From the NCBI RefSeq assembly GCF_001570605.1, contig NZ_BBXG01000021.1, positions 62,001 through 126,000 on the forward strand: 64,000 nt of DNA. The letters run 5' to 3'. The notes under the pieces were generated by a model. It did no database searches, was not told the origin of the DNA, and saw only the letters and a list, made by a program, of their open reading frames with translations. Each line of letters starts with the position of its first letter. Position 1 is the first letter of the stretch. The DNA comes from Herbidospora cretacea. GTDB taxonomy: Bacteria; Actinomycetota; Actinomycetes; Streptosporangiales; Streptosporangiaceae. Positions 1 through 64,000 of the stretch are shown in pieces. A program made the position numbers and the translations under genes.

Positions 1-1
1 G

Positions 2-1219
2 CAGGCCGCCTTCGGGGCGAAGTCGATCGCGGCGGTGCTCAACCGCATCCTCAACCACGAGGTCGACCTGACCCCGCTGCCCGAGCCGCTGAAGAGCGTC
101 GTGGCGGCGAGCGTGAGCAAGCGGCCGGCCGACCGGCCGACGGCCGGGCAGATCCTGCTGCGGCTCCTCGGCCACCCCGAGACCGGCGACGCCTCGACCA
201 TGGTGATGTCCCAGGGCGCCCTGGTGGCCAATCCCGAGACCGGCCCGTTCCCGGTGATCAGGGACGTCGACGAGGCGACGCGGATGTTCCGGATGCCGCC
301 GCCCGCGCCTCCTCCGGCGCCGAGGCCGAAGAAGAAGTGGTGGCTGCCCGCCGCCATGGCCGGCGCCGCGGCGCTGGTGCTGGGCGGGGTCGCGGTCGTG
401 GTGACGTTGATGGTCAACTCCCCGGCGAACGCCCCGACGAGGCAGTCCCCGAGCCCCAGCCCGTCGGCCCCGTCGCTGCTGGACAAGGTGCGGAAGACGG
501 GCAGGCTGACGATCGGCGTGCGGGGGGACCTGCCGGGGCTCGGGCTGCCGGTCGGCGGGGAGTTGCGCGGCTTCGAGGTCGAGATCGGCCGCCTCATCGC
601 CAAGGAGCTCGGCGCCGACGACGTGACGTTCCAGGTGGTCAAGCCGTTCACGCGGGAGCAGGCGCTGATCTCGGGGGCGGTCGACATGGTGGTCGCGACC
701 TACACCTACGAGATGGCCAAGGACGACGCGGTCACCTTCGCCGGGCCCTACTACCAGGCCAGGAACGACTTGCTGGTGGCCGACGACTCGGGCATCGTCA
801 GGGCCGCCGACCTCCAGGGCAAGCGGCTGTGCGTGCGGGCGGGCACCAACACCTCCGAGGTGCAGACGTGGCTGGAGGCGCGGAAGATCGTCATGGTCGA
901 GGTGCGCGGCACCGACTCGGGCAACTGCATGGACCTGCTGAGAGAGGGGCTGGTCGACGCCGTTCCCGGCGACGACCTCATGCTGGCCGGGTTCGCCGAC
1001 CGCGAGCCGGTCAAATACCGCGTGCTCGGGCTCGGCATCGGCTCGGCCAGCTACGTGGTCGGGCTGCCGCAGGGCGACGTGGCGGCGTGCGAGGCGACCC
1101 AGGCCGCCATCACCAAGCTCTTTAACACCGGCCGCGCCGGGAAGCTGATGGCCACCTATTTCGGCAACGCCGTCTTCACGCCCGACCGCAGGATCCCCAC
1201 CCAGCTCACCTGCCGTTAG
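2..1219 (+). CDS. Receptor Ser/Thr protein kinase, C-terminal part, fused to a family 3 solute-binding domain (5' truncated)
   Basis: The reading frame is open to the window edge, so the start and most of the kinase lie outside. The first ~55 residues look like the end of a Hanks-type kinase C-lobe (KRPADRPTAGQIL resembles the conserved RPT segment of subdomain XI). A Pro-rich linker and one membrane helix (KKKWWLPAAMAGAA onward, about nt 335-415) follow. The outer part, from LLDKVRKTGRLTIGV to the end, reads as an SBP_bac_3 amino-acid-binding domain (GFEVEIGRLIAKELG, TFAGPYY, RLCVRAGT). The inferred role is a membrane kinase that senses a small ligand outside the cell through an ABC-type binding domain. 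It meets the next gene tail to tail with a 4 nt overlap. Confidence is high for the domains; the ligand is unknown. Confidence 0.85.
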   Translation, partial: QAAFGAKSIAAVLNRILNHEVDLTPLPEPLKSVVAASVSKRPADRPTAGQILLRLLGHPETGDASTMVMSQGALVANPETGPFPVIRDVDEATRMFRMPPPAPPPAPRPKKKWWLPAAMAGAAALVLGGVAVVVTLMVNSPANAPTRQSPSPSPSAPSLLDKVRKTGRLTIGVRGDLPGLGLPVGGELRGFEVEIGRLIAKELGADDVTFQVVKPFTREQALISGAVDMVVATYTYEMAKDDAVTFAGPYYQARNDLLVADDSGIVRAADLQGKRLCVRAGTNTSEVQTWLEARKIVMVEVRGTDSGNCMDLLREGLVDAVPGDDLMLAGFADREPVKYRVLGLGIGSASYVVGLPQGDVAACEATQAAITKLFNTGRAGKLMATYFGNAVFTPDRRIPTQLTCR

Positions 1220-1581
1220 CGGCGGCGCGGCCGGAGCAGCAGCACGATCATCACGAGCGCCTCCAGCGCGAACGCGGCCCCCATCGCCGTCGGCGTCACC
1301 CAGTCGGAGACCGGGCAGCTCGTCGCGATCTGCCTGCCGTCGACCAGGACCGTCTCACAGTTGAAGACCATGAGCGGCACGACGTAGACCCACAGGACGC
1401 CCAGGGGCCAGACCAGCAGGCCGAGCGCCTTCTCCCAGGGCCGCCAGCGCTTGGAGGCCAGCAGCAGGTAGGCGCCGGCCAGCCAGCCGACCACGAACAG
1501 CAGGCCGCCGAAGGTCAGCAGCAGGACCGTGGAGACGTCGTAGAGCAGGGCGCGGACTTTGCCGTCCCGTGTCCCTTCCAT
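1216..1581 (-). CDS. Small integral membrane protein, unknown function
   Basis: 121 residues. I chose the ATG giving MEGTRDGKVRALLYD because a longer upstream extension would run across the divergent gene and is compositionally poor. There are three or four hydrophobic segments (VSTVLLLTFGGLLFVVGWLAG, ALGLLVWPLGVLWVYVV, and a C-terminal helix before RPRRR). One non-hydrophobic loop with two cysteines (FNCETVLVDGRQIATSCPVSDW) is probably outside the cell, where the cysteines could pair. No family was recognised. It is divergent from the DUF11-like secreted protein, with about 50 bp between starts. Confidence 0.6.
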   Translation of the reverse strand: MEGTRDGKVRALLYDVSTVLLLTFGGLLFVVGWLAGAYLLLASKRWRPWEKALGLLVWPLGVLWVYVVPLMVFNCETVLVDGRQIATSCPVSDWVTPTAMGAAFALEALVMIVLLLRPRRR

Positions 1582-1632
1582 GGGTCCGACGGTAGCGTGT
1601 CCGAACGATCTTCTCGACGCCCCGGCCGTTGA

Positions 1633-2445
1633 ATGGGGGCCATGAGTCGATGGATGGTCGCGGTGGTCGCGTTCTTCATCTCCGGCACAGTCTGCGGCAC
1701 GGTCAGCGGTCCCGCGCAGGCCTCCGTGCCGCGGGGGAACGAGGGCCAGTGGGGCGGGGCCGACCTGTCGGTCTCCATCGAGGCCAGCCCGAAGGTGGCC
1801 CAGCCCGGCCAGTCGCTGACCTACACGGTCCAGGTGCGGAACGGCGGGCCCGGCGACGCGGTGCTGCCGACGCTGACGGTCCGGGTGCCCACCGACTTCA
1901 AGATCGTGAATGTGGACGTCGCCGAGTGTCAGCCCGGCCGGGGTCTGGCTGAGGTCGTCTGCCGCTCGTCCAAGGACGTCGCGCCCGGTCAGGCGGGCGG
2001 GGTGGTGATCACCGGGGTGGTGCGCCCGCACGCCCGGGGTCCCCTGCGGGCCCAGGCGCGGCTGACCTCGGAGGTCCTCGACGGCCACGACGTCGACAAC
2101 GAGGCCGAGTCGGTCACCAGGGTCGACGAGGGCGCCGACCTGGTCGTGAGGCTGTCGCCGCCGCAGCGCACCGGCCGCCGGACGACGGTGAGCGCCTCGG
2201 TCCGCAACCGGGGGCCGCGCGTCGTCCGCGACGCCATGGTCTACCTCGACGGCGCCCGCTGCGGCGGCCGGACCGGGTGTGTGGTGCCGACGATCCGTCC
2301 CGGGGGGACGGCGTGGTTCCGGCTGGCCGTGCAGCGCGGCAAGGCGGCGGTGACGGCGATCGTGCGCTCCCAGGGGCGCGGCGACCGCCGTCCCGCCAAC
2401 AATCAGGCCTCGATGACCCTCAGGGACAGGGCGGCGTCCCGGTGA
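1633..2445 (+). CDS. Secreted DUF11/CARDB-like repeat protein
   Basis: 270 residues with an N-terminal signal peptide (MSRWMVAVVAFFISGTVCGTVSG, likely cleaved after AQA). Two immunoglobulin-like beta domains follow. The first (ADLSVSIEASPKVAQPGQSLTYTVQVRNGGPGDA) is a DUF11-type repeat; the second (ADLVVRLSPPQRTGRRTTVSASVRNRGPRVV) is a CARDB-like copy. Four cysteines could form disulphides. Such proteins are usually cell-surface or adhesive modules; no enzyme motif is present. The start may instead be the ATG nine bases downstream (MSRWMV), since neither has a clear Shine-Dalgarno. Confidence 0.7.
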   Translation: MGAMSRWMVAVVAFFISGTVCGTVSGPAQASVPRGNEGQWGGADLSVSIEASPKVAQPGQSLTYTVQVRNGGPGDAVLPTLTVRVPTDFKIVNVDVAECQPGRGLAEVVCRSSKDVAPGQAGGVVITGVVRPHARGPLRAQARLTSEVLDGHDVDNEAESVTRVDEGADLVVRLSPPQRTGRRTTVSASVRNRGPRVVRDAMVYLDGARCGGRTGCVVPTIRPGGTAWFRLAVQRGKAAVTAIVRSQGRGDRRPANNQASMTLRDRAASR

Positions 2446-2548
2446 TCATGTAGCCGCCGCCGGTGGCGAACACCACTCCCGCGGCGGAGGCGAGGCTGCC
2501 CAGCACGACGAGCAGCGCTACCCCCGCATATGCCAGCACGCGCCTCAT
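2420..2548 (-). CDS. 42-residue single-pass membrane peptide
   Basis: A short frame encodes MRRVLAYAGVALLVVLGSLA, then a small Ala/Val/Gly stretch and the polar end GTPPCP. It has a basic N-terminus, one hydrophobic helix and a terminal cysteine, as expected of a small membrane protein. It overlaps the 3' end of the convergent secreted-protein gene by 26 nt and lies directly downstream of galE on the same strand. The upstream GGGTCG is a weak ribosome site. The call rests on the coherent hydrophobic sequence and is moderate. Confidence 0.45.
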   Translation of the reverse strand: MRRVLAYAGVALLVVLGSLASAAGVVFATGGGYMITGTPPCP

Positions 2549-2588
2549 GGTGCGACCCAATCACATTTAACGCTGCGAATCCGGGCAA

Positions 2589-3527
2589 TTACCGAAGTGA
2601 TGCCCAGGCGTCCGCGACCATGGAGGTCAGCCCGCTGTGCTCGGGCTGCCAGCCGAGCTCCTTCTGGATCAGCTCCGACGACGCCACCAGCACCGCCGGG
2701 TCGCCCGCCCGCCGGGGCGCGATGTCCGAGGGGATCGGATGGCCGGTGACCTCGCGGCAGGCGTCCACGACCTGCTGGTTGGAGAAACCGGTCCCGTTGC
2801 CCAGGTTGTAGATCTTGTGGACGCCCCTCTCGCACGCCGCCAGCGCCAGCAGGTGGGCGTTGGCGACGTCGGAGACGTGGACGTAGTCGCGGATGCATGT
2901 GCCGTCGGGGGTGGGGTAGTCGCCGCCGAACAGGCTGATCGACTCGCGCTCGCCGAGCGCGACCTTGAGGACGTTGGGGATCAGGTGGGTCTCGACCACA
3001 TGACGCTCGCGGTAGCGGCCGTAGGCGCCGGCCACGTTGAAGTAGCGCAGGCTGACCGCCGCGATGCCGTACATGGCCGCGAAGGCGGTCAGGGTGGTGT
3101 CGACGGCGAGTTTGGAGGCGCCGTAGGGGTTGGTGGGCCGGGTCGGGTCGGTCTCCCTGATGGGGGTGTTCTCCGGCTCCCCGTAGGTGGCGGCGGTGGA
3201 GGAGAACACGATGCGGCCGACGCCGCCCTTGCGCATGGCCTCCAGCAGGCGGAGCGTCCCGCCCAGGTTGTGGGACCAGTAGAGTGCCGGTTTCTCGACC
3301 GACTCGCCGACCAGCGACCGGGCCGCGAAGTGGAGCACCGCGTCGAAACCGGACAGGTCGCCTGGCTCCATGAAGGAGCCCTCGACGAACCGCGCGCCGT
3401 CGGGCACCGCGTCCACGTGGCCCGTCGACAGGTCGTCGAGCACGGTGACCTCGTGTCCCGCCTCGACGAGCTGCGCCGCGGTCACGCTGCCGATGTAGCC
3501 CGCGCCTCCGGTAACCAGTAGCTTCAC
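2589..3527 (-). CDS. galE: UDP-glucose 4-epimerase
   Basis: 312 residues; a GTG start gives [14 protein letters not shown]. It is an extended short-chain dehydrogenase: NAD-binding GGAGYIG (residues 7-13), catalytic Ser near 110 (FSSTAATYG) and the YxxxK pair Y135-K139 (PYGASK). RYFNVAGA and the [17 protein letters not shown] segment are typical of GalE. It interconverts UDP-glucose and UDP-galactose in the cytoplasm for cell-wall and exopolysaccharide precursors. Length is slightly shorter than the usual 320-340. It stands alone, divergent from the CNNM gene, with no other Leloir gene nearby. GalE is the best call, although related UDP-hexose epimerases cannot be excluded. Confidence 0.9.
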
Positions 3528-3537
3528 GTTGGATTCC

Positions 3538-3563
3538 GTTCGACTATGTTCGATTTTGTACGA
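3538..3563. repeat. Three 10-bp-spaced GTTCGA-like direct repeats
   Basis: GTTCGA, GTTCGA and GTACGA begin at 3538, 3548 and 3558, one helical turn apart, inside the 111 bp divergent spacer between galE and the CNNM transporter gene. Direct repeats with this phasing can bind a regulator on one DNA face; no regulator is identified. Confidence 0.4.
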
Positions 3564-3638
3564 GGCCCAGCCTAGCCGCGCACTGAGTACGCTTTCAGCT
3601 CTCTCGTCATCGGAAGTCGCCAAGGCGGAAACATTCCA

Positions 3639-4928
3639 GTGAACAGTCTCGCGGCCAACATCGCCCTCGTCATGGTGTTCATCCTGATCGGAGGCTACTT
3701 CGCGGCAGCCGAGATGGCCCTGGTCTCGCTGCGCGAGAGCCAGGTGCGGCGGCTGGAGAAACTCGGCCGCCGGGGCGCCCGCGTCGCCAAGCTCGCGCGC
3801 GACCCCAACCGGTTCCTGTCGGCGGTGCAGATCGGGGTGACCGTGGCGAGCATGCTGTCGGCCGCCTTCGGCGCCGACACGCTCGCGGGGGAGCTGACCC
3901 CGGCGCTCGAAGGGTGGGGCCTGCCCTCCTCGGCCGCGCCGCTGGTCTCGCTGCTCGTGGTGACCCTCTGCATCTCGTACGTCTCCCTCGTCCTCGGCGA
4001 GCTGGTGCCCAAGCGGCTGGCCCTCCAGCGGGCCGAGGGCCTGGCGCTGCTGGTCGCCCCCTTCGTCGACCGCATCGCGGCGCTGTCGCGGCCGATCATC
4101 TGGGCGCTGTCGAAGTCGACCGACGGGGTGGTGCGCCTGGTGGGCGGCAACCCCAACGCCGACCGTGAGGCGATGACGATCGAGGAACTGCGCGACATGG
4201 TCGCCGGGCACGCCGAGCTGACCGCCGACGAGCGGCACCTGATCGCCGAGGTCTTCGCGGCCGGCAAGCGGCAGCTGCGGGAGGTGATGCTGCCGCGTAC
4301 CGAGGTGGAGTTCATGGCGGCCGACACCACGCTGGCCGAGGCGGCGGTCCTGGTGGCCTCGCTGCCCCACTCGCGGTTCCCCGTCTACCGCAACTCCTAC
4401 GACGAGGTGGTCGGGTTCGTGCACGTGCGCGACCTGCTCGACCCGGTGCTCACCGGGCGGATCGACCCGATCTCCGAGGTCGTGCCGATCCGGCCGGTCA
4501 AGCAGGTGCCGGGCACCAAGCGGGTGCTGGCCACCCTGTCGGAGATGCGCGACGAGGGCCACCACCTGGCCATCGTCGTCGACGAGTACGGCGGCACGGC
4601 CGGAATCGTCACCCTGGAGGACCTGGTCGAGGAGCTCATCGGCGACATCCGCGACGAATACGACCAGGAGGAGCCCGGCTTCCGCCGCATCGCGGGCGAC
4701 GTCGAGGTGGAGGGCCTGCTGCGGCTCGTCGACGCGCTGAGCGAGCTCGGCATCCGGCTGCCCGAGGGGCCGTACGAGACCATCGGCGGTTTCATGATGG
4801 CCCGGCTGGGCCATCTGCCCGTGGTCGGCGAGACCGTGGAGGTGCCCGGGGCCCGGCTGGCGATCACCGAGATGGACGGCCGGCGGGTCGCCCGGGTCAA
4901 GATCACCCCCGCCACTCCCGAGGACTAA
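3639..4928 (+). CDS. CNNM/CorC-family membrane transporter with CBS pair (hemolysin C-like)
   Basis: 429 residues; GTG start with GGCGGA about 9 nt upstream. An N-terminal CNNM (DUF21) domain with about four hydrophobic segments (residues 5-150; [31 protein letters not shown]) is followed by two CBS domains (about 205-330; [22 protein letters not shown] and [20 protein letters not shown]) and a C-terminal CorC_HlyC domain (from about 345). The family exports Mg2+/Co2+, with the CBS pair sensing nucleotides; the hemolysin label is historical. Inner membrane. It precedes trpS by 40 bp on the same strand, so the two may be co-transcribed. Confidence 0.88.
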
Positions 4929-4969
4929 ATCGTCGCGACCAGCCTGGGGTTGCTGGAAGAATGACGTAC

Positions 4970-5977
4970 ATGGCTCGCCCTCGTGTTCTTTCCGGCATCC
5001 AGCCCACGTCGGACTCCTTCCACCTCGGCAACTACCTAGGTGCGGTCCGCCAGTGGGTCCCGCTCCAGGAGACGCACGACGCGTTCTACATGGTGGTCGA
5101 CCTCCACGCCATCACGATCACGCCGACCGCGGCCGAGCTGCGCGCCCGCACCCGCACCGCCGCCGCGCAGCTGTTCGCCTGCGGCCTCGACCCCGAGCGG
5201 TCGTCGGTGTTCGTGCAGAGCCACGTGCGCGAGCACTCCGAGCTGGCCTGGATGCTCAACTGCCTGACCGGCATGGGCGAGGCCGGGCGGATGACCCAGT
5301 TCAAGGACAAGTCGGCCAAATACGGTGAGGGCTCGGCCTCGGTGGGCCTGTTCACCTACCCGATCCTGCAGGCCGCCGACATCCTGCTCTACCAGACCGA
5401 CCAGGTCCCGGTGGGCGCCGACCAGAAGCAGCACATCGAGCTGACCCGCGACCTCGCCCAGCGCTTCAACGCGCGCTACGGCCAGGTGTTCACGGTGCCC
5501 AACCCGCACATCGTGAAGGCCGTCGAGAAGATCACCGACCTGCAGGACCCGACGGCGAAGATGTCGAAGTCGTCGTCCAGCCCCCAGGGCATCCTCGACG
5601 TCCTCGAAGACCCGGGCCCCCTGCGCAAGAAGGTCATGCGCGCGGTCACCGACACCGGCAGCGAGATCGTCGCCGACGACGAGAACAAGCCGGGCGTCAC
5701 CAACCTGCTGCGCATCCTGTCGGCGCTGACCGCCACCTCGATCCCCGACCTGGAGGCGCGCTACGTCGGCGCGGGCTACGGCACCTTCAAGAAGGACGTC
5801 GCCGAGGCCGTCATCGAGACCTTCACGCCGATCCGCGAGCGGGCCGAGAAGCTGCTCGCCAACGAGGCCGAGCTCGACCGCATGCTGGCGATCGGCGCGG
5901 GCAAGGCGCGCGCGGTGGCCCAGGAGACCATGGAGAAGGCCCGCGACGCGATGGGTTTCCTGCCCACCCAGGGGTAG
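4970..5977 (+). CDS. trpS: Tryptophan--tRNA ligase
   Basis: 335 residues; class I aminoacyl-tRNA synthetase charging tRNA-Trp in the cytoplasm. Visible are the [17 protein letters not shown] segment with the HIGH-like HLGN (residues 18-21), the tryptophan-binding region ([16 protein letters not shown]) and the KMSKS loop (AKMSKSSSS, about 197). I chose the second of two close ATG codons because GGAAGA lies 8-9 nt before it; the other start adds three residues. Length and motifs fit bacterial TrpS. The following yihY-like gene starts 10 nt after the stop. Confidence 0.95.
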
Positions 5978-5987
5978 TACCCGGGGC

Positions 5988-6950
5988 GTGATCAAGCGCG
6001 CGGTCCAGTCCTCCCTCCAGTCCATCGATGTGGTGAAGGCCTGGGGCCGCGCGAGAACCGAGAGCGCACGGATCCGCTTCCGGTGGGTCGACCACCTGAT
6101 CCTCACGCTGCACCGCTACCAGACTCTCCACGGCGACCGGCTGGCCGGCGCGGTGACCTACTTCGCGTTCCTGTCGTTCTTCCCGATCATCGCGCTGGCG
6201 TTCGCGGTGTTCGGCTACGTCGTCACGTTCCGGCCCGACGCGCTGCAGACCCTGAGCAGCGCGATCAACGAGCAGCTCCCGGGCCTGGCCGACAAGCTCG
6301 ACCTGAGCTATCTGGCCGAGGCCCGCAGCGCCGCCACGATCATCGGCCTCATCGGCCTGCTCTACTCGGGCCTCGGCGCGGTCGACACGCTGCGCACCGC
6401 GCTCGGCGACGTCTGGATGAACCGCAAGCCCCCGGTGAACTTCTTCCTCGGGAAGCTGTACGACCTGATCGCGCTGATCCTCATCGGCCTCGCGATGGTC
6501 CTCTCGACGGTCGTGTCCGGCGTGGCCAGCGGCGCGACGACGACGGTGGCCCACTGGCTCGGGTTCGGCGACTCCTGGCTCGGCTCGGCCAGCCTGGTCG
6601 TCGTCGGCATCGCGGCCTCGCTGGCCGCCGACACCCTCGTGTTCCTGGTCATGTTCTGGTGGCTGGCCAGGCCCACGCAGCCGTTCAAGGTGGTGCTGCG
6701 CGGGGCGTTGCTCGGCGCGGTGCTGTTCGGCGTGCTCAAGCAGTCGGCGACGCTGATCCTGTCGCACACCCTGGCGAACAACTCGCTCTACGGCGCGTTC
6801 ACGGTCATGGTCGGGCTGCTGCTGTGGATCAACCTGTCAGCCCGGGTGATCTTCTACAGCGCGGCCTGGACAGCCACCGCCACCCTCGGCCCGCCGCCGC
6901 AGCCGAGCCCCGCCCCGGCCACCCATGACGGCTACGACGTCGGCGACTGA
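5988..6950 (+). CDS. YihY/BrkB-family inner membrane protein
   Basis: 320 residues; GTG start just after trpS. After a 35-residue polar N-terminus come about six membrane helices, including GAVTYFAFLSFFPIIALAF (the YF/FxFFP signature of the family), the LIGLLYSGLGAVDTLRTALGDVW loop and the C-terminal NNSLYGAFTVMVGLLLWINLSARVIFYSAAW. The family, once misnamed ribonuclease BN, has no proven reaction and is thought to be a transporter or envelope protein. The 3' end overlaps the convergent carboxypeptidase gene by 19 nt. The family call is firm; function is unknown. Confidence 0.88.
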   Translation: MIKRAVQSSLQSIDVVKAWGRARTESARIRFRWVDHLILTLHRYQTLHGDRLAGAVTYFAFLSFFPIIALAFAVFGYVVTFRPDALQTLSSAINEQLPGLADKLDLSYLAEARSAATIIGLIGLLYSGLGAVDTLRTALGDVWMNRKPPVNFFLGKLYDLIALILIGLAMVLSTVVSGVASGATTTVAHWLGFGDSWLGSASLVVVGIAASLAADTLVFLVMFWWLARPTQPFKVVLRGALLGAVLFGVLKQSATLILSHTLANNSLYGAFTVMVGLLLWINLSARVIFYSAAWTATATLGPPPQPSPAPATHDGYDVGD

Positions 6951-8041
6951 CGCCGCCTGCGGCGGATGCCCCAGCCGAGCAGGCCCGCCCCGGCGGCCAG
7001 CCCGCCGCCCAGGACGATCGTGGCGAGCATCCCCGAACCCTCGCCCTCGCGCGGCCGGGCTGGCTCGGCCGCGGCGGCGTTGCCCTCCGGCACCGGAGCC
7101 GCCAGGGCCGAGGGCGGCGGCGACGGCGGCGCGTCGGGCAGTGGCTCGACCAGGGCGCCCACGGCGGTGTTCTTGCCGCGGTTGGCGAAGCCCCAGTTCA
7201 TGAGCGCCTCGACGTCCTTCCAGAACGACTCCTCGTGGCGCATGACCGACACGATGATCGTGTGGCCGTCGCGCCGCGCCGCGCCGACGAAGCTGCCGAA
7301 GGCCTTGGACGTCCAGCCGTTCTTGACGCCGATCATGCCGTCGTAGGTCCACAACATCTTGTTGTGGTTGCCGATCTCGTAGTGGCCCTTGGGCGCCGGG
7401 AACTTGGCGGTCTTGGTGGAGATGTACTCGCGGAAGTCCTTGAGCTTCAGGCCGGCGCGGGCGATCAGCGCCAGGTCGTAGGCCGAGCTGCTCTGGCCCG
7501 GCTTGTCGAGGCCGCTGGGGGTCTTGGCGACCGTGTCGTTGGCCTGGAGCTTCTTGGCCACCTCGTTCATGTCGGCGAGGGTGGCGGGGATGCCGCCGTT
7601 GGCCTCCGACAGGGCGTTGGCGCAGTCGTTGCCGCTGACCATCATCAGGGCCCTGAGCAGGTCGTGGACCTTGTAGATGGGCTTGGGCACGAGGCCGACC
7701 GCGCTGCCCTCCTCGTTGACGGCCTGCCGGCTCGGTTTGACCGTCTTGTTCTTGTCGAGCCTGGGGATCAGCGTGAGGGCCGTCAGCGCCTTCAGCGTGC
7801 TGGCCGGGAGGAACCTCCCGTGCGGGTTCTTGGCCGCCAGCACCTCGCCGGTGTCGGCGTCGGCGATCACGTACGAGCTCGCCTTGGTCTTCGGCGGCGC
7901 CTTCAGGCCCACCGGGGCGATCAGGCCCGTGCCGGCCAGCTGGGGCCCGCCGATCGCGTCGGCCGCCAGGGCGGGCTGCCCTCCCACGAGCAGGCCGGTC
8001 GTGAGGACGGCGAGGCTGAGGGCACTCGTACATCTACGCAT
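6932..8041 (-). CDS. Serine-type D-Ala-D-Ala carboxypeptidase (S11, low-mass PBP)
   Basis: 369 residues from the ATG that gives a standard signal peptide (MRRCTSALSLAVLTTGLLVG, cut near ALA). The family removes the terminal D-Ala from peptidoglycan stem peptides outside the membrane. Catalytic motifs: SxxK at S81-K84 (ASTLK), SGN at 136-138 and the third motif as KNG at 240-242 (GVKNGWTSKA) instead of the usual KTG. A Pro/Ala-rich stretch (300-335) leads to a C-terminal membrane anchor (MLATIVLGGGLAAGAGLLGW) ending in RRRRR. The upstream 5' end lies in a 197 bp divergent spacer. An upstream start would add 36 residues before the signal peptide and is unlikely. Confidence 0.9.
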   Translation of the reverse strand: MRRCTSALSLAVLTTGLLVGGQPALAADAIGGPQLAGTGLIAPVGLKAPPKTKASSYVIADADTGEVLAAKNPHGRFLPASTLKALTALTLIPRLDKNKTVKPSRQAVNEEGSAVGLVPKPIYKVHDLLRALMMVSGNDCANALSEANGGIPATLADMNEVAKKLQANDTVAKTPSGLDKPGQSSSAYDLALIARAGLKLKDFREYISTKTAKFPAPKGHYEIGNHNKMLWTYDGMIGVKNGWTSKAFGSFVGAARRDGHTIIVSVMRHEESFWKDVEALMNWGFANRGKNTAVGALVEPLPDAPPSPPPSALAAPVPEGNAAAAEPARPREGEGSGMLATIVLGGGLAAGAGLLGWGIRRRRRQSPTS

Positions 8042-8238
8042 ATCGCGAAAGATCCCCCAAAGATCGCAGGCGTACGCATTGGACCCTACTGGTTGAAAGA
8101 CCGTTTGGGGGCAGTTGGCTGATCTGGGGTGAGAGGTCACGATGCACAAGAGGCCTTGATCGGATGTGGGCTTTCGGTTTGGCCGATTAACGCCACACCG
8201 GGTGACGGTGCCTGAGACGATGGACTATGGAGGTTGTT

Positions 8239-9411
8239 GTGCCGATCGAGTTCAATCCGTCCCGCGGTGCGACTCTGGGCGTCGAGTGGGAGCTACAGCT
8301 CGTCGACACGCACACGCGCAGACTCCGGCAGGACGCGCGCGAGATCCTCGCCGCGGTGCCCGATCTGAGCGAGAGCGCCCGGCCAAAAGCCATGCACGAG
8401 CTCATGCAGTCGCAGATCGAGATCGTGACGGACATCTGCCACACGGCGGCGGAGGCCGTACAGGACCTGGAACGCAGTCTCACCCGGCTGCGGGAGGTCG
8501 CCGAACCGCGAGGGGTCTCGCTGGCCTGCACCGGGACCCACGCGATCAGCGACTGGCGGGACGCCCAATATTCGCCGAACCAGCGTTACGCCGAACTCGT
8601 CGAGGAGATGCAGTGGCTGGCATGGCGCATCCAAACATTCGGCGTACATGTTCACGTCGGAGTGCGGGAACGAGATAAAGTCATTCCCATAGTCAACGCA
8701 CTTGCGGCCTACCTGCCGCATTTCCTGGCGCTGACGACCTCCAGCCCGTTCTGGGGCGGCCAAGACACCGGGCTCGCCTCCAGCCGGGCAATCGTCTTTG
8801 GGGCACTGCCCACGGCCGGGCCGCCGCATTTACTGGCGGACTGGGCGGGGTTCGAGGAGTACATGGAGACCCTGATTCGTGCCGGCACCATCAAAAGCAT
8901 CAAAGAGGTCTGGTGGGACATTCGGCCCCATCCCGACTTCGGCACGATCGAGATCCGCATGTTCGACGGCATCCCGACCCTCCGTGAGGTCGGCATGGTG
9001 ACCGCCTTGTCGCAGTGTCTCGTGACGCAGTTCGACCAGCAGCTCGACCGGGGCTACAAGCTTCCGAGCCCGGCGGCCTGGGTCGTGCGCGACAACAAGT
9101 GGCGGGCCACCCGCTACGGGCTGGACGCCGTCGTCGTCACCGACGACAAGGGCTCGACCGCCCCGCTGCGCGACATGCTGTACGAACTCCGGCGCGAACT
9201 CGAACCGGTGGCCGAGAGGCTCGGCTGCGCCGATGAACTGGCCGTTCTGGGCGACGTCCTCGACCAGGGCAGCTCGTGCGAGCGGCAGCGGGGAATTCTC
9301 GCCGCCGGTGGAACTCTTGAAGACGTTGTCGACGCGACCATTACCGAGCTGGCCCAAGACCGGTTCGTCACCGCGAGGAAGGCAGATGGAGCAGATCATG
9401 CAGGGACATGA
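8239..9411 (+). CDS. Carboxylate-amine ligase, GCS2/YbdK family (glutamate--cysteine ligase-like)
   Basis: About 390 residues. The GTG start (MPIEFNPSRGATLGVEWELQLVD) follows GGAGG by 5 nt; an ATG 12 nt upstream is the alternative and is itself part of that Shine-Dalgarno run. GVEWELQLVD, TFGVHVHVGV, the SRAIVFGALPTAGPP block and WWDIRPHPDFGTIEIRMFDG mark the type 2 glutamate-cysteine ligase fold, which makes gamma-glutamyl-type amides with ATP. In actinobacteria such proteins are usually not the mycothiol enzyme, and their substrate is mostly unproven. The stop overlaps the start of the M20 hydrolase gene by 26 nt, so the two are probably co-expressed. Confidence 0.85.
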   Translation: MPIEFNPSRGATLGVEWELQLVDTHTRRLRQDAREILAAVPDLSESARPKAMHELMQSQIEIVTDICHTAAEAVQDLERSLTRLREVAEPRGVSLACTGTHAISDWRDAQYSPNQRYAELVEEMQWLAWRIQTFGVHVHVGVRERDKVIPIVNALAAYLPHFLALTTSSPFWGGQDTGLASSRAIVFGALPTAGPPHLLADWAGFEEYMETLIRAGTIKSIKEVWWDIRPHPDFGTIEIRMFDGIPTLREVGMVTALSQCLVTQFDQQLDRGYKLPSPAAWVVRDNKWRATRYGLDAVVVTDDKGSTAPLRDMLYELRRELEPVAERLGCADELAVLGDVLDQGSSCERQRGILAAGGTLEDVVDATITELAQDRFVTARKADGADHAGT

Positions 9412-10669
9412 TCAGGAGACGGAGTCCCCCGAGGGACATGGTCTTACGGGGGAGCTGGACGCGTTCCTCGCCGCTCACGAGAGTGAGCTCGTCGCGCTGC
9501 GGCGCGACATCCACATGCACCCCGAGCTCGCGTTCAACGAGCACCGGACCACCGGCAAGGTCGTGGACCTGCTGAAGGGGGCCGGTCTGGAACCCCAGAT
9601 CCTGCCCCGGGGCACCGGGATCCTCTGCGACATCGGGCCCGGCGGCGGCCCCACCATCGGCCTGCGCGCCGACATGGACGCCCTCGCCATGCCCGACGAG
9701 AAGGACGTGCCCTACCGGTCTCTCCAGCCGGGTCGCTGCCACGCCTGCGGCCACGACGTGCACACCGCGATCCTGGCGGGCACCGGCGTCTTCCTGGCCC
9801 GCCAGGCGGCGGCCGGGCTGCTGCCGGGCCGGGTCCGGCTGATCTTCCAGCCGGCCGAGGAGATCGTCGAGGGCGCGCTGGAGGTCATGGCGGCCGGCGG
9901 CATCAGCGGGCTCGACCGGGTGTTCGCGCTCCACTGCGACCCGCGCCTGGAGGTGGGCCAGCTCGGCCTGCGCTCCGGCGGCATCACGGCGGCCTGCGAC
10001 CGGCTCACCGTCCGGCTGCGCGGCCCCGGCGGCCACACCGCCCGCCCGCACCTGACGGCCGACCTGGTCTACGCCCTGGCGAAGATCGTCACCGAGCTGC
10101 CCGCGGCCCTCAGCCGCCGGGTCGACCCGCGCTCGTCGCTGTCCCTGGTCTGGGGCCGCGTCCAGGCGGGGTCGGTCGGCAACGTGATCCCGGAGGACGG
10201 CGTGATCGAGGGCACCGTCCGGTGCCTGGAGGACGAGGCCTGGCACGCCGCCCCCGACCTGATCAAGGCGCTGCTCGACGGGGTCGCGGGCGCCTACGGC
10301 GTGGAGGCCGAGCTCGACTACCGGCGCGGCGTGCCGCCCACGGTCAACGACGCCGCCAGCGTGGAGATGTTCCGCGACGCCGCGATCCAGGTCCTCGGGC
10401 CCGACGCGCCCGCGCCGACCTCCCAGTCGCTCGGCGGCGAGGACTTCGCGTGGTACCTGGAGTCGGTCCCCGGCGCGCTGGCCCGGCTGGGCGTGCGCAC
10501 CCGGGGCGACAACCGCGACTTCGACATCCACCAGGCGACGTTCGACGTCGACGAGCGCTGCGTGGGTGTGGGCGTCCGGGTGCTGGCCGCCACCGCCCTG
10601 ACCGCCCTCTGGGACGGGCAGCGCACGGCGGTCCGCAGGGGCTCGGAGTCGGAGGCACTTCTGACCTGA
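9386..10669 (+). CDS. M20D-family amidohydrolase (N-acyl-amino-acid / IAA-amino-acid hydrolase-like)
   Basis: 427 residues; ATG 5 nt after GAGGAA, with another usable ATG four codons later. A zinc hydrolase of the M20 family cleaving N-acyl or peptide-like bonds in the cytoplasm. Metal-site motifs: LRADMDALAM, HACGHDVHTA (C121, H123), QPAEE (158-159), ALHCDPR and the C-terminal GEDFAWYLESVPG; the middle block is the dimerisation domain (GGHTARPH). Being coupled to a GCS2-type ligase, it may process a gamma-glutamyl or related amide. The precise substrate cannot be read from sequence. Confidence 0.87.
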   Translation: MEQIMQGHDQETESPEGHGLTGELDAFLAAHESELVALRRDIHMHPELAFNEHRTTGKVVDLLKGAGLEPQILPRGTGILCDIGPGGGPTIGLRADMDALAMPDEKDVPYRSLQPGRCHACGHDVHTAILAGTGVFLARQAAAGLLPGRVRLIFQPAEEIVEGALEVMAAGGISGLDRVFALHCDPRLEVGQLGLRSGGITAACDRLTVRLRGPGGHTARPHLTADLVYALAKIVTELPAALSRRVDPRSSLSLVWGRVQAGSVGNVIPEDGVIEGTVRCLEDEAWHAAPDLIKALLDGVAGAYGVEAELDYRRGVPPTVNDAASVEMFRDAAIQVLGPDAPAPTSQSLGGEDFAWYLESVPGALARLGVRTRGDNRDFDIHQATFDVDERCVGVGVRVLAATALTALWDGQRTAVRRGSESEALLT

Positions 10670-10728
10670 CTCGGTCACAAGGTGGGATGAGCTGCATAAC
10701 AGGGTGATTGCGGAGCTGTGCTGGCGTT

Positions 10729-10756
10729 TTGAGCATCCTTCCGGAACAACTATCTT
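10729..10756 (+). promoter_or_regulatory. Predicted sigma70-type promoter of the nucleoside uptake operon
   Basis: TTGAGC, 16 bp, then TATCTT, with the BMP start about 70 nt downstream. It is the only reasonable -35/-10 pair seen in the 156 bp spacer before the binding-protein gene. Predicted from sequence only. Confidence 0.4.
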
Positions 10757-10825
10757 CCGTGCAGGTTGCCGTGCGTTCCTTCGCGCGTGCGACGGAAGTG
10801 AACGTCACGGAAGGGGAGTCCCACC

Positions 10826-11896
10826 TTGCTCCGCAATCGTTTTGGCAAGGTCGTCGCCGGTGCCGCCACCGGTGCGATGCTGCTTGCCGCCGCCGCCTGT
10901 GGCGGTGGCGACACCACTGAGGGCGCTCCCAGCGCCGCGCCGACCGACGCGGCGTCGGCCCCGGCGGCCTCCGGCGCCAAGGTCGGTCTCGCGTACGACA
11001 TCGGCGGCCGTGGCGACCAGTCCTTCAACGACTCCGCCGCCGCCGGCCTCGACAAGGCCAAGGCCGAGCTCGGCGTCGAGGTCAACGAGCTGGAGGCCGG
11101 CAACGGCGAGGCCGAGTCGGCCAAGGAGGAGCGCCTGCGGCTGCTCGCCTCGGGCGGCTTCAACCCGGTCATCGCGGTCGGCTTCGCCTACTCCGCGTCG
11201 GTCGCCAAGGTCGCGGCCGAGTTCCCCGACACCAAGTTCGCGATCGTCGACGACGACGCCGCCAAGGGCGCCAACATCTCGAACCTGGTCTTCGCCGAGG
11301 AGCAGGGCTCGTTCCTGGTCGGCGCTGCGGCGGCGCTGAAGTCGACCAAGGGCGACGTCGGCTTCGTCGGCGGCGTCGAGGTTCCCCTGATCAAGAAGTT
11401 CCAGGCCGGTTTCGAGGCGGGCGCCAAGGCCGTCAAGCCGGACATCAAGATCCAGTCGAAGTACCTCACCCAGCCGCCGGACTTCTCCGGCTTCGGCGAC
11501 CCGGCCAAGGGCAAGACGGCCGCCGAGGGCATGTTCGACGCGGGCGCCGACGTGGTCTACCAGGCCGCCGGCGGTTCGGGCGCGGGCGTCTTCGAGGCCG
11601 CCAAGGCCGCGGGCGGCATGGCGATCGGCGTCGACTCCGACCAGGCCAAGACCGCCGACCCGACGGTCGCCGACGTCATCATCACCTCGATGCTGAAGAA
11701 GGTCGACGTCGCGGTCTTCGACTTCATCAAGAGTTTCACCAGCGGCTCGGTCGCGGCCGGCCCGAAGGTCTACGACCTCGCGGCGGGCGGCGTCGACTAC
11801 TCGACGACCGGCGGCAAGGTCGACGACATCAAGACCAAGCTCGACGAGTACAAGGCCAAGATCGCGAGCGGCGAGATCACCGTTCCCAAGGAATAA
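10826..11896 (+). CDS. BMP-family nucleoside-binding lipoprotein of an ABC importer
   Basis: 356 residues; TTG start with a strong GGGGAG 7 nt upstream. Lipoprotein signal MLRNRFGKVV...LLAAAAC with the lipidated cysteine at residue 25, followed by an Ala/Pro/Ser-rich tether. The mature part is a Bmp (PnrA/Med-like) periplasmic-binding fold: KVGLAYDIGGRGDQSFNDSA is the family N-terminus, followed by NPVIAVGFAYSASV, GFVGGVEVPLIKKFQAGFEAGA, VVYQAAGGSGAGVF and AIGVDSDQ. This class binds purine or other nucleosides. The following genes (double ATPase, two permeases, cytidine deaminase, pyrimidine phosphorylase) support nucleoside import. A hairpin just after the stop probably keeps this gene more expressed than the rest. 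Confidence 0.92.
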   Translation: MLRNRFGKVVAGAATGAMLLAAAACGGGDTTEGAPSAAPTDAASAPAASGAKVGLAYDIGGRGDQSFNDSAAAGLDKAKAELGVEVNELEAGNGEAESAKEERLRLLASGGFNPVIAVGFAYSASVAKVAAEFPDTKFAIVDDDAAKGANISNLVFAEEQGSFLVGAAAALKSTKGDVGFVGGVEVPLIKKFQAGFEAGAKAVKPDIKIQSKYLTQPPDFSGFGDPAKGKTAAEGMFDAGADVVYQAAGGSGAGVFEAAKAAGGMAIGVDSDQAKTADPTVADVIITSMLKKVDVAVFDFIKSFTSGSVAAGPKVYDLAAGGVDYSTTGGKVDDIKTKLDEYKAKIASGEITVPKE

Positions 11897-11914
11897 GACG
11901 GCGACGTGACGTCG

Positions 11915-11943
11915 AGAGGCCCGGTGATCCCCACCGGGCCTCT
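11915..11943 (+). terminator. 12-bp hairpin between the binding-protein and ATPase genes (attenuator or mRNA stabiliser)
   Basis: AGAGGCCCGGTG and CACCGGGCCTCT form a perfect stem around a 5 nt loop, followed by only a short TTGG tail. Placement right after the lipoprotein gene fits partial termination or 3'-end protection, common in ABC operons where the binding protein is made in excess. Confidence 0.7.
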
Positions 11944-11968
11944 TGGCACGCTTACGCAGGAGGCCAGC

Positions 11969-13567
11969 ATCAGCACCGAGACCACCGTCTCCGAGGTCGC
12001 CGTCCAGCTTGAGGGGATCACCAAGCGGTTCCCGGGTGTCGTCGCCAACCGCGACATCCATCTGACGGTCCAGAAGGGGCACATCCACGCCATCGTGGGG
12101 GAGAACGGCGCCGGCAAGTCGACCCTCATGAAGATCCTCTACGGTATGCAGCGGCCCGACGAGGGCGAGATCCGCGTCAACGGCACCCCGGTGACCTTCC
12201 ACACCCCGGGCGACGCGATCTCCGCCGGAATCGGCATGGTGCACCAGCACTTCATGCTGGCCGACAACCTGACGGTGCTGGAGAACGTCATCCTCGGCAG
12301 CGAGCCGAAGAAGGGCGGCCTGGCCCTCGACTTCGCCGCCGCCCGCACCAAGATCAGGCAGATCTCCGACGCGTACGGCCTGGGCATCGACCCCGACGCC
12401 CTGGTCGAGGACATCGGCGTCGGCGCCCGCCAGCGGGTGGAGATCCTCAAGGTCCTCTACCGGGGCGCCCGCATCCTCATCCTCGACGAGCCGACCGCCG
12501 TCCTCGTCCCCCACGAGGTCGACGAGCTGTTCGACAACCTCCACGGCCTGGTCCGTGAGGGCATCACGATCATCTTCATCTCCCACCACCTCGACGAGGT
12601 GCTCAAGGTCGCCGACGCGATCACGGTCATCCGGCGCGGCACGACCGTGGCCGAGGTGAACCCCGAGGGGGTCACCGCGCGCCAGCTCGCCGAGCTGATG
12701 GTCGGCAGCGAGCTGCCCAGCCCGGAGACCCGCGAGTCGACCGTGACCGACGTGGTGGCCCTGGAGGTCGAGGGCCTGACGATGGCCGCCGGCACCTGGC
12801 GGCCCATTCCCAAGGGCACGCCCGCGTCGTTCTACATGGACCGGATGCGCCAGGAGGGCGGCCGGCTGCTGCTCGCGGACGTGTCGCTCACCATCCACAA
12901 GGGCGAGGTCCTGGGCATCGCCGGTGTGGAGGGCAACGGGCAGGCCGAGCTGGTCGAGGCGATCATGGGCATGCGCCCGGCGGCCGGCGTGGTCAGGCTC
13001 GACGGGGTCGAGATCACCGACTGGACGACGCTGCGCCGCCGCGACGCCGGGATCGGCTACATCCCCGAGGACCGGCACCGCCACGGCCTGCTCCTGGAGG
13101 CACCCCTCTGGGAGAACCGGATCCTCGGCCACATGACGGAGAAGGTCAACGTCCGGGGCTGGTGGATCAACCGCAAGGGCGCCCGCGCCGACACCCAGCG
13201 CATCGTCGACCAGTACGACGTGCGGACCCCCGGGATCGACGTCTTCGCCTCCGCCCTGTCCGGCGGCAACCAGCAGAAGCTCATCGTGGGCCGGGAGATG
13301 AGCGGTGAGCCGAAGCTGCTCATCGCCGCCCACCCGACCCGGGGCGTCGACGTCGGCGCCCAGGCCGCCATCTGGGACCACCTGCGGACCGCCCGCGCGG
13401 CCGGGCTCGCGGTGCTGCTGATCTCGGCCGACCTCGACGAGCTGATCGGGCTGTCCGACTGGCTCAAGGTCATCCACCGCGGTGAGATCGTCGCCGAGTT
13501 CGACCCCGCGACCGTCACCCCCGAACAGCTCGGCTCCGCGATGACCGGCGCCGGGGAGGAAGCATGA
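11969..13567 (+). CDS. Nucleoside ABC transporter, duplicated ATP-binding protein (probable ATC start)
   Basis: Two fused ABC ATPase domains (RbsA-type layout, about 530 residues). Domain 1: GENGAGKSTL Walker A, VGARQRVEIL signature, ILILDEPTAVL Walker B. Domain 2 is degenerate: GVEGNGQAELV replaces Walker A, LSGGNQQKLIVGRE is intact, and LLIAAHPTRGVDVG replaces Walker B. It energises nucleoside import with the two following permeases. Start: AGGAGG (11958-11963) is 5 nt before an ATC codon, giving MSTETTVSEVAVQLEGITKR, a natural family N-terminus. The nearest in-frame standard starts (GTG at 11906 and 11924) would put the intergenic hairpin inside the coding sequence and lack a Shine-Dalgarno. 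It ends in an ATGA overlap with the permease. Confidence 0.9.
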   Translation: MSTETTVSEVAVQLEGITKRFPGVVANRDIHLTVQKGHIHAIVGENGAGKSTLMKILYGMQRPDEGEIRVNGTPVTFHTPGDAISAGIGMVHQHFMLADNLTVLENVILGSEPKKGGLALDFAAARTKIRQISDAYGLGIDPDALVEDIGVGARQRVEILKVLYRGARILILDEPTAVLVPHEVDELFDNLHGLVREGITIIFISHHLDEVLKVADAITVIRRGTTVAEVNPEGVTARQLAELMVGSELPSPETRESTVTDVVALEVEGLTMAAGTWRPIPKGTPASFYMDRMRQEGGRLLLADVSLTIHKGEVLGIAGVEGNGQAELVEAIMGMRPAAGVVRLDGVEITDWTTLRRRDAGIGYIPEDRHRHGLLLEAPLWENRILGHMTEKVNVRGWWINRKGARADTQRIVDQYDVRTPGIDVFASALSGGNQQKLIVGREMSGEPKLLIAAHPTRGVDVGAQAAIWDHLRTARAAGLAVLLISADLDELIGLSDWLKVIHRGEIVAEFDPATVTPEQLGSAMTGAGEEA

Positions 13568-14703
13568 CCTCGTCATTCACCGACCGGCTGCTCGGACGGG
13601 TGAAGCTGACCGGATGGGTGTCGCTGGCCGCCCCCCTGCTGGCGATCCTGTTCGCCGCGGTCGTCACCTCGATCGTGCTCAGCCTCACCGGCAACCCGGT
13701 GCTCGACACCTTCGTCACGATGGTCGACTACGGCTCCCAGCCCCGGTCGCTCGTGCTGATCCTCAACTACGCCACGACCTACTACCTGTCGGCGCTCGCG
13801 GTGGCCCTCGGGTTCCGGATGAACCTGTTCAACATCGGCGTCGACGGTCAGTACCGGCTCGCCGGGCTGGTCGCGGCGGCGGTCGGCGGCGCGGTCACGC
13901 TGCCCGCGCCGTTCCACCCGATCCTGATCATCCTGGTCGCGATGCTGGTCGGCGCGGCCTGGGCGGGCATCGCCGGCATCCTCAAGGCGACGCGGGGCGT
14001 CAGCGAGGTCATCTCGACCATCATGCTGAACACCATCGCCACCGGCCTGGGCGCCTACCTGCTGGCCGAGTGGGCGGTGCCGATCGCGGGCGGCAACAAC
14101 ATCGGCACCACCCCGATCGCGGCCTCCGGCCACGTGCCCGGCGTCGCGCTGGTCCCCGGCTCCTCGCTGAAGGTGTTCGGCCTGATCTTCCTGGCCGTCG
14201 CCGTCGGCATCGGCTTCCACGTGCTGCTCAACAAGACCCGCTTCGGGTTCGACCTGCGCGCCACCGGCCGGTCGGAGCAGGCCGCCGTGGCCAGCGGCGT
14301 CAACGTCAAACGCATGGTCGTGTACGCCATGCTGATCTCGGGCGGCATGGCCGGTCTGATCGGCATGCCCCAGCTGCTCGGGGAGGCCTACAGCTACAGC
14401 CTGAACTTCCAGGCCGGGCTCGGCTTCACCGGCATCGCCATCGCGCTGCTAGGCCGCAACAACCCCGTCGGCATCGCGTTCGGCGCGCTGCTGTGGGGCT
14501 TCCTGGACGTGTCGTCCAACATCCTCGACCTCCACAAGATCTCACCGGAGATCGTCACGATCATGCAGGGCGTGATCGTGCTCTCGGTGGTCATCGCGTA
14601 CGAACTCGCGCACCGCTACAGCGTCGTCGCCGAGCAGAAGCGGGTCAGCCGGGAACTGGCCGGCGCCGCGCCCACCCCGGAGAAGGAAGGAGCGGCGGCG
14701 TGA
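13564..14703 (+). CDS. Nucleoside ABC transporter permease 1
   Basis: 379 residues; ATG overlaps the ATPase stop (ATGA). BPD_transp_2 family with about nine hydrophobic segments. ALGFRMNLFNIGVDGQYRLAG is the conserved EAA-like/Gly-rich element, with TRGVSEVISTIMLNTIATGL, KTRFGFDLRATGRSEQAAVASGVN (the cytoplasmic coupling loop) and NFQAGLGFTGIAIALLGRNNP. It pairs with the next permease to form the membrane channel. The Lys/Glu/Ala-rich C-terminus is cytoplasmic. The stop is coupled to the next start through GTGA. Confidence 0.9.
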   Translation: MTSSFTDRLLGRVKLTGWVSLAAPLLAILFAAVVTSIVLSLTGNPVLDTFVTMVDYGSQPRSLVLILNYATTYYLSALAVALGFRMNLFNIGVDGQYRLAGLVAAAVGGAVTLPAPFHPILIILVAMLVGAAWAGIAGILKATRGVSEVISTIMLNTIATGLGAYLLAEWAVPIAGGNNIGTTPIAASGHVPGVALVPGSSLKVFGLIFLAVAVGIGFHVLLNKTRFGFDLRATGRSEQAAVASGVNVKRMVVYAMLISGGMAGLIGMPQLLGEAYSYSLNFQAGLGFTGIAIALLGRNNPVGIAFGALLWGFLDVSSNILDLHKISPEIVTIMQGVIVLSVVIAYELAHRYSVVAEQKRVSRELAGAAPTPEKEGAAA

Positions 14704-15965
14704 CCACCACGACAACGGCCGCCCCCGCCGCCGCGCCCCCGGCGCGGAAGTTCAGGCTGACCTGGCAGATCCTGCTCCTGGGGCTGCTCGCCCTGCTGTT
14801 CCTGCTCTCCATCGCCCGGGTGCTGACCGGCGCCAACGACATCACCTCCGGCGGCGCGATCGGCGCGGCCCTGATGGCGGCCGTCCCGATCGGCCTCGCG
14901 GGCCTCGGCGGCCTGTGGTCCGAGCGGGCCGGCGTGGTCAACATCGGGCTTGAGGGCATCATGATCCTCGGCACCTGGTTCGGGGCCTGGGGCGCCATCG
15001 TGACCGGCAACGCCTGGGCGGGCGTCCTGGCGGGCGCGGTCGGCGGCGTGCTGGGCGGGCTGCTGCACGCCGTGGCGACCGTCACCTTCGGCGTCGACCA
15101 CGTGGTGTCGGGCGTCGCGCTGAACATCCTCGGGCTGGGCGTCACCAAGTACCTGTCGACGCTGGTCTTCGCCGACATGGCGGGCGGCGGCGACACCCAG
15201 TCGCCGCGCGTCCCCGCGATGCAGACGGTCAGCATCCCGGGCATCGGAGGTCCGCTCCAGGACCTGGAGTCCCAGCACTGGTTCTTCGTCTCCGACCTGG
15301 CCGGGGTGCTGCGCGGCCTGACCCAGAACGTGTCGCTGTTCACCCTGCTGGGTGTGCTGCTCGTACCGCTGACCTTCTGGCTGCTGTGGCGCACCGCCTT
15401 CGGGCTGCGCCTGCGCTCGGTCGGCGAGCGGCCGGTCGCGGCCGAGTCGCTCGGCGTCAACGTCTACTTCTACAAGTACGTCGCGGTGCTGGCCTCCGGT
15501 GTCTTCGCGGGCCTCGGCGGCGCGTTCCTGGCGATCGTCTCCGCGGGCACCTACCGTGAGGGGCAGACCGGTGGACGCGGGTTCATCGGCCTGGCGACGG
15601 TCATCTTCGGCAACTGGCGTCCGGGCGGCCTGGCGGCCGGCGCGGGGCTGTTCGGCTACACCGACGCGCTCCAGCTGCGGCAGGGCGGCACCTCCGTCCA
15701 CGCGCTGCTGCTGGTCGTGGCGCTGCTGCTGGTCGCCGTGGCGATCTGGCAGTTGGTGCGGCTGCAGCGGTCGCGGGCGGCCCTGCTGACCGGGATCGCG
15801 GCCATCGCGATCCTCGTGGTGTTCGCGGTCACCGACACGATCCCCGAGCAGTTCACGTCGTTCACGCCGCACCTGACGACGCTGCTGGTGCTGTCGCTGG
15901 CGTCACAGCGGCTGCGGATGCCGGCCGCCGACGGGTTGCCTTATCGGAGGGGACAGGCGAAGTGA
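14700..15965 (+). CDS. Nucleoside ABC transporter permease 2
   Basis: 421 residues; GTG start (MTTTTTAAPAAAPPARKF) overlapping the previous stop. BPD_transp_2 family: WSERAGVVNIGLEGIMILGTW, DHVVSGVALNILGLGVTKYLS, RTAFGLRLRSVGERPVAAESLGVNV (coupling loop) and GGRGFIGLATVIFGNWRPGG are typical of the YufQ/NupQ type. About nine to ten membrane helices, two of them extra near the C-terminus (LLLVVALLLVAVAIWQLV, LTGIAAIAILVVFAV). Second half of the transporter channel. Translationally coupled to cdd by GTGA. Confidence 0.9.
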   Translation: MTTTTTAAPAAAPPARKFRLTWQILLLGLLALLFLLSIARVLTGANDITSGGAIGAALMAAVPIGLAGLGGLWSERAGVVNIGLEGIMILGTWFGAWGAIVTGNAWAGVLAGAVGGVLGGLLHAVATVTFGVDHVVSGVALNILGLGVTKYLSTLVFADMAGGGDTQSPRVPAMQTVSIPGIGGPLQDLESQHWFFVSDLAGVLRGLTQNVSLFTLLGVLLVPLTFWLLWRTAFGLRLRSVGERPVAAESLGVNVYFYKYVAVLASGVFAGLGGAFLAIVSAGTYREGQTGGRGFIGLATVIFGNWRPGGLAAGAGLFGYTDALQLRQGGTSVHALLLVVALLLVAVAIWQLVRLQRSRAALLTGIAAIAILVVFAVTDTIPEQFTSFTPHLTTLLVLSLASQRLRMPAADGLPYRRGQAK

Positions 15966-16357
15966 CCAAGGTTGACTGGGACGCCCTGCGCGCCGCGGCG
16001 GGGGAGGCCATGCGGCACGCGTACGCGCCGTACAGCCACTTCCCGGTGGGCGCGGCGGCGCTGGTGGACGACGGCCGGATTGTGACCGGCTGCAACGTCG
16101 AGAACGCCTCCTACGGCATCGGGCTGTGCGCCGAGTGCGGCCTGGTGTCGGCGCTGCACGCCTCCGGCGGCGGCCGTCTGGTGGCCTTCACCTGCGTCGA
16201 CGGGCACGAGGAACTGCTGATGCCGTGTGGCCGGTGCCGTCAGCTGCTGTTCGAGCACGGCGGTCCGGAACTGCTGGTGGAGACGCCGGAGGGGCCGTGG
16301 CCGATGGCGAAGTTCCTGCCGTTCGCCTTCGGGCCTGACGATCTTTCGGGGAAATGA
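15962..16357 (+). CDS. cdd: Cytidine deaminase
   Basis: 131 residues; GTG start in a 4 nt overlap with the permease. Homotetrameric zinc deaminase turning (deoxy)cytidine into (deoxy)uridine in the cytoplasm. Zinc/catalytic motif C56-A-E58 and PCGRC with C89 and C92; the N-terminal YAPYSHFPVGAAALVDDGRIVTGCNVENASYG is the substrate-binding signature. Placed between the nucleoside importer and deoA, it feeds imported cytidine to the phosphorylase. Length is standard. Confidence 0.95.
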   Translation: MTKVDWDALRAAAGEAMRHAYAPYSHFPVGAAALVDDGRIVTGCNVENASYGIGLCAECGLVSALHASGGGRLVAFTCVDGHEELLMPCGRCRQLLFEHGGPELLVETPEGPWPMAKFLPFAFGPDDLSGK

Positions 16358-17641
<1,284 letters not shown>

Positions 17642-17651
17642 GACGTGAAAG

Positions 17652-17696
17652 AGCCTGCCCCGTGACCTGAGCAGCAGGTCGCGGGGCAGGCTTGTT
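17652..17696. terminator. 18-bp-stem bidirectional terminator
   Basis: An 18 nt arm (17652-17669) and its complement (17675-17692), with one G-T wobble, enclose the loop AGCAG. TTGTT follows on the plus side; the minus strand reads CTCTTTC after the stem. It serves both deoA and the convergent MFS gene. Confidence 0.9.
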
Positions 17697-17705
17697 CCCG
17701 GGGGC

Positions 17706-19490
17706 TCACCGGTTCGGGCGCTGCTGGTCCAGCAGGACGTCGGCGATGAGGTTGATGCGGCTGGTCGTCTCTTTCAGCGTGCGCAGCATCTCGGCCGCGA
17801 CGGGGTCGCCGACGGGATCGGGGACCGGCGCCGACAGGGGGACGGCGCGGCGCGGCTGCGGGATCGGCGGGTGGTCGGGGGTTCGGGCCACCGGGCGGTC
17901 GGCCGGGACCGGGCGGCGGGCGGGTGGCGGGGCGGGCGGGAGTGCCCGGGGGGATGCGGGTGGGAGTGCCTGCCGCCGGGGGGCGGCGCGTTTGCTGGAA
18001 CGGTCCTGAGGGCGGGACTTCACGGCGGTGCCGAAGGCCAGGCCCAGGCCCCCCGCGAAGATCGCGACGGCCAGCGACAGGAGCACGACGCTCGTGTAGC
18101 CGGGCATCGGCGCCTCCACCATGGGACGCTCCAGCAGGACGACCGTGACGGCGACGCCGATCGTGCCGCCCACCTGGCGGACGGACATGGTCGCGCCGAC
18201 CGCCGTGGCGTGCTTCTCCGGGCCGGCGGTCAGCGCCGCCGCCGCGGAGGAGCCCGCGTTGAGCAGGCCGAAGCCGAGGCCCAGCGCGGCGTTGAGCGGC
18301 AGCCACACCTGGGTGACGTCGAGCGCCTGGCCGGTGCCGATGACCAGGTGCAGCAGGCCGATGCAGCTTCCGGCGATGATGACCGCGCCCAGGTAGATGA
18401 CCGTGCGGGGGCCGCTGCGCTTGGTCAGGCTGCCGGCGATGACGCTGCCGATGAGGACACCGGCCGCGTTGGGGGCGATCATGGCGCCGATCAGCTCCGG
18501 CGACTTGAGCCACACGTCGCCGAGGAACAGCGGCATGACCACCAGCAGGGGGAGCGAGACCAGGCCGTAGAGGGCCGAGAGGGTACCGGCCAGGGCGAAC
18601 CGGCCGTTCCGCCACAGGCCGAGGTCGATGGCGGGGGCCTTGTGGTGGGCCGACCTGGCCATCGTCGCCAGCAGCATCAGGGTCCCCCCGGACACCGCGC
18701 CGATGACGTAGGGGTCCCAGCCTCGGCGGGGTGACTGGACGACCGCCCAGGTGAGCATCGCCAGGGCGGCGCCCAGCAGCAGGCAGCCGATGATGTCGGG
18801 CACGACCCCCCGGGTGTGGGGCGGCCGGGGCAGCGTCATCGCCAGGGTCAGCAGGAGCAGGGTGATGAACGCGCTGGGCACGAACAGGACGCGCCAGCCG
18901 ATCTCCATGTTCTGGCTGAACCAGCCGCCGAAGGCGTACATGGCGGTGCCGGCGACGCCCGTCGACGCGCTCCAGATGCCGATGGCGGCGGCCCTGCGGG
19001 AGGCGGGCACCGTCGCCAGCAGCATCGCCAGCGAGGCGGGGACCATGAGCGCCGCGCCGAGCCCCTGGGCGGCGCGGGCGGCGAGCAGCAGGCTCCACAG
19101 GGGAGTGGCGACCGTGCAGAACGCCGCGAGGGAGAACAGGGACAGCCCGATGGTGAGCAGCCGCCGCGGGCCGAACACGTCGGCGAGCCGCCCCCCGACC
19201 GGCAGCAGCGCCGCGTACGGGAGGGCGAAGGCGGTCAGCAGCCACTGGGTGTCGATCGGTGAGGAGGGCCCGAAGTCGCTCGCGGCGAGCTGGGGCACGC
19301 CGAGGGTCGCGCCGAGCGTGTCGGCCATGGTGATGCCCATGATCCCGGCGCAGACGATGACGGGCAGGAAGGTGGTCCGGCGCTTGTGGGAGCTGGGCGC
19401 CGGCCGTCCGCGTCCCTGGAGGCGGCGGGGTGGGTCGGTGAGCAGCGGCGGCAGGCCGTCGTCGCTTCGCTGCTGCGTGAGGACGCTCAT
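17706..19490 (-). CDS. MFS drug-type exporter (DHA2-like, 14 helices)
   Basis: 594 residues. A 38-residue polar N-terminus precedes about 14 membrane segments. Family motifs: GGRLADVFGPRRLL (motif A), RAAQGLGAALMVPASLA (motif B) and WRVLFVPSAFITLLL (motif C region). The last ~110 residues are a cytoplasmic Pro/Arg/Ala-rich tail ending in ETTSRINLIADVLLDQQRPNR, unusual for this family. H+-coupled efflux is the likely activity. The start overlaps the stop of the chorismate-lyase-like gene (ATGA), so both come from one message; that partner suggests export of, or protection from, a small aromatic product. Substrate unknown. Confidence 0.85.
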   Translation of the reverse strand: MSVLTQQRSDDGLPPLLTDPPRRLQGRGRPAPSSHKRRTTFLPVIVCAGIMGITMADTLGATLGVPQLAASDFGPSSPIDTQWLLTAFALPYAALLPVGGRLADVFGPRRLLTIGLSLFSLAAFCTVATPLWSLLLAARAAQGLGAALMVPASLAMLLATVPASRRAAAIGIWSASTGVAGTAMYAFGGWFSQNMEIGWRVLFVPSAFITLLLLTLAMTLPRPPHTRGVVPDIIGCLLLGAALAMLTWAVVQSPRRGWDPYVIGAVSGGTLMLLATMARSAHHKAPAIDLGLWRNGRFALAGTLSALYGLVSLPLLVVMPLFLGDVWLKSPELIGAMIAPNAAGVLIGSVIAGSLTKRSGPRTVIYLGAVIIAGSCIGLLHLVIGTGQALDVTQVWLPLNAALGLGFGLLNAGSSAAAALTAGPEKHATAVGATMSVRQVGGTIGVAVTVVLLERPMVEAPMPGYTSVVLLSLAVAIFAGGLGLAFGTAVKSRPQDRSSKRAAPRRQALPPASPRALPPAPPPARRPVPADRPVARTPDHPPIPQPRRAVPLSAPVPDPVGDPVAAEMLRTLKETTSRINLIADVLLDQQRPNR

Positions 19491-20134
19491 TCGGCCGGCT
19501 TGCGCGCGGGTACGGGAGGCTGGGGGAGGGAGACTCGGCCGTCGCCGATGTACGTGTGCATCTCGGGTCCTTGCCGGGGGTGCGCCGGCCGGGCCTTCCT
19601 GGGCCACGGCCTGGGGTCCTCCTCCAGGAGGGGAAGGTCCCTTATGGGGGTCACGATCGCGGGGTGGAACTGCTCTTCGACGTAGAGGAACGGCCTGCCT
19701 CCGGCGAAGACCAGGTAGGAGCGGTAGACGCTGGGACGTCCGACCCCGCCCCACTCGCTCATCCGGCACCCGGTCTCGGTGATCACGCGGCGCTGTTCGA
19801 CGGCCCCCTGCAGCACCTGGCCGAGGGGCGTCCCCCCGCCGTCGACGATGCTGCGGGCGACCAGGTGGCTCGACGTCATGATCACCGTGTTGTGCGAGAT
19901 GGGCCGGCCGTCCGGACGGACGAGCTGCGATTTCCGGACGACCAGCGGCGCGTCGGCGTCGCCGGGAACCAGCGCCTTGACAGCCGCCCGTGGTCTCACT
20001 TGCGAGGACGGGACCCCTCGCTGGTCGAGCACACGGACGCGGAGCGGATGGCCGAGTAATGCCGCGAGTAATTGTGTGGTTGATCCGTCGTTGGCGAGGA
20101 CCATTCGGGTCACGGCGTCGGCCGGGATGCTCAT
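19487..20134 (-). CDS. Chorismate pyruvate-lyase-like protein (DUF98/UTRA fold)
   Basis: 215 residues; GGAGG 5 nt before ATG. There is no DNA-binding domain, so it is not a GntR regulator. NDGSTTQLLAALLGHPLRVRVLDQ at the N-terminus, LVVRKSQLVRPDGRPISHNTV, TPLGQVLQGAVEQRRVI and YRSYLVFAGGRPFLYVEEQFHPAIV follow the order of the chorismate-lyase/DUF98 fold, whose members release 4-hydroxybenzoate (or similar) and pyruvate from chorismate. Activity here is inferred from fold-like pattern only. Coupled to an exporter and divergent from an ATP-grasp/FemAB-like operon, it may belong to a small aromatic-acid pathway. It could instead be a ligand-binding domain. Confidence 0.6.
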   Translation of the reverse strand: MSIPADAVTRMVLANDGSTTQLLAALLGHPLRVRVLDQRGVPSSQVRPRAAVKALVPGDADAPLVVRKSQLVRPDGRPISHNTVIMTSSHLVARSIVDGGGTPLGQVLQGAVEQRRVITETGCRMSEWGGVGRPSVYRSYLVFAGGRPFLYVEEQFHPAIVTPIRDLPLLEEDPRPWPRKARPAHPRQGPEMHTYIGDGRVSLPQPPVPARKPAE

Positions 20135-20503
20135 ATGACCCTCCGTTCGCGTTCTGACAAAGAGTCTGACACAAGTTGAGAGCTTAATTACTTTCTGCAA
20201 TAACGCAATAGTGCCGAGTTTCGGTCTCGTGTGAAAAACGGGGTTGACCGACGTCTTAGGTGCTGGTAGCCGTATCGGTCCTGCTGTAAGACTTCTTGTC
20301 AAATTCCTTTACAGAAATGCAAGTGACGGAAGATACTTGAGTCTGGATTGCCCTAGTTTGTGGTGGTATGTCCTGTGGGCAAGTTCACGGCAGATATGCA
20401 TTTCCCCGTACGTCACCATTCTGCTTGACATCGGCCTGTCAATACTTCCAACATCATTTGCAGTAAGCCCGCGCGAACCCTCCTCCGTAAAGGTGGAAGT
20501 CAA
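20135..20503. other. 369 bp AT-rich divergent control region
   Basis: No credible gene. It is far more AT-rich than its surroundings and carries the divergent 5' ends of the exporter/chorismate-lyase-like operon and the ATP-grasp operon. Several TGTCAA/TTGACA words occur (20296-20302 and the inverted pair at 20425-20442), but no convincing -35/-10 pair with a good -10 was found. Confidence 0.6.
20425..20442. promoter_or_regulatory. Inverted repeat TTGACA-N6-TGTCAA (possible operator)
   Basis: Perfect 6-bp arms, about 65 nt before the ATP-grasp-like start. The left arm also matches a -35 hexamer, so a bound regulator would cover a promoter. The same TGTCAA word recurs as a direct repeat before the transposase-derived gene. 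Confidence 0.4.
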
Positions 20504-22150
20504 GTGAACGTGCAATACCTGTTCGTTATGAACGGTGAAAGGGGCGGACTCCCGCTCTCCCGTACGGCGATGTCCCGGCACCGTCTGGTCGTGAAGAGCC
20601 GGCTCCTGGAGCGCCGGGTGCCCTGGCCCCACCGGGTCGCCGTGCGGACCCCCGCCCCGCACCGCGGCACCGTGGCGCTGATCGGCTCCGGCGGCCCCGG
20701 CGACACCGGGGCGCTGCTCGCCCAGGTCCGCCAGGGCGGCTACGACGTGGTGCTCGTCGACACCCTTCTCCCCACCGGTCTCCCCATGGGCGACGCCCCG
20801 GCGATCGCGGACCGGCTGCGCGTTCCGGCCATGACGGCCGCGGCCGTCGCCGAGGCGATCGAGGGCTACTCCCGCCGGGTCCAGGGCGTCATCTGCTGGG
20901 AGCCGCGCTACCAGCAGGTCGCGGCTGCGGCGGCGCTGCGGCTCGGGCTGCCCTCCTTCGGGGAGACCGCCGCCATCGGCAGCGCCGACCCCGTCAGCAC
21001 CCAGGTCCTGCTCGCGGCGGCGGGCATGCGCACCCCCCGCTCGATCCTCGCCGTCTCGCCGGAGGAGGCCGACCGGGCCGCCCAGCTCATCGGCTGCCCG
21101 GTCCTGTTCGTCGCGCGCACCCCCGGGGGCAACCTGTCCCGGCGCCGGGTGGACGACCTCGCCGGCATCCCGGCCGGGTTCGCCGGAGCCCAGGCCGCCA
21201 CGGGCGACAGCGGGGCCGTTCTCGTCGAGGAGGTACCGATGGGTTCACCGGTCACGGTGGAGTGCTGGGTGCGCTCGGGCGCGCCGATCGGGGTGGCGGT
21301 GGTCCGCCGGTTCGGTCAGTACGAGATCGTCGACGCCGCCGACCCCCTGACCGACGACGCCGACGTCGTCTCGGTGATCGAGGCCGCCGTGGCGGCCGTG
21401 GGCGTGCACGACGGGCACTGCGGCGTCGAGCTGCTGCTGTCCGACGACGGGGCGATCGTGACCGGTCTGCGGGCCGGCCCGCCCGACGCGCTGATCAGCC
21501 ACGTCGTCGAACTCGTCACCGGGGTCAACATCCCGGCGGCGGCCGCGGCCATCAGCTGCGGCCAGGATCCCGCGCAGGACCGGCACCGCCAGCGCCGCGC
21601 CGCGCTCGTGACGCCCGTCGACATCCGCGCGCCCCGCCTGGAGGACCTCGACGACGACCTGCCCTACGCGGGCTGGATCGAGCGCTACGAGCCCGGCGGC
21701 CGGGCCGTCGTCACGGGCCGCAGCCCGCGCGAGTGCGCCCTGCGCGCCGCCCAGCTCCGGGCCGCCCACCTGCGCGCCGAGCACCTGTACATCCCGGCCG
21801 AGTGGCCGTTCCTGCCCCCGTCGTTCCAGCGCATCCGCGAACCGGAGCCCCAGCCGGTGACCGTCGCGGTGCCCGTGCCCGCGCCGACCCCGCTGCCCGT
21901 GCCCGCCCAGGTCGTTCTGGAGCCGCTGCCGCCCGCCCTCCCGGCCGCCGCGCCGCAGCTGATGATCGAACCGCTCGCCGTCCCGGCCCAAGAAGCCCCG
22001 GTGGAAGCCCCGGTGGACGCGGCAGCGGAGGTCGTGGCGGAGGTCGTGCCGGAGAACGTGCCGGAACCCGAACCGGAGGCGGCGGAGGAACAGCCGCCCG
22101 CGCCCGCGCGGCCGGTGATGCCGCCCAGCATGGCGAAGGCCCTGCAATGA
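20504..22150 (+). CDS. ATP-grasp-like protein with long Pro-rich tail
   Basis: 548 residues; GTG start with GGTGGAAG just upstream. Residues ~50-130 form a Rossmann-like preATP-grasp part (GTVALIGSGGPGDTGALLAQVR, GYDVVLVDTLLP). The middle follows the carboxylate-amine ligase plan: RVQGVICWEPRYQQVAAAAALRLGLP, AAGMRTPRSILAVSPEEA, VLVEEVPMGSPVTVECWV, and HDGHCGVELLLSDDGAIV...VVELVTGVNIPAAAAAISCG. The metal-binding E-x-N-x-R motif expected before LVTGVN is replaced by VTGLRAG, so catalysis is doubtful. The last ~110 residues are Pro/Val/Glu-rich and low in complexity. It overlaps the FemAB-like gene by ATGA. It may make or bind a peptide/amide; substrate unknown. Confidence 0.7.
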   Translation: MNVQYLFVMNGERGGLPLSRTAMSRHRLVVKSRLLERRVPWPHRVAVRTPAPHRGTVALIGSGGPGDTGALLAQVRQGGYDVVLVDTLLPTGLPMGDAPAIADRLRVPAMTAAAVAEAIEGYSRRVQGVICWEPRYQQVAAAAALRLGLPSFGETAAIGSADPVSTQVLLAAAGMRTPRSILAVSPEEADRAAQLIGCPVLFVARTPGGNLSRRRVDDLAGIPAGFAGAQAATGDSGAVLVEEVPMGSPVTVECWVRSGAPIGVAVVRRFGQYEIVDAADPLTDDADVVSVIEAAVAAVGVHDGHCGVELLLSDDGAIVTGLRAGPPDALISHVVELVTGVNIPAAAAAISCGQDPAQDRHRQRRAALVTPVDIRAPRLEDLDDDLPYAGWIERYEPGGRAVVTGRSPRECALRAAQLRAAHLRAEHLYIPAEWPFLPPSFQRIREPEPQPVTVAVPVPAPTPLPVPAQVVLEPLPPALPAAAPQLMIEPLAVPAQEAPVEAPVDAAAEVVAEVVPENVPEPEPEAAEEQPPAPARPVMPPSMAKALQ

Positions 22151-23379
22151 GGGCGGGGAACTCGGCGGCCGTCTCCTTCTACGAGGAGTCCCCGGTTCCG
22201 GTCAGACGCCCGGGAACCGAGGAGGTCCGGCTGACGATGGCCCCCCTCCGCTCGGCTCCGGCCCGGTGGGACGAGCTCGTCCCCCGTACGGCGGCGGGGC
22301 TGTTCAACGGCCGGGCCTGGCACCAGACGCACGCCGACCCGGACGCCGCCGCCTGGCACGGGGTGGCCCTCGGCTGGGTCGGCGGCGCGGGGCGGCCCTC
22401 GCTGCGCACGGTGGTGCCGATGAGCCACTACGACCGGGCCCCCACCCGCCCCATGCTCGACCCCTCCCGGCTGTTCGGCTCGATGCTGCGCGGCGGCCGG
22501 CTGCGCACGCCGGAGGCGTGGGGGAGGATCACCCTGATCGGGGCGACCGCCGGATACCGCACCGTCCCCGTCTGCCACCCCGACGACGAGCACCTGTGGG
22601 CGCGCGCGGTCGAGTACGCGATCCCCGACGACGGCGCGGCCGTCATCCTCTACCTCGACGGCCCCACGGCCGGCCGCCTGTCCCGCTACTTCCCGCGCGC
22701 GCCCCTCATCCTGACCCACGCGCGGACCACCATGCGGATCCAGGGGGCCACCTTCGAGGAGCACCTGGCGGCGCTGCCGCGCTCGCGGCGGACGCTGGCC
22801 CACCGCGAGGAGCGCGTCTTCGAGGACGGCGCCCGCGTGGTCAAGGTGCTGCCGCTGACGGCGGCCCTGCTGCCCGACCTGGCCCGGCTGCACCCGACGC
22901 CCAAGGAGGCCACCTCCGCCGAGCGGGAACTGCGCCGCTACCTCGCCTCACCGCTCGCGGCCTCGGCTCACGTGATCATGGCAACGCACAACGGCGTCCC
23001 GGTCGGCTACCGGCTGGTCTTCCAGCACGGCGACGGCCTGGTCGCCCACCGCATCACGGTCGACCCCCGGCGCACCGGCCACTTCGCCGAGCAGCCGGTG
23101 CTCCAGGCGCACGCCCCGGTCCGGATGTGCCTGGCCCGGCACCTCCAGGAGATCGACTTCGGCGTCGGCGGGTTCACCGACAAGCTGCGGCGCGGCGCCC
23201 GGCTGCTGCCGCTGTGGTCGCTGCTGCTGCGCCCGCCGGTCGGCTGGACGGCCCGGCACACCCGCGAGGTCAACCGCAGGCGCGCGGGCGAGCTCTTCGA
23301 CGCGTACGCGCAGGACATGGACGTCGACGACCTGGCCCTGCTCCGGCTCATCTCCCAGACCGGCATGTTCGCCGCCTAG
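22147..23379 (+). CDS. GNAT/FemAB-like acyltransferase
   Basis: 410 residues, translationally coupled to the ATP-grasp-like gene. An N-terminal part (RWDELVPRTAAGLFNGRAWHQ...VALGWVG) is followed by a second GNAT-like lobe from about residue 195 (TMRIQGATFEEHLAALPRSRRTLAHREERVF, HVIMATHNGVPVGYRLVFQ, VRMCLARHLQEIDFGVGGFTDKLRRGA). This two-lobe layout with the RR(T/K)-RE element is that of FemAB-like/Acetyltransf_6 proteins that move an acyl or aminoacyl group, often from CoA or tRNA. No membrane segment. Together with the preceding ligase-like protein it suggests amide-bond chemistry; the acceptor is unknown. Confidence 0.65.
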   Translation: MRAGNSAAVSFYEESPVPVRRPGTEEVRLTMAPLRSAPARWDELVPRTAAGLFNGRAWHQTHADPDAAAWHGVALGWVGGAGRPSLRTVVPMSHYDRAPTRPMLDPSRLFGSMLRGGRLRTPEAWGRITLIGATAGYRTVPVCHPDDEHLWARAVEYAIPDDGAAVILYLDGPTAGRLSRYFPRAPLILTHARTTMRIQGATFEEHLAALPRSRRTLAHREERVFEDGARVVKVLPLTAALLPDLARLHPTPKEATSAERELRRYLASPLAASAHVIMATHNGVPVGYRLVFQHGDGLVAHRITVDPRRTGHFAEQPVLQAHAPVRMCLARHLQEIDFGVGGFTDKLRRGARLLPLWSLLLRPPVGWTARHTREVNRRRAGELFDAYAQDMDVDDLALLRLISQTGMFAA

Positions 23380-23390
23380 AAGGAGCCCTC

Positions 23391-23633
23391 ATGACGCACT
23401 CCATCTTCGGCTCGTTCGAGGACGAGTACTCCGGCCGCCGTCCCTACGCGGACGCCGACTCCATCACCACCCTGGTCGACTCCTTCCGGCTGGCGGCGAC
23501 CGACGACGACGTCCGCGAGCTGTTCGACCAGCTCAACTACCATCTGGTCGCGGTGGAGAACCTGCTGACGTCCTGGTATGCCCGCAAGCATCCGGAGCGT
23601 CCGCTGCCGCTTCCGCGCCGACCAACGCGGTGA
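23391..23633 (+). CDS. 80-residue acidic-to-basic small protein, unknown
   Basis: AAGGAG lies 5 nt before ATG, so this is a real third gene of the ATP-grasp operon. MTHSIFGSFEDEYSGRRPY is followed by an acidic, helix-prone middle (DDDVRELFDQLNYHLVAVENLL) and a basic Pro/Arg end (HPERPLPLPRRPTR). No carrier-protein, zinc or membrane motif. Its 3' 101 nt overlap the convergent transposase-derived gene. It could be a partner subunit, or a modified peptide substrate of the two enzymes before it; neither is shown. Confidence 0.6.
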   Translation: MTHSIFGSFEDEYSGRRPYADADSITTLVDSFRLAATDDDVRELFDQLNYHLVAVENLLTSWYARKHPERPLPLPRRPTR

Positions 23634-26600
23634 TCGTGCGGGAGTCGGCGCCCGCGCAGACGGCCAGCACGACCGGGTCGCCGACCCCGCCCGCCCACGC
23701 CGCCCGCACCGCGAGGTCACGGGCGGCGGTGGCCAGCGCCTCGGTGTGAGCGGCCTCGGCGACGGCCCGCACGGCCGCCGCCACGTCGTCCAGCAGCGGA
23801 CGGCAGGCCCGCGCCAGGCCCGCCGTCCGCCGGTCCAGTTCGGCCCGGCTCGCCGCCAGGGCCGTCAGGGTCTCCTCACGTGTGGGGGAGGGCCGCAGCG
23901 CGCGGACCCGGGCCTGGGTGAGGTCCCCGGCCTCCGCGAGCAGCCCGACCACGTTGACCCCCGCGGCCAGCGCCGCCCGGACCTCGTCGTCGCGCCCCCG
24001 GCGCGCCTCGCCCAGCAGGACGGCGGCCCGCGCCACCTCGGCCCGCGCCTCCGGACCGGGCCGCCCGGACGGCGGCAGCAGCAGCAGGTCGGACCCGAGC
24101 CCCTCCAGGATCCGCCCCAGCGTGTACGGGCTGATCCGCGCCACCTCGCACATCGCCGTCACCGTGCGGTGCCCCTCGCGCCAGGCCCGGCGGACGGCGT
24201 CCCCGTGCTCGGCCCGCCGCATGCGGACCAGGGCGGCCGAGGCGGCGATCCGGGCCAGGAAGGCGGCCTCCTGGGCCCGGGCCCGCGCCCGCACCTCCCG
24301 CCGGACCGCCCGCACCCGGCCCTCGGGCAGCCCGCTGGCCCGCATCAGGGCGGCGAGCCCGGTCACCCCGGCGCGCACGCACGCGCGCACCGCCTCGATG
24401 TGCCCGGCGTCGATCGGCTCGGAGACGAAGGGCATGTCAGCTTCCGGCAGCCCGGTCCAGGCGGCCACCAGGGCGGCGTCCCTGGCCCCGGCGGCGTGCA
24501 GGACCCTGAGCGTCTCCCGCAGCGTCTCCCCGGCCGCGTCGCCGGACCTGCGGGCCGCCGCGAGGTCGGCCGCCGCGGCGCGCACGGCGTCCAGGAGCGG
24601 CCCGGACCGCTGCCCGTGGACGGCCAGCCGCCGCGACCGCCGGGCGTGTGTGCGGCACTGGTCGCCCATCACGGCCCGGTTGGCGCAGCCCGCCGGCCAG
24701 ACGCACAGGTAGGGCGTGCCGGCCGCGACGACCAGGACGGGCCGCCGGGCCAGGGCGGCGGCCAGTTCCTTGGACTTCCATCCGGCCTCGTCCGCGACGA
24801 CCAGGCAGAGCGGCCCGCCGGCCTCCTCCAGCAGCAGCTCGGCGAACGAGATCAGGGTCGCCGCGCGCACCCGGCCCCGGTAGCGGGCCCGCGGATACCA
24901 GGCGAACCGCGTCTCACCCGCGCGGTCGAGGGCGACCATGAGGCTCAGGTCTCCGCCCAGCCGCGCCTCGGCGACGAACCGGACGGCCGCGCCCGCGCCG
25001 GCGTGCGCCAGGTAGCGCGGCAGGGTCTCCTGCTCCCAGCGGCCGGGCTCGGCCGACGGGGTCTCCTCGGGCCACAGGCCCTCGTCCCGCAGCGAGGAGA
25101 CGGCGCGGGCCGCGTCGACGCCCAGCAGGGCGGTGAGGGTCCGCATGGTCAGCAGGGCGGGCGGGCCGGTCAGGACGAGGTCGCGCAGCCGGTCGCCGGG
25201 CACCGGCCGCCGCCGGGCGCGTTCCCGGGCGGCGGCGATCCGCACCTGGCGGTCGGCCGTCCCCACGGGGCCGCGCGGCGGGTGCTCCATCTCCAGCGAG
25301 GGCGGCTCGGGCCGGTGGAGTTCATGCCGCCGGTGGAAGTGGCGGCGGCACAGCGCCTGGACGGGGTCGTCCTCCGGGACCCGCCAGACGCGTTCGCCGC
25401 AGCCATCGGGCCAGGTGCAGTAGAAGGCGTCGCCCACGGTCGTGGCGGTGGCGTCGAGTTCCCGGGAGCGCCAGCCGGAGCCGTCGGTGACCACGAGGCA
25501 CTGCGGGGCGGTGAGGTCCTCGCGCAGCCGCCGGGTGAAGTCGGCCAGCGTCGCGGCGCGCATGCGGCCCTGGTAGCGGGCCTCCTCGTACCAGGCGAAG
25601 CGGCGTTCCTGCCCGGGGGTGACGGCCAGCAGCAGCGTGCGCCCGCCCGGCAGCGGCACCTCCTGGACGAACCGCACGTCCGCGCCGGCCCCCGCCTCGT
25701 CGTGGAAGAGCGGTAGCACGTCGTGACACCAGCGGCCCACAGCGGGTGACCCCGGCGGCACCACCGGCGGCAGCGGTCCGTCGGGCCACAGGTTCTGCGC
25801 GGACAGCAGGACTTCGGCCTCGCCGGTACTGACCGGATGACCGATAACCCCGCCGAGCCGCTCGGCGAGCCGGCGCATCGTCCACAACCCGGAGGGCGGC
25901 CCGCCCACGACGGCCCGGCGCAGGTCGGGCGCCGAGGCGGTCGCCCGCACCAGGGGCGGCCGGACCGACCGGGCCGCGCCCCCTTCGCGCACCCACAGCG
26001 TCAGCGGCAGCGCGGCCACCCCGCGCGCGCATTCCGGCAGGTCGAAGACGGGATGGCGGGCCGCGATGAGACAGGTGGGGCGGCCGGTCCCGGCCACCAG
26101 CCCGGCCGCGAAGTCGAGGAACGTCGCCGCGCTCGCGGGCCCGGAGTAGGCCCGGAACAGCAGCGGGCCGCCCGGGATCAGGGCGTAGGCCAGGTGGAAG
26201 CCGAAAGTCGCGGCGGGGTGGGCCGAACGCGGCAGCGGCGCGCCGATGTCCACCAGCCCGCCGCGCATCAGGAGCGCGTCCTGTTCCCGTGCTTTCTCTT
26301 TTATGTACGCGTAACGCTGTTTCCACAATCGGTCGGCGCCGTCCGGCCACGTGACGAGAGAGTGACGCGGCCATAAACCGAGTGAACGCAGCAGCCGGCC
26401 GATGCTGGTGAGCGTCAATGAGACGCCGTGGTCACGCGCGACGAGCTCGTTCACGAGTTCCCGCGTCCACAGCCGCCCTGTCAAGCCCGACCGCTCCGGC
26501 TCGGCCAGCAGGGCGGTCGCCAGGTCGTGGAGGCCGTCGGGGGAGAGCGCGGACGGCCGGCCCTGCAACGGACTGGCCTGCAACTTCTCCGGGGCCGAGC

Positions 26601-26745
26601 GGGCCTGGCGGAGCCATTCGTAGATCGACGACCGGGAGACGCCCATGTTCCGGCTCACCTGGGCGACGCCCTCACCCGCCTCGACGCGGGTCACGGCGGC
26701 GGTGCGCAGGGACGCGAGGAAGGCGCGTCCGTCCACATCCCGCAT
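23533..26745 (-). CDS. Large protein of three degenerate IS630-transposase modules with Cys/His knuckles
   Basis: 1070 residues. Module 1 (25-250): HTH GVAQVSRNMGVSRSSIYEWLRQ, the QGRPSALS linker, wHTH (RLWTRELVNELVARDHGVSLT...LGLWP) and an IS630 DDE-like part in which the acidic sites are gone (LVDIG; LIAARH). Module 2 (about 287-450) and module 3 (about 530-695) repeat wHTH plus DDE-like parts: GADVRFVQEV / GAAVRFVAEA, RFAWYEEARYQGRMRAATL / RFAWYPRARYRGRVRAATL, CLVVTDGSGWRSREL / CLVVADEAGWKSKEL. Each ends in a C-x5-C...C-x2-H knuckle (CTWPDGC; CVWPAGC). The remaining 370 residues are Ala/Arg-rich helices with HTH-like pieces. No terminal inverted repeats were seen, so it looks domesticated, probably DNA-binding. 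The start is uncertain (no clear Shine-Dalgarno). Confidence 0.75.
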   Translation of the reverse strand: MRDVDGRAFLASLRTAAVTRVEAGEGVAQVSRNMGVSRSSIYEWLRQARSAPEKLQASPLQGRPSALSPDGLHDLATALLAEPERSGLTGRLWTRELVNELVARDHGVSLTLTSIGRLLRSLGLWPRHSLVTWPDGADRLWKQRYAYIKEKAREQDALLMRGGLVDIGAPLPRSAHPAATFGFHLAYALIPGGPLLFRAYSGPASAATFLDFAAGLVAGTGRPTCLIAARHPVFDLPECARGVAALPLTLWVREGGAARSVRPPLVRATASAPDLRRAVVGGPPSGLWTMRRLAERLGGVIGHPVSTGEAEVLLSAQNLWPDGPLPPVVPPGSPAVGRWCHDVLPLFHDEAGAGADVRFVQEVPLPGGRTLLLAVTPGQERRFAWYEEARYQGRMRAATLADFTRRLREDLTAPQCLVVTDGSGWRSRELDATATTVGDAFYCTWPDGCGERVWRVPEDDPVQALCRRHFHRRHELHRPEPPSLEMEHPPRGPVGTADRQVRIAAARERARRRPVPGDRLRDLVLTGPPALLTMRTLTALLGVDAARAVSSLRDEGLWPEETPSAEPGRWEQETLPRYLAHAGAGAAVRFVAEARLGGDLSLMVALDRAGETRFAWYPRARYRGRVRAATLISFAELLLEEAGGPLCLVVADEAGWKSKELAAALARRPVLVVAAGTPYLCVWPAGCANRAVMGDQCRTHARRSRRLAVHGQRSGPLLDAVRAAAADLAAARRSGDAAGETLRETLRVLHAAGARDAALVAAWTGLPEADMPFVSEPIDAGHIEAVRACVRAGVTGLAALMRASGLPEGRVRAVRREVRARARAQEAAFLARIAASAALVRMRRAEHGDAVRRAWREGHRTVTAMCEVARISPYTLGRILEGLGSDLLLLPPSGRPGPEARAEVARAAVLLGEARRGRDDEVRAALAAGVNVVGLLAEAGDLTQARVRALRPSPTREETLTALAASRAELDRRTAGLARACRPLLDDVAAAVRAVAEAAHTEALATAARDLAVRAAWAGGVGDPVVLAVCAGADSRTITALVGAEAAADAPDACGHTRTSAGSPPRPDGS

Positions 26746-26759
26746 TCGATGCGGCCGAC

Positions 26760-26777
26760 TTGTCAAATCCTTGTCAA
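26760..26777. repeat. Direct repeat TTGTCAA-N4-TTGTCAA
   Basis: Two exact heptamers 11 bp apart, just upstream of the chosen start of the transposase-derived gene. Read on the minus strand each contains TTGACA, so they may be -35 elements or binding sites of the protein itself. Confidence 0.4.
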
Positions 26778-27045
26778 TGACCGAGTAATGATCCACGTGC
26801 GACCAAATAACACGAATTCTCCCCCTATGCAAACAATCTACTCGTCAAAGGAGTCAGGAAACCTGACACAAATAGGGGCCCTCCAGGAGAGGTGCCCTGA
26901 CCAGTGCCGTAGCGGCCGAGTATCTGCCGCCCCAAACCAGAATTTCGGTCCAGACGGGATGGGCATGAACTGAGAAAGGGTTACTGATTAGTCCCGTGAA
27001 CACGTTTGCTGGTGGTCAAGTTGTCCTGTCACGTCTATGCTCCGT

Positions 27046-27079
27046 TTGACGCACTTGATCAAGGCGTCGCTTGACGCAC
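27046..27079. promoter_or_regulatory. Operator-like repeats before the XRE-TPR gene
   Basis: TTGACGCAC occurs at 27046-27054 and 27071-27079. Between them CTTGATCAAG is a perfect palindrome flanked by GACGC and GCGTC, making an almost perfect inverted repeat across 27048-27068 (one extra base). Position 20-50 nt before the regulator start fits autoregulation. Confidence 0.5.
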
Positions 27080-27099
27080 CGTGTTAGGCGAGGAGCACA

Positions 27100-28464
27100 G
27101 TGCCCGAGAAGATCGCCCAACGTGTTCGAGCCGCTCGCCTGCAGAGAGGGTTGTTGCCATTCCAAGTGACGTCCGAACTGGACGCCGACTCGATCGAACG
27201 GATTGAAAGCGGAGACCTCGAACCCACCGCGGGCATGATCAGGATCATCGCGCGAGGACTCCACTGCTCCCCCCTGTGGCTGACCGACGGACTCGACCCG
27301 CACATGATCGCGGGACTTCGGGCCGAAGCCGCCAAGGCGGGCGCCGCCCTGGCGGAAGGGCGGTTCTCCGAGGCGCGGGACCGCTACGCGACGCTGCTCC
27401 GGCAGCCGCCGCTCGGCATGGTCCCCGACCTCTGGCGGCAGGCCGAGCTCGGCCAGGCCCACGCGGCCGAACGCGAAGGCGACCTCCCTCAGGTGATCAC
27501 CAGGGTGACCCGCCTCCTCGACGCCCATCTCGACGAGCCCGCCGAGAGGGTGGCCCGGGCGAGCGGGCACTGGACGCAGTTCGTCGACTACCGCGTCCGG
27601 CTGGCCACCGTGCTGTGCCGGAGCCACCTCGAAGCGGGTGACATTTCGGCCAGCGTGGCCGTCGGCGAGCGCGCGCTCGACCGTGAGATCGGCGCGGCCG
27701 GCTGGACTTCGAGCGTCATAGAGCTCGGTTGCGCCCTGATTTCGACCTACGGAGAGCAGGTCGACCTCGGTTCTCACCCCGAAGAGGCCGGACATGGTTC
27801 GCATCTGCGATTGCATCTGCTGCTGAGCGAGCTGACGAGCGCCGCGATAGAGCTCGGAGAGCCCCGCGGCCGAATTGCGGTCGCCTGGCAGAACGGGATC
27901 ACGGCCGCGAGATCGAAAATGTCGTCCACCGCGAGAGGGCTTTTCGAGCAGGCGCTGTCCCTCTACGCGGCCGGCTACCACGATCCCCACGGCCTGGCGC
28001 GGCTCCGGGCGAGCATGGCCGGGGAGATGGTCACGGCCGACCCCGAGGCGGTCGAGGAGATCCATCCGCTCCTCATGGGGGCCCAGATCGAGCTGGCCGA
28101 CGCGGCGGCCGGGATCGTCGACCGGGGCCGCTGCACCCTCGCGCTGGCCCGCGCCGACGTCCTCAGAGGCGATCACCGCCAGGCCGTCGACCGGGCCAAC
28201 GAGGTCGTCAAAGCCGTCGGCGAGACGGCCGCGCTGCTGGTCGTCCACGCCTCGGAGGTCATCGCCGAGGCACACCTGCGGCTCGGCGAGGCCTGGGAGG
28301 CCGAACAGGCCCTCGTGGCCGCCGCCGAGCGCTGGGAGACGATGACCTCCCGCGAACGCGCCTCGGCGATGTGGATGCGGGTCGCCGACCTCAGATCGCG
28401 GGGCGGCGACCTGGAAGGCGGCCGAGCGGCCCTGGACCGGGCGCTCGCCGTGATCGGGGTCTGA
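27100..28464 (+). CDS. XRE-type HTH regulator with TPR-like helical C-terminus
   Basis: 454 residues; GTG 5 nt after AGGAG. N-terminal helix-turn-helix, residues 3-60 (IAQRVRAARLQRGLLPFQVTSELDADSIERIESGDLEPTAGMIRIIARGLHC), then about 380 residues of alpha-helical repeats resembling TPRs (AALAEGRFSEARDRYATLLRQ, SHLEAGDISASVAVGERALD, ARADVLRGDHRQAVDRANEVVK, GGDLEGGRAALDRALAVI). This layout matches actinobacterial regulators that bind a peptide or protein through the TPRs. It is divergent from the transposase-derived gene and carries its own operator-like site. The last 74 nt overlap the convergent gene. Confidence 0.85.
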   Translation: MPEKIAQRVRAARLQRGLLPFQVTSELDADSIERIESGDLEPTAGMIRIIARGLHCSPLWLTDGLDPHMIAGLRAEAAKAGAALAEGRFSEARDRYATLLRQPPLGMVPDLWRQAELGQAHAAEREGDLPQVITRVTRLLDAHLDEPAERVARASGHWTQFVDYRVRLATVLCRSHLEAGDISASVAVGERALDREIGAAGWTSSVIELGCALISTYGEQVDLGSHPEEAGHGSHLRLHLLLSELTSAAIELGEPRGRIAVAWQNGITAARSKMSSTARGLFEQALSLYAAGYHDPHGLARLRASMAGEMVTADPEAVEEIHPLLMGAQIELADAAAGIVDRGRCTLALARADVLRGDHRQAVDRANEVVKAVGETAALLVVHASEVIAEAHLRLGEAWEAEQALVAAAERWETMTSRERASAMWMRVADLRSRGGDLEGGRAALDRALAVIGV

Positions 28465-29587
28465 GCCCGCGCAGCAGGTCGGCGGGCTCCCGTCCCAGGT
28501 GCCGCAGCACGCAGCACAGGTGCGGATAGACGGCCTCGGCGCGCGGATAGCGGTCGGTGGGCGCGGCGCGCTCGTGCGCCTCGAAGGCGGCGATCAGCGC
28601 CTCGGGATAGTCGGCCAGGTAGACGCCCGAGATGCGCGGCGCGAACATCGACAGCTCCCGGTCGAGCTGCCAGTAGTAGGACACCAGGTCGGTGAGCGGC
28701 TCACACGCCTTGACCAGGTCGTCGTGGTTGTCGAAGCGGGGCACCGGATGGTCGTGGTCGCAGAAGGGCAGGTCGTCCTCGGACGCCACCTCCTCCGGCT
28801 CTCCGGGGTCGAGGGGCACGTCGGGGAACTCGATCTCGCTCTCGCCGCCGGTCTCCAGCAGGATCCGGCGGGCCGTGGCCAGCGGGGGATAGCCGAGGGT
28901 GAGGCCGCGCAGGGCCCTCGGCAGCTCGGCGAACGCGTCCATGCCCGCGAAGGTGTGGTTGGCGGGGGATTCCTTGCGATGGGACAGCAGCGCCCAGGCG
29001 GCCGTCTCAGCGGCTTCTGGGGGCAGCGCGTCGCGGTAGCAGGCGACGAGCGCCTCCAGCTCGAACAGCTCTCCGTACGTCTCCTCGCGGCCCGCCGTGA
29101 TGTGCAGGGCGTTGCCGTCGACGAGCTCGCGGTGGTATTCCAGGCCCACTCTGCGGGCGCGGGTGCACCAGGCCTGCGCCTCGTCGAGCGGAAGGGTGAA
29201 TCGGCCGAACGGCTTGCGCCCGGAAAGGAGGGCGCCGGCGATCCAGCGTTCACTCCAGCCGGGTCCGTCGTAGGGGGAGGGATCGGCGAGATCTCGCAGT
29301 AGCCCTTGAGAAAGGATCTCATTCCACGGGCTCACTAGAGAACTTCTGAATCCATTCATGGCCGGCCCGGTGAAATCCCAGACCCGGTATCCGTGCCACA
29401 CGGCCAGTATCCGCGTCCAGGCGCCGAACTCGCTTTCCGCGCGTTGTCCGTCGTATAGGCCGTGCAATGGGTTGCCGAAGTCGTCCTGGAAGGGTCCGGG
29501 TTGGCACCGTCCTACGGGGCTCACCGGCGTTCGATCATCATATAGGGGCGTCCAGCCGCGCACGGGGCCGGGCCTCCTTTCCGCCAT
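28391..29587 (-). CDS. Hypothetical protein, 398 residues, family not recognised
   Basis: Soluble and acidic, with no signal peptide or membrane helix. Recognisable only as Trp/Tyr-rich at the N-terminus (VRGWTPLYDDRTP, AWTRILAVWHGYRVWDFTG), helical in the middle (LFELEALVACYRDALPPEAAETAAWALL) and acidic near 270-300 (PDVPLDPGEPEEVASEDDLPFCDHDHP). The Arg/Pro-rich last 25 residues lie over the 3' end of the XRE-TPR gene and look like a read-through extension. The start is uncertain; a GTG nine codons upstream is possible. It faces the XRE-TPR regulator, so the two may be functionally linked, but nothing proves it. Confidence 0.6.
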   Translation of the reverse strand: MAERRPGPVRGWTPLYDDRTPVSPVGRCQPGPFQDDFGNPLHGLYDGQRAESEFGAWTRILAVWHGYRVWDFTGPAMNGFRSSLVSPWNEILSQGLLRDLADPSPYDGPGWSERWIAGALLSGRKPFGRFTLPLDEAQAWCTRARRVGLEYHRELVDGNALHITAGREETYGELFELEALVACYRDALPPEAAETAAWALLSHRKESPANHTFAGMDAFAELPRALRGLTLGYPPLATARRILLETGGESEIEFPDVPLDPGEPEEVASEDDLPFCDHDHPVPRFDNHDDLVKACEPLTDLVSYYWQLDRELSMFAPRISGVYLADYPEALIAAFEAHERAAPTDRYPRAEAVYPHLCCVLRHLGREPADLLRGLRPRSRRAPGPGPLGRLPGRRPAI

Positions 29588-29799
29588 AGGGATTGTCAGG
29601 CTCCCCACCGGCACCTTCAGAAGCGCGCCGAAACCGAAAAGAATTTTGCCTGATCAACGATCGGTCGCGCAATGCACCAAATTAACCATGATGGGCAAAT
29701 TGCGCTGCACGTGCATCCTCACGTGCCTCCGAAAAATACTTTCCCTTTTCGTGCGGTCCGAAATAGGCGGACGACGGCGGATCCGCGGGAGGGCGGCGA

Positions 29800-30210
29800 T
29801 CAGGCGGGCGTGGTCCCCAGATGGGCGCGGAGCACCCGCCGCTGCGTGGGCAGCGCCTCAGAATGACGTACGCGCCCGGCGTCGGTCAGGTTCACGAAGA
29901 CCCCGCGCCGGTCGTCGGCGCACATCGACCGCACCACGAAGCCCGACTTCTCCAGCCGGGCGATCAGCCGGGAGAGGGCGCTCTGGCTCAGGCTCACGCC
30001 GGCGGCGAGCTCCTGCACGCGGAACTTGCCGCCCGGGCTCAGGCAGACGCCCTCGACGAGCCGGTCGAGCACCTCGAACTCGCTCACGCCCAGGTCGTGG
30101 TGGTCCTGCAGCTCGCGCTCCAGGTCGGAGACGATCGCGGCGTGCCTGGCGGACAGCTCACGCCAGGTCGAGACCACGTCGGCGTCGACGTCGTTGTCGA
30201 TCTCGGTCAT
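29800..30210 (-). CDS. MarR-family transcriptional regulator
   Basis: 136 residues; GGAG 7 nt before ATG. Winged helix of the MarR type: LGVSEFEVLDRLVE, FRVQELAAGVSLSQSALSRLIARLEKSGFVVRSMCADDRRGVFVNLTDAGRV (recognition helix and DxRxxxVxLT wing). Dimeric repressor normally released by small aromatic ligands. It is divergent from an MFS efflux gene across a palindrome-rich 107 bp spacer, the classic repressor/pump arrangement. Confidence 0.92.
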   Translation of the reverse strand: MTEIDNDVDADVVSTWRELSARHAAIVSDLERELQDHHDLGVSEFEVLDRLVEGVCLSPGGKFRVQELAAGVSLSQSALSRLIARLEKSGFVVRSMCADDRRGVFVNLTDAGRVRHSEALPTQRRVLRAHLGTTPA

Positions 30211-30260
30211 CGTTCCACTCCAGATTTCCTTCGCCGCACCATAGCACCGGGACCAGTCGT

Positions 30261-30304
30261 ATGCAAACGCATTATTTGCTTGTGCATTGAATGCATGTGC
30301 ATGT
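30261..30304. promoter_or_regulatory. Probable MarR operator between regulator and MFS gene
   Basis: Overlapping inverted repeats: GCAAA-N7-TTTGC (30263-30279) and GCATTGAATGC (30284-30294), followed by further TGCAT words. An ATG inside the second palindrome is in frame with the MFS gene but is rejected as its start because it lies within this element. Confidence 0.45.
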
Positions 30305-30317
30305 AACGTCCTCGACC

Positions 30318-31706
30318 ATGATGTCTACTCGTGAGGGCCGCTGGGGGGCCTCCCTTTGGGGCGTCCTCATCGTGCTCTGCACCGTCGTCTTCCTCGACGG
30401 ACTCGACGTTTCGATGGTCGGCGTGGCGCTGCCGTCCATCCAGGCCGAACTCGGCATGTCGACCTCGGCGCTCCAGTGGGTGGTCAGCGGGTACGTCCTC
30501 GGCTACGGCGGCCTGCTGCTCCTCGGCGGACGGACCGCCGATCTGCTGGGGCGGCGCCGGGTCCTGCTCGTCGCCCTGGGCGTCTTCGCCTTCGCCTCCC
30601 TGCTCGGCGGCATCGTCGACAGCGGCGCCCTGCTCATCGCGGCCCGGTTCGTGAAGGGCATGTCGGCCGCCTTCACCGCCCCCGCGGCGCTGTCGATCAT
30701 CACCACGACCTTCGCCGAGGGGCCCGAGCGCAACCGGGCCCTGAGCATCTTCACCGCCTGCGCGGCCAGCGGTTTCTCCCTCGGGCTGATCCTGTCCGGG
30801 CTGCTGACCGAGCTCGGCTGGCGGTGGACCTTCCTCATGCCCGTGCCGGTCGCCATCGCGGCGCTGATCGCCGGGGCCCGGCTGCTGCCCCGCTCGGAGG
30901 AGCGCGGCGAGGGCGGCTACGACGTCTTCGGGGCGCTCACCATCACCGGCGGCATGCTGCTGCTCGTCTTCACCGTGGTCGAGGCTCCGGAGGTGGCGGT
31001 CGCCCGGACCGTCGCGACCGGGGTCGTCGCCCTCGTCCTGCTGGGTGTGTTCGTCTGGTGGGAGCTGCGGACCAGGCACCCCTTGGTCCGGCTCGGGATC
31101 CTGCGGTCGGCGCCGCTGCGCCGGGCCAACCTCGGGCTCGTCATCCTCTTCGGGTCGTACGTCGGGTTCCAGTTCGTCGCCATGCAGTTCTTCCAGAACA
31201 CGCTCGGCTGGTCGGCGCTGGCCACCTCGCTGGCCTTCCTGCCGGCGGGGCTGCTCGTGGCGCTGTTCTCCACCCGGGTCGGGTCGCTGGCCGACCGCCA
31301 CGGCACCCCGAAGATCATCCTGGGCGGGGCGGTGTCGCTGGTCGCCGCCTACCTGATCTTCCTGAACGTCGCGTCGAACCCGACGCTCTGGCTCATCATC
31401 CCGGGGATGCTGCTGCTCGGCGCGGCGTTCGCGCTGGCGTTCCCCTCGCTCAACATCCAGGGGACCAACGGGGTCGCCGACGCGGAACAGGGGCTCGCGT
31501 CGGGGCTCATCAACACCTCGGGCCAGGTCGGCGGGGCGGTCGTGCTGGCCGTCGTGACCGCCACCCTGACGTCGAGCGGGTCGGTCCAGGCCGCGATCGT
31601 CGTCTCGGCCGTGTTCGCCCTCATCGGGCTCGGCATCGCGATCACGGGGGTGGTCGGGGCGCGGGCCGCCGCCCGCTCCGCCGAGCCGGTTCTGGAGGCC
31701 GTGTAG
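30318..31706 (+). CDS. MFS efflux transporter (DHA2/EmrB-like)
   Basis: 462 residues from the first of two adjacent ATG codons (MMSTREGRWGASLWGVLIV). About 14 helices. VVFLDGLDVSMVGVALPSIQAELG is the DHA2 first helix (motif D1), GGRTADLLGRRRVLL motif A, RFVKGMSAAFTAPAALSII motif B and ACAASGFSLGLILSGLLTELGWRWTFLMP motif C, which marks antiporters. No Shine-Dalgarno is present before the start, so the message may be leaderless. Drug/H+ antiport is expected; regulation by the adjacent MarR protein is likely. Confidence 0.88.
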   Translation: MMSTREGRWGASLWGVLIVLCTVVFLDGLDVSMVGVALPSIQAELGMSTSALQWVVSGYVLGYGGLLLLGGRTADLLGRRRVLLVALGVFAFASLLGGIVDSGALLIAARFVKGMSAAFTAPAALSIITTTFAEGPERNRALSIFTACAASGFSLGLILSGLLTELGWRWTFLMPVPVAIAALIAGARLLPRSEERGEGGYDVFGALTITGGMLLLVFTVVEAPEVAVARTVATGVVALVLLGVFVWWELRTRHPLVRLGILRSAPLRRANLGLVILFGSYVGFQFVAMQFFQNTLGWSALATSLAFLPAGLLVALFSTRVGSLADRHGTPKIILGGAVSLVAAYLIFLNVASNPTLWLIIPGMLLLGAAFALAFPSLNIQGTNGVADAEQGLASGLINTSGQVGGAVVLAVVTATLTSSGSVQAAIVVSAVFALIGLGIAITGVVGARAAARSAEPVLEAV

Positions 31707-31743
31707 CAGATCATATTTGCGCAGGTGACGGTAGTATGCCGCA

Positions 31744-32817
31744 ATGACCCTGCCCACTTTTGAGCAGATCCGCCAGGCCCCCAAGGTGCTTCTTCACGAT
31801 CACCTCGACGGGGGCCTGCGCACGGAAACGATCATCGAGCTGGCGCGTGAGACCGGCTACGACAAACTGCCCTCCACCGACGCCGCCGAGCTGGCCGCGT
31901 GGTTCCGCGAGTCGGCCGACTCGGGGTCGCTGGAGCGCTATCTGGAGACCTTCGCCCACACCGTGGGCGTCATGCAGACCCGCGAGGCACTGGTCAGGGT
32001 GGCCGCGGAGTGCGCGGAGGACCTCGCGAACGACGGAGTGGTCTACGCCGAGGTCCGCTACGCCCCCGAACAGCACACCGAGCGCGGCCTGACGCTCGAC
32101 GAGATCGTCCAGGCCGTCAACGAGGGGTTCCGGATCGGGTCCGAAGGACGCGGCATCCGGGTCGGCGCGCTCCTGACGGCCATGCGCCACCAGGCGCGGT
32201 CGATGGAGATCGCCGAACTGGCGGTGCGCTACCGCGACGTCGGCGTGGTCGGCTTCGACATCGCCGGGGCCGAGGCGGGCTACCCGCCCACGCGCCACAT
32301 CGACGCCTTCGAGTACCTCCAGCGGGAGAACGCCCACTTCACCATCCACGCCGGTGAGGGCTTCGGGCTGCCGTCGATCTGGCAGGCCATCCAGTGGTGC
32401 GGGGCCGACCGGCTCGGCCACGGGGTGCGGATCATCGACGACATCACCGTGTCGGGAGACGACGCGAAGCTGGGCCGGCTGGCCGCCTACGTGCGGGACA
32501 TGCGGATCCCGCTGGAGATGTGCCCGACGTCCAACATCCAGACCGGGGCGGCCGACTCGATCGCCGACCACCCGATCGGGCTGCTGCGCCGCCTCCAGTT
32601 CCGGGTCACCGTCAACACCGACAACCGGCTGATGAGCGGCACCTGCGTCAGCAAGGAGTTCGCCCAGCTCGTCGACGCCTTCGGCTACGGCTGGGACGAC
32701 CTCCAGTGGTTCACCGTCAACGCCATGAAGTCGGCTTTCATCCCCTTCGACGACCGGCTCGCGCTGATCAACGGGGTGATCAAGCCGGGGTTCGCGCAGT
32801 TGAAGTGGCGCGCATGA
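31744..32817 (+). CDS. add: Adenosine deaminase
   Basis: 357 residues. Zinc enzyme turning (deoxy)adenosine into (deoxy)inosine. Metal and catalytic motifs: HDHLDGG (H18, H20), TIHAGEGFG (His and catalytic Glu) and RLGHGVRI. In [10 protein letters not shown] the Asp is kept while the usual NTDDP ends differently, as in other actinobacterial enzymes. GADRLGHG supports assignment over AMP deaminase or adenine deaminase. It feeds inosine to the purine nucleoside phosphorylase encoded 3 kb downstream. Coupled to the following gene by ATGA. Confidence 0.94.
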
Positions 32818-33413
32818 CCTTCCGTTCGAAGACGGCCTGGTTCTTCGGCTGGGCGTGGCTGGTGTTCGTCGTGATCAACACGGTCGACCTGATCGTGCGG
32901 GGCACGCTGCCGTCGGCGCTGGTCGTGGGCGCCTTCCTCGGCCTCGTGACGTGGATGACCTACTTCCTGGCGCTGCGGCCGGCCACGATCACCGAGGCGG
33001 GGGGCGTGCGGGTCCGCAACCCGTTCCGGACCGCCTACCTGCCGTGGGCGTCCATCGACGAGGTCACCGTTACCGGCGCGATCACGATCACCGCCGGTGA
33101 GCTGACCGTCCGCTGCTGGACGCCGATGCCCACCGCGCGCGAGCGGGCCAAGAGCCTGCGGACGCAGGACCGCCAGGTCAGGCGGGGCCGCTATCCGACC
33201 TCTCAGCCGACCCTCACCAAGGGCGAGCAGGCCGCCCGCGAGGCGATGGCCGGCCGCACCCACGCCGACTGGGTGGCCGACCAGATCAGGGAACAGGTCA
33301 CCACGAAGAAGCGCGACTCCACCGGCGAGCCGGCCGTGACGTGGGCGGTCGACTCGATCGCCGCGACGGTGGCGATGGTGGTGCTGGCCGTCGCGGCGAT
33401 CCTGGTGCTCTAG
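32814..33413 (+). CDS. PH-domain membrane protein
   Basis: 199 residues overlapping the add stop. Two N-terminal membrane helices ([41 protein letters not shown]), then a bacterial PH-like domain ([32 protein letters not shown]), a polar Lys/Arg-rich linker and a C-terminal helix ([18 protein letters not shown]). Such low-mass PH proteins are common in actinobacteria and have no known reaction. Tail-to-tail with the mutase gene, 4 nt overlap. Confidence 0.75.
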
Positions 33414-35044
33414 AGGTCCAGGGCCGTGCGGAGATCGGCCTTCAGCGCCTCGATCTGAGCGGCCGCCGCCTCCCGCGTCTCGACGATCCCGGTCACCGGG
33501 AGCACGAGTTCCAGGTAGCACTTGAGCTTCGGCTCGGTGCCGCTCGGCCGGATCACCACCCGGCCGCCGCCGGACAGCCGGTAGCGCAGGCCGTCGGTCG
33601 GGGGCAGGTCGGGGGAGCCCGCCGCCAGGTCGTCGACCGCCTCGACGGTCCGGCCGCCCAGCTCGGCGGGCGGGTCGGCCCGCAGCCGGGACATCGCGCC
33701 GGTGATCTGGGACAGGTCGTCGACGCGGAAGGAGAGCTGGCTGGTGGCGTGCAGGCCGTAGCGGACCGCCTGTTCGTCGAGCAGGTCGGTGAGGCTCAGG
33801 CCGCGCTGCTTGGCCTCGGCGGCGATGGCCGCGACGGTCAGCGCCGCGCCGATGCCGTCCTTGTCGTGGACGGGCAGGCCCTCGTCGGAGCCGACGCTGT
33901 ACCCCAGCGCCTCCTCGTAGCCGAAGACCAGCCCCTCGCCGGCCTTCATGATCCACTTGAACCCGGTCAGGGTCTCCCGGTGTCGCACGCCGTGGGCCTC
34001 GGCGATCCGCCCGAGCAGCGACGACGACACGATCGTGGTGGCCACCAGGCGGTCGGGTCCGCTCGTCGAGCGCAGCACGTGTTCGGCCAGCAGCCCGCCG
34101 ACCTCGTCACCCGTCAGCATCCGGAACGTGCCGTCGGCCTGCCGGGCCCCCACGGCGCAGCGGTCGGCGTCGGGGTCGTTGGCGATCACCAGGTCGGCGC
34201 TGACGGCCGAGGCGGAGGCCAGCTCCAGGGCCAGGTCCATCGCGCCCGGCTCCTCCGGGTTGGGGAAGGCCACCGTCGGGAAGTCGGGGTCGGGCCGCGA
34301 CTGCACCCCCACGCTCATCGGCGAGGCGAACCCGGCCAGCATGAACGCCTGCCCCAGCGTGGTCCCGCCGACGCCGTGGAGAGGGGTGTACGCCACCCGC
34401 AGATCCCGCGCCGAACCCAGCGGCAGCGACGTCACCGCCTCCAGATAGGGGGCGAGGATGTCGCGGGCCGACAGGGTCGTCCAGTCTTCGCCGAGGGGCA
34501 GCTCGTCGACCCGCCCGGCCGCGTCGATCGCCGCCGAGATCTCCGCGTCGACCGGCGGGATGATCTGCGCGCCGTCGCCCCAGTAGACCTTGTAGCCGTT
34601 GTCGCGGGGAGGGTTGTGCGAGGCCGTCACCATCACCCCGGCGTCGGCCTTGAGGTGGCGGACCGCGAAGGCCAGCACCGGCGTCGGGAAGAGCCCGCCC
34701 ATCAAGGACACCTGGAGGCCCGCCCCGGTCAGGACGGCGGCGGTGTCGCGCGCGAACACGTCGGAGTTGTGCCGCGCGTCGTATCCGACGACCACGTGAC
34801 GGCCCGGCCCCAGCACGGCCGCCAGCCCGGCCGCCGCGCGCATCACGGTCACCCGGTTCATCCGGTTGGGGCCCGCGCCGAGTTCGCCGCGCAGACCGGC
34901 CGTGCCGAACTCCAGCTTCGCGCCGAACCGGTCGGTCAGCCCGTCGTGGTCGCCCGATTCCAGGAGCGAGGCCAGTTCCGCCCGGGTCACCGGGTCGGGG
35001 TCCTGGCCGAGCCACTCCTGCGCGCGTGCCGTCAGATCGTTCAT
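33410..35044 (-). CDS. Alpha-D-phosphohexomutase-family phosphosugar mutase (PGM2/phosphopentomutase-like)
   Basis: 544 residues; four-domain phosphohexomutase. Phosphoserine loop TASHNPP with S142, N-terminal GTAGLRGELGAGPNRMN, metal loop NDPDADR (290-296), sugar-binding GYEEALGYSVG and phosphate-binding RPSGTEPKLK near the C-terminus. The longer N-terminus and the GFKWIMK segment match the PGM2 type, which acts on glucose-1-phosphate and on (deoxy)ribose-1-phosphate. Lying 14 bp after a purine nucleoside phosphorylase gene, the likely job is ribose-1-phosphate to ribose-5-phosphate. The exact sugar is inferred from context. Confidence 0.9.
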   Translation of the reverse strand: MNDLTARAQEWLGQDPDPVTRAELASLLESGDHDGLTDRFGAKLEFGTAGLRGELGAGPNRMNRVTVMRAAAGLAAVLGPGRHVVVGYDARHNSDVFARDTAAVLTGAGLQVSLMGGLFPTPVLAFAVRHLKADAGVMVTASHNPPRDNGYKVYWGDGAQIIPPVDAEISAAIDAAGRVDELPLGEDWTTLSARDILAPYLEAVTSLPLGSARDLRVAYTPLHGVGGTTLGQAFMLAGFASPMSVGVQSRPDPDFPTVAFPNPEEPGAMDLALELASASAVSADLVIANDPDADRCAVGARQADGTFRMLTGDEVGGLLAEHVLRSTSGPDRLVATTIVSSSLLGRIAEAHGVRHRETLTGFKWIMKAGEGLVFGYEEALGYSVGSDEGLPVHDKDGIGAALTVAAIAAEAKQRGLSLTDLLDEQAVRYGLHATSQLSFRVDDLSQITGAMSRLRADPPAELGGRTVEAVDDLAAGSPDLPPTDGLRYRLSGGGRVVIRPSGTEPKLKCYLELVLPVTGIVETREAAAAQIEALKADLRTALDL

Positions 35045-35058
35045 CGCCGTCCCCGAGT

Positions 35059-35859
35059 TCAGAGCTTGCCGACGACCTGGCTGAGCAGGCCACCCATGCG
35101 CTGCGCGGTGGCCCTGCCGACCTCGAGGACCTCCTCGTGGTTCAGCGGCTCCCCGACGAGCCCGGCGCCCGGATTGGTGACCAGCGACAGCGCCAGCACC
35201 TCCGCGCCGCACTGCCGGGCCGCGATGGCCTCCAGCACAGTGGACATGCCGATCAGATCCCCCCCAAGGGTGCGGAGCATGCGGATCTCGGCCGGAGTCT
35301 CATAAGTCGGGCCGCGGAAGGCGACGTACACGCCCTCGGCGAGCGACGGGTCGGTCTCCCGGGCGAGCGCGCGCAGCCGCTTGGAGTAGACCTCGGTCAG
35401 GTCGAGGAAGGTCGCGCCGGTCAGCGGGTTGGCGCCGGTCATGTTGATGTGGTCGCTGATCAGGACCGGGTCGCCCACGTTCTGGGTCTCCGGGCGCAGG
35501 CCGCCGGCGGCGTTGGTCAGCACGACCACGCGCGCCCCGGCCGCGCATGCGGTCCGGACGCCGTGGACGACCGGCTCGACGCCGAGGCCCTCATAGAGGT
35601 GAGTGCGGCCCAGGAAGATCAGGACGTGCTGCCCGTTGGGGGCCTTGACGGCCCGGATCCGCCCCGCGTGGCCCTCGACGGCCGGGGGCGCGAAACCGGG
35701 CAGGTCGGTCGAGGGGAACTCCGCCAGGGGCTCGCCGATGGCGTCGGCGGCCGGCACCCAGCCGGACCCCATCACGAGCGCGACGTCGAACGCGTCGACA
35801 CCCGTCTTCGCGCGCAGCGCGGACGCCGCGTCGGCGGCCAGGGAAAATGCGTTACTCAC
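35059..35859 (-). CDS. Purine nucleoside phosphorylase (trimeric, PNP type I/MTAP superfamily)
   Basis: 266 residues; GTG start. It splits inosine or guanosine with phosphate into base and ribose-1-phosphate. Signature parts: VALVMGSGWVPAADAIGE (phosphate loop), GHAGRIRAVKAPNGQHVLIFLGRTHLYEG, VLTNAAGGLRPE, RGPTYETPAEIRMLRTLGGDLIGMSTVLEAIAA (purine and ribose site) and VTNPGAGL. Same-strand neighbours upstream (GGCT-like) and downstream (phosphosugar mutase) suggest an operon finishing purine salvage. Confidence 0.93.
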   Translation of the reverse strand: MSNAFSLAADAASALRAKTGVDAFDVALVMGSGWVPAADAIGEPLAEFPSTDLPGFAPPAVEGHAGRIRAVKAPNGQHVLIFLGRTHLYEGLGVEPVVHGVRTACAAGARVVVLTNAAGGLRPETQNVGDPVLISDHINMTGANPLTGATFLDLTEVYSKRLRALARETDPSLAEGVYVAFRGPTYETPAEIRMLRTLGGDLIGMSTVLEAIAARQCGAEVLALSLVTNPGAGLVGEPLNHEEVLEVGRATAQRMGGLLSQVVGKL

Positions 35860-35876
35860 GCCCCCGAGCGTACAGA

Positions 35877-36329
35877 TCAGTCACCGAGGGACTTACAGGG
35901 ACGTGCACGCAGTTCGTGGACGTAGTCATCGGGAGCTCCAGCCTTCTCGGCGGCGTCGGCGATGATGCCGAGATAGCGCGCCGAGGGAAGCCCGCCCTCA
36001 TAGGAGTCGACCACGTAGAACCAGGCCAGCACGTCGCCGTCGAGCGTGGCCACCCGCAGCCGGATCTTCTTGTAGAGCCCCAGGTCGAGGCCGGTCCAGC
36101 GGTCGAGGGACGGCTCGTCCCACTCCGGGACGTCGTAGAGGACGATGAAGACCTGCGCGCCCTCGTCTTCGACCACCGTCGCGAGCGGGCCCTCCCAGCC
36201 GACGTCCTCCCCGCCGAAGGTGAGCCGCCAGCCGTTCAGCCAGCCGGTTCCCCTCATCGGCGAGTGGGGCGCCCGCTCAGCCATCTGCTTCGGATCCATG
36301 TTGCTGCCATAGGCGGCGTATACAGGCAC
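35877..36329 (-). CDS. Gamma-glutamylcyclotransferase-like protein
   Basis: 150 residues; GTG start gives MPVYAAYGSNMDPKQM, the YGSN substrate loop of the GGCT fold. Other matches are GWRLTFGGEDVGWEGPLATVVEDEG, VFIVLYDVPEWDEPSLDRW and WFYVVDSYEGGLPSARYL; E111 in SYEGG fits the catalytic acid position. The fold converts gamma-glutamyl amines to 5-oxoproline or opens related amides. The substrate in mycothiol-using bacteria is unclear. 17 bp upstream of the phosphorylase gene. Confidence 0.82.
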   Translation of the reverse strand: MPVYAAYGSNMDPKQMAERAPHSPMRGTGWLNGWRLTFGGEDVGWEGPLATVVEDEGAQVFIVLYDVPEWDEPSLDRWTGLDLGLYKKIRLRVATLDGDVLAWFYVVDSYEGGLPSARYLGIIADAAEKAGAPDDYVHELRARPCKSLGD

Positions 36330-36425
36330 CGCATCAGACTAGACCAAGATCGCCCGCCGGGCCGGTCGTGGCGGTTGCGCGTAGTCGTGCCGTTACACCT
36401 CCCCGGGTACGGAAGAATGGGACAT

Positions 36426-37817
36426 GTGACGAGGATCGTGATCATCGGCGGCGGCCCCGGCGGATACGAGGCGGCCCTGGTCGCCGCCCAACTGGGAGCA
36501 CGGGTCACCGTGGTCGAGGAAGAGGGGCCGGGCGGCGCCTGCGTCCTGACCGACTGCGTCCCCTCGAAGACCATGATCGCGACCTCGGTCCGCAAACAGG
36601 CCCTCGTCGACGGCACCTCCCTGGGCGTCCACTTCACCGGCGGCCCCGACGGCGACGTCGGCGGCGCGGTGGCCGACATGCCCGTGGTGAACCGCCGCGT
36701 GAAGGAGCTGGCCCGCGCCCAGTCGGCCGACATCGCCGCCCGCCTGGCCGCCGAGAACGTCGAGGTCGTCAGGGCCCGGGGCCGTCTGGTCGAACCGGGC
36801 ACCGTCCGGGCCGGCGACCGCACGATCAGGGCCGACGTCGTGATCGTCGCCACCGGCGCCACCCCGCGCGTCCTGCCCGGGGCCGAGCCCGACGGCGAGC
36901 GCATCCTGACCTGGCGGCAGATGTACGACATCGACGAGCTCCCCGAGAAGCTGATCGTCGTCGGCTCGGGCGTCACCGGCGCCGAGTTCGCCGGGGCCTA
37001 CATGTCGCTGGGCTCCGAGGTCACCCTGGTCTCCTCGCGCGACCGCATGATGCCCAACGAAGACGCCGACGCGGCCGAGGTCCTCGAAGAGGTCTACCGC
37101 CGGCGCGGCATGAACGTGATGGGCCGCTCCCGCGCCTCCTCGGTCAAGCGGACCGCCGACGGCGTGGTGGTGACCCTCGAAGACGGCCGCACCGCCGAGG
37201 GCACCCACTGCCTGATGACCGTCGGCATGGTCCCCAACACCTCCGGCATCGGCCTGGAGGACAACGGCGTCAGGCTCGACCGCAACGGCTTCATCGAGGT
37301 CGACAAGGTCTCCCGCACCTCCGCCCCCGGCGTCTACGCCGCGGGCGACTGCACCGGCGTCCTCATGCTCGCCTCGGTCGCCGCCATGCAGGGCCGCATC
37401 GCCGTGTGGCACGCCCTGGGCGAGGCCGTCCAGCCGATCCGCCTCGCGACGGTGGCCTCCAACATCTTCACCGACCCCGAGATCGCGGCGGTGGGGGTGA
37501 CCCAGAAGCAGGTCGAGAACAAGGAGGTCGACGCGAAGGTCGTCAAGCTGCCCCTGGCCACCAACGCGCGGGCCAAGATGCAGGGCTTCAACGACGGCTT
37601 CATCAAGATGTTCTGCCGCCCCAACACCGGCATCATCCTCGGCGCGGTGGTGGTGGCGCCCCGCGCGTCCGAGCTGATCCTCGCGCTGTCGGTGGCGGTC
37701 CAGCACCGCCTGACGGTCGACCAGCTGGCCCACACCTTCGCGGTCTACCCCTCGCTCTCGGGCTCGATCACCGAGGCAGCGCGCCGCCTGATGTCCCCGC
37801 TCACCGCGGGCATCTAG
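36426..37817 (+). CDS. LpdA-like FAD/NAD(P) flavoprotein (quinone reductase type)
   Basis: 463 residues; GTG start with GGAAGA about 9 nt upstream. Pyridine nucleotide-disulphide reductase fold: FAD site IIGGGPGGYEAA (7-18), redox-type cysteines C39 and C44 (GACVLTDCVPSKT), NAD(P) site VVGSGVTGAEFAG, second FAD site GVYAAGDC and the dimerisation domain. The His-Glu dyad of true lipoamide dehydrogenases (HPTxSE) is missing: the site reads VYPSLSG. Proteins of this kind in mycobacteria (LpdA) reduce quinones with NAD(P)H rather than acting in 2-oxoacid dehydrogenase complexes. Function here is inferred from that. Confidence 0.85.
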   Translation: MTRIVIIGGGPGGYEAALVAAQLGARVTVVEEEGPGGACVLTDCVPSKTMIATSVRKQALVDGTSLGVHFTGGPDGDVGGAVADMPVVNRRVKELARAQSADIAARLAAENVEVVRARGRLVEPGTVRAGDRTIRADVVIVATGATPRVLPGAEPDGERILTWRQMYDIDELPEKLIVVGSGVTGAEFAGAYMSLGSEVTLVSSRDRMMPNEDADAAEVLEEVYRRRGMNVMGRSRASSVKRTADGVVVTLEDGRTAEGTHCLMTVGMVPNTSGIGLEDNGVRLDRNGFIEVDKVSRTSAPGVYAAGDCTGVLMLASVAAMQGRIAVWHALGEAVQPIRLATVASNIFTDPEIAAVGVTQKQVENKEVDAKVVKLPLATNARAKMQGFNDGFIKMFCRPNTGIILGAVVVAPRASELILALSVAVQHRLTVDQLAHTFAVYPSLSGSITEAARRLMSPLTAGI

Positions 37818-37847
37818 TCTGTCGGTCCCGCCGCCTAGGTTGAGGGC

Positions 37848-38279
37848 ATGACGATTCGGCGGATGGACCATGTCAGCATCGTGGTCGACGACCTCGCGGC
37901 CGGTGTCGGCTTCTTCACCAGGCTCGGCATGCAGGTGGAGGGCTCGGCGCCCATCGAGGGCCCGTCGGTCGACGCCCTCAACGGCATCGACGGCCTCCGG
38001 GCCGAGATCACGATGCTGCGGACCCCCGACGGCCACGGCAGGGTCGAGCTGACCAGGTTCCACGCCCCGGCGGCCTTCAGCCAGGGAGACCAGGCGAGAC
38101 CCAACGCCCTGGGGCTGCGCAGCATCATGTTCCAGGTCGACGACCTCGACGAGACACTCGCCAGGCTGGGCGCCGACCTGGTGGGCGAGGTCGTCCACTA
38201 TGAAGACGCCTACCGGCTCGCCTACGTCCGGGGGCCCGAGGGCGTCATCGTGGCCCTGGCCCAGCAGCTCGATTCCTAG
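37848..38279 (+). CDS. VOC-superfamily (glyoxalase/dioxygenase-like) protein
   Basis: 143 residues of one VOC domain with two beta-alpha-beta-beta-beta units: [23 protein letters not shown] and LRSIMFQVDDLDETLARLGADLVG...YRLAYVRGPEGVIVALAQQL. Candidate metal ligands are H8, E66 (GRVELTRFH) and E131. The family includes dioxygenases, isomerases and resistance proteins; the substrate cannot be read. Tail-to-tail with the pentapeptide gene (4 nt overlap). Confidence 0.85.
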   Translation: MTIRRMDHVSIVVDDLAAGVGFFTRLGMQVEGSAPIEGPSVDALNGIDGLRAEITMLRTPDGHGRVELTRFHAPAAFSQGDQARPNALGLRSIMFQVDDLDETLARLGADLVGEVVHYEDAYRLAYVRGPEGVIVALAQQLDS

Positions 38280-39460
38280 CGGGGCAGCACCGACCGCACC
38301 CGGTGCAGCGCCTGCCGCCCGTGGTGCACCGCCGCCGCGGCGGCGTGCAGCTCCTCCGGCGTCCGGGCCAGGTAGAGCGCCTGCTTGGCCGCCTCGTAGG
38401 CGTCCAGCGCGGCCCGCCAGTCGTGGCTCGGGCCGCTGACCGCGTTGACCTTCATGTCGAAGTCGAGGGTGTCGATCTCCTCGCCCAGCCGGGTCACGTC
38501 CTCCTCCGCGGCCCGGCGGGCCAGGGCGAAGTTCGCGTCGGTGCGGCGGGTGCGCTGGTGGCTCACGCCCCAGACGATCAGGGTCAGGCTCAGTCCGAGC
38601 GCGCCGGCCAGGATGATCAGCAGGGCGGGGGACATCCCCAGGATCCGGGGCGGCACGTTGCGGCTCGGGATGGCGGAGATGTCGTCGCCGGTGTCGGTCG
38701 CCGGGGGGTCGTACTGCGTGTCCTCGGGGACATCGGTCGCACCCTCCCCGGCGCCGCTCAGGTTCACGTCGTCGGCCTGGATGAAGCTGGCCTTGTCGAT
38801 CACCGCGCCGGTGAAGTCGGCGCCCTGGAGCTCGGCCTGGGTGAACTCGGCCTCGGTCAGGTCGGTCCCCTTGAAGACGGCGTGCTGCAGCTCGCCCTGG
38901 CCGAACGTGGCCTCCTTCATCTTGGCGCCGGAGAAGTCGGCCTTGCGGCCCTTGACCTGGCCGAGGGTGGCCTCGTTGAGGTCGGCGCCGACCAGCTTGG
39001 CGTTGGTCAGGGTGACCTGGGTCAGGTTGGCCCTGGTCATGATGGCCTCGGTCAGGTCGGCGTTGGGGAACTCGGCCTGGCCCGCCTCGACGTCCACGAG
39101 GATGGCCTTCCGCAGGTCGGCCTGCTTGGCCCGCAGCTGGCCCAGGTCGGCGGAGGTGAGGTCGGCGCCCTGGAGGTCGGCATACTCCAGGTGGGCCTGG
39201 GTGAAGTCGGCCTCCTTCATGGAGGCGTTGCGGAGGATCGCGCCGGTCAGGTCCTTCTGGGTGAAGTCGACCTCGTCGAGCTTGGCGCCGGTCAGGTCGG
39301 CGCAGCGCAGGTTGCTCGGCAACTGGCGGCCGTTGGTGAAGTCGGCGCCGCGCAGCTGGGGGCCGGAGCCCTTCTGACAGGGCCCCGCCGTGGCATGGGC
39401 GGCGGTGGCCGGGGCGAGGGCCAGGGAGAGAACGAACAGCGAAGCGACGACGGCACGCAC
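38276..39460 (-). CDS. Exported pentapeptide-repeat protein with membrane anchor and cytoplasmic helical module
   Basis: 394 residues; the GTG start is fixed by AGGAGG 10 nt upstream and opens a signal peptide (VRAVVASLFVLSLALAPATA). Residues ~35-235 are tandem pentapeptide repeats of the A(D/N)LxX type (RGADF, CADLT, GAKLD, EADFT, YADLQ, GADLT), a right-handed beta-helix outside the membrane. A short acidic spacer, one membrane helix (277-299) and a basic stop-transfer follow. A 75-residue cytoplasmic module (EEDVTRLGEEIDTLDFDMK...DWRAALDAYEAAKQAL) closes it and is repeated in the neighbouring exported protein. No topoisomerase-inhibitor (Qnr) features. Function unknown. Confidence 0.8.
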   Translation of the reverse strand: MRAVVASLFVLSLALAPATAAHATAGPCQKGSGPQLRGADFTNGRQLPSNLRCADLTGAKLDEVDFTQKDLTGAILRNASMKEADFTQAHLEYADLQGADLTSADLGQLRAKQADLRKAILVDVEAGQAEFPNADLTEAIMTRANLTQVTLTNAKLVGADLNEATLGQVKGRKADFSGAKMKEATFGQGELQHAVFKGTDLTEAEFTQAELQGADFTGAVIDKASFIQADDVNLSGAGEGATDVPEDTQYDPPATDTGDDISAIPSRNVPPRILGMSPALLIILAGALGLSLTLIVWGVSHQRTRRTDANFALARRAAEEDVTRLGEEIDTLDFDMKVNAVSGPSHDWRAALDAYEAAKQALYLARTPEELHAAAAAVHHGRQALHRVRSVLPR

Positions 39461-39653
39461 GGGAAACAGCCTCCTGAGGGGATGATCCGAGTTTCTCACG
39501 GGCCCTTTCGCCCCGCTTGCAGTCGTCTTGCTCAACCGTTTTAAGGCTTTTCTCCGTTACGGCTCCGCCTACCCTGACCCCGACCGCCGTCCCGCACCTC
39601 ACCGCGACCGGCGCCGACCGCCCCCGCGCCGCCGCTCTCCGACGACAGACGCG

Positions 39654-39690
39654 AAAAGGCCCCGCGACCTCCCGAAGAGGTCGCGGGGCC
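39654..39690 (-). terminator. Intrinsic terminator after the TPM-like gene
   Basis: GGCCCCGCGACCTC (39658-39671) and GAGGTCGCGGGGCC (39677-39690) form a perfect 14-bp stem with loop CCGAA. The minus strand then reads TTTTCGC. It ends the biotin-carboxylase/TPM-like transcription unit. Confidence 0.9.
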
Positions 39691-39709
39691 CGAGCCCTGA
39701 GCGGGGGGA

Positions 39710-41089
39710 CTACCAGTCGCCGCCGCCGAAGTCTCCGCCGCCGAAGTCGCCGCCACCCCAGTCGCCGCCGCCGCCGAAGTCGCCACCGCCGCCGCCGAAG
39801 TCGCCGCCGAAGTCGCCGCCGCCGTCGGCCGCCACGCCGTCGGCGTAGCCCGCGCCGTAGCCGCCGTAACCGAAGCCGCCGAAGGCGCTGCCGAGCATCG
39901 TACCGACGAGCATGCCGGTCAGCAGGCCGTCGAAGCCGCCGTAGTAGCCGTTGGCGTAGGGCTGGTAGGCCGGGCCGGCCGCCCAGTAGGGCGCCCGCTG
40001 GCCGTTGGGCAGGACGACCTCGCGCATCTGCGGGTCGAAGCCGCGCTCGATCGCGTCGGCGTCCATCGCGCAGGCGGGGACGTCGCGCAGCGCGCCGCCG
40101 GGCGGGGCCCAGCGCACGTTGCGGACCGACGGGCCGTGCTGGGGGTTGAAGAAGCACGGCGGGAGCCGCTCGGGGAGCGGCAGCTGGTTGACCTTGGCCT
40201 TCACGACGGCCAGGGCGTAGCGGCCGTCTTCCAGGGTGGCGGTGACGTCGCGCAGTTCGTCGGCCCGCCGGACCTGGGTGAGCTGGACCTTGGCCTTCTC
40301 GTAGGAGTCGAGGGCGTGCTGCCAGTCGTGGTCGGTGCCGGCCGCCGGGAGCATCTTGGCGTCGAGGTCGAGCGAGGTGATCTCCTCGCCGAACTTGGTG
40401 ACGTCTTCTTCGACGGTCTGCTTGACGGCCTTGAGCTCGGCCGCCTCCTTCTCCTCGCGACGGCGCTTGTTCCGGCGCGCGATCAGCCAGATGCCGCCGC
40501 CGCCGACCACGGCGATGACGCCGAGGGTGGCCCAGACGCCGCCGTTGCCGCTGATCGTGTCACCGGGCTTCAGCGGGGCGGTGCGGTTGCCGCCGAGGTA
40601 CATCTCGACCCGGTTCGTGAACTCCTGCATCACGGCGACCGGGTTCTCGACGTGGGCGCTGGCGGACTCGTTGGCCATCGTGGCGACCGCGCGCTGGGGG
40701 AACGCCGTGGTGCCGGCGAAGAGGGTCGTGCCGTCGATGACCGCCACGGTCGCCGCCGAACGGCCCTCCTTGTCGAGCTGGGTGAGCAGGCCCGGGATGA
40801 ACTGGGCGACGTTGGCGCGGGTCACCGTGCCCTCGGGCAGCGCGACCGCGTAGATCGGATATTTGGCGTCGTCGAGAGTCGTGGAGATCTCCGACTGCTG
40901 CGCACTCGTCAGGGGAGACCCGCTCAGGGTGAACAGCGGGTTGGTCTTCCACGCGCCGATCACCGTGGCCGCGTCGGGAGGCGCGGCAGCTGCCCCTGCC
41001 GGAGGACTCACCAGGAACAGGGCGGACAGACCGATGAACAGTGCCCCGATGACTGCCCCGAGGCGGCCAAGCGGGTGGGATTTTGTCAC
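39710..41089 (-). CDS. Exported TPM-like membrane protein with cytoplasmic helical module and Gly-rich tail
   Basis: 459 residues; GTG with AAGGAGG 8 nt upstream. A signal peptide (LGAVIGALFIGLSALFLVSPPAGA) leads to an extracytoplasmic domain (residues ~40-170; YPIYAVALPEGTVTRANVAQFI, SAATVAVIDGTTLFAG) that resembles the TPM fold, without clear metal ligands. One membrane helix (184-204) is followed by the helical module (VEEDVTKFGEEITSLDLDAK...DWQHALDSYEKAKVQL, 226-300) shared with the pentapeptide protein. Next is a conserved Cys segment (PCFFNPQHGPSV...VPAC, C312 and C340) and a tail of GGGDFGG-type repeats (from ~420). Possibly an envelope-stress or membrane-quality protein; function unproven. 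Confidence 0.75.
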   Translation of the reverse strand: MTKSHPLGRLGAVIGALFIGLSALFLVSPPAGAAAAPPDAATVIGAWKTNPLFTLSGSPLTSAQQSEISTTLDDAKYPIYAVALPEGTVTRANVAQFIPGLLTQLDKEGRSAATVAVIDGTTLFAGTTAFPQRAVATMANESASAHVENPVAVMQEFTNRVEMYLGGNRTAPLKPGDTISGNGGVWATLGVIAVVGGGGIWLIARRNKRRREEKEAAELKAVKQTVEEDVTKFGEEITSLDLDAKMLPAAGTDHDWQHALDSYEKAKVQLTQVRRADELRDVTATLEDGRYALAVVKAKVNQLPLPERLPPCFFNPQHGPSVRNVRWAPPGGALRDVPACAMDADAIERGFDPQMREVVLPNGQRAPYWAAGPAYQPYANGYYGGFDGLLTGMLVGTMLGSAFGGFGYGGYGAGYADGVAADGGGDFGGDFGGGGGDFGGGGDWGGGDFGGGDFGGGDW

Positions 41090-41227
41090 GATTCGGGCCT
41101 CCTTCGCCCTTGAGGACGAACGGCGTTGCGCGATGGTTCCGCTGCCCTCCACCGTATCCGCCTCCGGAGCACGCCAAGCGCACGGAAACCCCGGAGAACC
41201 AGGGCTGTCCGCTCGCCGCGAAATCCG

Positions 41228-42964
41228 TCAGGCGTCCTTGATCTCGCAGATGACCGAGCCCGCGGTGACCGTCTGCCCGACCCCGGCCGCCAGCCCGGTG
41301 ATCACGCCCGTCTTGTGCGCGGTGAGCGGCTGCTCCATCTTCATGGCCTCCAGGACCACGATCGTGTCGCCCGCCGCCACCGCCTCGCCGTCGCCGACGA
41401 CGACCTTGACGATCGTCCCCTGCATGGGGCTGACCAGCGAGTCCCCGGAGGCCGCCGCCTTCTTGGCGGCTCCGCCGGCCCGCTTGGGAGCCTTCTGGAC
41501 GGTCTTCGCCGGCGCGCCCATCGAGGGCAGCACCACCTCGATCCGCCGGCCCCCGACCTCCACGGTGATCCGCTCACGCGAGACCGGCTCGGCCGTCTCC
41601 TGGACGCCGTCGTAGGGCGGGATGTCGTTCACGAACTCGGTCTCGATCCACCGCGTGTGCACCGAGAACGGCTCGCCGGTGAACGCCGGGTCGGACACGA
41701 TCTTCCGGTGGAACGGGATGACGGTCGGCATCCCGTCGATCTCGAACTCCGCGAGCGCCCGCCGGGCCCGCTCCAGCGCCTGCGTGCGGGTGGCCCCCGT
41801 CACGATCAGCTTCGCGACCAGAGAGTCGAACGACTGGGGCACCGTCATCCCGGCCTCGTAACCGGAGTCGAGCCGGACGCCCGGCCCCGAGGGGGTCCGC
41901 ATCGCGGTCAGCGTGCCCGGGGCGGGCAGGAAGCCGCGCCCGCCGTCCTCGGCGTTGATCCGGAACTCGAACGAGTGGCCGCGCAGGTGGGGGTCGCCGT
42001 AGCCGAGGGTCTCGCCGTCGGCGATCCGGAACATCTCGCGGACCAGGTCGATCCCGGACACCTCCTCGGTCACCGGGTGCTCCACCTGGAGGCGGGTGTT
42101 GACCTCCAGGAAGGAGATCGTGCCGTCCTGGCCGACGAGGAACTCGCAGGTCCCGGCCCCCACGTACCCGGCCTCGCGGAGGATGGCCTTGGAGCTGTCG
42201 TACAGGATGACCATCTGCTCCTCGGTCAGGAACGGCGCGGGCGCCTCCTCGACGAGCTTCTGGTGGCGGCGCTGGAGCGAGCAGTCGCGGGTCGAGACGA
42301 CGACCACGTTGCCGTGGGCGTCGGCCAGGCACTGGGTCTCGACGTGGCGCGGACGGTCGAGGTAGCGCTCGACGAAACACTCGCCCCGGCCGAACGCGGT
42401 GACGGCCTCGCGCACCGCGGATTCGTACAGGTCCGGGATCTCCTCCGTCGTGCGGGCGACCTTCAGGCCGCGCCCGCCTCCGCCGAAGGCCGCCTTGATC
42501 GCGATCGGCAGTCCGTTCTCGGCCGCGAACGCGACCACCTCGTCGACGCCGCTCACCGGGTCGGCGGTCCCCGCCACCAGAGGCGCGCCCACGCGCTGGG
42601 CGATGTGCCGCGCCTGCACCTTGTCACCCAGCGCGTCGATCGCCGAGGGGGGCGGTCCGATCCAGGTCAGCCCGGCGTCGATGACCGCCTGCGCGAACCC
42701 CGAGTTCTCCGCGAGGAACCCGTAACCGGGATGCACCGCGTCGGCCCCCGTCTGACGGGCCACCGCCAGCAGCTTCTCGATGTCGAGGTAGGTCTCCGCC
42801 GGGCTCTGCCCGCCCAGGGCGTGCGCCTCGTCGGCCACCCTGACGTGGAGGGCGTCGAGATCCTGGTCGGCGTAGACCGCGACGCTCGCCAGACCCGCGT
42901 CAGCGCAGGCACGGGCGATCCGAACGGCGATCTCGCCCCGATTGGCGATCAGGACCTTCTGCAC
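41228..42964 (-). CDS. Acyl-CoA carboxylase alpha subunit (biotin carboxylase + BCCP)
   Basis: 578 residues; GTG start. Biotin carboxylase: [30 protein letters not shown]-like [14 protein letters not shown] loop [14 protein letters not shown], catalytic [16 protein letters not shown]-terminal biotinyl domain with the target lysine in LEAMKMEQ (about residue 541-546), joined by a Lys/Ala linker. It carboxylates biotin with ATP and bicarbonate for acetyl/propionyl-CoA carboxylase. Beta and epsilon subunit genes are 20 kb away in this window; pairing with them is likely but not shown. Upstream of the TPM-like gene on the same strand. Confidence 0.94.
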
Positions 42965-43166
42965 CGGGAGCTCCTAACACTCGACCTGACAGGAGTGTAT
43001 GGATGCCCGCCCCATCACTGCCCGGCGACCCGGGTATGTGCGGGTATTTCACCGTTGAGCTGCCGAAATCAGTCCCGGGTCATAGCGACTGCGCATAACC
43101 GGTGCTCAGGGCCGGTCCGGCGTCTACGGTGAGGGCGCCATATCGGTGTCCGTGAAGGGAAAAAAG

Positions 43167-43439
43167 ATGAGTCAGAGCTTGCTCGGCGGTGACCCGGCGG
43201 AGATGCAGACCATGGCCGCCCAGTTCACCCAGCAGGCCGACCAGGTCCGCGCCACGATGGCCACCCTCGACCGCGAGGCCGCCAAGGTCGGCTCGGTCTG
43301 GACCGGCCCCGGCGCGGAACGGTTCCGCGACGCGTGGCAGAACCACCGGGCGGCCTTCCAGCGCATGTCGGAGGAGCTCAACGAGGCATCCCGCACCATC
43401 AACACCTACCGGGGCAACATCGAGTCCGCCACCCGCTGA
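43167..43439 (+). CDS. WXG100-family protein (ESAT-6-like)
   Basis: 90 residues; GAAGGGA 6 nt before ATG. Helical hairpin with the central W-x-G turn (SVWTGPGAERFRDAW) and heptad-like flanks (MQTMAAQFTQQADQVRATMATLDREAA; AAFQRMSEELNEASRTINTYRGNIESA). Small dimeric substrates or partners of type VII secretion. It lies convergently next to a large EccC-type ATPase gene; only one WXG100 gene is present, so a homodimer is likely. Followed by hairpin terminators. Confidence 0.92.
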   Translation: MSQSLLGGDPAEMQTMAAQFTQQADQVRATMATLDREAAKVGSVWTGPGAERFRDAWQNHRAAFQRMSEELNEASRTINTYRGNIESATR

Positions 43440-43445
43440 GTAGGG

Positions 43446-43478
43446 GGCGTGGTTCCGCGCGCCAGGAACCACGCCTTT
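43446..43478 (+). terminator. Terminator of the WXG100 gene
   Basis: GGCGTGGTTCC (43446-43456) pairs with GGAACCACGCC (43465-43475) over an 8 nt loop, followed by TTT. Confidence 0.85.
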
Positions 43479-43479
43479 A

Positions 43480-43520
43480 CCGGGCCCCTCGCCGGTAGGC
43501 GCTGAGGGGCCGGGCGCTTT
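43480..43520. terminator. Second hairpin in the WXG100/EccC convergent spacer
   Basis: GGCCCCTC (43483-43490) pairs with GAGGGGCC (43504-43511), extended by CC/GG across one mismatch. CGCTTT follows on the plus side. It is probably a backup terminator; the remaining ~70 bp to the EccC stop shows nothing. Confidence 0.5.
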
Positions 43521-43588
43521 GCCGCGAGTGGCCGCGCCGAGTCTGGAATCGACGCGTCGCCGGCTGCTTCTCGCTGACTCGTGATGGC

Positions 43589-46500
43589 TTACGGGACCGC
43601 TGTCTGGATCGGGGTGGCGGTGCCGGAGACGATCAGGAGGCCCCGGCCCACCGGGCCGCCGCCCGTCGCGCCCCTCGGCAGGCGGACGTTGAACAGGTCG
43701 CCGTCGGCCGGGCTCTGGACCGACAGGAGCAGGCCCGTCCGTGACTTGCGCGCCTCCGCCACGAACCCCCGGTAGGCCGTGGCCAGATCACCCGTGGTCC
43801 CCGCGATCAGCAGCCCGTGGTCGCCGTCGCGGGCCTTGCGGAGGATCTCGTCGAGGGCCGTGCCCAGGGCCGAGTCGGGGGAGATGAGCTCGGCGTCGTC
43901 GACGATCACCACGTAGTTCTGCTGCCCCTCCAGCAGCCTCATCGGGTCGTGCGCCCCCGGCAGCCCCCCGAAGCCCCCGTCGGCCGCCTGGTCGTCTTCG
44001 CGGACGCTGCGGGCGTTGCCGTCGAGCACCGCCAGCACCCCCCGCAGCTCCCGCAGCGGGCTCCGGCGCGGGGCGATCACCAGGACCGGCACGTCGTGGT
44101 CGAGCAGGGACTGTGCCGCCGTCAGCAGCGTCGACGACCGGCCGGAGCGGGAGGGCCCGGCGACGACCGCCGCGGGACCCTGGCCCAGCAGGTCGACGCC
44201 CATGGGGGCCAGCGCGTCGCCGCCCGCCCCCAGGAGGGCCCACAGGCGGGAGGGCGGTTGGAAGCCGCGGACGAGGTTCATGGCCTGGTCGGCGGTGACC
44301 CGGGCGGGCAGGGCGTCGACGCGCAGCGGGCGGTTGACCGACGCGGGGGCGGCCGACCGGGCCAGCGACTGGAGAGCCGCCACCTGGGCGGGGCCCGAGG
44401 GATCTTCGGCCAGCAGGGCGATCTGGCTCTCCACGATGCCGTGTTCGCTCATCGACAGGGCCCGGCCGTTGGGCATCGAGGCGGGCACGTTCTTGGCGGG
44501 CAGGCCGGCCAGGCCGTAGTCGGCCGGGTCGGACAGGCGCAGGACCAGGCGGTCGTCGAACACCGTCGAGATCTGCCCGATCAGGCCCGACCGGTCGGAG
44601 GTCACCACGGCGCGCAGGCCCACCGCCGGGCCCTCGCGGAGGAGCTGCATCACCCCGTCGACCAGACGGCCGTAGTCGTAGTTCTCGAAGGCGGCGACGA
44701 AGCCCTCCCAGCGGTCGATCATCAGCACCAGCCACGGTTCGCGCAGCCCGGCGGCCCGCGCCTCGGCCAGGGAAGCGAAGCCCGCCTCGGCGAGAACCTG
44801 CTGGCGGCGGGCCAGTTCCGCGCGGAGCCGGGCCAGCAGGCGTTCGACGCGGTCGAGCTGGTCGCGGGTGACCACCGCGCCGCAGTGGGGGAGCGCGACC
44901 AGGGGCAGCAGCGCGCCCGAGCCGCAGTCGATGGCATGGAGGTGCAGGTCGTCGGCGGTCATGCGGGTGGCCAGCGACCCGGCGATGGTCCGCAGGGCGG
45001 TGGATCGGCCGCTCCGGGCGGTCCCGGCGATCAGCAGGTGGCCGGGGCCCAGCACCAGCGGACGCCGGCGCTGCGCCCACGGCAGGTCGGTGACCCCGAA
45101 CGGGATCGCCTCGCCGCCCGCCTCGGGCAGGCTCACGTGGTCGTCGAGCGGAGGCAGCCACGGGCTCGGCTGTTTCGGCACGCCCCGGGACACCTCGATG
45201 ACCCGGTCGACCAGCCTGGCCAGGTCGGTCGTGCCGGACAGGTCGGTGACCAGAGTGCTCGCCGGCGGACGCCCGAGGGCCTCCCAGGGCAGGTCGGTGA
45301 CCCGTACCTGCCCGAGAGACCCGCCCCCGCCGGGCGCCCGCCCCCCGATGCGAGCGGCCTGGACGGCCACCGCCGGCCCCGAACCCGACCGGACGTAACA
45401 GCGCCCGGGGACGGACTTGGGGATGTGGGCGGCCTCCGGCCCGTCGATGACGTCGGCCGACTCGCGGGCGTCGGTGACGCGGAGCGCGATGCGGAGCGAC
45501 GTGTTGGCCTGGATGTCGGCGGTGACCACGCCCGCCGGGCGCTGCGTGGCCAGGATCAGGTGGATGCCCAGCGAGCGGCCCCGGCGGGCGATGTCGACCA
45601 GGCCCTCGACGAACTCGGGCAGCTCGGCCACCAGGGCGGCGAACTCGTCGATGATCAGCACCAGGCGCGGCATCGGCTCGCGCACGCCGGTGGTCCGGAC
45701 GGCGGCCCGGCCGAAGATGCCGGGGGCGGTCGCCTGCTGGACGCCGCTCGCGCCCATGATCCAGGTGGTGCCGCGTTCGTCGAGGTAGTCGTCGATGTCC
45801 TTGGCCCCGGCGTCGAGGAGCAGCCGCTCGCGTCGGCGGATCTCGGCGGCCAGGGACGCCAGGGCGCGCTGGGTCAGGTGGGCGTCGAGGTCACTGACCA
45901 TGCCGACCGTGTGGGGCAGCCGGACGCACTCCTTGAACGCCGCGCCGCCCTTGTAGTCGACCAGCACGAACGTCATCTCGTCGGGCCGGTTGACCGCCGC
46001 CAGCGAGCTGATGAGCGTCTGGAGCAGCTCGGACTTGCCCGCGCCGGTGGTGCCCGCGATCAGCGCGTGGGGGCCGTCGCGGCGCAGGTCGATCGTGAAC
46101 GGCCCGTCGGGGCCCACGCCCAGCACCGCCTGGGTCGAGCGGCCCGGATTGGCCGGCACGTCGATCAGGTCGAGCAGCCGCGCCGAGTCGGGCAGCGCCG
46201 CCGCCGGGTCGTCGCGGCTCACGTCGCGGAGCGGGGCCAGCGAGCGGGCCAGCCGGTCGGCCCACGCGGGCGAGACCAGGTCGGGGCGGATCGCGCCGAG
46301 GGCGTCGAGGCCGCCGCCGCGCAGCCGGATCGTGCCGTCGTCCTCGCAGGCCACGACGGTCGCGCACTCCTCGGGCAGGAGCGACTGCACGTCGTCGATC
46401 GCGATCGTGTAGACCCCGGCGGGCGGGCCCTGGCGGAGCACCTGGGGCATCCCGGGCAGCGCCCGCAGCGCCTGCGCGCCGTCGAGCACGACCAGCACGT

Positions 46501-48076
46501 CGTAGGGCCGCTCGTCGTAGGTGCCGAAGGCGGGTTCGGCGGTCTTGGGGGCGCCCCGGCCCAGGTCGTTCCAGCTCGACGGGCCGCCGGTCAACCGGCC
46601 GGGCTTGAGCAGGGGGCCGCCCTCCTCCCCCTGGCGTTCGGTGATCAGGGCGGCCAGTTCGGCGACCCGCCGGGCGGCCGTCTCCAGGTCGCCGCCGACC
46701 GAGGCCAGGCTGCCGCTGGCGTGGGTGACGCAGTGGGGCAGCCAGCGCACCCAGCCCCACTGCGACGCGCCGTCGGGGCTCGCCGACAGCACGACGATCG
46801 CCAGGTCACGGGGGCTGTGGAGCGCGGACGCCTGGGCCACCAGCCAGCGGGCCACCCCGATGGCGCTCGCCCGGGGGCCGGTCACGCCGGCCACGCCCAA
46901 CCGGCGCATCGCCAGCGCGACCGGCACGTCACGGGCAGGCGGCACCCGCTCGGGGGAGGGCGGCTCAAAGGTGATCTCGGCGGGCAGGTCGGCGAGGCCC
47001 ACCCGCAGCCGCAGCGCGTCGGCGTCGTGGGTGCGGCGCTCCCACAGCCGCCGCCGGGGGCCGGTCGCGGTCAGCAGCACCTCGGCGGGGTCGGGGGCGG
47101 CGGCCCGGCGGGCCTTCTCGTCGGCCGCGCGGGCCTTCTCGACGGCGCGGTCGAAGGCCTCCATGGCCCGTTTGTGGTCCCTGACCGCCTGGCGGTGCTG
47201 CTTGCGGCCGTGGCGCCGGTCGCTCGCCCACTGGCCGATCATGATCATTGGGGTCATGAACGCGATCAGCAGGAAGTACCAGTTCTTGAACGCCCACGCC
47301 ATGACCAGCCCGAACGCCGCAGGCAGGAACGCCGCCAGCAGTTGGAGCCGGGCGCCCTCGGCCCGCCGGGGCTCCTGGGGCACCTCGATCCGGGCCGTCC
47401 GCTCGGGCGGCACGAGTCTCGGGGGGCGGTTGTAGGCGAGCCCGCCGTCGGGCAGCGCGTCGAGGTGGGCGTCGGGCTGTTCGATGCGGCCGACCGTGAA
47501 GACCGAGTGGCCGATGGCCAGCACCGCGTCTTCGGGCCAGTCGACCGGGCTGGTCACCTGCTCTCCGGCCAGGCGCAGCGGGACCGTGCCGACCGGTTCG
47601 ACGGTGATCCCGGCCGGGCCCAGGCGGACCACGGCCGCCTCGGGCGGCAGGAGAGGGTCGGTCACCGCCACGGCGCACGCCGGATCGCCGCCGATCACGT
47701 GGGCGCCGAGCCCCAGGCGGTGGACCGACCCGGCTCCCGGGCCGCCGGCGACCCGCAGCTCGGCGGTGCCGCCGGGCTCCTCGACCACCGTGGCGGCCGC
47801 CCCGCCGGGGTCGAGCGCCACCCGGTCGCCGTCGCGCAGCAGGCCGAACACGCGCGCGTCGGCGGGCAGCGGACGGCCGTCGAGCCAGAGCACCCCCTCG
47901 GAAGCCGCCTCCCGGTCGATGCCGTAGGGCGCGCGGGCGCGCGGCAGCCTGACGACGTTGCCCAGGTTGCGGGTGTCGAGGGCGGTGGCCAGGCCGGTGG
48001 CCGTGGTCGACTCGTCGCCGTCGACGATCACCTCACGGTGACCGGCGCTGCCGACGACGGTGAGGGTGATCCGCAT
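43589..48076 (-). CDS. EccC-type FtsK/SpoIIIE ATPase of a type VII secretion system
   Basis: 1495 residues; GGAG 8 nt before ATG. An N-terminal ubiquitin-like/FHA-like region (1-210) and two adjacent membrane helices (about 243-283; LLAAFLPAAFGLVMAWAFKNWYFLLIAFMTPMIMI) are followed by three FtsK-like ATPase domains. Domain 1 has an intact Walker A (GTTGAGKSELLQT, about residue 675) and Walker B (RLVLIIDEFAALV). In domains 2 and 3 the Walker A lysine is Arg (GTARSGRST; GPSRSGRSS), so only the first probably hydrolyses ATP well. It drives WXG100 export at the membrane. No EccB, EccD, EccE or mycosin gene is in this window. Confidence 0.93.
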   Translation of the reverse strand: MRITLTVVGSAGHREVIVDGDESTTATGLATALDTRNLGNVVRLPRARAPYGIDREAASEGVLWLDGRPLPADARVFGLLRDGDRVALDPGGAAATVVEEPGGTAELRVAGGPGAGSVHRLGLGAHVIGGDPACAVAVTDPLLPPEAAVVRLGPAGITVEPVGTVPLRLAGEQVTSPVDWPEDAVLAIGHSVFTVGRIEQPDAHLDALPDGGLAYNRPPRLVPPERTARIEVPQEPRRAEGARLQLLAAFLPAAFGLVMAWAFKNWYFLLIAFMTPMIMIGQWASDRRHGRKQHRQAVRDHKRAMEAFDRAVEKARAADEKARRAAAPDPAEVLLTATGPRRRLWERRTHDADALRLRVGLADLPAEITFEPPSPERVPPARDVPVALAMRRLGVAGVTGPRASAIGVARWLVAQASALHSPRDLAIVVLSASPDGASQWGWVRWLPHCVTHASGSLASVGGDLETAARRVAELAALITERQGEEGGPLLKPGRLTGGPSSWNDLGRGAPKTAEPAFGTYDERPYDVLVVLDGAQALRALPGMPQVLRQGPPAGVYTIAIDDVQSLLPEECATVVACEDDGTIRLRGGGLDALGAIRPDLVSPAWADRLARSLAPLRDVSRDDPAAALPDSARLLDLIDVPANPGRSTQAVLGVGPDGPFTIDLRRDGPHALIAGTTGAGKSELLQTLISSLAAVNRPDEMTFVLVDYKGGAAFKECVRLPHTVGMVSDLDAHLTQRALASLAAEIRRRERLLLDAGAKDIDDYLDERGTTWIMGASGVQQATAPGIFGRAAVRTTGVREPMPRLVLIIDEFAALVAELPEFVEGLVDIARRGRSLGIHLILATQRPAGVVTADIQANTSLRIALRVTDARESADVIDGPEAAHIPKSVPGRCYVRSGSGPAVAVQAARIGGRAPGGGGSLGQVRVTDLPWEALGRPPASTLVTDLSGTTDLARLVDRVIEVSRGVPKQPSPWLPPLDDHVSLPEAGGEAIPFGVTDLPWAQRRRPLVLGPGHLLIAGTARSGRSTALRTIAGSLATRMTADDLHLHAIDCGSGALLPLVALPHCGAVVTRDQLDRVERLLARLRAELARRQQVLAEAGFASLAEARAAGLREPWLVLMIDRWEGFVAAFENYDYGRLVDGVMQLLREGPAVGLRAVVTSDRSGLIGQISTVFDDRLVLRLSDPADYGLAGLPAKNVPASMPNGRALSMSEHGIVESQIALLAEDPSGPAQVAALQSLARSAAPASVNRPLRVDALPARVTADQAMNLVRGFQPPSRLWALLGAGGDALAPMGVDLLGQGPAAVVAGPSRSGRSSTLLTAAQSLLDHDVPVLVIAPRRSPLRELRGVLAVLDGNARSVREDDQAADGGFGGLPGAHDPMRLLEGQQNYVVIVDDAELISPDSALGTALDEILRKARDGDHGLLIAGTTGDLATAYRGFVAEARKSRTGLLLSVQSPADGDLFNVRLPRGATGGGPVGRGLLIVSGTATPIQTAVP

Positions 48077-48163
48077 CGGCGGCACTCCAATGGGGGTCGG
48101 TGGCGGGGTCACCGTACAGAGATGTCAGCTCCGCACGGCTGTGTATGACCGAATCGGTTGGTC

Positions 48164-48331
48164 TGTGGACAACACCCCAGGCCTGTGGGTAACCCTGTGG
48201 ATAACTCGCGGGCCTTCATCAACGGCGTGCGACGGCACGCGGCTGCCAAGTGGGGGCTTTCCCGGCGGATCCCGATTCGGATCCGCCCCGTTCACCTGGC
48301 GTTTCTGTGGAAAACCTGTGGATTGTCCACC
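48164..48331. other. Cluster of six DnaA-box-like nonamers
   Basis: On the minus strand two perfect boxes are seen: TTGTCCACA (48164-48172, written TGTGGACAA on plus) and TTATCCACA (48196-48204, TGTGGATAA). One-mismatch copies lie at 48184-48192 (TGTGGGTAA), 48306-48314 (TGTGGAAAA) and 48323-48331 (TTGTCCACC); a two-mismatch copy is at 48317-48325. Two groups of three boxes flank an inverted repeat. No dnaA or dnaN gene is near, so this is not the usual oriC context; DnaA titration or DnaA-controlled transcription are options. Confidence 0.65.
48264..48287. repeat. Perfect 9-bp inverted repeat between the DnaA-box groups
   Basis: GGCGGATCC, a 6 nt loop, GGATCCGCC. It could be a protein-binding palindrome or an mRNA hairpin; no U-tract follows, so it is not a terminator. 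Confidence 0.6.
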
Positions 48332-48615
48332 TGTCCTCAGGTACGTCAATGGATATATGCCGAAATGCCATAGCCATTGTGTTCATGCCCCGATCCATGG
48401 AGTGTGGGGCAATTGTGGCCATTGTGAACGGTGGGACGGCTCAACCTCGTCCACCTGGGAAAATGCGGGAAGGTGCCGTTCTCTTTGACGACGTGACCTA
48501 TAACCGATAAGCATGGCTCGCGAATTTCCCGAACCGGCGGGTTCGGTGATGTCCATAATGGCGTGATATTTCGTCGCGAATCCTAAATTGCTTTTGATCT
48601 GGGAGTCCCCTGCCC

Positions 48616-49317
48616 ATGAGGATCAGCGAGAAGCCCGTCCGGGACGCGCCCCGCCCCGTCAACGGCTCACCCGTCGATCGGCCCACTCTTTCCGGCCCGG
48701 CCTCGCGCAAGCTGCCGGTGCCACCACGGGAGCGCAAACCCGCGCTCGCGGCCGTCGCCGTGCTCCTGATCATCGGCGGCGCCCTCACCAGCACCCTGCT
48801 CGTGATGCGCAGCGGCGACCGCGTCTCGGCCGTCGGCGTGGCCGAGCAGATCGGCGCGGGGCAGCAGATCCCGGTCGCCGCGCTGCGCGAGGTGCAGATC
48901 GCCGACACCGGGATCTCCTACGTCCCGTGGAGGTCCCGCGACGAGGTCGCCAAGACCTTCGCCGCGGTGACCCTGCTGCCCGGCACGCTGCTGACCGAGA
49001 CGATGGTCACCACCGACAGCGAGGAAGTGGGGCCCAACCGCGCCCGCGTCGGGCTCTCGCTCAAGGCGGGGCAGTATCCGTCCGGGCTCAAGGCCGGCGA
49101 CGTCGTGCAGGTCATCTACGTCCCGGCCAACGCGCGCGGCGCGGTCGTGCCGCAGAAGGTGCTGGTGCCGTCGGCGCGGGTGCACAGCGCCGGGTCGTCG
49201 GAGCGGGGCGCCTCCGGGCTGGTCACCGTGATCGTCGACGCCTCGCTGTCGCCGCAGGTCGCGGCGTTCGCCTCGACGGGGGAGATCGCCCTGGCGGTGC
49301 TCCCGGGGGCCAGGTAG
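48616..49317 (+). CDS. CpaB-like SAF-domain pilus assembly protein
   Basis: 233 residues; GGGAG 9 nt before ATG. A Pro/Arg-rich cytoplasmic N-terminus, one membrane helix (PALAAVAVLLIIGGALTSTLLV) and a SAF domain (VSAVGVAEQIGAGQQIPVAALREVQI, LLPGTLLTETMV) are followed by the CpaB-type C-terminal part (GDVVQVIYVPANARGAVVPQKVLV). In Tad systems CpaB/RcpC sits outside the membrane and may bind the cell wall. It opens the Tad operon; the next start is 3 nt after its stop. Confidence 0.82.
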   Translation: MRISEKPVRDAPRPVNGSPVDRPTLSGPASRKLPVPPRERKPALAAVAVLLIIGGALTSTLLVMRSGDRVSAVGVAEQIGAGQQIPVAALREVQIADTGISYVPWRSRDEVAKTFAAVTLLPGTLLTETMVTTDSEEVGPNRARVGLSLKAGQYPSGLKAGDVVQVIYVPANARGAVVPQKVLVPSARVHSAGSSERGASGLVTVIVDASLSPQVAAFASTGEIALAVLPGAR

Positions 49318-49320
49318 CCG

Positions 49321-50061
49321 ATGGCGCTGATCGTGCTCGCCGCCGACAAGGGCGCGCCCGGGGTGACCACCGCGGCGACCGCGCTCGGGGCCGTGTGGCC
49401 CCGCCCGGTGCTGCTGGCCGAGTGTGACCCGTCCGGCGGCGACCTCGCCTACCGCCTCCCGGCGGCCGACGGCGGGGTGCTGAACCCGGCCCGGGGGCTG
49501 CTCAGCCTGGGCGCGGTGGCCCGGCGCGGGCTCCACCCCGACCAGGTGTACGAACACACCCAGAAACTCGTCGGCGGCCTCGACGTCCTGGCCGGGCTGA
49601 CCAACGGCGAGCAGGCGGCCGGGCTGACCTGGCTCTGGGGCCCCCTCGGGCGCTCCTTCGCCTCGCTCGACCACGCCGACGTGCTGGCCGACTGCGGGCG
49701 GCTGGGCGTACAGGCCGCGATGAACGAGCTGGTCGACGAGGCCGACCAGATCCTGCTGTTCACCCGGGCCAGCCTCGACCACGTCGCCCACCTGCGCGAA
49801 CGGCTGACCCTGCTGAAGCGCAAAGCAGGCGTGGTCGTGGTCGCCGATCCGCGCAACTACCGGCCCTCGCTCGACGAGGTGCGGCGCATCGTGGCGGGCT
49901 ACGAGGTGTCGTTCGTCGGCGGCATCGCCTACGACCCCAAGGGCGCCGAGCTGCTGCGCGGCGAATGGGGCGGCCGGCTGGAGCGCAGCCCGCTCATCCG
50001 GACCGCCCGCGAACTGGCCGGACGCCTGGCCGGCCACCTCCAGAAGAGGGTGGCCCCGTGA
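49321..50061 (+). CDS. CpaE-like MinD/ParA-fold protein of the Tad system
   Basis: 246 residues. ADKGAPGVTTAATALGAVWP is a deviant Walker A (K-G-x-P-G-V-T-T; the second lysine is absent), followed by LLAECDPSGGDLAYRL (Walker A' region) and DHADVLADCGRLG. CpaE/TadZ proteins place the pilus machine in the cell. The degenerate P-loop suggests weak or no ATPase activity. Coupled to cpaF by GTGA. Confidence 0.78.
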   Translation: MALIVLAADKGAPGVTTAATALGAVWPRPVLLAECDPSGGDLAYRLPAADGGVLNPARGLLSLGAVARRGLHPDQVYEHTQKLVGGLDVLAGLTNGEQAAGLTWLWGPLGRSFASLDHADVLADCGRLGVQAAMNELVDEADQILLFTRASLDHVAHLRERLTLLKRKAGVVVVADPRNYRPSLDEVRRIVAGYEVSFVGGIAYDPKGAELLRGEWGGRLERSPLIRTARELAGRLAGHLQKRVAP

Positions 50062-51362
50062 TCGACCACGCGCTCGTCAAACGCTTCCGCCAGGAGGTCG
50101 GCGACCGGCTCGCCCACCAGCGGCGGCTCGACCAGGCCAGCGGCATCCCGCCCATGAGCGGCGAGGACGAACGCCAGTTCGCCCGCGCCCTGATCGCCCA
50201 GGTCCTCGAGGAGTTCGCGCGCGGCGAGATCGGCGTCGGCCGCACCCCGCCGAGCGCCGACGAGGAGGAGGCCCTCGCGGCCGGGATCCACGCCGCTCTG
50301 TTCGGCGTCGGCCGGTTGCAGCCGCTCCTCGACGACGCCGAGGTCGAGAACATCGACATCAACGGCTGCGACCGGGTCTTCGTCAGCTACGCCGACGGTC
50401 AGGAGCTCAGCCACGAACCGGTCGCCGAGTCCGACGAGGAGCTCATCGAGCTCATCCAGATCCTCGCCGCCTACTCGGGCCTGTCGTCGCGGCCCTTCGA
50501 CACCGCCAACCCCCAGCTCGACCTGCGGCTCCCCGACGGGTCGCGGCTGTCGGCGGTCATGGACGTGGCGGTCCGGCCCGCGATCTCCATCCGCCGCGCC
50601 CGGCTGGGGAAGGTGTTCCTGACCGACCTGGTCGGCAACGGCACGCTGACGCCCGATCTGGCCCGGTTCCTGGCGGCGGCGGTGCAGGCGCGCAAGAACA
50701 TCATGATCGCCGGATCGACCAACGCCGGGAAGACGACGCTGCTGCGCGCGATCGCCAACGAGATCCCGGTCCACGAGCGCCTCATCACCGTGGAACGTGC
50801 CCTGGAGCTCGGCCTCGACCAGTTCCCCGAGCTCCACCCCAACGTGGTGGCGTTCGAGCAGCGGCTGCCCAACTCCGAGGGCCAGGGCGAGATCACCATG
50901 GCCGAGCTGGTGCGGCGCTCGCTGCGCATGAACCCGTCCCGGGTGATCGTCGGCGAGGTGCTGGGCGACGAGATCGTGACCATGCTCAACGCGATGACCC
51001 AGGGCAACGACGGGTCGCTGTCGACGATCCACGCCAACTCGTCGATGGAGGTCTTCAACAGGATCGCGACCTACGCCCTGCAGGCCGAGGAGCGGCTGCC
51101 GATCGAGGCGTCCCACATGCTCATCGCCGGGGCCATCGACTTCGTGGTGTTCATCGAGAAGCGCAACGACTACCACCGGGGCGGGGCGCTGAAGCGGTTC
51201 GTCTCCTCCGTCCGCGAGGTCGCGGGCTGCGATGGCCGCGTCCTGTCCTCGGAGATCTTCACCGCCTCCGAGGCGGGGGTGGCGGTGGCCCACGCGCCGA
51301 TCGCGTGCATCGACGAGCTCGTCCACCACGGCTACGTGCCGTCGGGAGGTGGGTGGTCGTGA
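50058..51362 (+). CDS. CpaF/TadA-type secretion ATPase
   Basis: 434 residues; GTG overlapping the CpaE stop. An N-terminal helical domain precedes the type II/IV ATPase core: Walker A GSTNAGKTT (about 218-226), the Asp-box-like ERALELGLDQFPELHPNV, Walker B RVIVGEVLG and the His box GSLSTIHANS. Cytoplasmic hexamer that powers assembly of the Flp pilus. The C-terminal 50 residues are an added tail typical of actinobacterial CpaF. Coupled to tadB by GTGA. Confidence 0.93.
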   Translation: MIDHALVKRFRQEVGDRLAHQRRLDQASGIPPMSGEDERQFARALIAQVLEEFARGEIGVGRTPPSADEEEALAAGIHAALFGVGRLQPLLDDAEVENIDINGCDRVFVSYADGQELSHEPVAESDEELIELIQILAAYSGLSSRPFDTANPQLDLRLPDGSRLSAVMDVAVRPAISIRRARLGKVFLTDLVGNGTLTPDLARFLAAAVQARKNIMIAGSTNAGKTTLLRAIANEIPVHERLITVERALELGLDQFPELHPNVVAFEQRLPNSEGQGEITMAELVRRSLRMNPSRVIVGEVLGDEIVTMLNAMTQGNDGSLSTIHANSSMEVFNRIATYALQAEERLPIEASHMLIAGAIDFVVFIEKRNDYHRGGALKRFVSSVREVAGCDGRVLSSEIFTASEAGVAVAHAPIACIDELVHHGYVPSGGGWS

Positions 51363-52240
51363 TCCCGTTCGACCCCCTGGTGATCCTGGCCGGCGCCGCC
51401 GCCGGTGGCGGCCTCTACCTGCTCTTCCTCTCTCTGTACGGCCTGCGCCCCCGTCCGGCCTCACCCGACACCGGCGCCAGTCGTCTCCGTCTCCTCCAGT
51501 CGCTGACCACCCGTGGCGCCGTCGCGGCCATCGCCGGAGGGCTGACCCTGGTGGTGACCGGCTGGCCGGTCGTGGCCGTCGGCGCGGTGGCCCTGGTGAT
51601 CGCCTGGAAGGGCTTCACCGGAGGCGCGGCCGAGGAACGCGCCGCGATGAAGCGCCTGGAGGGCCTGGCCGCCTGGGCCGAGTCGCTGCGCGACACCATC
51701 GCCGGCGCGGCCGGTCTGGAGCAGGCCATCCCCGCCTCGATCCGGGCCGCCGCCCCCATGCTCCAGCCGCATCTGCGCGCCCTCGTCGACCGGCTGCGCG
51801 CCCGCATGGCCCTCGGCGACGCCCTGCGGATGTTCGCCGACGAACTCGACGACCCCTCCGCCGACCTGGTGGTGGCGGCGCTGATCCTCAACTCCCGCCT
51901 GCGCGGCCCCGGCCTGCGTGACGTGCTGTCCGCCTTGGCGGTGTCGGCGCGCGAGGAACTCGACATGCGCCGCCGCGTGGAGGCCGAACGGCGCTCGACG
52001 CGGCGCAGCGTGCAGATCGTGGTCGGGACGGCGCTGGCCTTCGCCGCCTTCCTGGTCATCGCCAACCGCGACTACGTCGCCGAGTACGACTCCCTGCTGG
52101 GCCAGGCGGTGCTCGTCGTCGTGGCGGGACTGTTTGGCGCGGGGTTCGCCTGGATGCGCAGGCTGGCCCGCTTCGACAAACCGGGCCGCATCCTGGCCCC
52201 TTATCGGCGCCCGGAACCCGTGGAGGCGGTGAGCTCGTGA
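51359..52240 (+). CDS. TadB-like inner membrane platform protein (T2SSF)
   Basis: 293 residues; GGAGGT 8 nt before GTG. Two N-terminal hydrophobic segments (PLVILAGAAAGGGLYLLFLSLYG, AVAAIAGGLTLVVTGWPVVAVGAVALVI), then the type II secretion F domain (LEGLAAWAESLRDTIAGAAGLEQAIPASIRAA...LRMFADELDDPSADLVVAALIL) and two C-terminal helices. It anchors CpaF at the membrane together with TadC. The stop is coupled through GTGA to a 76-codon frame. Confidence 0.88.
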   Translation: MIPFDPLVILAGAAAGGGLYLLFLSLYGLRPRPASPDTGASRLRLLQSLTTRGAVAAIAGGLTLVVTGWPVVAVGAVALVIAWKGFTGGAAEERAAMKRLEGLAAWAESLRDTIAGAAGLEQAIPASIRAAAPMLQPHLRALVDRLRARMALGDALRMFADELDDPSADLVVAALILNSRLRGPGLRDVLSALAVSAREELDMRRRVEAERRSTRRSVQIVVGTALAFAAFLVIANRDYVAEYDSLLGQAVLVVVAGLFGAGFAWMRRLARFDKPGRILAPYRRPEPVEAVSS

Positions 52241-52467
52241 CAAGCCAGGTCGATATGCCGAAATTTCGGGCGCGGCAGCGCCCGGCCCGAGGCGCGCGCG
52301 GGGATCTGGAGGCGAGGCGGTCCGGCGACCTGCCCGGCCGGTTCACCGCCAGACCGACGCGGTATGGCGTGGCCTCTCCCGCAGGGCCGGAGGCGTCCCA
52401 TGACTGGGGGTCGGGCGTGGCCTTGCGGCATCAGGGCTGCGCCGCCCCTCGAAAGGGGGGCCTGTGA
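52237..52467 (+). CDS. Possible 76-residue basic protein between tadB and tadC
   Basis: The GTG start overlaps the tadB stop, GGAGG lies 10 nt upstream, and the stop overlaps the tadC start; both ends use GTGA coupling like the rest of the operon. The product (MTSQVDMPKFRARQRPARGA onward) is Arg/Pro/Gly-rich with no recognised domain. About 82% of its third positions are G or C, lower than its neighbours, so it may be a decayed or spacer frame kept only for coupling. Confidence 0.4.
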   Translation: MTSQVDMPKFRARQRPARGARGDLEARRSGDLPGRFTARPTRYGVASPAGPEASHDWGSGVALRHQGCAAPRKGGL

Positions 52468-53402
52468 TCGCGACCGCCTTCGCCGGCGGGGTTCTCGGAC
52501 TGGGGATCCTGCTGCTGCTGCGGGCGCTGTTCCCGCCGCGACCCGGGCTGGCGACCCGGCTGGCCGCGCTCGAACTCGCCCGCACCGGGGAGGACGCGCC
52601 CAGGACGCCGCTCGTCGCGCCCGACGAGGAGGTCAGCGCGTTCCGGCAGGCGCTCGGGCAGCGGCTCGCCAAGTTCTACGCCGCGCGCGGCTGGGAGGCG
52701 CGGTCGACCCGGGCCGACCTGACGCTGCTGGGCAAGTCGTTCGAGGGGTTCCTCGCCACCAAGGTGCTGCTCGCCGTCTCGGGGCTGCTGGCGTTCCCGC
52801 TGCTCGTGGGGTGGCTGGCGGTCATGGGGTGGGGGGTGTCGCTGCAGATCCCGCTCTGGTCGGCGCTGCTGGTGAGCGTGATCTTCTTCTTCCTGCCCGA
52901 CGTGCAGATCGGCAAGGACGCCAACGTCCGCCGCCGCGACTTCCGGCACGCCGTCGGGGCCTTCCTCGACCTGGTCGCGATGAACCTCGCGGGCGGGCGG
53001 GGCGTGCCCGAGGCGCTGATGATGGCCGTCTCCGTCGGCACCAACCCGGGTGTGGACGCCCCCGGCTCCAACTGGGCCATGGAGCGCATCCGGGAAGCCC
53101 TCGCCAACGCCCGGATCGTCGGGATCACCCCCTGGCAGGCCCTCGGCCAGCTCGGCGACGAGATCAACGTCGACGAGCTCCGGGACCTGTCGGCCGCGCT
53201 CGGGCTCGTCGCCGACGACGGGGCCAAGGTGCGGTCGTCGCTGACGGCCCGCGCGGCCACGCTCCGCAGGAGGGAGCTGGCCGAGATCGAGGGCAAGGCG
53301 GGCGAGCGCTCGCAGTCGATGCTCGTGGCGCAGCTCCTGCTGTGCGCGGGCTTCGTGATCTTCCTGAGTTACCCGGCCGCGATGAAGATGTTGGGATCCT
53401 GA
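52464..53402 (+). CDS. TadC-like inner membrane platform protein (T2SSF)
   Basis: 312 residues; GTG start. N-terminal helix (GGVLGLGILLLLRALF), helices at ~105-150 (LLAVSGLLAFPLLVGWLAVMGWG, SALLVSVIFFFLPDV), the T2SSF domain (FRHAVGAFLDLVAMNLAGGRGVPEALMMAV, WQALGQLGDEINVDELRDLSAALGLVADDGAKVRSSL) and a last helix (LLLCAGFVIFLSYPAAM). Partner of TadB in the Tad machine. The stop shares one base with the Flp start (TGATG). Confidence 0.88.
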   Translation: MIATAFAGGVLGLGILLLLRALFPPRPGLATRLAALELARTGEDAPRTPLVAPDEEVSAFRQALGQRLAKFYAARGWEARSTRADLTLLGKSFEGFLATKVLLAVSGLLAFPLLVGWLAVMGWGVSLQIPLWSALLVSVIFFFLPDVQIGKDANVRRRDFRHAVGAFLDLVAMNLAGGRGVPEALMMAVSVGTNPGVDAPGSNWAMERIREALANARIVGITPWQALGQLGDEINVDELRDLSAALGLVADDGAKVRSSLTARAATLRRRELAEIEGKAGERSQSMLVAQLLLCAGFVIFLSYPAAMKMLGS

Positions 53403-53629
53403 TGATGATCGATTACCTGGTAGCGATGATCCACGTACGCATCCACAAGGCGCGAACGGCCCCCTCACGCGGGGCGTCGGCGGTCGAGTGGGCGATCATC
53501 ACGGCGATCATCGCCGGGGTGGCGCTGGGCCTGGCCGCCCTGATCCGGGGGCTCGTGGAGGCGCGCTCCGCCGAGATCACGTCCAACTTCGGCGGTGGTG
53601 ACAGTGGCGGCGGCGGTGTCACCGAGTGA
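53402..53629 (+). CDS. Flp-type pilin
   Basis: 75 residues. A basic leader (HKARTAPSRG) precedes the hydrophobic helix ASAVEWAIITAIIAGVALGLAALI. Cutting after G gives glutamate at mature position 5, the type IV prepilin rule. The polar tail is Gly/Ser-rich (NFGGGDSGGGGVTE). The main or only fibre subunit of the Tad pilus. No prepilin peptidase gene is in the window, so processing must rely on one elsewhere. Coupled to the TadE gene by GTGA. Confidence 0.82.
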   Translation: MMIDYLVAMIHVRIHKARTAPSRGASAVEWAIITAIIAGVALGLAALIRGLVEARSAEITSNFGGGDSGGGGVTE

Positions 53630-54051
53630 GACGCCGTAAGGGCGGCGACCGGGGCGCGACCGTCATCGAGCTCGCTCTGCTCATGCCGGTCGTCCTGGTC
53701 GTCGTGCTGCTGATCGTCCAGATGGCCCTGTGGTTCCACGGGCGGCAGGTCGCCGACGCGGCGGCCCGCGAGGGGGCCAGGGTCGCGCGGGCCGGTGACG
53801 ACGGCTGGCAGGAGGCCGCCGAGGCCAAGGCCCGGCAGATCATCCAGGCCATCGGGCCGGAGATCCTGCGGGCCGCCACGGCTACCGCCTTCGAACAGGG
53901 CGATCAGCGCGGCGTGGAGGTGACGGGGAGCGCGGTCCAGGTCGTACCGCTGCTGCCCGAGATCTCCTTCACGATCACGGCCCGCTTCGGCGGGCCGGTC
54001 GAGTGTTTCCGGCCCGACGACGGCAGCGGGGGATGTGCGCCAGATGACTGA
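53626..54051 (+). CDS. TadE-like pseudopilin 1
   Basis: 141 residues; GTG start. KGGDRGATVIELALLMPVVLVVVLLIVQMALWFHGRQVADAAAREGARVAR is the TadE signature: Gly before a hydrophobic N-terminal helix with Glu at +5 (ATVIE). The C-terminal half is a beta-rich outer domain with one Cys pair (ECF...GGCAP). Minor pilus component. Overlaps the next gene by 8 nt. Confidence 0.88.
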   Translation: MRRRKGGDRGATVIELALLMPVVLVVVLLIVQMALWFHGRQVADAAAREGARVARAGDDGWQEAAEAKARQIIQAIGPEILRAATATAFEQGDQRGVEVTGSAVQVVPLLPEISFTITARFGGPVECFRPDDGSGGCAPDD

Positions 54052-54436
54052 GCAGCCCGGGGACCGGGGGTCCATGTCGGTCGAGACCGTCATGCTCGCG
54101 CCGGTCCTGCTGCTGTTCCTGCTGTTCCTGGTCGGGGCCGGGCGCGTCGTCGAAGCGCAGGGCGAGGTCAACGGCGCGGCCCGGGACGCCGCCCGCGCCG
54201 CGTCGGTGCAGCGCGACGAGGGCGCGGCGCAGGAGGCCGCGACGTCGGCGGCGACCGGCGCGCTCGCCGACTGCCCGCCGGAGGTGTCGATGGCGGGGAC
54301 GCAGTGGAAGCAGGGCGGCGTGGTCGAGGTGACCGTGAGCTGCTCGCTCGACCTCGACTTCCTCGGCTTCGGCGCCGGCGTGACGATCTCCGGCGACTCG
54401 GTCGTCCCCCTCGAACAGTTCCGGAGGGTCGAATGA
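54044..54436 (+). CDS. TadE-like pseudopilin 2
   Basis: 130 residues. DRGSMSVETVMLAPVLLLFLLFLVGAGRVVEAQGEVNGAARDAARAASV is a TadE-type N-terminus with Glu at +5 after the Gly (SMSVE), followed by a short outer domain with two cysteines (DCPPEV; SCSLDLDF). Probably a minor pilin paired with the preceding one. An upstream start would add three residues (MRQ). Coupled to the next gene by ATGA. Confidence 0.82.
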   Translation: MTEQPGDRGSMSVETVMLAPVLLLFLLFLVGAGRVVEAQGEVNGAARDAARAASVQRDEGAAQEAATSAATGALADCPPEVSMAGTQWKQGGVVEVTVSCSLDLDFLGFGAGVTISGDSVVPLEQFRRVE

Positions 54437-54930
54437 GAAGAGCCGGCCTGAGGTCCGACCGCGGGTCCATGTCCACCTTCGTGGTCCTCTTCTCGGTCGC
54501 GGTGTTCCTGCTGGCGGGCCTGCTCGTCGACGGGGGCGCGGCCATCAACGCCAGGCTGCGGGCGGCCGACATCGCCGAGCAGGGGGCGCGCGCGGCGGCC
54601 GACCAGATCGACGTCGAGACGCTGCGCGCGACCGGGCAGCTGCGGCTCCTCGGCGACGCGCAGGTGTGCGGACGGGCGGACGAGATCGTGTCGGCGCACG
54701 ACGCCGACGAGGTCGAGATGGGTCAGTGCACGGTCGGGGCGGGCCAGACCGAGGTGACCGTGGAGGTGAGCGTCACATGGGAAGCGTTCTTCCTGGCCGC
54801 GATCGGGTTTCCGGGTTCGGAGATGACCGCGTCGGCGACGGCCGTTCCCGAGAGCGAGACGCTGGCGGCCGGAGGCCGACTGTGGCTCGCGCCGATGAAT
54901 CTGCCTCAAAGTCAGGGGGACGGCGCGTGA
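54433..54930 (+). CDS. TadG-like pilus assembly protein (Tad domain)
   Basis: 165 residues. SDRGSMSTFVVLFSVAVFLLAGLLVDGGAAINARLRAADIAEQGARAAADQID is the putative Flp-pilus-assembly Tad domain of TadG (one helix and the GLLVDGG motif). The rest is an extracytoplasmic beta domain with two cysteines (QVCGRAD; GQCTVG), much shorter than proteobacterial TadG. Coupled to the LysM/SARP-like gene by GTGA. Confidence 0.8.
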   Translation: MRRAGLRSDRGSMSTFVVLFSVAVFLLAGLLVDGGAAINARLRAADIAEQGARAAADQIDVETLRATGQLRLLGDAQVCGRADEIVSAHDADEVEMGQCTVGAGQTEVTVEVSVTWEAFFLAAIGFPGSEMTASATAVPESETLAAGGRLWLAPMNLPQSQGDGA

Positions 54931-57900
54931 AGAGGACCGCGGGCGACGTCGCCGCCGGTCTTGCCTCCCTGGTGGCGCTGGCCGCGCTGCTGGGGGGCGT
55001 CCCCTATGCCCTGATCCGCTTCGCCGGTCCGCCGATCCCCGCCGAACTGCTCGACCTCGACGCGCTCATGAGCCAGGTCGGGACCGAGACGATCGTCGCC
55101 GCGCTGGTGCTGCTGGTCTGGATCGCCTGGGCCCAGCTCGTGGTCTGCGTCCTGGTCGAGGTGTACGCCGGGATCCGCCGCATCGGCATGCCCGCGCGCG
55201 TGCCGCTGTCCGGCGGCACCCAGGTCCTGGCCAACCGGCTCGTCTCCGCCGTGCTGGTCCTGTTCACGGTCTCGGCCGTGGCCGTGCCGCTCATGCGGTT
55301 CTCCTCCACCCCGGCGGTCCCGGTGCAGGCCACGCTGGTGAGCGCCGAGACGACGATCGCCGAGCGCGCCCCCCTGGTCCCGCGCGGCGAGGTCAAGAAG
55401 GTGTACGTCGTCCAGCCACCCCACGGCCGCCACCACGAGAGCCTGTGGGAGATCTCCGAGAAGTGCCTCGGCGACGGCCGCCGCTACGCCGAGATCTACG
55501 AACTCAACAAGCACAAGGAACAGCCCGACGGCTCCCGCCTGCACATGGCCGACCTGATCCGCCCCGGCTGGGTCCTCGACATGCCGGGCGACGCCCGCAA
55601 CACCCACGTGGTGCCCGCCGACGACACCCGGACCGAGATCCTCAAGGACCACCCGGGCCCCCCGAAGGCCGGCGAGGGCGAACGCATCACCCTCCGCCCG
55701 GGCGGCGACCCCCAGCCCGACCGCGACACGACGAGACCGGGCGCCGACACCCGCTTCGAGGACCGCGACAACACCCACGCCCAGCCCCCGGTCACCAACC
55801 CGACCCGGCCCCCGGCGGACAACCCGACGCGCCCTCCGGCGGAGAGCCGCCCACCGACCGCGAACCCGACCCCGCCACCCGCGACCGGGGATTCCTCGCG
55901 CGCACCCGGTGAGAACACCGGCACCCGGCCCCCGGTCACGGCAGACTCCACACGCCCACCCGGTGAGACCACCCGCACACCGGGCGAGACCACCCGGGCA
56001 CCCGGTGAGAACGCCGGCACCCGCCCGCCGGCGACGGCCGATCCCACCCGGCCGCCCGGTGAGAACAGCGGCACCCGTCCCTCCGCCGACCCCACACGCC
56101 CGCCCGGTGAGAACAGCCGCCCCCGGGCCACGGCCGAGCCCACCCGGCCGCCCGCCGACGGCGACTCGACCCGGCCGGAGGGCCGATCCGGCACGGACAG
56201 CCCCGGTGACGTCACGCGTCCGGGCGTGGACATCCTCATCCCGCCGCCCGCCGAGGGCCGCCCCACCGCCGACCCCACCCGTCCCGGCCAGGAGACGGCC
56301 AAGCCCGCCGAGCCGACCGGTAAGAAGCCCATCCCGACCGTCACCGCCACCACCCCCGCCGAGGAGGCCGGCATCGGGGACACCACGATCCCCAGGTCAG
56401 GCGTGATCGCCGCGCCGAACAGCGGCGGCACCATCCTGACCAGTCCGGCCGCCAGCCAGGGCTGGACCGAGCAGGTCGACCTGGTCGACTTCCTCGCCGG
56501 GGCCTCGCTCCTCTCGGCGGGCCTGCTCCTCCTCCTGGGCAAGCGGCGCAGGCAGCAGCTCTGGTCCCGGGCGTTCGGCCACCGGATCCAGCGTCCAAGG
56601 GGTGAGGCCGCCTCGGCGGAGGTCGCGATGCGGCTCGGCGCCGACGCCCCGGGCAGCCGCATCCTCGACACCGGCCTCAGACTGCTGGGCAAGCTGCTGG
56701 CCGAGGCGGACACCAGGCCGCCCGCCATCTACGCCCTGCACCTGTCCGGCCGGGGCATGGACCTCTGGGTCCACCCGCCGAGCCAGGACGCCCCGGCCCC
56801 GTTCGAGGCGGCCGACGGCGGTCAGATCTGGCGGCTGGCCGCCCACGAGGCGAGGCGGATCGACGAGCAGGCGATGGCCGACGTCCCGGCCCCCTATCCG
56901 GGCCTGGTCTCGCTCGGCACCGCCGACACCGGCCGCGTGCTCGTCGACCTGGAGGCCGCGCACGGCGTGATCAGCATCGTCGGCGAGCAGGCCGTCGCCG
57001 CGCTGTCCGCGCTGGCCGTCGAGCTGGTCACCAACCGCTGGTCGGACACGATGAAGGTCACCCTCGTCGGCTTCGGCCAGGAACTGCGCGCCATCGCCCC
57101 CGAACGGGTCAGCGTCGCCGCCTCGCTCGCCGAGGTCCTCCCGGAGTTCGAGAACGCCGCCCAGCCCGCCGACGTCCTGACCGGCCGCATCCATGGCCGG
57201 GCCCACGACCCCAACCACCCGCCGCACTACCTGCTCAGCGCCCTCCAGCCGACCGCCGACGAGGCCCGCAGGCTCGCCATGCTGGCGAAGAACACCAGGT
57301 CGGCGGCGGGTTACGTGATCGCCGCCCCGCTCCCGCACGCCACCTGGACCTGGGAGGTCACCCCCGAGGGCCGTTCGGTCATCGAGGCGCTCGGCTTCGA
57401 CGTGCGGGCCCAGCTGCTGCCGCGCCGCCACTACCAGGCCATCGTCGGCCTGTTCCGGACGGCGGCCGAGAAGGAGGGCGAGCCGCTCCCGCTGCCGGAC
57501 ATCCGCCGCCACGACGAACCCCCGGCCATCGAGGTCCGGATCCTCGGCCCGATCGAGATCTCCCCGGTCAACGCGCTGGAGGAGGGCCGCGCCGCGCTCG
57601 CCAACGAGCTGGTCGTCTACCTGGCGACGCATCCGGGCGGCGTCCACCCGGTCGTGCTCGGCGGCGTCCTGTGGCCGCGCGGGGTGCAGCCGATGGTCCG
57701 GGACGCCACCCTGGCCCGGGTCGCCGAATGGCTCGGCCACGACCATCAGGGCCGCCCCTACCTCTACGCCGACGAGTCGGGCCGCCTCCACCTCAGCGAC
57801 GAGATCAGGACCGACTGGTCGATGTTCCAGGACCTCGTGCGCAGAGGCGACCCCATCTCCCTCGACAAGGCGCTGCGCCTGGTCAGAGGGCCGCTGCTGA

Positions 57901-58259
57901 ACGCCCGGCCGGCCGGGCGCTACGCCTGGCTGGCCGCCGACCCGCTGGAGTTCGACATCACCGCCTCGGTGGCCGACGCCGCCCACCGGCTGTGCGAGTC
58001 GCGCCTCTACCGGGGCGACGCCGAAGGCGCGATCGCCGCCGCGCGGGCGGGCCTGCTGCTGGCCGCCGACGACGAGAGTCTCTGGCGCGACCTGCTCAGA
58101 GCCGCCCACGCCACCGGCGAGCCGTCGAGGCTCCGCGCCGTCGTCGACGGACTGCACCGCCGCGCCGCCTCCCACCCGTACGGCGGCGGCATGGCCCCCG
58201 AGACCGAAGCCCTCATCGACGAGCTGCTCCCTGTGTGGCGAGCCACGACCACCGCGTGA
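54927..58259 (+). CDS. Polytopic membrane protein with LysM-like region and C-terminal SARP-like/BTAD domain
   Basis: 1110 residues; GTG start. Three N-terminal helices (about 8-31, 52-76, 95-113) are followed by a LysM-like segment (150-215; ESLWEISEKCLGDGRRYAEIYELNK...IRPGWVLDMP). A ~250-residue Pro/Thr/Arg-rich stretch with TRPPGEN-type repeats leads to a fourth helix (about 519-538, closed by GKRRRQQ). The last ~550 residues are presumably cytoplasmic and end in a SARP-like wHTH (from ~864, EVRILGPIEISPVN...VVLGGVLWPRG) and a BTAD helical domain (from ~963). It could join wall sensing to gene control or act as an assembly scaffold. The frame ends inside the 11-bp repeat array. Confidence 0.82.
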   Translation: MKRTAGDVAAGLASLVALAALLGGVPYALIRFAGPPIPAELLDLDALMSQVGTETIVAALVLLVWIAWAQLVVCVLVEVYAGIRRIGMPARVPLSGGTQVLANRLVSAVLVLFTVSAVAVPLMRFSSTPAVPVQATLVSAETTIAERAPLVPRGEVKKVYVVQPPHGRHHESLWEISEKCLGDGRRYAEIYELNKHKEQPDGSRLHMADLIRPGWVLDMPGDARNTHVVPADDTRTEILKDHPGPPKAGEGERITLRPGGDPQPDRDTTRPGADTRFEDRDNTHAQPPVTNPTRPPADNPTRPPAESRPPTANPTPPPATGDSSRAPGENTGTRPPVTADSTRPPGETTRTPGETTRAPGENAGTRPPATADPTRPPGENSGTRPSADPTRPPGENSRPRATAEPTRPPADGDSTRPEGRSGTDSPGDVTRPGVDILIPPPAEGRPTADPTRPGQETAKPAEPTGKKPIPTVTATTPAEEAGIGDTTIPRSGVIAAPNSGGTILTSPAASQGWTEQVDLVDFLAGASLLSAGLLLLLGKRRRQQLWSRAFGHRIQRPRGEAASAEVAMRLGADAPGSRILDTGLRLLGKLLAEADTRPPAIYALHLSGRGMDLWVHPPSQDAPAPFEAADGGQIWRLAAHEARRIDEQAMADVPAPYPGLVSLGTADTGRVLVDLEAAHGVISIVGEQAVAALSALAVELVTNRWSDTMKVTLVGFGQELRAIAPERVSVAASLAEVLPEFENAAQPADVLTGRIHGRAHDPNHPPHYLLSALQPTADEARRLAMLAKNTRSAAGYVIAAPLPHATWTWEVTPEGRSVIEALGFDVRAQLLPRRHYQAIVGLFRTAAEKEGEPLPLPDIRRHDEPPAIEVRILGPIEISPVNALEEGRAALANELVVYLATHPGGVHPVVLGGVLWPRGVQPMVRDATLARVAEWLGHDHQGRPYLYADESGRLHLSDEIRTDWSMFQDLVRRGDPISLDKALRLVRGPLLNARPAGRYAWLAADPLEFDITASVADAAHRLCESRLYRGDAEGAIAAARAGLLLAADDESLWRDLLRAAHATGEPSRLRAVVDGLHRRAASHPYGGGMAPETEALIDELLPVWRATTTA

Positions 58260-58297
58260 GAACCGTGTGAGAACAGTGTGAGAACAGTGTGAGAACC
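58254..58297. repeat. Four tandem 11-bp repeats (GTGTGAGAACA type)
   Basis: Copies: GCGTGAGAACC (58254), GTGTGAGAACA (58265 and 58276) and GTGTGAGAACC (58287). The first contains the stop codon of the SARP-like gene and the last abuts an ATG. An 11-bp period puts every copy on the same DNA face; SARP regulators bind heptamers at 11-bp spacing. Confidence 0.8.
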
Positions 58298-58354
58298 ATG
58301 CCGAAACCCGCACATCACTGGATCACGGCCCGGCCCGGTCGTTACGTTCACCGC

Positions 58355-58969
58355 GTGCGCCGGCTAGCCGTCATCGGTCTCGTCACCGCCCTGACCGCCT
58401 GCGGAGCCCCGGCGGAGCGGGGCTTCACCCCCCAGGGGGCCGCCCCGTCGAACGCCGCCGCCGAGGCGGCGCCCCCGGCGACCGCCGAGTCCATCGCCAT
58501 CACCGACGACCTCTCGGTCTCGATCGAGTGGCCCGACCAGCGCGACGACATGATCACCGCCTTCACCGACTCCTACGTCGACCAGTGGAGGGCCGTCGCG
58601 TCGGGCGGCGCCGACGAGACCTACCTGACCGGCGTCGAGGACGCCGCCAGCCGCGAGGCGTACGCCTGGGTGAGCAGCTTCACCAGGACGAAAACCTCCG
58701 CCCAGGGCACCGCCAAGCTCTACTCGATCCGCGTCGCCGCCGTCGACGGCAGGGGCGCCGAGATCGACGCCTGCGTCGACACCTCGGGCGTGAAGGTCGT
58801 GGACGCCACCGACACTCCCGTGGCCGACCAGCCCAACTGGACCAAGCCTCCCAAATCCATCTACTTCCAGGTCGCCGCCGTACGGCGAGGGGACGACGGA
58901 ACCTGGCGCGTCAAGCTCTTCCAGCACGCCGCGTACCCCGACCAAGCCGCGAAGGAGTGCCAACGGTGA
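58355..58969 (+). CDS. Lipoprotein of the Tad locus, unknown function
   Basis: 204 residues from the GTG that gives a compact lipoprotein signal (MRRLAVIGLVTALTAC, lipobox LTAC). An ATG 19 codons upstream, right after the tandem repeats, is an alternative. The mature protein has an Ala/Pro tether and then a mixed alpha/beta domain (DDMITAFTDSYVDQWRAVASGG, AKLYSIRVAAVDGRGAEIDACVDTSGVKVVD, GTWRVKLFQHAAYPDQAAKEC) resembling small NTF2-like secreted domains; this likeness is tentative. Coupled to the next gene by GTGA. Confidence 0.65.
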   Translation: MRRLAVIGLVTALTACGAPAERGFTPQGAAPSNAAAEAAPPATAESIAITDDLSVSIEWPDQRDDMITAFTDSYVDQWRAVASGGADETYLTGVEDAASREAYAWVSSFTRTKTSAQGTAKLYSIRVAAVDGRGAEIDACVDTSGVKVVDATDTPVADQPNWTKPPKSIYFQVAAVRRGDDGTWRVKLFQHAAYPDQAAKECQR

Positions 58970-59898
58970 AAGCCGCGCTCGCGCTGACCCTGGCCCTGAA
59001 CCTGGTCACCGCCAACCCCGCTCCCGGCGGCGCCCACGGCGAGGGCTTCCAGACCGGCCGGACCGTCGGGGTCCGCCTGTCCAACTCCAGCATCGTCATC
59101 AGCGGCACCGGCACCAACGGCCGCGCCGACGGCTACAAGATCAAACGGCCCTGCTGGTACGAACCCGGCAAGACCGCCGAGAACATGCTGAAGACCCAGG
59201 AGGAGCTGCGCACCTGGTGGTTCCACACCAACCCGGGCGGCACCGAGGAGGACTTCCAGAAGTTCCTGGAGCAGTACAAGGACAAGGTCGGCCAGGACGG
59301 CCGCTGGTGGTCCCCGGCCTACAACGCCGCCGACCCGGGCGGCATGGCCTGCTGGTCCAACCTCCAGGGCGCGCTCTGGGTGCCCGACGGCGAGACTCCG
59401 GCCGGGGGGATCACCATGGAGGAACTCCTCCAGATCGCCCGCGCCGCCCTGACCGTGCCGGAACCGACGATCGAGGTCAATCCCGACGCGAAGAGCTACG
59501 TCAACCTGCCGACCTGGGTCTGGCTGGGCAACACCGGCGAGACCACCCGGTCGGTCACCGCGACCCTGCCGGGCGTCATGTCGGCCACCGTCACCGCCAC
59601 CCTGGACAAGATCGAGATCGAGCCCGGCACCACGGTCCCCGACCGCGCCACCGTGGCGACGAACTGCGGCACGACCGGCCGGCCCTACGTCAAGGGCGGC
59701 GATTTCCAGTGCGGGGTGACCTACAAGCGGGCGTCGATCGACCAGCCGCGCAAGGTCTACACGATGACGGTGACGTCGGTGTGGCCGGTGACGAGCAACG
59801 TCGACCAGTCTGTCGTCCCCTTCGTCTACGATCCGGTGGAGGCGACGGTGACCCGAGACATCCCGGTGGGTGAGGTGCAAACCTCTGTCGAGGGGTAG
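58966..59898 (+). CDS. Secreted protein, last gene of the Tad operon, unknown
   Basis: 310 residues; GAAGGAG 8 nt before GTG. Signal peptide VKAALALTLALNLVTANPAPG. The mature protein is Trp/Thr-rich without membrane helices. It has an N-terminal half with KRPCWYEPGKTAENM and WWSPAYNAADPGGMACWS, and a beta-rich second half (YVNLPTWVWLGNTGETTRSVTATLPG, FQCGVTYKRASID). Four cysteines could pair. No family recognised; its place suggests a surface part of the pilus system. Confidence 0.65.
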   Translation: MKAALALTLALNLVTANPAPGGAHGEGFQTGRTVGVRLSNSSIVISGTGTNGRADGYKIKRPCWYEPGKTAENMLKTQEELRTWWFHTNPGGTEEDFQKFLEQYKDKVGQDGRWWSPAYNAADPGGMACWSNLQGALWVPDGETPAGGITMEELLQIARAALTVPEPTIEVNPDAKSYVNLPTWVWLGNTGETTRSVTATLPGVMSATVTATLDKIEIEPGTTVPDRATVATNCGTTGRPYVKGGDFQCGVTYKRASIDQPRKVYTMTVTSVWPVTSNVDQSVVPFVYDPVEATVTRDIPVGEVQTSVEG

Positions 59899-59908
59899 TC
59901 CTCCAAGC

Positions 59909-59953
59909 CCGTGATCGTGCGTCCGTCACATCTCCTTCGGCGCACGATCACGG
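59909..59953. terminator. Bidirectional hairpin between the Tad operon and ogt
   Basis: CCGTGATCGTGCG (59909-59921) and CGCACGATCACGG (59941-59953) form a perfect 13-bp stem; CCG/CGG pair further inside across one bulge. It lies between two convergent stops. No long U-tract is present. Confidence 0.75.
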
Positions 59954-59964
59954 CCCCGTCCCGG

Positions 59965-60462
59965 TCACAGACGCGCGCCCTCGTGGGCGAGCAGCCATTC
60001 CTTGACCGGGGTCCCGTAGTAGTAGCCGCCGTATCCGCCGGTCGACGGCAACACCCGGTGACACGGCACGAACGGCGCGACCAGGTTCTGCGCGCACGCC
60101 CCGCCCGCCGCGCGGGCCGCCGTCCGCGGCATTCCGGCCCGCTGCGCCAGTTCCGCGTAGCTCACCGTCGTGCCGGCCCTGACCCCGCGCAGCGCGGTGA
60201 GAAGCCGCTGCCGCCGCTCGGTCCCCGGCTGGACGGCCGCGACGCCGTCGAGGGCGTCGAGGCGTCCGTCCAGATATTCTTTTACGGCTCCCGCCGCCCC
60301 CGGCACCTCCCCGACGGCCAGGCCCAGCTTCCGCAGTTCCGGGGACAGCCGGGCGAACATGGCCTCGGGGTCGCCGGTGAAGCCGGCCGCCACGAGCACG
60401 TCGTCCCTGGCCAGCATCGCCAGCGGTCCGGCGGGGGTCCGCACGGTCTGTGCGATGATCAT
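59965..60462 (-). CDS. ogt: Methylated-DNA--protein-cysteine methyltransferase
   Basis: 165 residues; AGGAG 6 nt before ATG. Takes the alkyl group from O6-alkylguanine onto its own cysteine. The active site is PCHRV with C134; GTTVSYAELAQRAGMPRTAARAAGGACAQN is the helix-turn-helix and arginine-finger region. In place of the short GY found after the active-site loop in many homologues it has GGYGGYYYG. Overlaps the stop of the Ada-AlkA gene by ATGA, so both repair proteins are made together. Confidence 0.95.
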   Translation of the reverse strand: MIIAQTVRTPAGPLAMLARDDVLVAAGFTGDPEAMFARLSPELRKLGLAVGEVPGAAGAVKEYLDGRLDALDGVAAVQPGTERRQRLLTALRGVRAGTTVSYAELAQRAGMPRTAARAAGGACAQNLVAPFVPCHRVLPSTGGYGGYYYGTPVKEWLLAHEGARL

Positions 60463-61835
60463 GATTTCTCCTCGGCGTTCCAGAGGTGCAGCGCGGCGTA
60501 GGCCCGCCAGGGCCGCCAGCGCTCGGTCTCACTCGGGGGGATGGCCAGCGCGGCCATCGTGCGGCGCAGCCCGAGGTCGTCGTCGGGCCACGCGTCGGGG
60601 TCGCGCAGGGCGCGCAGGGCCACGTAACCGGCGGTCCACGGCCCGATCCCGGGCAGTCCGACCAGCGCGGCGACCGTCTCGGCCGGGTCGGCGGCGTCCA
60701 GGTCGATCTCCCCGGACGCCACCGCCTTGGCCGCGACCCGGAGCGTGGCGGCCCGGCGGGTCGTCATGCCCAGCCCGTCGAGGTCGAGGCTCACCATCTC
60801 CTCGGCCGACGGGAAGATCTCCGCCGACCGGGCGGCGATGCGGCCCAGGATCGTGCGGGCCCCGGCGACCGAGATCTGCTGGCCGACGATGGCCCGTACG
60901 AGCAGCTCGAAGGAGTCCCACGCGCCCGGCACCCGCAGCCCCGGCCGGGCCGCGACCAGCGGGCCGAGCGTGGTCGGCCCGAGGGCGGCGACGATGGCGT
61001 GGGGGTCGGCGTCCAGGTCGAGCAGGCGGCGGCAGCGGGCCACGATCCGGGCGAGCTGCCGGGTGTCCCCGCCGGTCACGGTCAGCCGCACATGGTCGGT
61101 GACCGGGGTCAGCGTGACCTCGCCGCCGGGCACCCGCCGCGTGTAGACGGCGTGGTCGACGACCTCCTCCACGCCCGGGATCGCCCGCGCGCCGAGGAAG
61201 GCCAGCAGCGCCCGCGCGTCGAACGGCTGCCGGACGCCCAGCCGCAGCGTGAGGCCGCCCGCCGCCATCGGCCCGTCGGTCTTGCGCAGATCGCTGGGGG
61301 CGAACCGGTAGGAGTCCTTCATGGCGGCGTTGAACTGGCGTACCGAACCGAACCCGGCGGCGAAGGCCACGTCGGCCATCGGCAGCGAGGTCTCGGTCAG
61401 GAGTTGCTTGGCGAGCAGCAGCCGCCGGGTCCGGGCCACCGCGAGCGGCCCGGTGCCCAGTTCGGCGGCGAACAGCCGGTGCAGGTGGCGTTCGCTGACG
61501 TGGAGCCGCCGGGCCAGCTCGGCCACCCCGCCGTCGTCGGCGACCCCGTCGTCGATCAGCCGCAGCGCCCGGCCGACCAGGTCGGCCCGGACGTCCCATC
61601 CCGGCGCGCCCGGCGACAGCTCGGGCCGGCACCGCCGGCACGGCCGGAACCCGGCCGCCTCGGCCGAGGCGGCGTGGTCGTAGAACCGCACGTTCTTGCG
61701 GGCGGGCGTGCGCGCCGGGCAGATCGGCCGGCAGTAGATCCCGGTCGAGGTCACCGCCGTGTAGAACCGCCCGTCGAACCTGCGGTCTCTGGCCGAGATC
61801 GCCAGGTAGCGCTCTTCGAAGTCGAGTGTGTCCAC
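60459..61835 (-). CDS. Ada-type regulator fused to AlkA DNA-3-methyladenine glycosylase
   Basis: 458 residues; GTG start. Ada zinc/methyl-acceptor domain (C35, C39, C66, C69; GIYCRPICPART...RPCRRCRPE), AraC-type double HTH (about 85-185; ISxADVAFAAGFGSVRQFN-like MADVAFAAGFGSVRQFN), AlkA N-terminal domain (from ~195) and a helix-hairpin-helix glycosylase (GLPGIGPWTAGYVALRAL, catalytic Asp in WPDDDLGLRR). It senses methyl phosphotriesters, activates repair genes and removes alkylated bases. Same design as the AdaA-AlkA fusions of actinobacteria; probably controls its own operon with ogt. Confidence 0.94.
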   Translation of the reverse strand: MDTLDFEERYLAISARDRRFDGRFYTAVTSTGIYCRPICPARTPARKNVRFYDHAASAEAAGFRPCRRCRPELSPGAPGWDVRADLVGRALRLIDDGVADDGGVAELARRLHVSERHLHRLFAAELGTGPLAVARTRRLLLAKQLLTETSLPMADVAFAAGFGSVRQFNAAMKDSYRFAPSDLRKTDGPMAAGGLTLRLGVRQPFDARALLAFLGARAIPGVEEVVDHAVYTRRVPGGEVTLTPVTDHVRLTVTGGDTRQLARIVARCRRLLDLDADPHAIVAALGPTTLGPLVAARPGLRVPGAWDSFELLVRAIVGQQISVAGARTILGRIAARSAEIFPSAEEMVSLDLDGLGMTTRRAATLRVAAKAVASGEIDLDAADPAETVAALVGLPGIGPWTAGYVALRALRDPDAWPDDDLGLRRTMAALAIPPSETERWRPWRAYAALHLWNAEEKS

Positions 61836-61894
61836 GCCGGCAACGCTACGCCCAGCTCCTGAGCCTGGGCTGGCGGAATTCGGACTTGTCGATG

Positions 61895-61913
61895 GCGTGT
61901 GCTCCGCACACGC
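61895..61913 (-). terminator. Short hairpin after the NYN gene
   Basis: GCGTGTGC, loop TCC, GCACACGC: a perfect 8-bp stem in the spacer between the NYN-domain stop and the Ada-AlkA start. No U-tract, so its terminator role is uncertain. Confidence 0.4.
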
Positions 61914-61953
61914 GGTTTGCGAGTGAGCGGCACTGACCAGGGAGAACGCCCGG

Positions 61954-62889
61954 TTACTTCGAGGAGACCCCGACGCCCAGGTCGAACTCGCGGTAGACCC
62001 GCGCCCAGAAGCCGTCGCGCAGCCACACGCGGGCCTCGGGGTAGGGGCGCAGCGAGTGGCCCAGCTCCTTCTCCGCCTCGATCAGCAGCTCGGTGTCGAT
62101 GACCGTCGGCAGCAGCGGGCCCGGGAGCAGGTCGCGGATGTTGTCGCGGCCTCGCGTGAGGATCCACTTCTGCGCCACGTGCTCGCCGACCTCCTCCACC
62201 CTCGGGCGGCTGGGCCCGAGTTTGGGCTGTCCCGCCTGCTTCTGCGGGGGAGCGGCGGGTTTCGCGGTCCGCCCCGCGAAGACCTGGGCCGGTGAGGGCG
62301 GCGGGGTGACCGCCACCGGGATGGGAGCACGCGTGAAAAAGGGCCTCAGGGCGTCAGCGGTGATGATCTCAACGGTGTCGGACTCCCAGACCAGCCGTTC
62401 GGCCTGGTTGGTGCCGAAAGGCGGTTCGACCCCCCACAGGTGCACCCGGACGCCGTAGGCCTGGGCGGCCTCCACCGCAGGGACCATGTCCTCGTCACCG
62501 GCGATCAAGATGGTGTCGCTGACGGCATGGTGCCGGGCCAGCGCCTCCAGGTCGCTCCGTATCTGCGCGTCGACGCCCTTCTGCTGGCCGCGCGCGTTCA
62601 GGTTGCCAAGCCGAACCTTCACATAGTGGAGCTGGGCGATCACCCGCTGGTCGACCGTGGGAACCCGGTCGCGGGCGGCGTCGTACCAATAGACACGCAG
62701 GAGTTCGCCCTGGTGGCGCTCCATCGCGTGTTTCTGCAGGAATTGGATCAGCTCGTCGGCCGCGACCCGATATTCCTTGCGTTCCTTCGCGCCCAGCAAA
62801 ACCTCGCCGGCGGCTGCGTACAGATAACCGACGTCGACGAGAACCGCATATTTTGCCATGCTGTGCAGTGCGAGGTCCGGGATGGCCAT
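61954..62889 (-). CDS. NYN-domain (PIN-like) putative RNase
   Basis: 311 residues; GGAGGA 4 nt before ATG. NYN domain of the LabA/MARF1 type: YAVLVDVGYLYAAAGEV (first Asp, D19), GVDAQIRSDLEALARHHAVSDTILIAGDEDMVPAVEAAQAYGVRVHLWGVEPP (acidic cluster). An internal Pro-rich linker (about 200-235) joins a ~75-residue C-terminal helical domain (EVGEHVAQKWILTRGRDNIRDLLPGPLLPTVIDTELLIEAEKELG). NYN proteins are Mg2+-dependent RNases; its RNA target is unknown. The TTGACA/TAATGC element upstream points the other way. Confidence 0.85.
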   Translation of the reverse strand: MAIPDLALHSMAKYAVLVDVGYLYAAAGEVLLGAKERKEYRVAADELIQFLQKHAMERHQGELLRVYWYDAARDRVPTVDQRVIAQLHYVKVRLGNLNARGQQKGVDAQIRSDLEALARHHAVSDTILIAGDEDMVPAVEAAQAYGVRVHLWGVEPPFGTNQAERLVWESDTVEIITADALRPFFTRAPIPVAVTPPPSPAQVFAGRTAKPAAPPQKQAGQPKLGPSRPRVEEVGEHVAQKWILTRGRDNIRDLLPGPLLPTVIDTELLIEAEKELGHSLRPYPEARVWLRDGFWARVYREFDLGVGVSSK

Positions 62890-62971
62890 CGCGTCCTCCA
62901 GGCCTCGTCTCCGTGTGTTGTTGGTCTAGCTGGTATTGCCCTTTTGGAGATACTCCCAACTCTTGGGCCAC

Positions 62972-62999
62972 TTGACACCCGGTTCGGCCGATCTAATGC
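62972..62999 (+). promoter_or_regulatory. Orphan plus-strand promoter-like element
   Basis: TTGACA, 16 bp, TAATGC. It faces the 3' ends of accE and the carboxylase beta gene, which lie on the opposite strand, so any transcript would be antisense to them. Sequence match only. Confidence 0.35.
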
Positions 63000-63003
63000 C
63001 TGT

Positions 63004-63207
63004 CTATTCGGGTAGTCCGCTGGCCCACCAGGTCCCCTTACCGGGCCTTGGGGGGACGTTTCCCCGCATCCTTCGCGAAGGGTCCCGCCACCTGGGCGGA
63101 CTCGGCTCACGTTCCGGCTCCGTCAGTGAAATATGACGTAGCGCTACCAGTAGTGCGGCCACCTCTTCCGGCGTCGCGTCGCCGCGCACGATCCTGAGGT
63201 CCGTCAT
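63004..63207 (-). CDS. accE: Acyl-CoA carboxylase epsilon subunit
   Basis: 67 residues. [25 protein letters not shown] is the AccE N-terminal helix that docks on the beta subunit. The rest is Arg/Pro-rich and ends [28 protein letters not shown], as in actinobacterial epsilon subunits. It is not catalytic; it stabilises the carboxylase complex. Its ATG overlaps the stop of the beta gene (ATGA). Confidence 0.9.
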
Positions 63208-64000
63208 AGCGGGATGTTCCCATGCTTCTTCGGCGGCAGGGAGGCCCTCTTGTTCCGCAGCGTCCGCAGCGACCGGACGATCTTCACCCGGGTGTCGGAC
63301 GGCCGGATCACCGCGTCGACGTATCCGCGCTCGGCGGCCAGATAGGGGTTGGCGAGGGTGTCCTCGTACTCGGTGATGTAGCGGGCGCGGGCCGCGTCGG
63401 GGTCCTTGGCAGCGGCCAGCTCGCGGCGGTAGAGGATGTTCACCGCGCCCTGGGCGCCCATGACCGCGATCTGCGCGGTGGGCCAGGCCAGGTTGATGTC
63501 GGCGCCGAGGTGCTTGGAGCCCATGACGTCGTAGGCGCCGCCGTAGGCCTTCCGGGTGATCACGGTGACCAGGGGCACGGTGGCCTCGGCGTAGGCGTAC
63601 AGGAGCTTGGCCCCGCGCCGGATGATGCCGTTCCACTCCTGGTCGGTGCCCGGCAGGAAGCCGGGCACGTCGACGAAGGTCAGCACGGGGATGTTGAACG
63701 CGTCGCAGGTCCGCACGAACCGGGCCGCCTTCTCCGAGGCCGCGATGTCGAGCGTGCCCGCCAGCGACATTGGCTGGTTGGCCACGATCCCGACCGGCCG
63801 CCCCTCGACCCGGCCGAACCCGACCAGGATGTTCGGCGCGAACCCGGCGTGGACCTCCAGGAACTCCCCGTCGTCGAGCACGTGGGAGAGCACCGTGGTC
63901 ATGTCGTAGGGCTGGTTGGCCGAGTCGGGGATCAGCGTGTCGAGCTCGCGGTCCTCGTCGGTGACCGTGAGGTCGGCCTCGGCGTCGAACACGGGCGGCT
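63204..64000 (-). CDS. Acyl-CoA carboxylase beta (carboxyltransferase) subunit, 3' part
   Basis: The gene runs off the window edge; only the C-terminal ~265 residues are visible. [134 protein letters not shown] is standard crotonase-fold carboxyltransferase with the GFLPG and AVMGAQGA oxyanion elements. It moves CO2 from biotin to acetyl- or propionyl-CoA. Coupling to accE marks it as an AccD/PccB-type subunit; the acyl chain preference cannot be read from this half. Confidence 0.93.

Follow-up and report, generated by a model that had tools for sequence, protein, structure and literature searches.

A catalytically dead IS630 descendant at a conserved Herbidospora locus is probably a domesticated DNA-binding regulator

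Introduction

In eukaryotes, DNA-binding proteins that descend from transposases are well documented, CENP-B being an example of a host protein derived from pogo/mariner elements, and in bacteria TldR derives from TnpB. Eukaryotic proteins domesticated from IS630-Tc1-mariner/pogo elements have been described (PMC7386202), and the TldR proteins are RNA-guided bacterial transcription factors (PMC13418256). Mobile-element HTH proteins, namely Ner/SfsB and antitoxin-derived regulators, have also been recruited as bacterial transcription factors (PMC8987985); a term search of the main text of that review returned no occurrence of IS630, DDE or mariner. Among the papers listed in our literature searches, we found no account of a bacterial DNA-binding protein derived from an IS630-superfamily DDE transposase.

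Here, we describe P0001, a candidate for such a protein, encoded in a 64,000-nucleotide stretch of the genome of the soil actinobacterium Herbidospora cretacea (the window). P0001 resembles the IS630 transposases of the IS630-Tc1-mariner group in that the HTH, the GRP linker, the winged helix and the RNase H-like core are collinear up to the second catalytic strand. It differs from them in having three modules, lost catalytic residues and a fixed single copy. In addition, there is a deletion in the loop between the first strands, where modules 2 and 3 lack ~24 residues and module 1 about half of them, and in modules 2 and 3 a knuckle stands in place of the third acidic region. Like the eukaryotic pogo/mariner-derived proteins, P0001 appears to be a transposase of the same superfamily made into a host protein, but it is bacterial and has several modules, knuckles and a repeat tail; we claim no homology beyond the superfamily. 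TldR is likewise a regulator drawn from a transposon nuclease, of RNA-guided TnpB descent in contrast to the DDE transposase descent of P0001, while Ner/SfsB and the antitoxin-derived regulators are small phage or toxin-antitoxin proteins and P0001 is a transposase mosaic.

Architecture of the protein

P0001 is encoded by a single uninterrupted frame, as the preliminary description of this DNA had read it, and the GC content at codon positions 1/2/3 (0.79/0.59/0.93) is a coding pattern that resembles those of the XRE/TPR, partner and MFS neighbours (Table 1). The start ATG is common to seven Herbidospora genomes.

Table 1 Features of the P0001 gene and its surroundings (window coordinates)
Feature	Position	Strand	Evidence
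P0001 coding sequence, 1070 aa	23536..26745	minus	Stop codon 23533-23535, ATG 26743-26745
Tail, residues 711-1050, helix + HTH-like repeats	23596..24615	minus	Three units by sequence; five helix groups in low-confidence model
Module 3, residues 530-706, duplicate of module 2	24628..25158	minus	Identity to module 2, profile comparison, catalytic columns
Module 3 knuckle, C681-x5-C687...C697-x2-H700	24646..24705	minus	Ligand invariance in alignment
Module 2, residues 285-475: winged helix, dead RNase H-like core, Cx5C...Cx2H knuckle	25321..25893	minus	Profile comparison, catalytic columns, model
Module 2 knuckle, C443-x5-C449...C466-x2-H469	25339..25419	minus	Ligands invariant wherever row reaches
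Module 1, residues 88-262: winged helix, truncated and catalytically dead RNase H-like core	25960..26484	minus	Profile comparison, IS630 E 7e-17; catalytic columns
IS630-type helix-turn-helix + GRP linker, residues 9-65	26551..26721	minus	Pfam HTH_28, HTH_Tnp_1, HTH_Tnp_IS630; NCBIfam IS630
35 bases identical in 7/7 Herbidospora genomes, just upstream of P0001 gene; possible promoter/operator	26785..26819	minus	Genome alignment
Invariant runs of 41, 35 and 43 bases that precede divergent XRE/TPR gene and extend into its start	26983..27116		Genome alignment
Divergently oriented gene for protein with XRE-like HTH and TPR-like part, synteny kept in G125	27100..28464	plus	HTH_3 E 0.013, TPR matches, all below cut-off
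Partner gene, without known family; near mosaic protein in five genera	28391..29614	minus	Profile and neighbourhood searches

Three IS630 features that had been recognized in module 1 from the letters alone, the HTH, the GRP linker and the winged helix, lie at residues ~9-126. They are confirmed by the Pfam models HTH_28, HTH_Tnp_1 and HTH_Tnp_IS630, all of which match above their cut-offs, by NCBIfam IS630 (E 1.7e-20; 73.7 bits, below the 100-bit cut-off) and by profile comparison. In profile-profile comparisons with seven true IS630 transposases, all three modules aligned, modules 2 and 3 included (E 7e-17, 2e-9 and 4e-9 for modules 1, 2 and 3, respectively), and all of the controls for the module queries (reversed IS630, XRE/TPR, partner, ATP-grasp, GNAT, MFS and lyase) gave 0.038 or worse. 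These profiles support the IS630 descent of all three modules. Among the matches listed, annotated plasmid IS630 transposases align inside residues 1-253 of P0001. In searches of PDB sequences, a joint profile of module 1 and IS630 gave a match to Sleeping Beauty (E 4e-9) that the true IS630 rows alone may explain, and modules 2-3 gave weak Sp1 zinc-finger matches across the knuckle (E 0.07); P0001 itself had no significant PDB match (best E 0.61).

Modules 2 and 3 do repeat each other (44% identity; hhalign E 8e-53), and they form one group in the tree with support of 100/99. Module 1 was placed with true IS630 transposases and other degenerate modules under a midpoint root, which, together with the long branches, leaves its exact position unsure. 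The HTH is present only in module 1. Because module 1 falls outside the module 2/3 group, the simple tandem triplication proposed earlier is rejected; the IS630 ancestry of the three modules stands, while their equal status as tandem copies does not.

The tail had been described as helical. It probably has a repeat structure as well. In a repeat search in which the best of 501 decoys reached 6.0 bits, three units of P0001 scored higher (14.1, 8.2 and 6.6 bits) and a fourth lower (-0.4); scores differ among orthologues, those in L034 and G125 each having only two units above the best decoy. The full-length structure model (pLDDT 47, pTM 0.28) shows five helix groups in the tail at low confidence. 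The tail thus looks like an array of up to five helix + HTH repeats, three of which are backed by sequence.

Loss of the catalytic site

None of the 18 module copies carries an acidic residue at the aligned D1 column or at the D2 column, and the modules lack the third catalytic region, so the suspected loss of acidic residues extends at the aligned columns to all three modules. Since an Asp stands one residue past the D2 column in 12/12 copies of modules 2 and 3, D2 could survive there with a one-residue shift.

The knuckles seen in modules 2 and 3 are present, with eight Cys/His ligands that are invariant in 6/6 rows of alignment A5, which includes a divergent genus, and in all six rows (of seven) of alignment A4 that reach them. 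We infer from these conserved Cys3His ligands that they are zinc knuckles. They are not insertions, as had been supposed, in that they take the place of the end that the RNase H domain has lost and do not lie inside that domain. With the poor structure model of module 2 (pLDDT 59, pTM 0.62), Foldseek found no PDB match at E <= 0.001; its top rows, which had TM-scores near 0.2 and were chains of HIV reverse transcriptase, were not taken as evidence.

Mobility and conservation

We considered whether P0001 is a mobile element or the cargo of one, since alignments link module 1 to annotated IS630 transposases and one congener (G006) has 31 IS630-family matches. However, the catalytic site is dead, and the gene is single copy, with no close copy found elsewhere in its own genome, and occupies the same locus in all congeners examined. 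As the preliminary description had noted, terminal repeats are not visible: of 598 inverted-repeat pairs in 23300-27150, the 25 longest include none that encloses the gene. In the own genome, all seven IS630 matches fall below the cut-off, the P0001 gene being the best of them. The phage search gave no match, the viral contig search gave none that was confirmed, and among the plasmid matches listed no record spans most of P0001. We therefore reject a mobile element as extremely improbable.

Syntenic orthologues, the existence of which had been left to be checked, were found in 6/6 other Herbidospora genomes examined (four unbroken, two cut at contig ends). Modules 2-3 with the tail were found in at least 8 of 341 family genomes, with three candidates scored per genome; these are seven Herbidospora genomes and G125, from another genus, whose homologue (1195 aa) is 47-52% identical and has the same neighbours. 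At the order level, the whole-protein profile matched at least 55 of 345 genomes, nearly all via the IS630 part, and at the class level the L115 protein matched at least 4 of 296, with partial or IS630-like matches. All these counts are lower bounds, in that the searches scored only part of the first-pass candidates.

The dN/dS of the P0001 gene is 0.31 (10 pairs), with 0.115 for the HTH and linker, 0.17 for module 1 and a high 0.49 for the tail. Three neighbour genes have values of 0.15-0.27, and the P0001 gene evolves faster than these. The faster evolution, the lost catalytic residues and the high GC content, which favours spurious frames (an antisense frame of 712 aa exists here), are what a decaying IS630 relic, open by chance, would display. 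This explanation is nevertheless very unlikely, because the frame is unbroken in 4/4 congeners with an uncut gene and spans 1195 aa in another genus, the dN/dS is 0.31, the eight knuckle ligands are invariant and synteny is kept. Vertical inheritance with synteny and purifying selection support domestication at the level of sequence, and the earlier view of a domesticated protein, not a mobile element, is supported on these grounds as well as by single copy number and dead catalysis.

The locus and a proposed function

The longest invariant runs of the intergenic region are on the side of the XRE/TPR gene and not on that of P0001, and elsewhere in the own genome nothing strongly matches a 121-base stretch around the 35-base block. 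The partner protein had no significant match to PDB sequences (best E 0.43).

Taken together, we think it probable that P0001 is a catalytically dead IS630 descendant, domesticated as a host protein with multivalent DNA binding, which most likely controls transcription at the conserved locus where it is encoded. The IS630 HTH, the winged helices and the tail units would grip several DNA sites at once, with the dead RNase H cores serving as a scaffold or a dimer interface and the knuckles binding zinc. An operator may lie in the conserved intergenic region between the P0001 gene and the divergent XRE/TPR gene, and P0001 would thereby repress itself and adjust its neighbours (the XRE/TPR, partner, ATP-grasp, GNAT and MFS genes). 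Several observations weigh against this reading: the high dN/dS of the tail and the faster evolution of the gene, the poor structure models, the smaller number of repeat units above the decoys in two orthologues, the g88 and g4 tails at background level and the g5/g28 tail search without Herbidospora (see below), the D2 that could survive with a shift, the partner-bearing genomes that showed no mosaic protein, and the place of the longest invariant runs.

A chain that may hold as many as nine units of DNA-binding type (the HTH, the winged helix of each of the three modules and up to five tail units) might instead be an architectural, nucleoid-type bridger of DNA at many sites, although conservation near one gene set in several genera makes this rather improbable. 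We regard as still less probable an anti-mobile-element factor, in which the dead transposase would bind IS630-type inverted repeats and block them, the changing heads tracking changing invaders. Such a role fits the strongest constraint falling on the IS630-derived HTH and module 1, the variation of head modules between genera at one locus and the lack of an IS630 match over the cut-off in the own genome. However, two congeners (G002 and G006) carry both the orthologue and IS630 matches over the cut-off, and the HTH is kept within the genus and is not diversifying. Moreover, PADLOC gave only weak, HTH-level matches (mad1 E 3e-4, DrmC E 0.009), and a defence system was rejected. We retain the local regulator as the preferred reading.

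Relatives at the same locus

In three further genera of the family, another mosaic protein stands in the same neighbourhood, beside the same partner gene. Two of them have one dead IS630 module and a repeat tail, and the third has seven zinc knuckles and a related tail without an IS630 part. These different assortments of pieces at the same chromosomal spot suggest the recruitment of a mobile element for regulation. In profile comparison, the P0001 tail matched that of g5 (E 7e-9) and that of g28 (E 2e-6), while the controls for the tail query gave 0.11 or worse. The values for the g88 (L115) and g4 (G207) tails, E 0.0085 and 0.0018, are within background, the best reversed control, from another query, being 0.0013. 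An HMM search with the g5/g28 tail profile A11, in which seven candidates per genome were scored, matched at least 13 of 338 family genomes, Herbidospora not being among them.

A more tentative reading, which we hold to be possible but doubtful, is that this is a head-swapping site, where the tail and the partner are kept while the N-terminal DNA-recognition heads are swapped or multiplied between genera. One kind of head would combine three dead IS630 modules and knuckles, a second would be a lone dead IS630 module, and a third would be a set of seven zinc knuckles. If this is true, a captured transposase has become a set of interchangeable DNA-reading parts, in parallel to the fast-evolving multi-finger proteins of animals. 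Whichever reading holds, P0001 seems to come from a transposase that was captured, lost its catalysis, was multiplied, acquired ends like zinc knuckles and was linked to a probable repeat array, and the assortments at the locus differ by genus. In culturable actinomycetes, both ideas can be tested, that a transposase was recruited to regulate and that heads were exchanged.

The neighbourhood search for the partner, with at most nine candidates scored per genome, gave 24 partner-bearing genomes. Seven of these showed no mosaic protein beside the partner, and in the other 17 the mosaic protein adjoins the partner or stands one gene off.

IS630 ancestry and loss of the catalytic residues

The N-terminal part of P0001, the protein under study, matched the NCBIfam IS630 model (E 1.7e-20) with a score below the model cut-off. 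P0001 also matched 23 plasmid records; the ten matches listed are all annotated as IS630 transposases and align within residues 1-253. Modules 2 and 3 found no match in the family libraries; therefore, we used profile-profile alignment, in which modules 1, 2 and 3 matched seven IS630 transposases with E-values of 7e-17, 2e-9 and 4e-9, respectively. With the modules as queries, E-values were never better than 0.068 for a first set of controls (the IS630 profile reversed, one translation in a wrong frame and three unrelated proteins of the window) and never better than 0.038 for a second set of three other window proteins; the best control across all queries of the comparison with the first set was 0.013. 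The IS630 ancestry proposed in the preliminary description is supported for all three modules.

Collinearity in these alignments extends from the winged helix through the second catalytic strand. The ~24-residue loop between the first strands is absent from modules 2 and 3 and from the relatives in genera g5, g88 and g4, and about half of it is absent from module 1; this common loss fits a shared origin but is no proof of it. The secondary structure predicted at low confidence for modules 2 and 3, helix-beta-beta-beta-helix-beta, has the order expected of an RNase H-like core, and a Foldseek search of the PDB returned no significant match for the predicted module structure.

Across 18 module copies (three modules in six sequences), the first catalytic position is G, Q or A, the second is A, P, T, S or G, and the third region is absent, while the eight IS630 rows of the same alignment carry D at both positions. 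The acidic residues are lost, as had been described; however, in modules 2 and 3 an Asp lies one residue past the second position in all 12 copies, so that one acidic residue may survive there with a shift. That P0001 is still a mobile element is extremely improbable. The sequence shows P0001 to be a descendant of IS630 that has several modules, is catalytically dead and is fixed at one site, and whose tail probably consists of repeats.

Zinc-knuckle-like ends and module duplication

Modules 2 and 3 each terminate in the Cx5C...Cx2H knuckle noted previously, at the place of the third acidic residue of the transposase, and the eight ligands of the two knuckles are invariant in all six rows of an alignment of P0001 and its orthologues, divergent genus included. 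A decaying relic is a very unlikely reading of this protein. In a midpoint-rooted module tree with several long branches, modules 2 and 3 group with support of 100/99, from which we infer that they are a single duplication. Module 1 was placed among IS630 and other degenerate modules; it would have arisen by an earlier copying event or have been captured independently. Of the tandem triplication suggested earlier, the duplication of modules 2 and 3 therefore stands, but module 1 lies apart.

Tail with probable repeats

The tail had been described as helical. AlphaFold2 predicted, at low confidence, five helix groups that each contain two short helices; in four of them the first helix is long. 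With a repeat model built from ten units of other genera, three units in the P0001 tail scored 14.1, 8.2 and 6.6 bits, against 6.0 for the best of 501 decoys made by shuffling or reversal; a fourth unit scored -0.4 bits. Only two units exceed 6.0 bits in the orthologue L034, and likewise in G125, a genome of another genus. Repeat units from g88 (L115) and g4 (G207) contact Pfam HTH models, mostly under cut-off.

Over their full length, the tails of g5 and g28 share 36-38% identity. In profile comparison, the Herbidospora/G125 tail matched them at E 7e-9 and 2e-6 (8.7e-8 and 5e-6 in the reciprocal direction), with reversed and TPR controls at 0.11 or worse. Searched directly with an HMM of the g5/g28 tail, family genomes gave no Herbidospora match. 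Its values against the g88 and g4 tails (0.0085 and 0.0018) are not above background, the most misleading control, the reversed g28 tail against itself, having reached 0.0013; the g88 and g4 tails match each other at E 4e-14. The g88 protein is therefore linked to the family through its position and its IS630 module, not through its tail.

The partner locus

Features of the locus and its counterparts
Feature	Position	Strand	Description
P0001	23536-26745	-	1070 aa
Invariant run, 35 bases	26785-26819		upstream of P0001 gene; identical in 7/7 Herbidospora genomes
Invariant runs, 41, 35 and 43 bases	26983-27116		XRE/TPR side; identical in 7/7 Herbidospora genomes
XRE/TPR gene	27100-28464	+	divergent neighbour
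Partner gene	28391-29614	-	no known family; patchy, 24/200 family genomes
Herbidospora (7 genomes) and G125			mosaic protein at partner locus
g5 (2 genomes)			504-505 aa; one dead IS630 module and tail; adjoins partner
g88 (2 genomes)			669 aa; one dead module and tail of four repeats; adjoins partner
g28 (5 genomes)			seven CxxxxC...CxxH-type knuckles and tail, without IS630 part; adjoins partner

Modules 2-3 with the tail were found in 8 of 341 family genomes, namely seven Herbidospora and G125, whose 1195-aa protein (47-52% identity) has an additional CxxxxC...CxxC stretch and retains as neighbours the divergent XRE/TPR gene and, beyond it, the partner. The XRE/TPR gene separates mosaic protein and partner in both genera. 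The partner is 29-58% identical between genera. When its flanks were examined in all 24 genomes bearing it, a mosaic protein lay nearby in 17 (in the second g88 genome, only its 240-aa end is on the contig); in the remaining seven, no neighbour of the partner matched the reference proteins, although G231 and G340, two of the seven, show a weak match to the tail at another place in the genome. The g28 knuckles gave seven pattern matches in each of the five genomes. Around the g28 locus there are again MFS, ATP-grasp and chorismate-lyase-like genes, as in the window, and an MFS gene also lies near the loci of g5 and g88. That heads have been exchanged at this site in Herbidospora, G125, g5, g88 and g28 is a tentative reading, with the odds against it.

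At L084:9137-10708, seven tandem CxxxxC...CxxH-type knuckles precede a repeat tail, with a Pfam WRKY19 zinc finger match below cut-off. Within 20504-23633, ATP-grasp-like, GNAT (PF13480) and 80-aa frames lie in series with Rv2949c-like lyase and MFS genes nearby, which might be a small biosynthetic locus.

Candidate operators and possible function

The invariant runs are probably regulatory, as candidate operators only. The run upstream of P0001 would have AT-ending codons if the reading frame were extended back beyond the ATG, and the stretch around it has no other strong match in its own genome. P0001 would bind DNA via several units simultaneously and, in the reading we favour, regulate its own locus. 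Binding through several units would also be expected of a general DNA bridger, which we consider unlikely, and a role as an anti-element factor less likely still.

Domestication of IS630-Tc1-mariner elements in eukaryotes is on record, as are recruitments of other kinds in bacteria, and a domesticated transposase acting as a DNA-binding protein is of a known kind. The literature consulted, mostly abstracts and part of PMC8987985, contained no domesticated bacterial IS630; the bacterial, multi-module variant looks new.

IS630-like proteins were also seen at other loci. A 779-aa protein of g4 (L086:9458-11797), away from the partner locus, combines an IS630 HTH and a winged helix with a core that is degenerate and a tail of repeats. 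A 262-aa single-module protein of g82 (L066:1489-2274) has lost the first catalytic residue and is possibly another domestication. A shortened single-module protein from another family of the class (L131, G521) keeps D at both checked columns, its third region not being clear. Two draft congeners are broken within the P0001 gene, at contig ends G003:C12/C29 and G005:C23/C25; the high GC content of the gene (77%) may be the cause.
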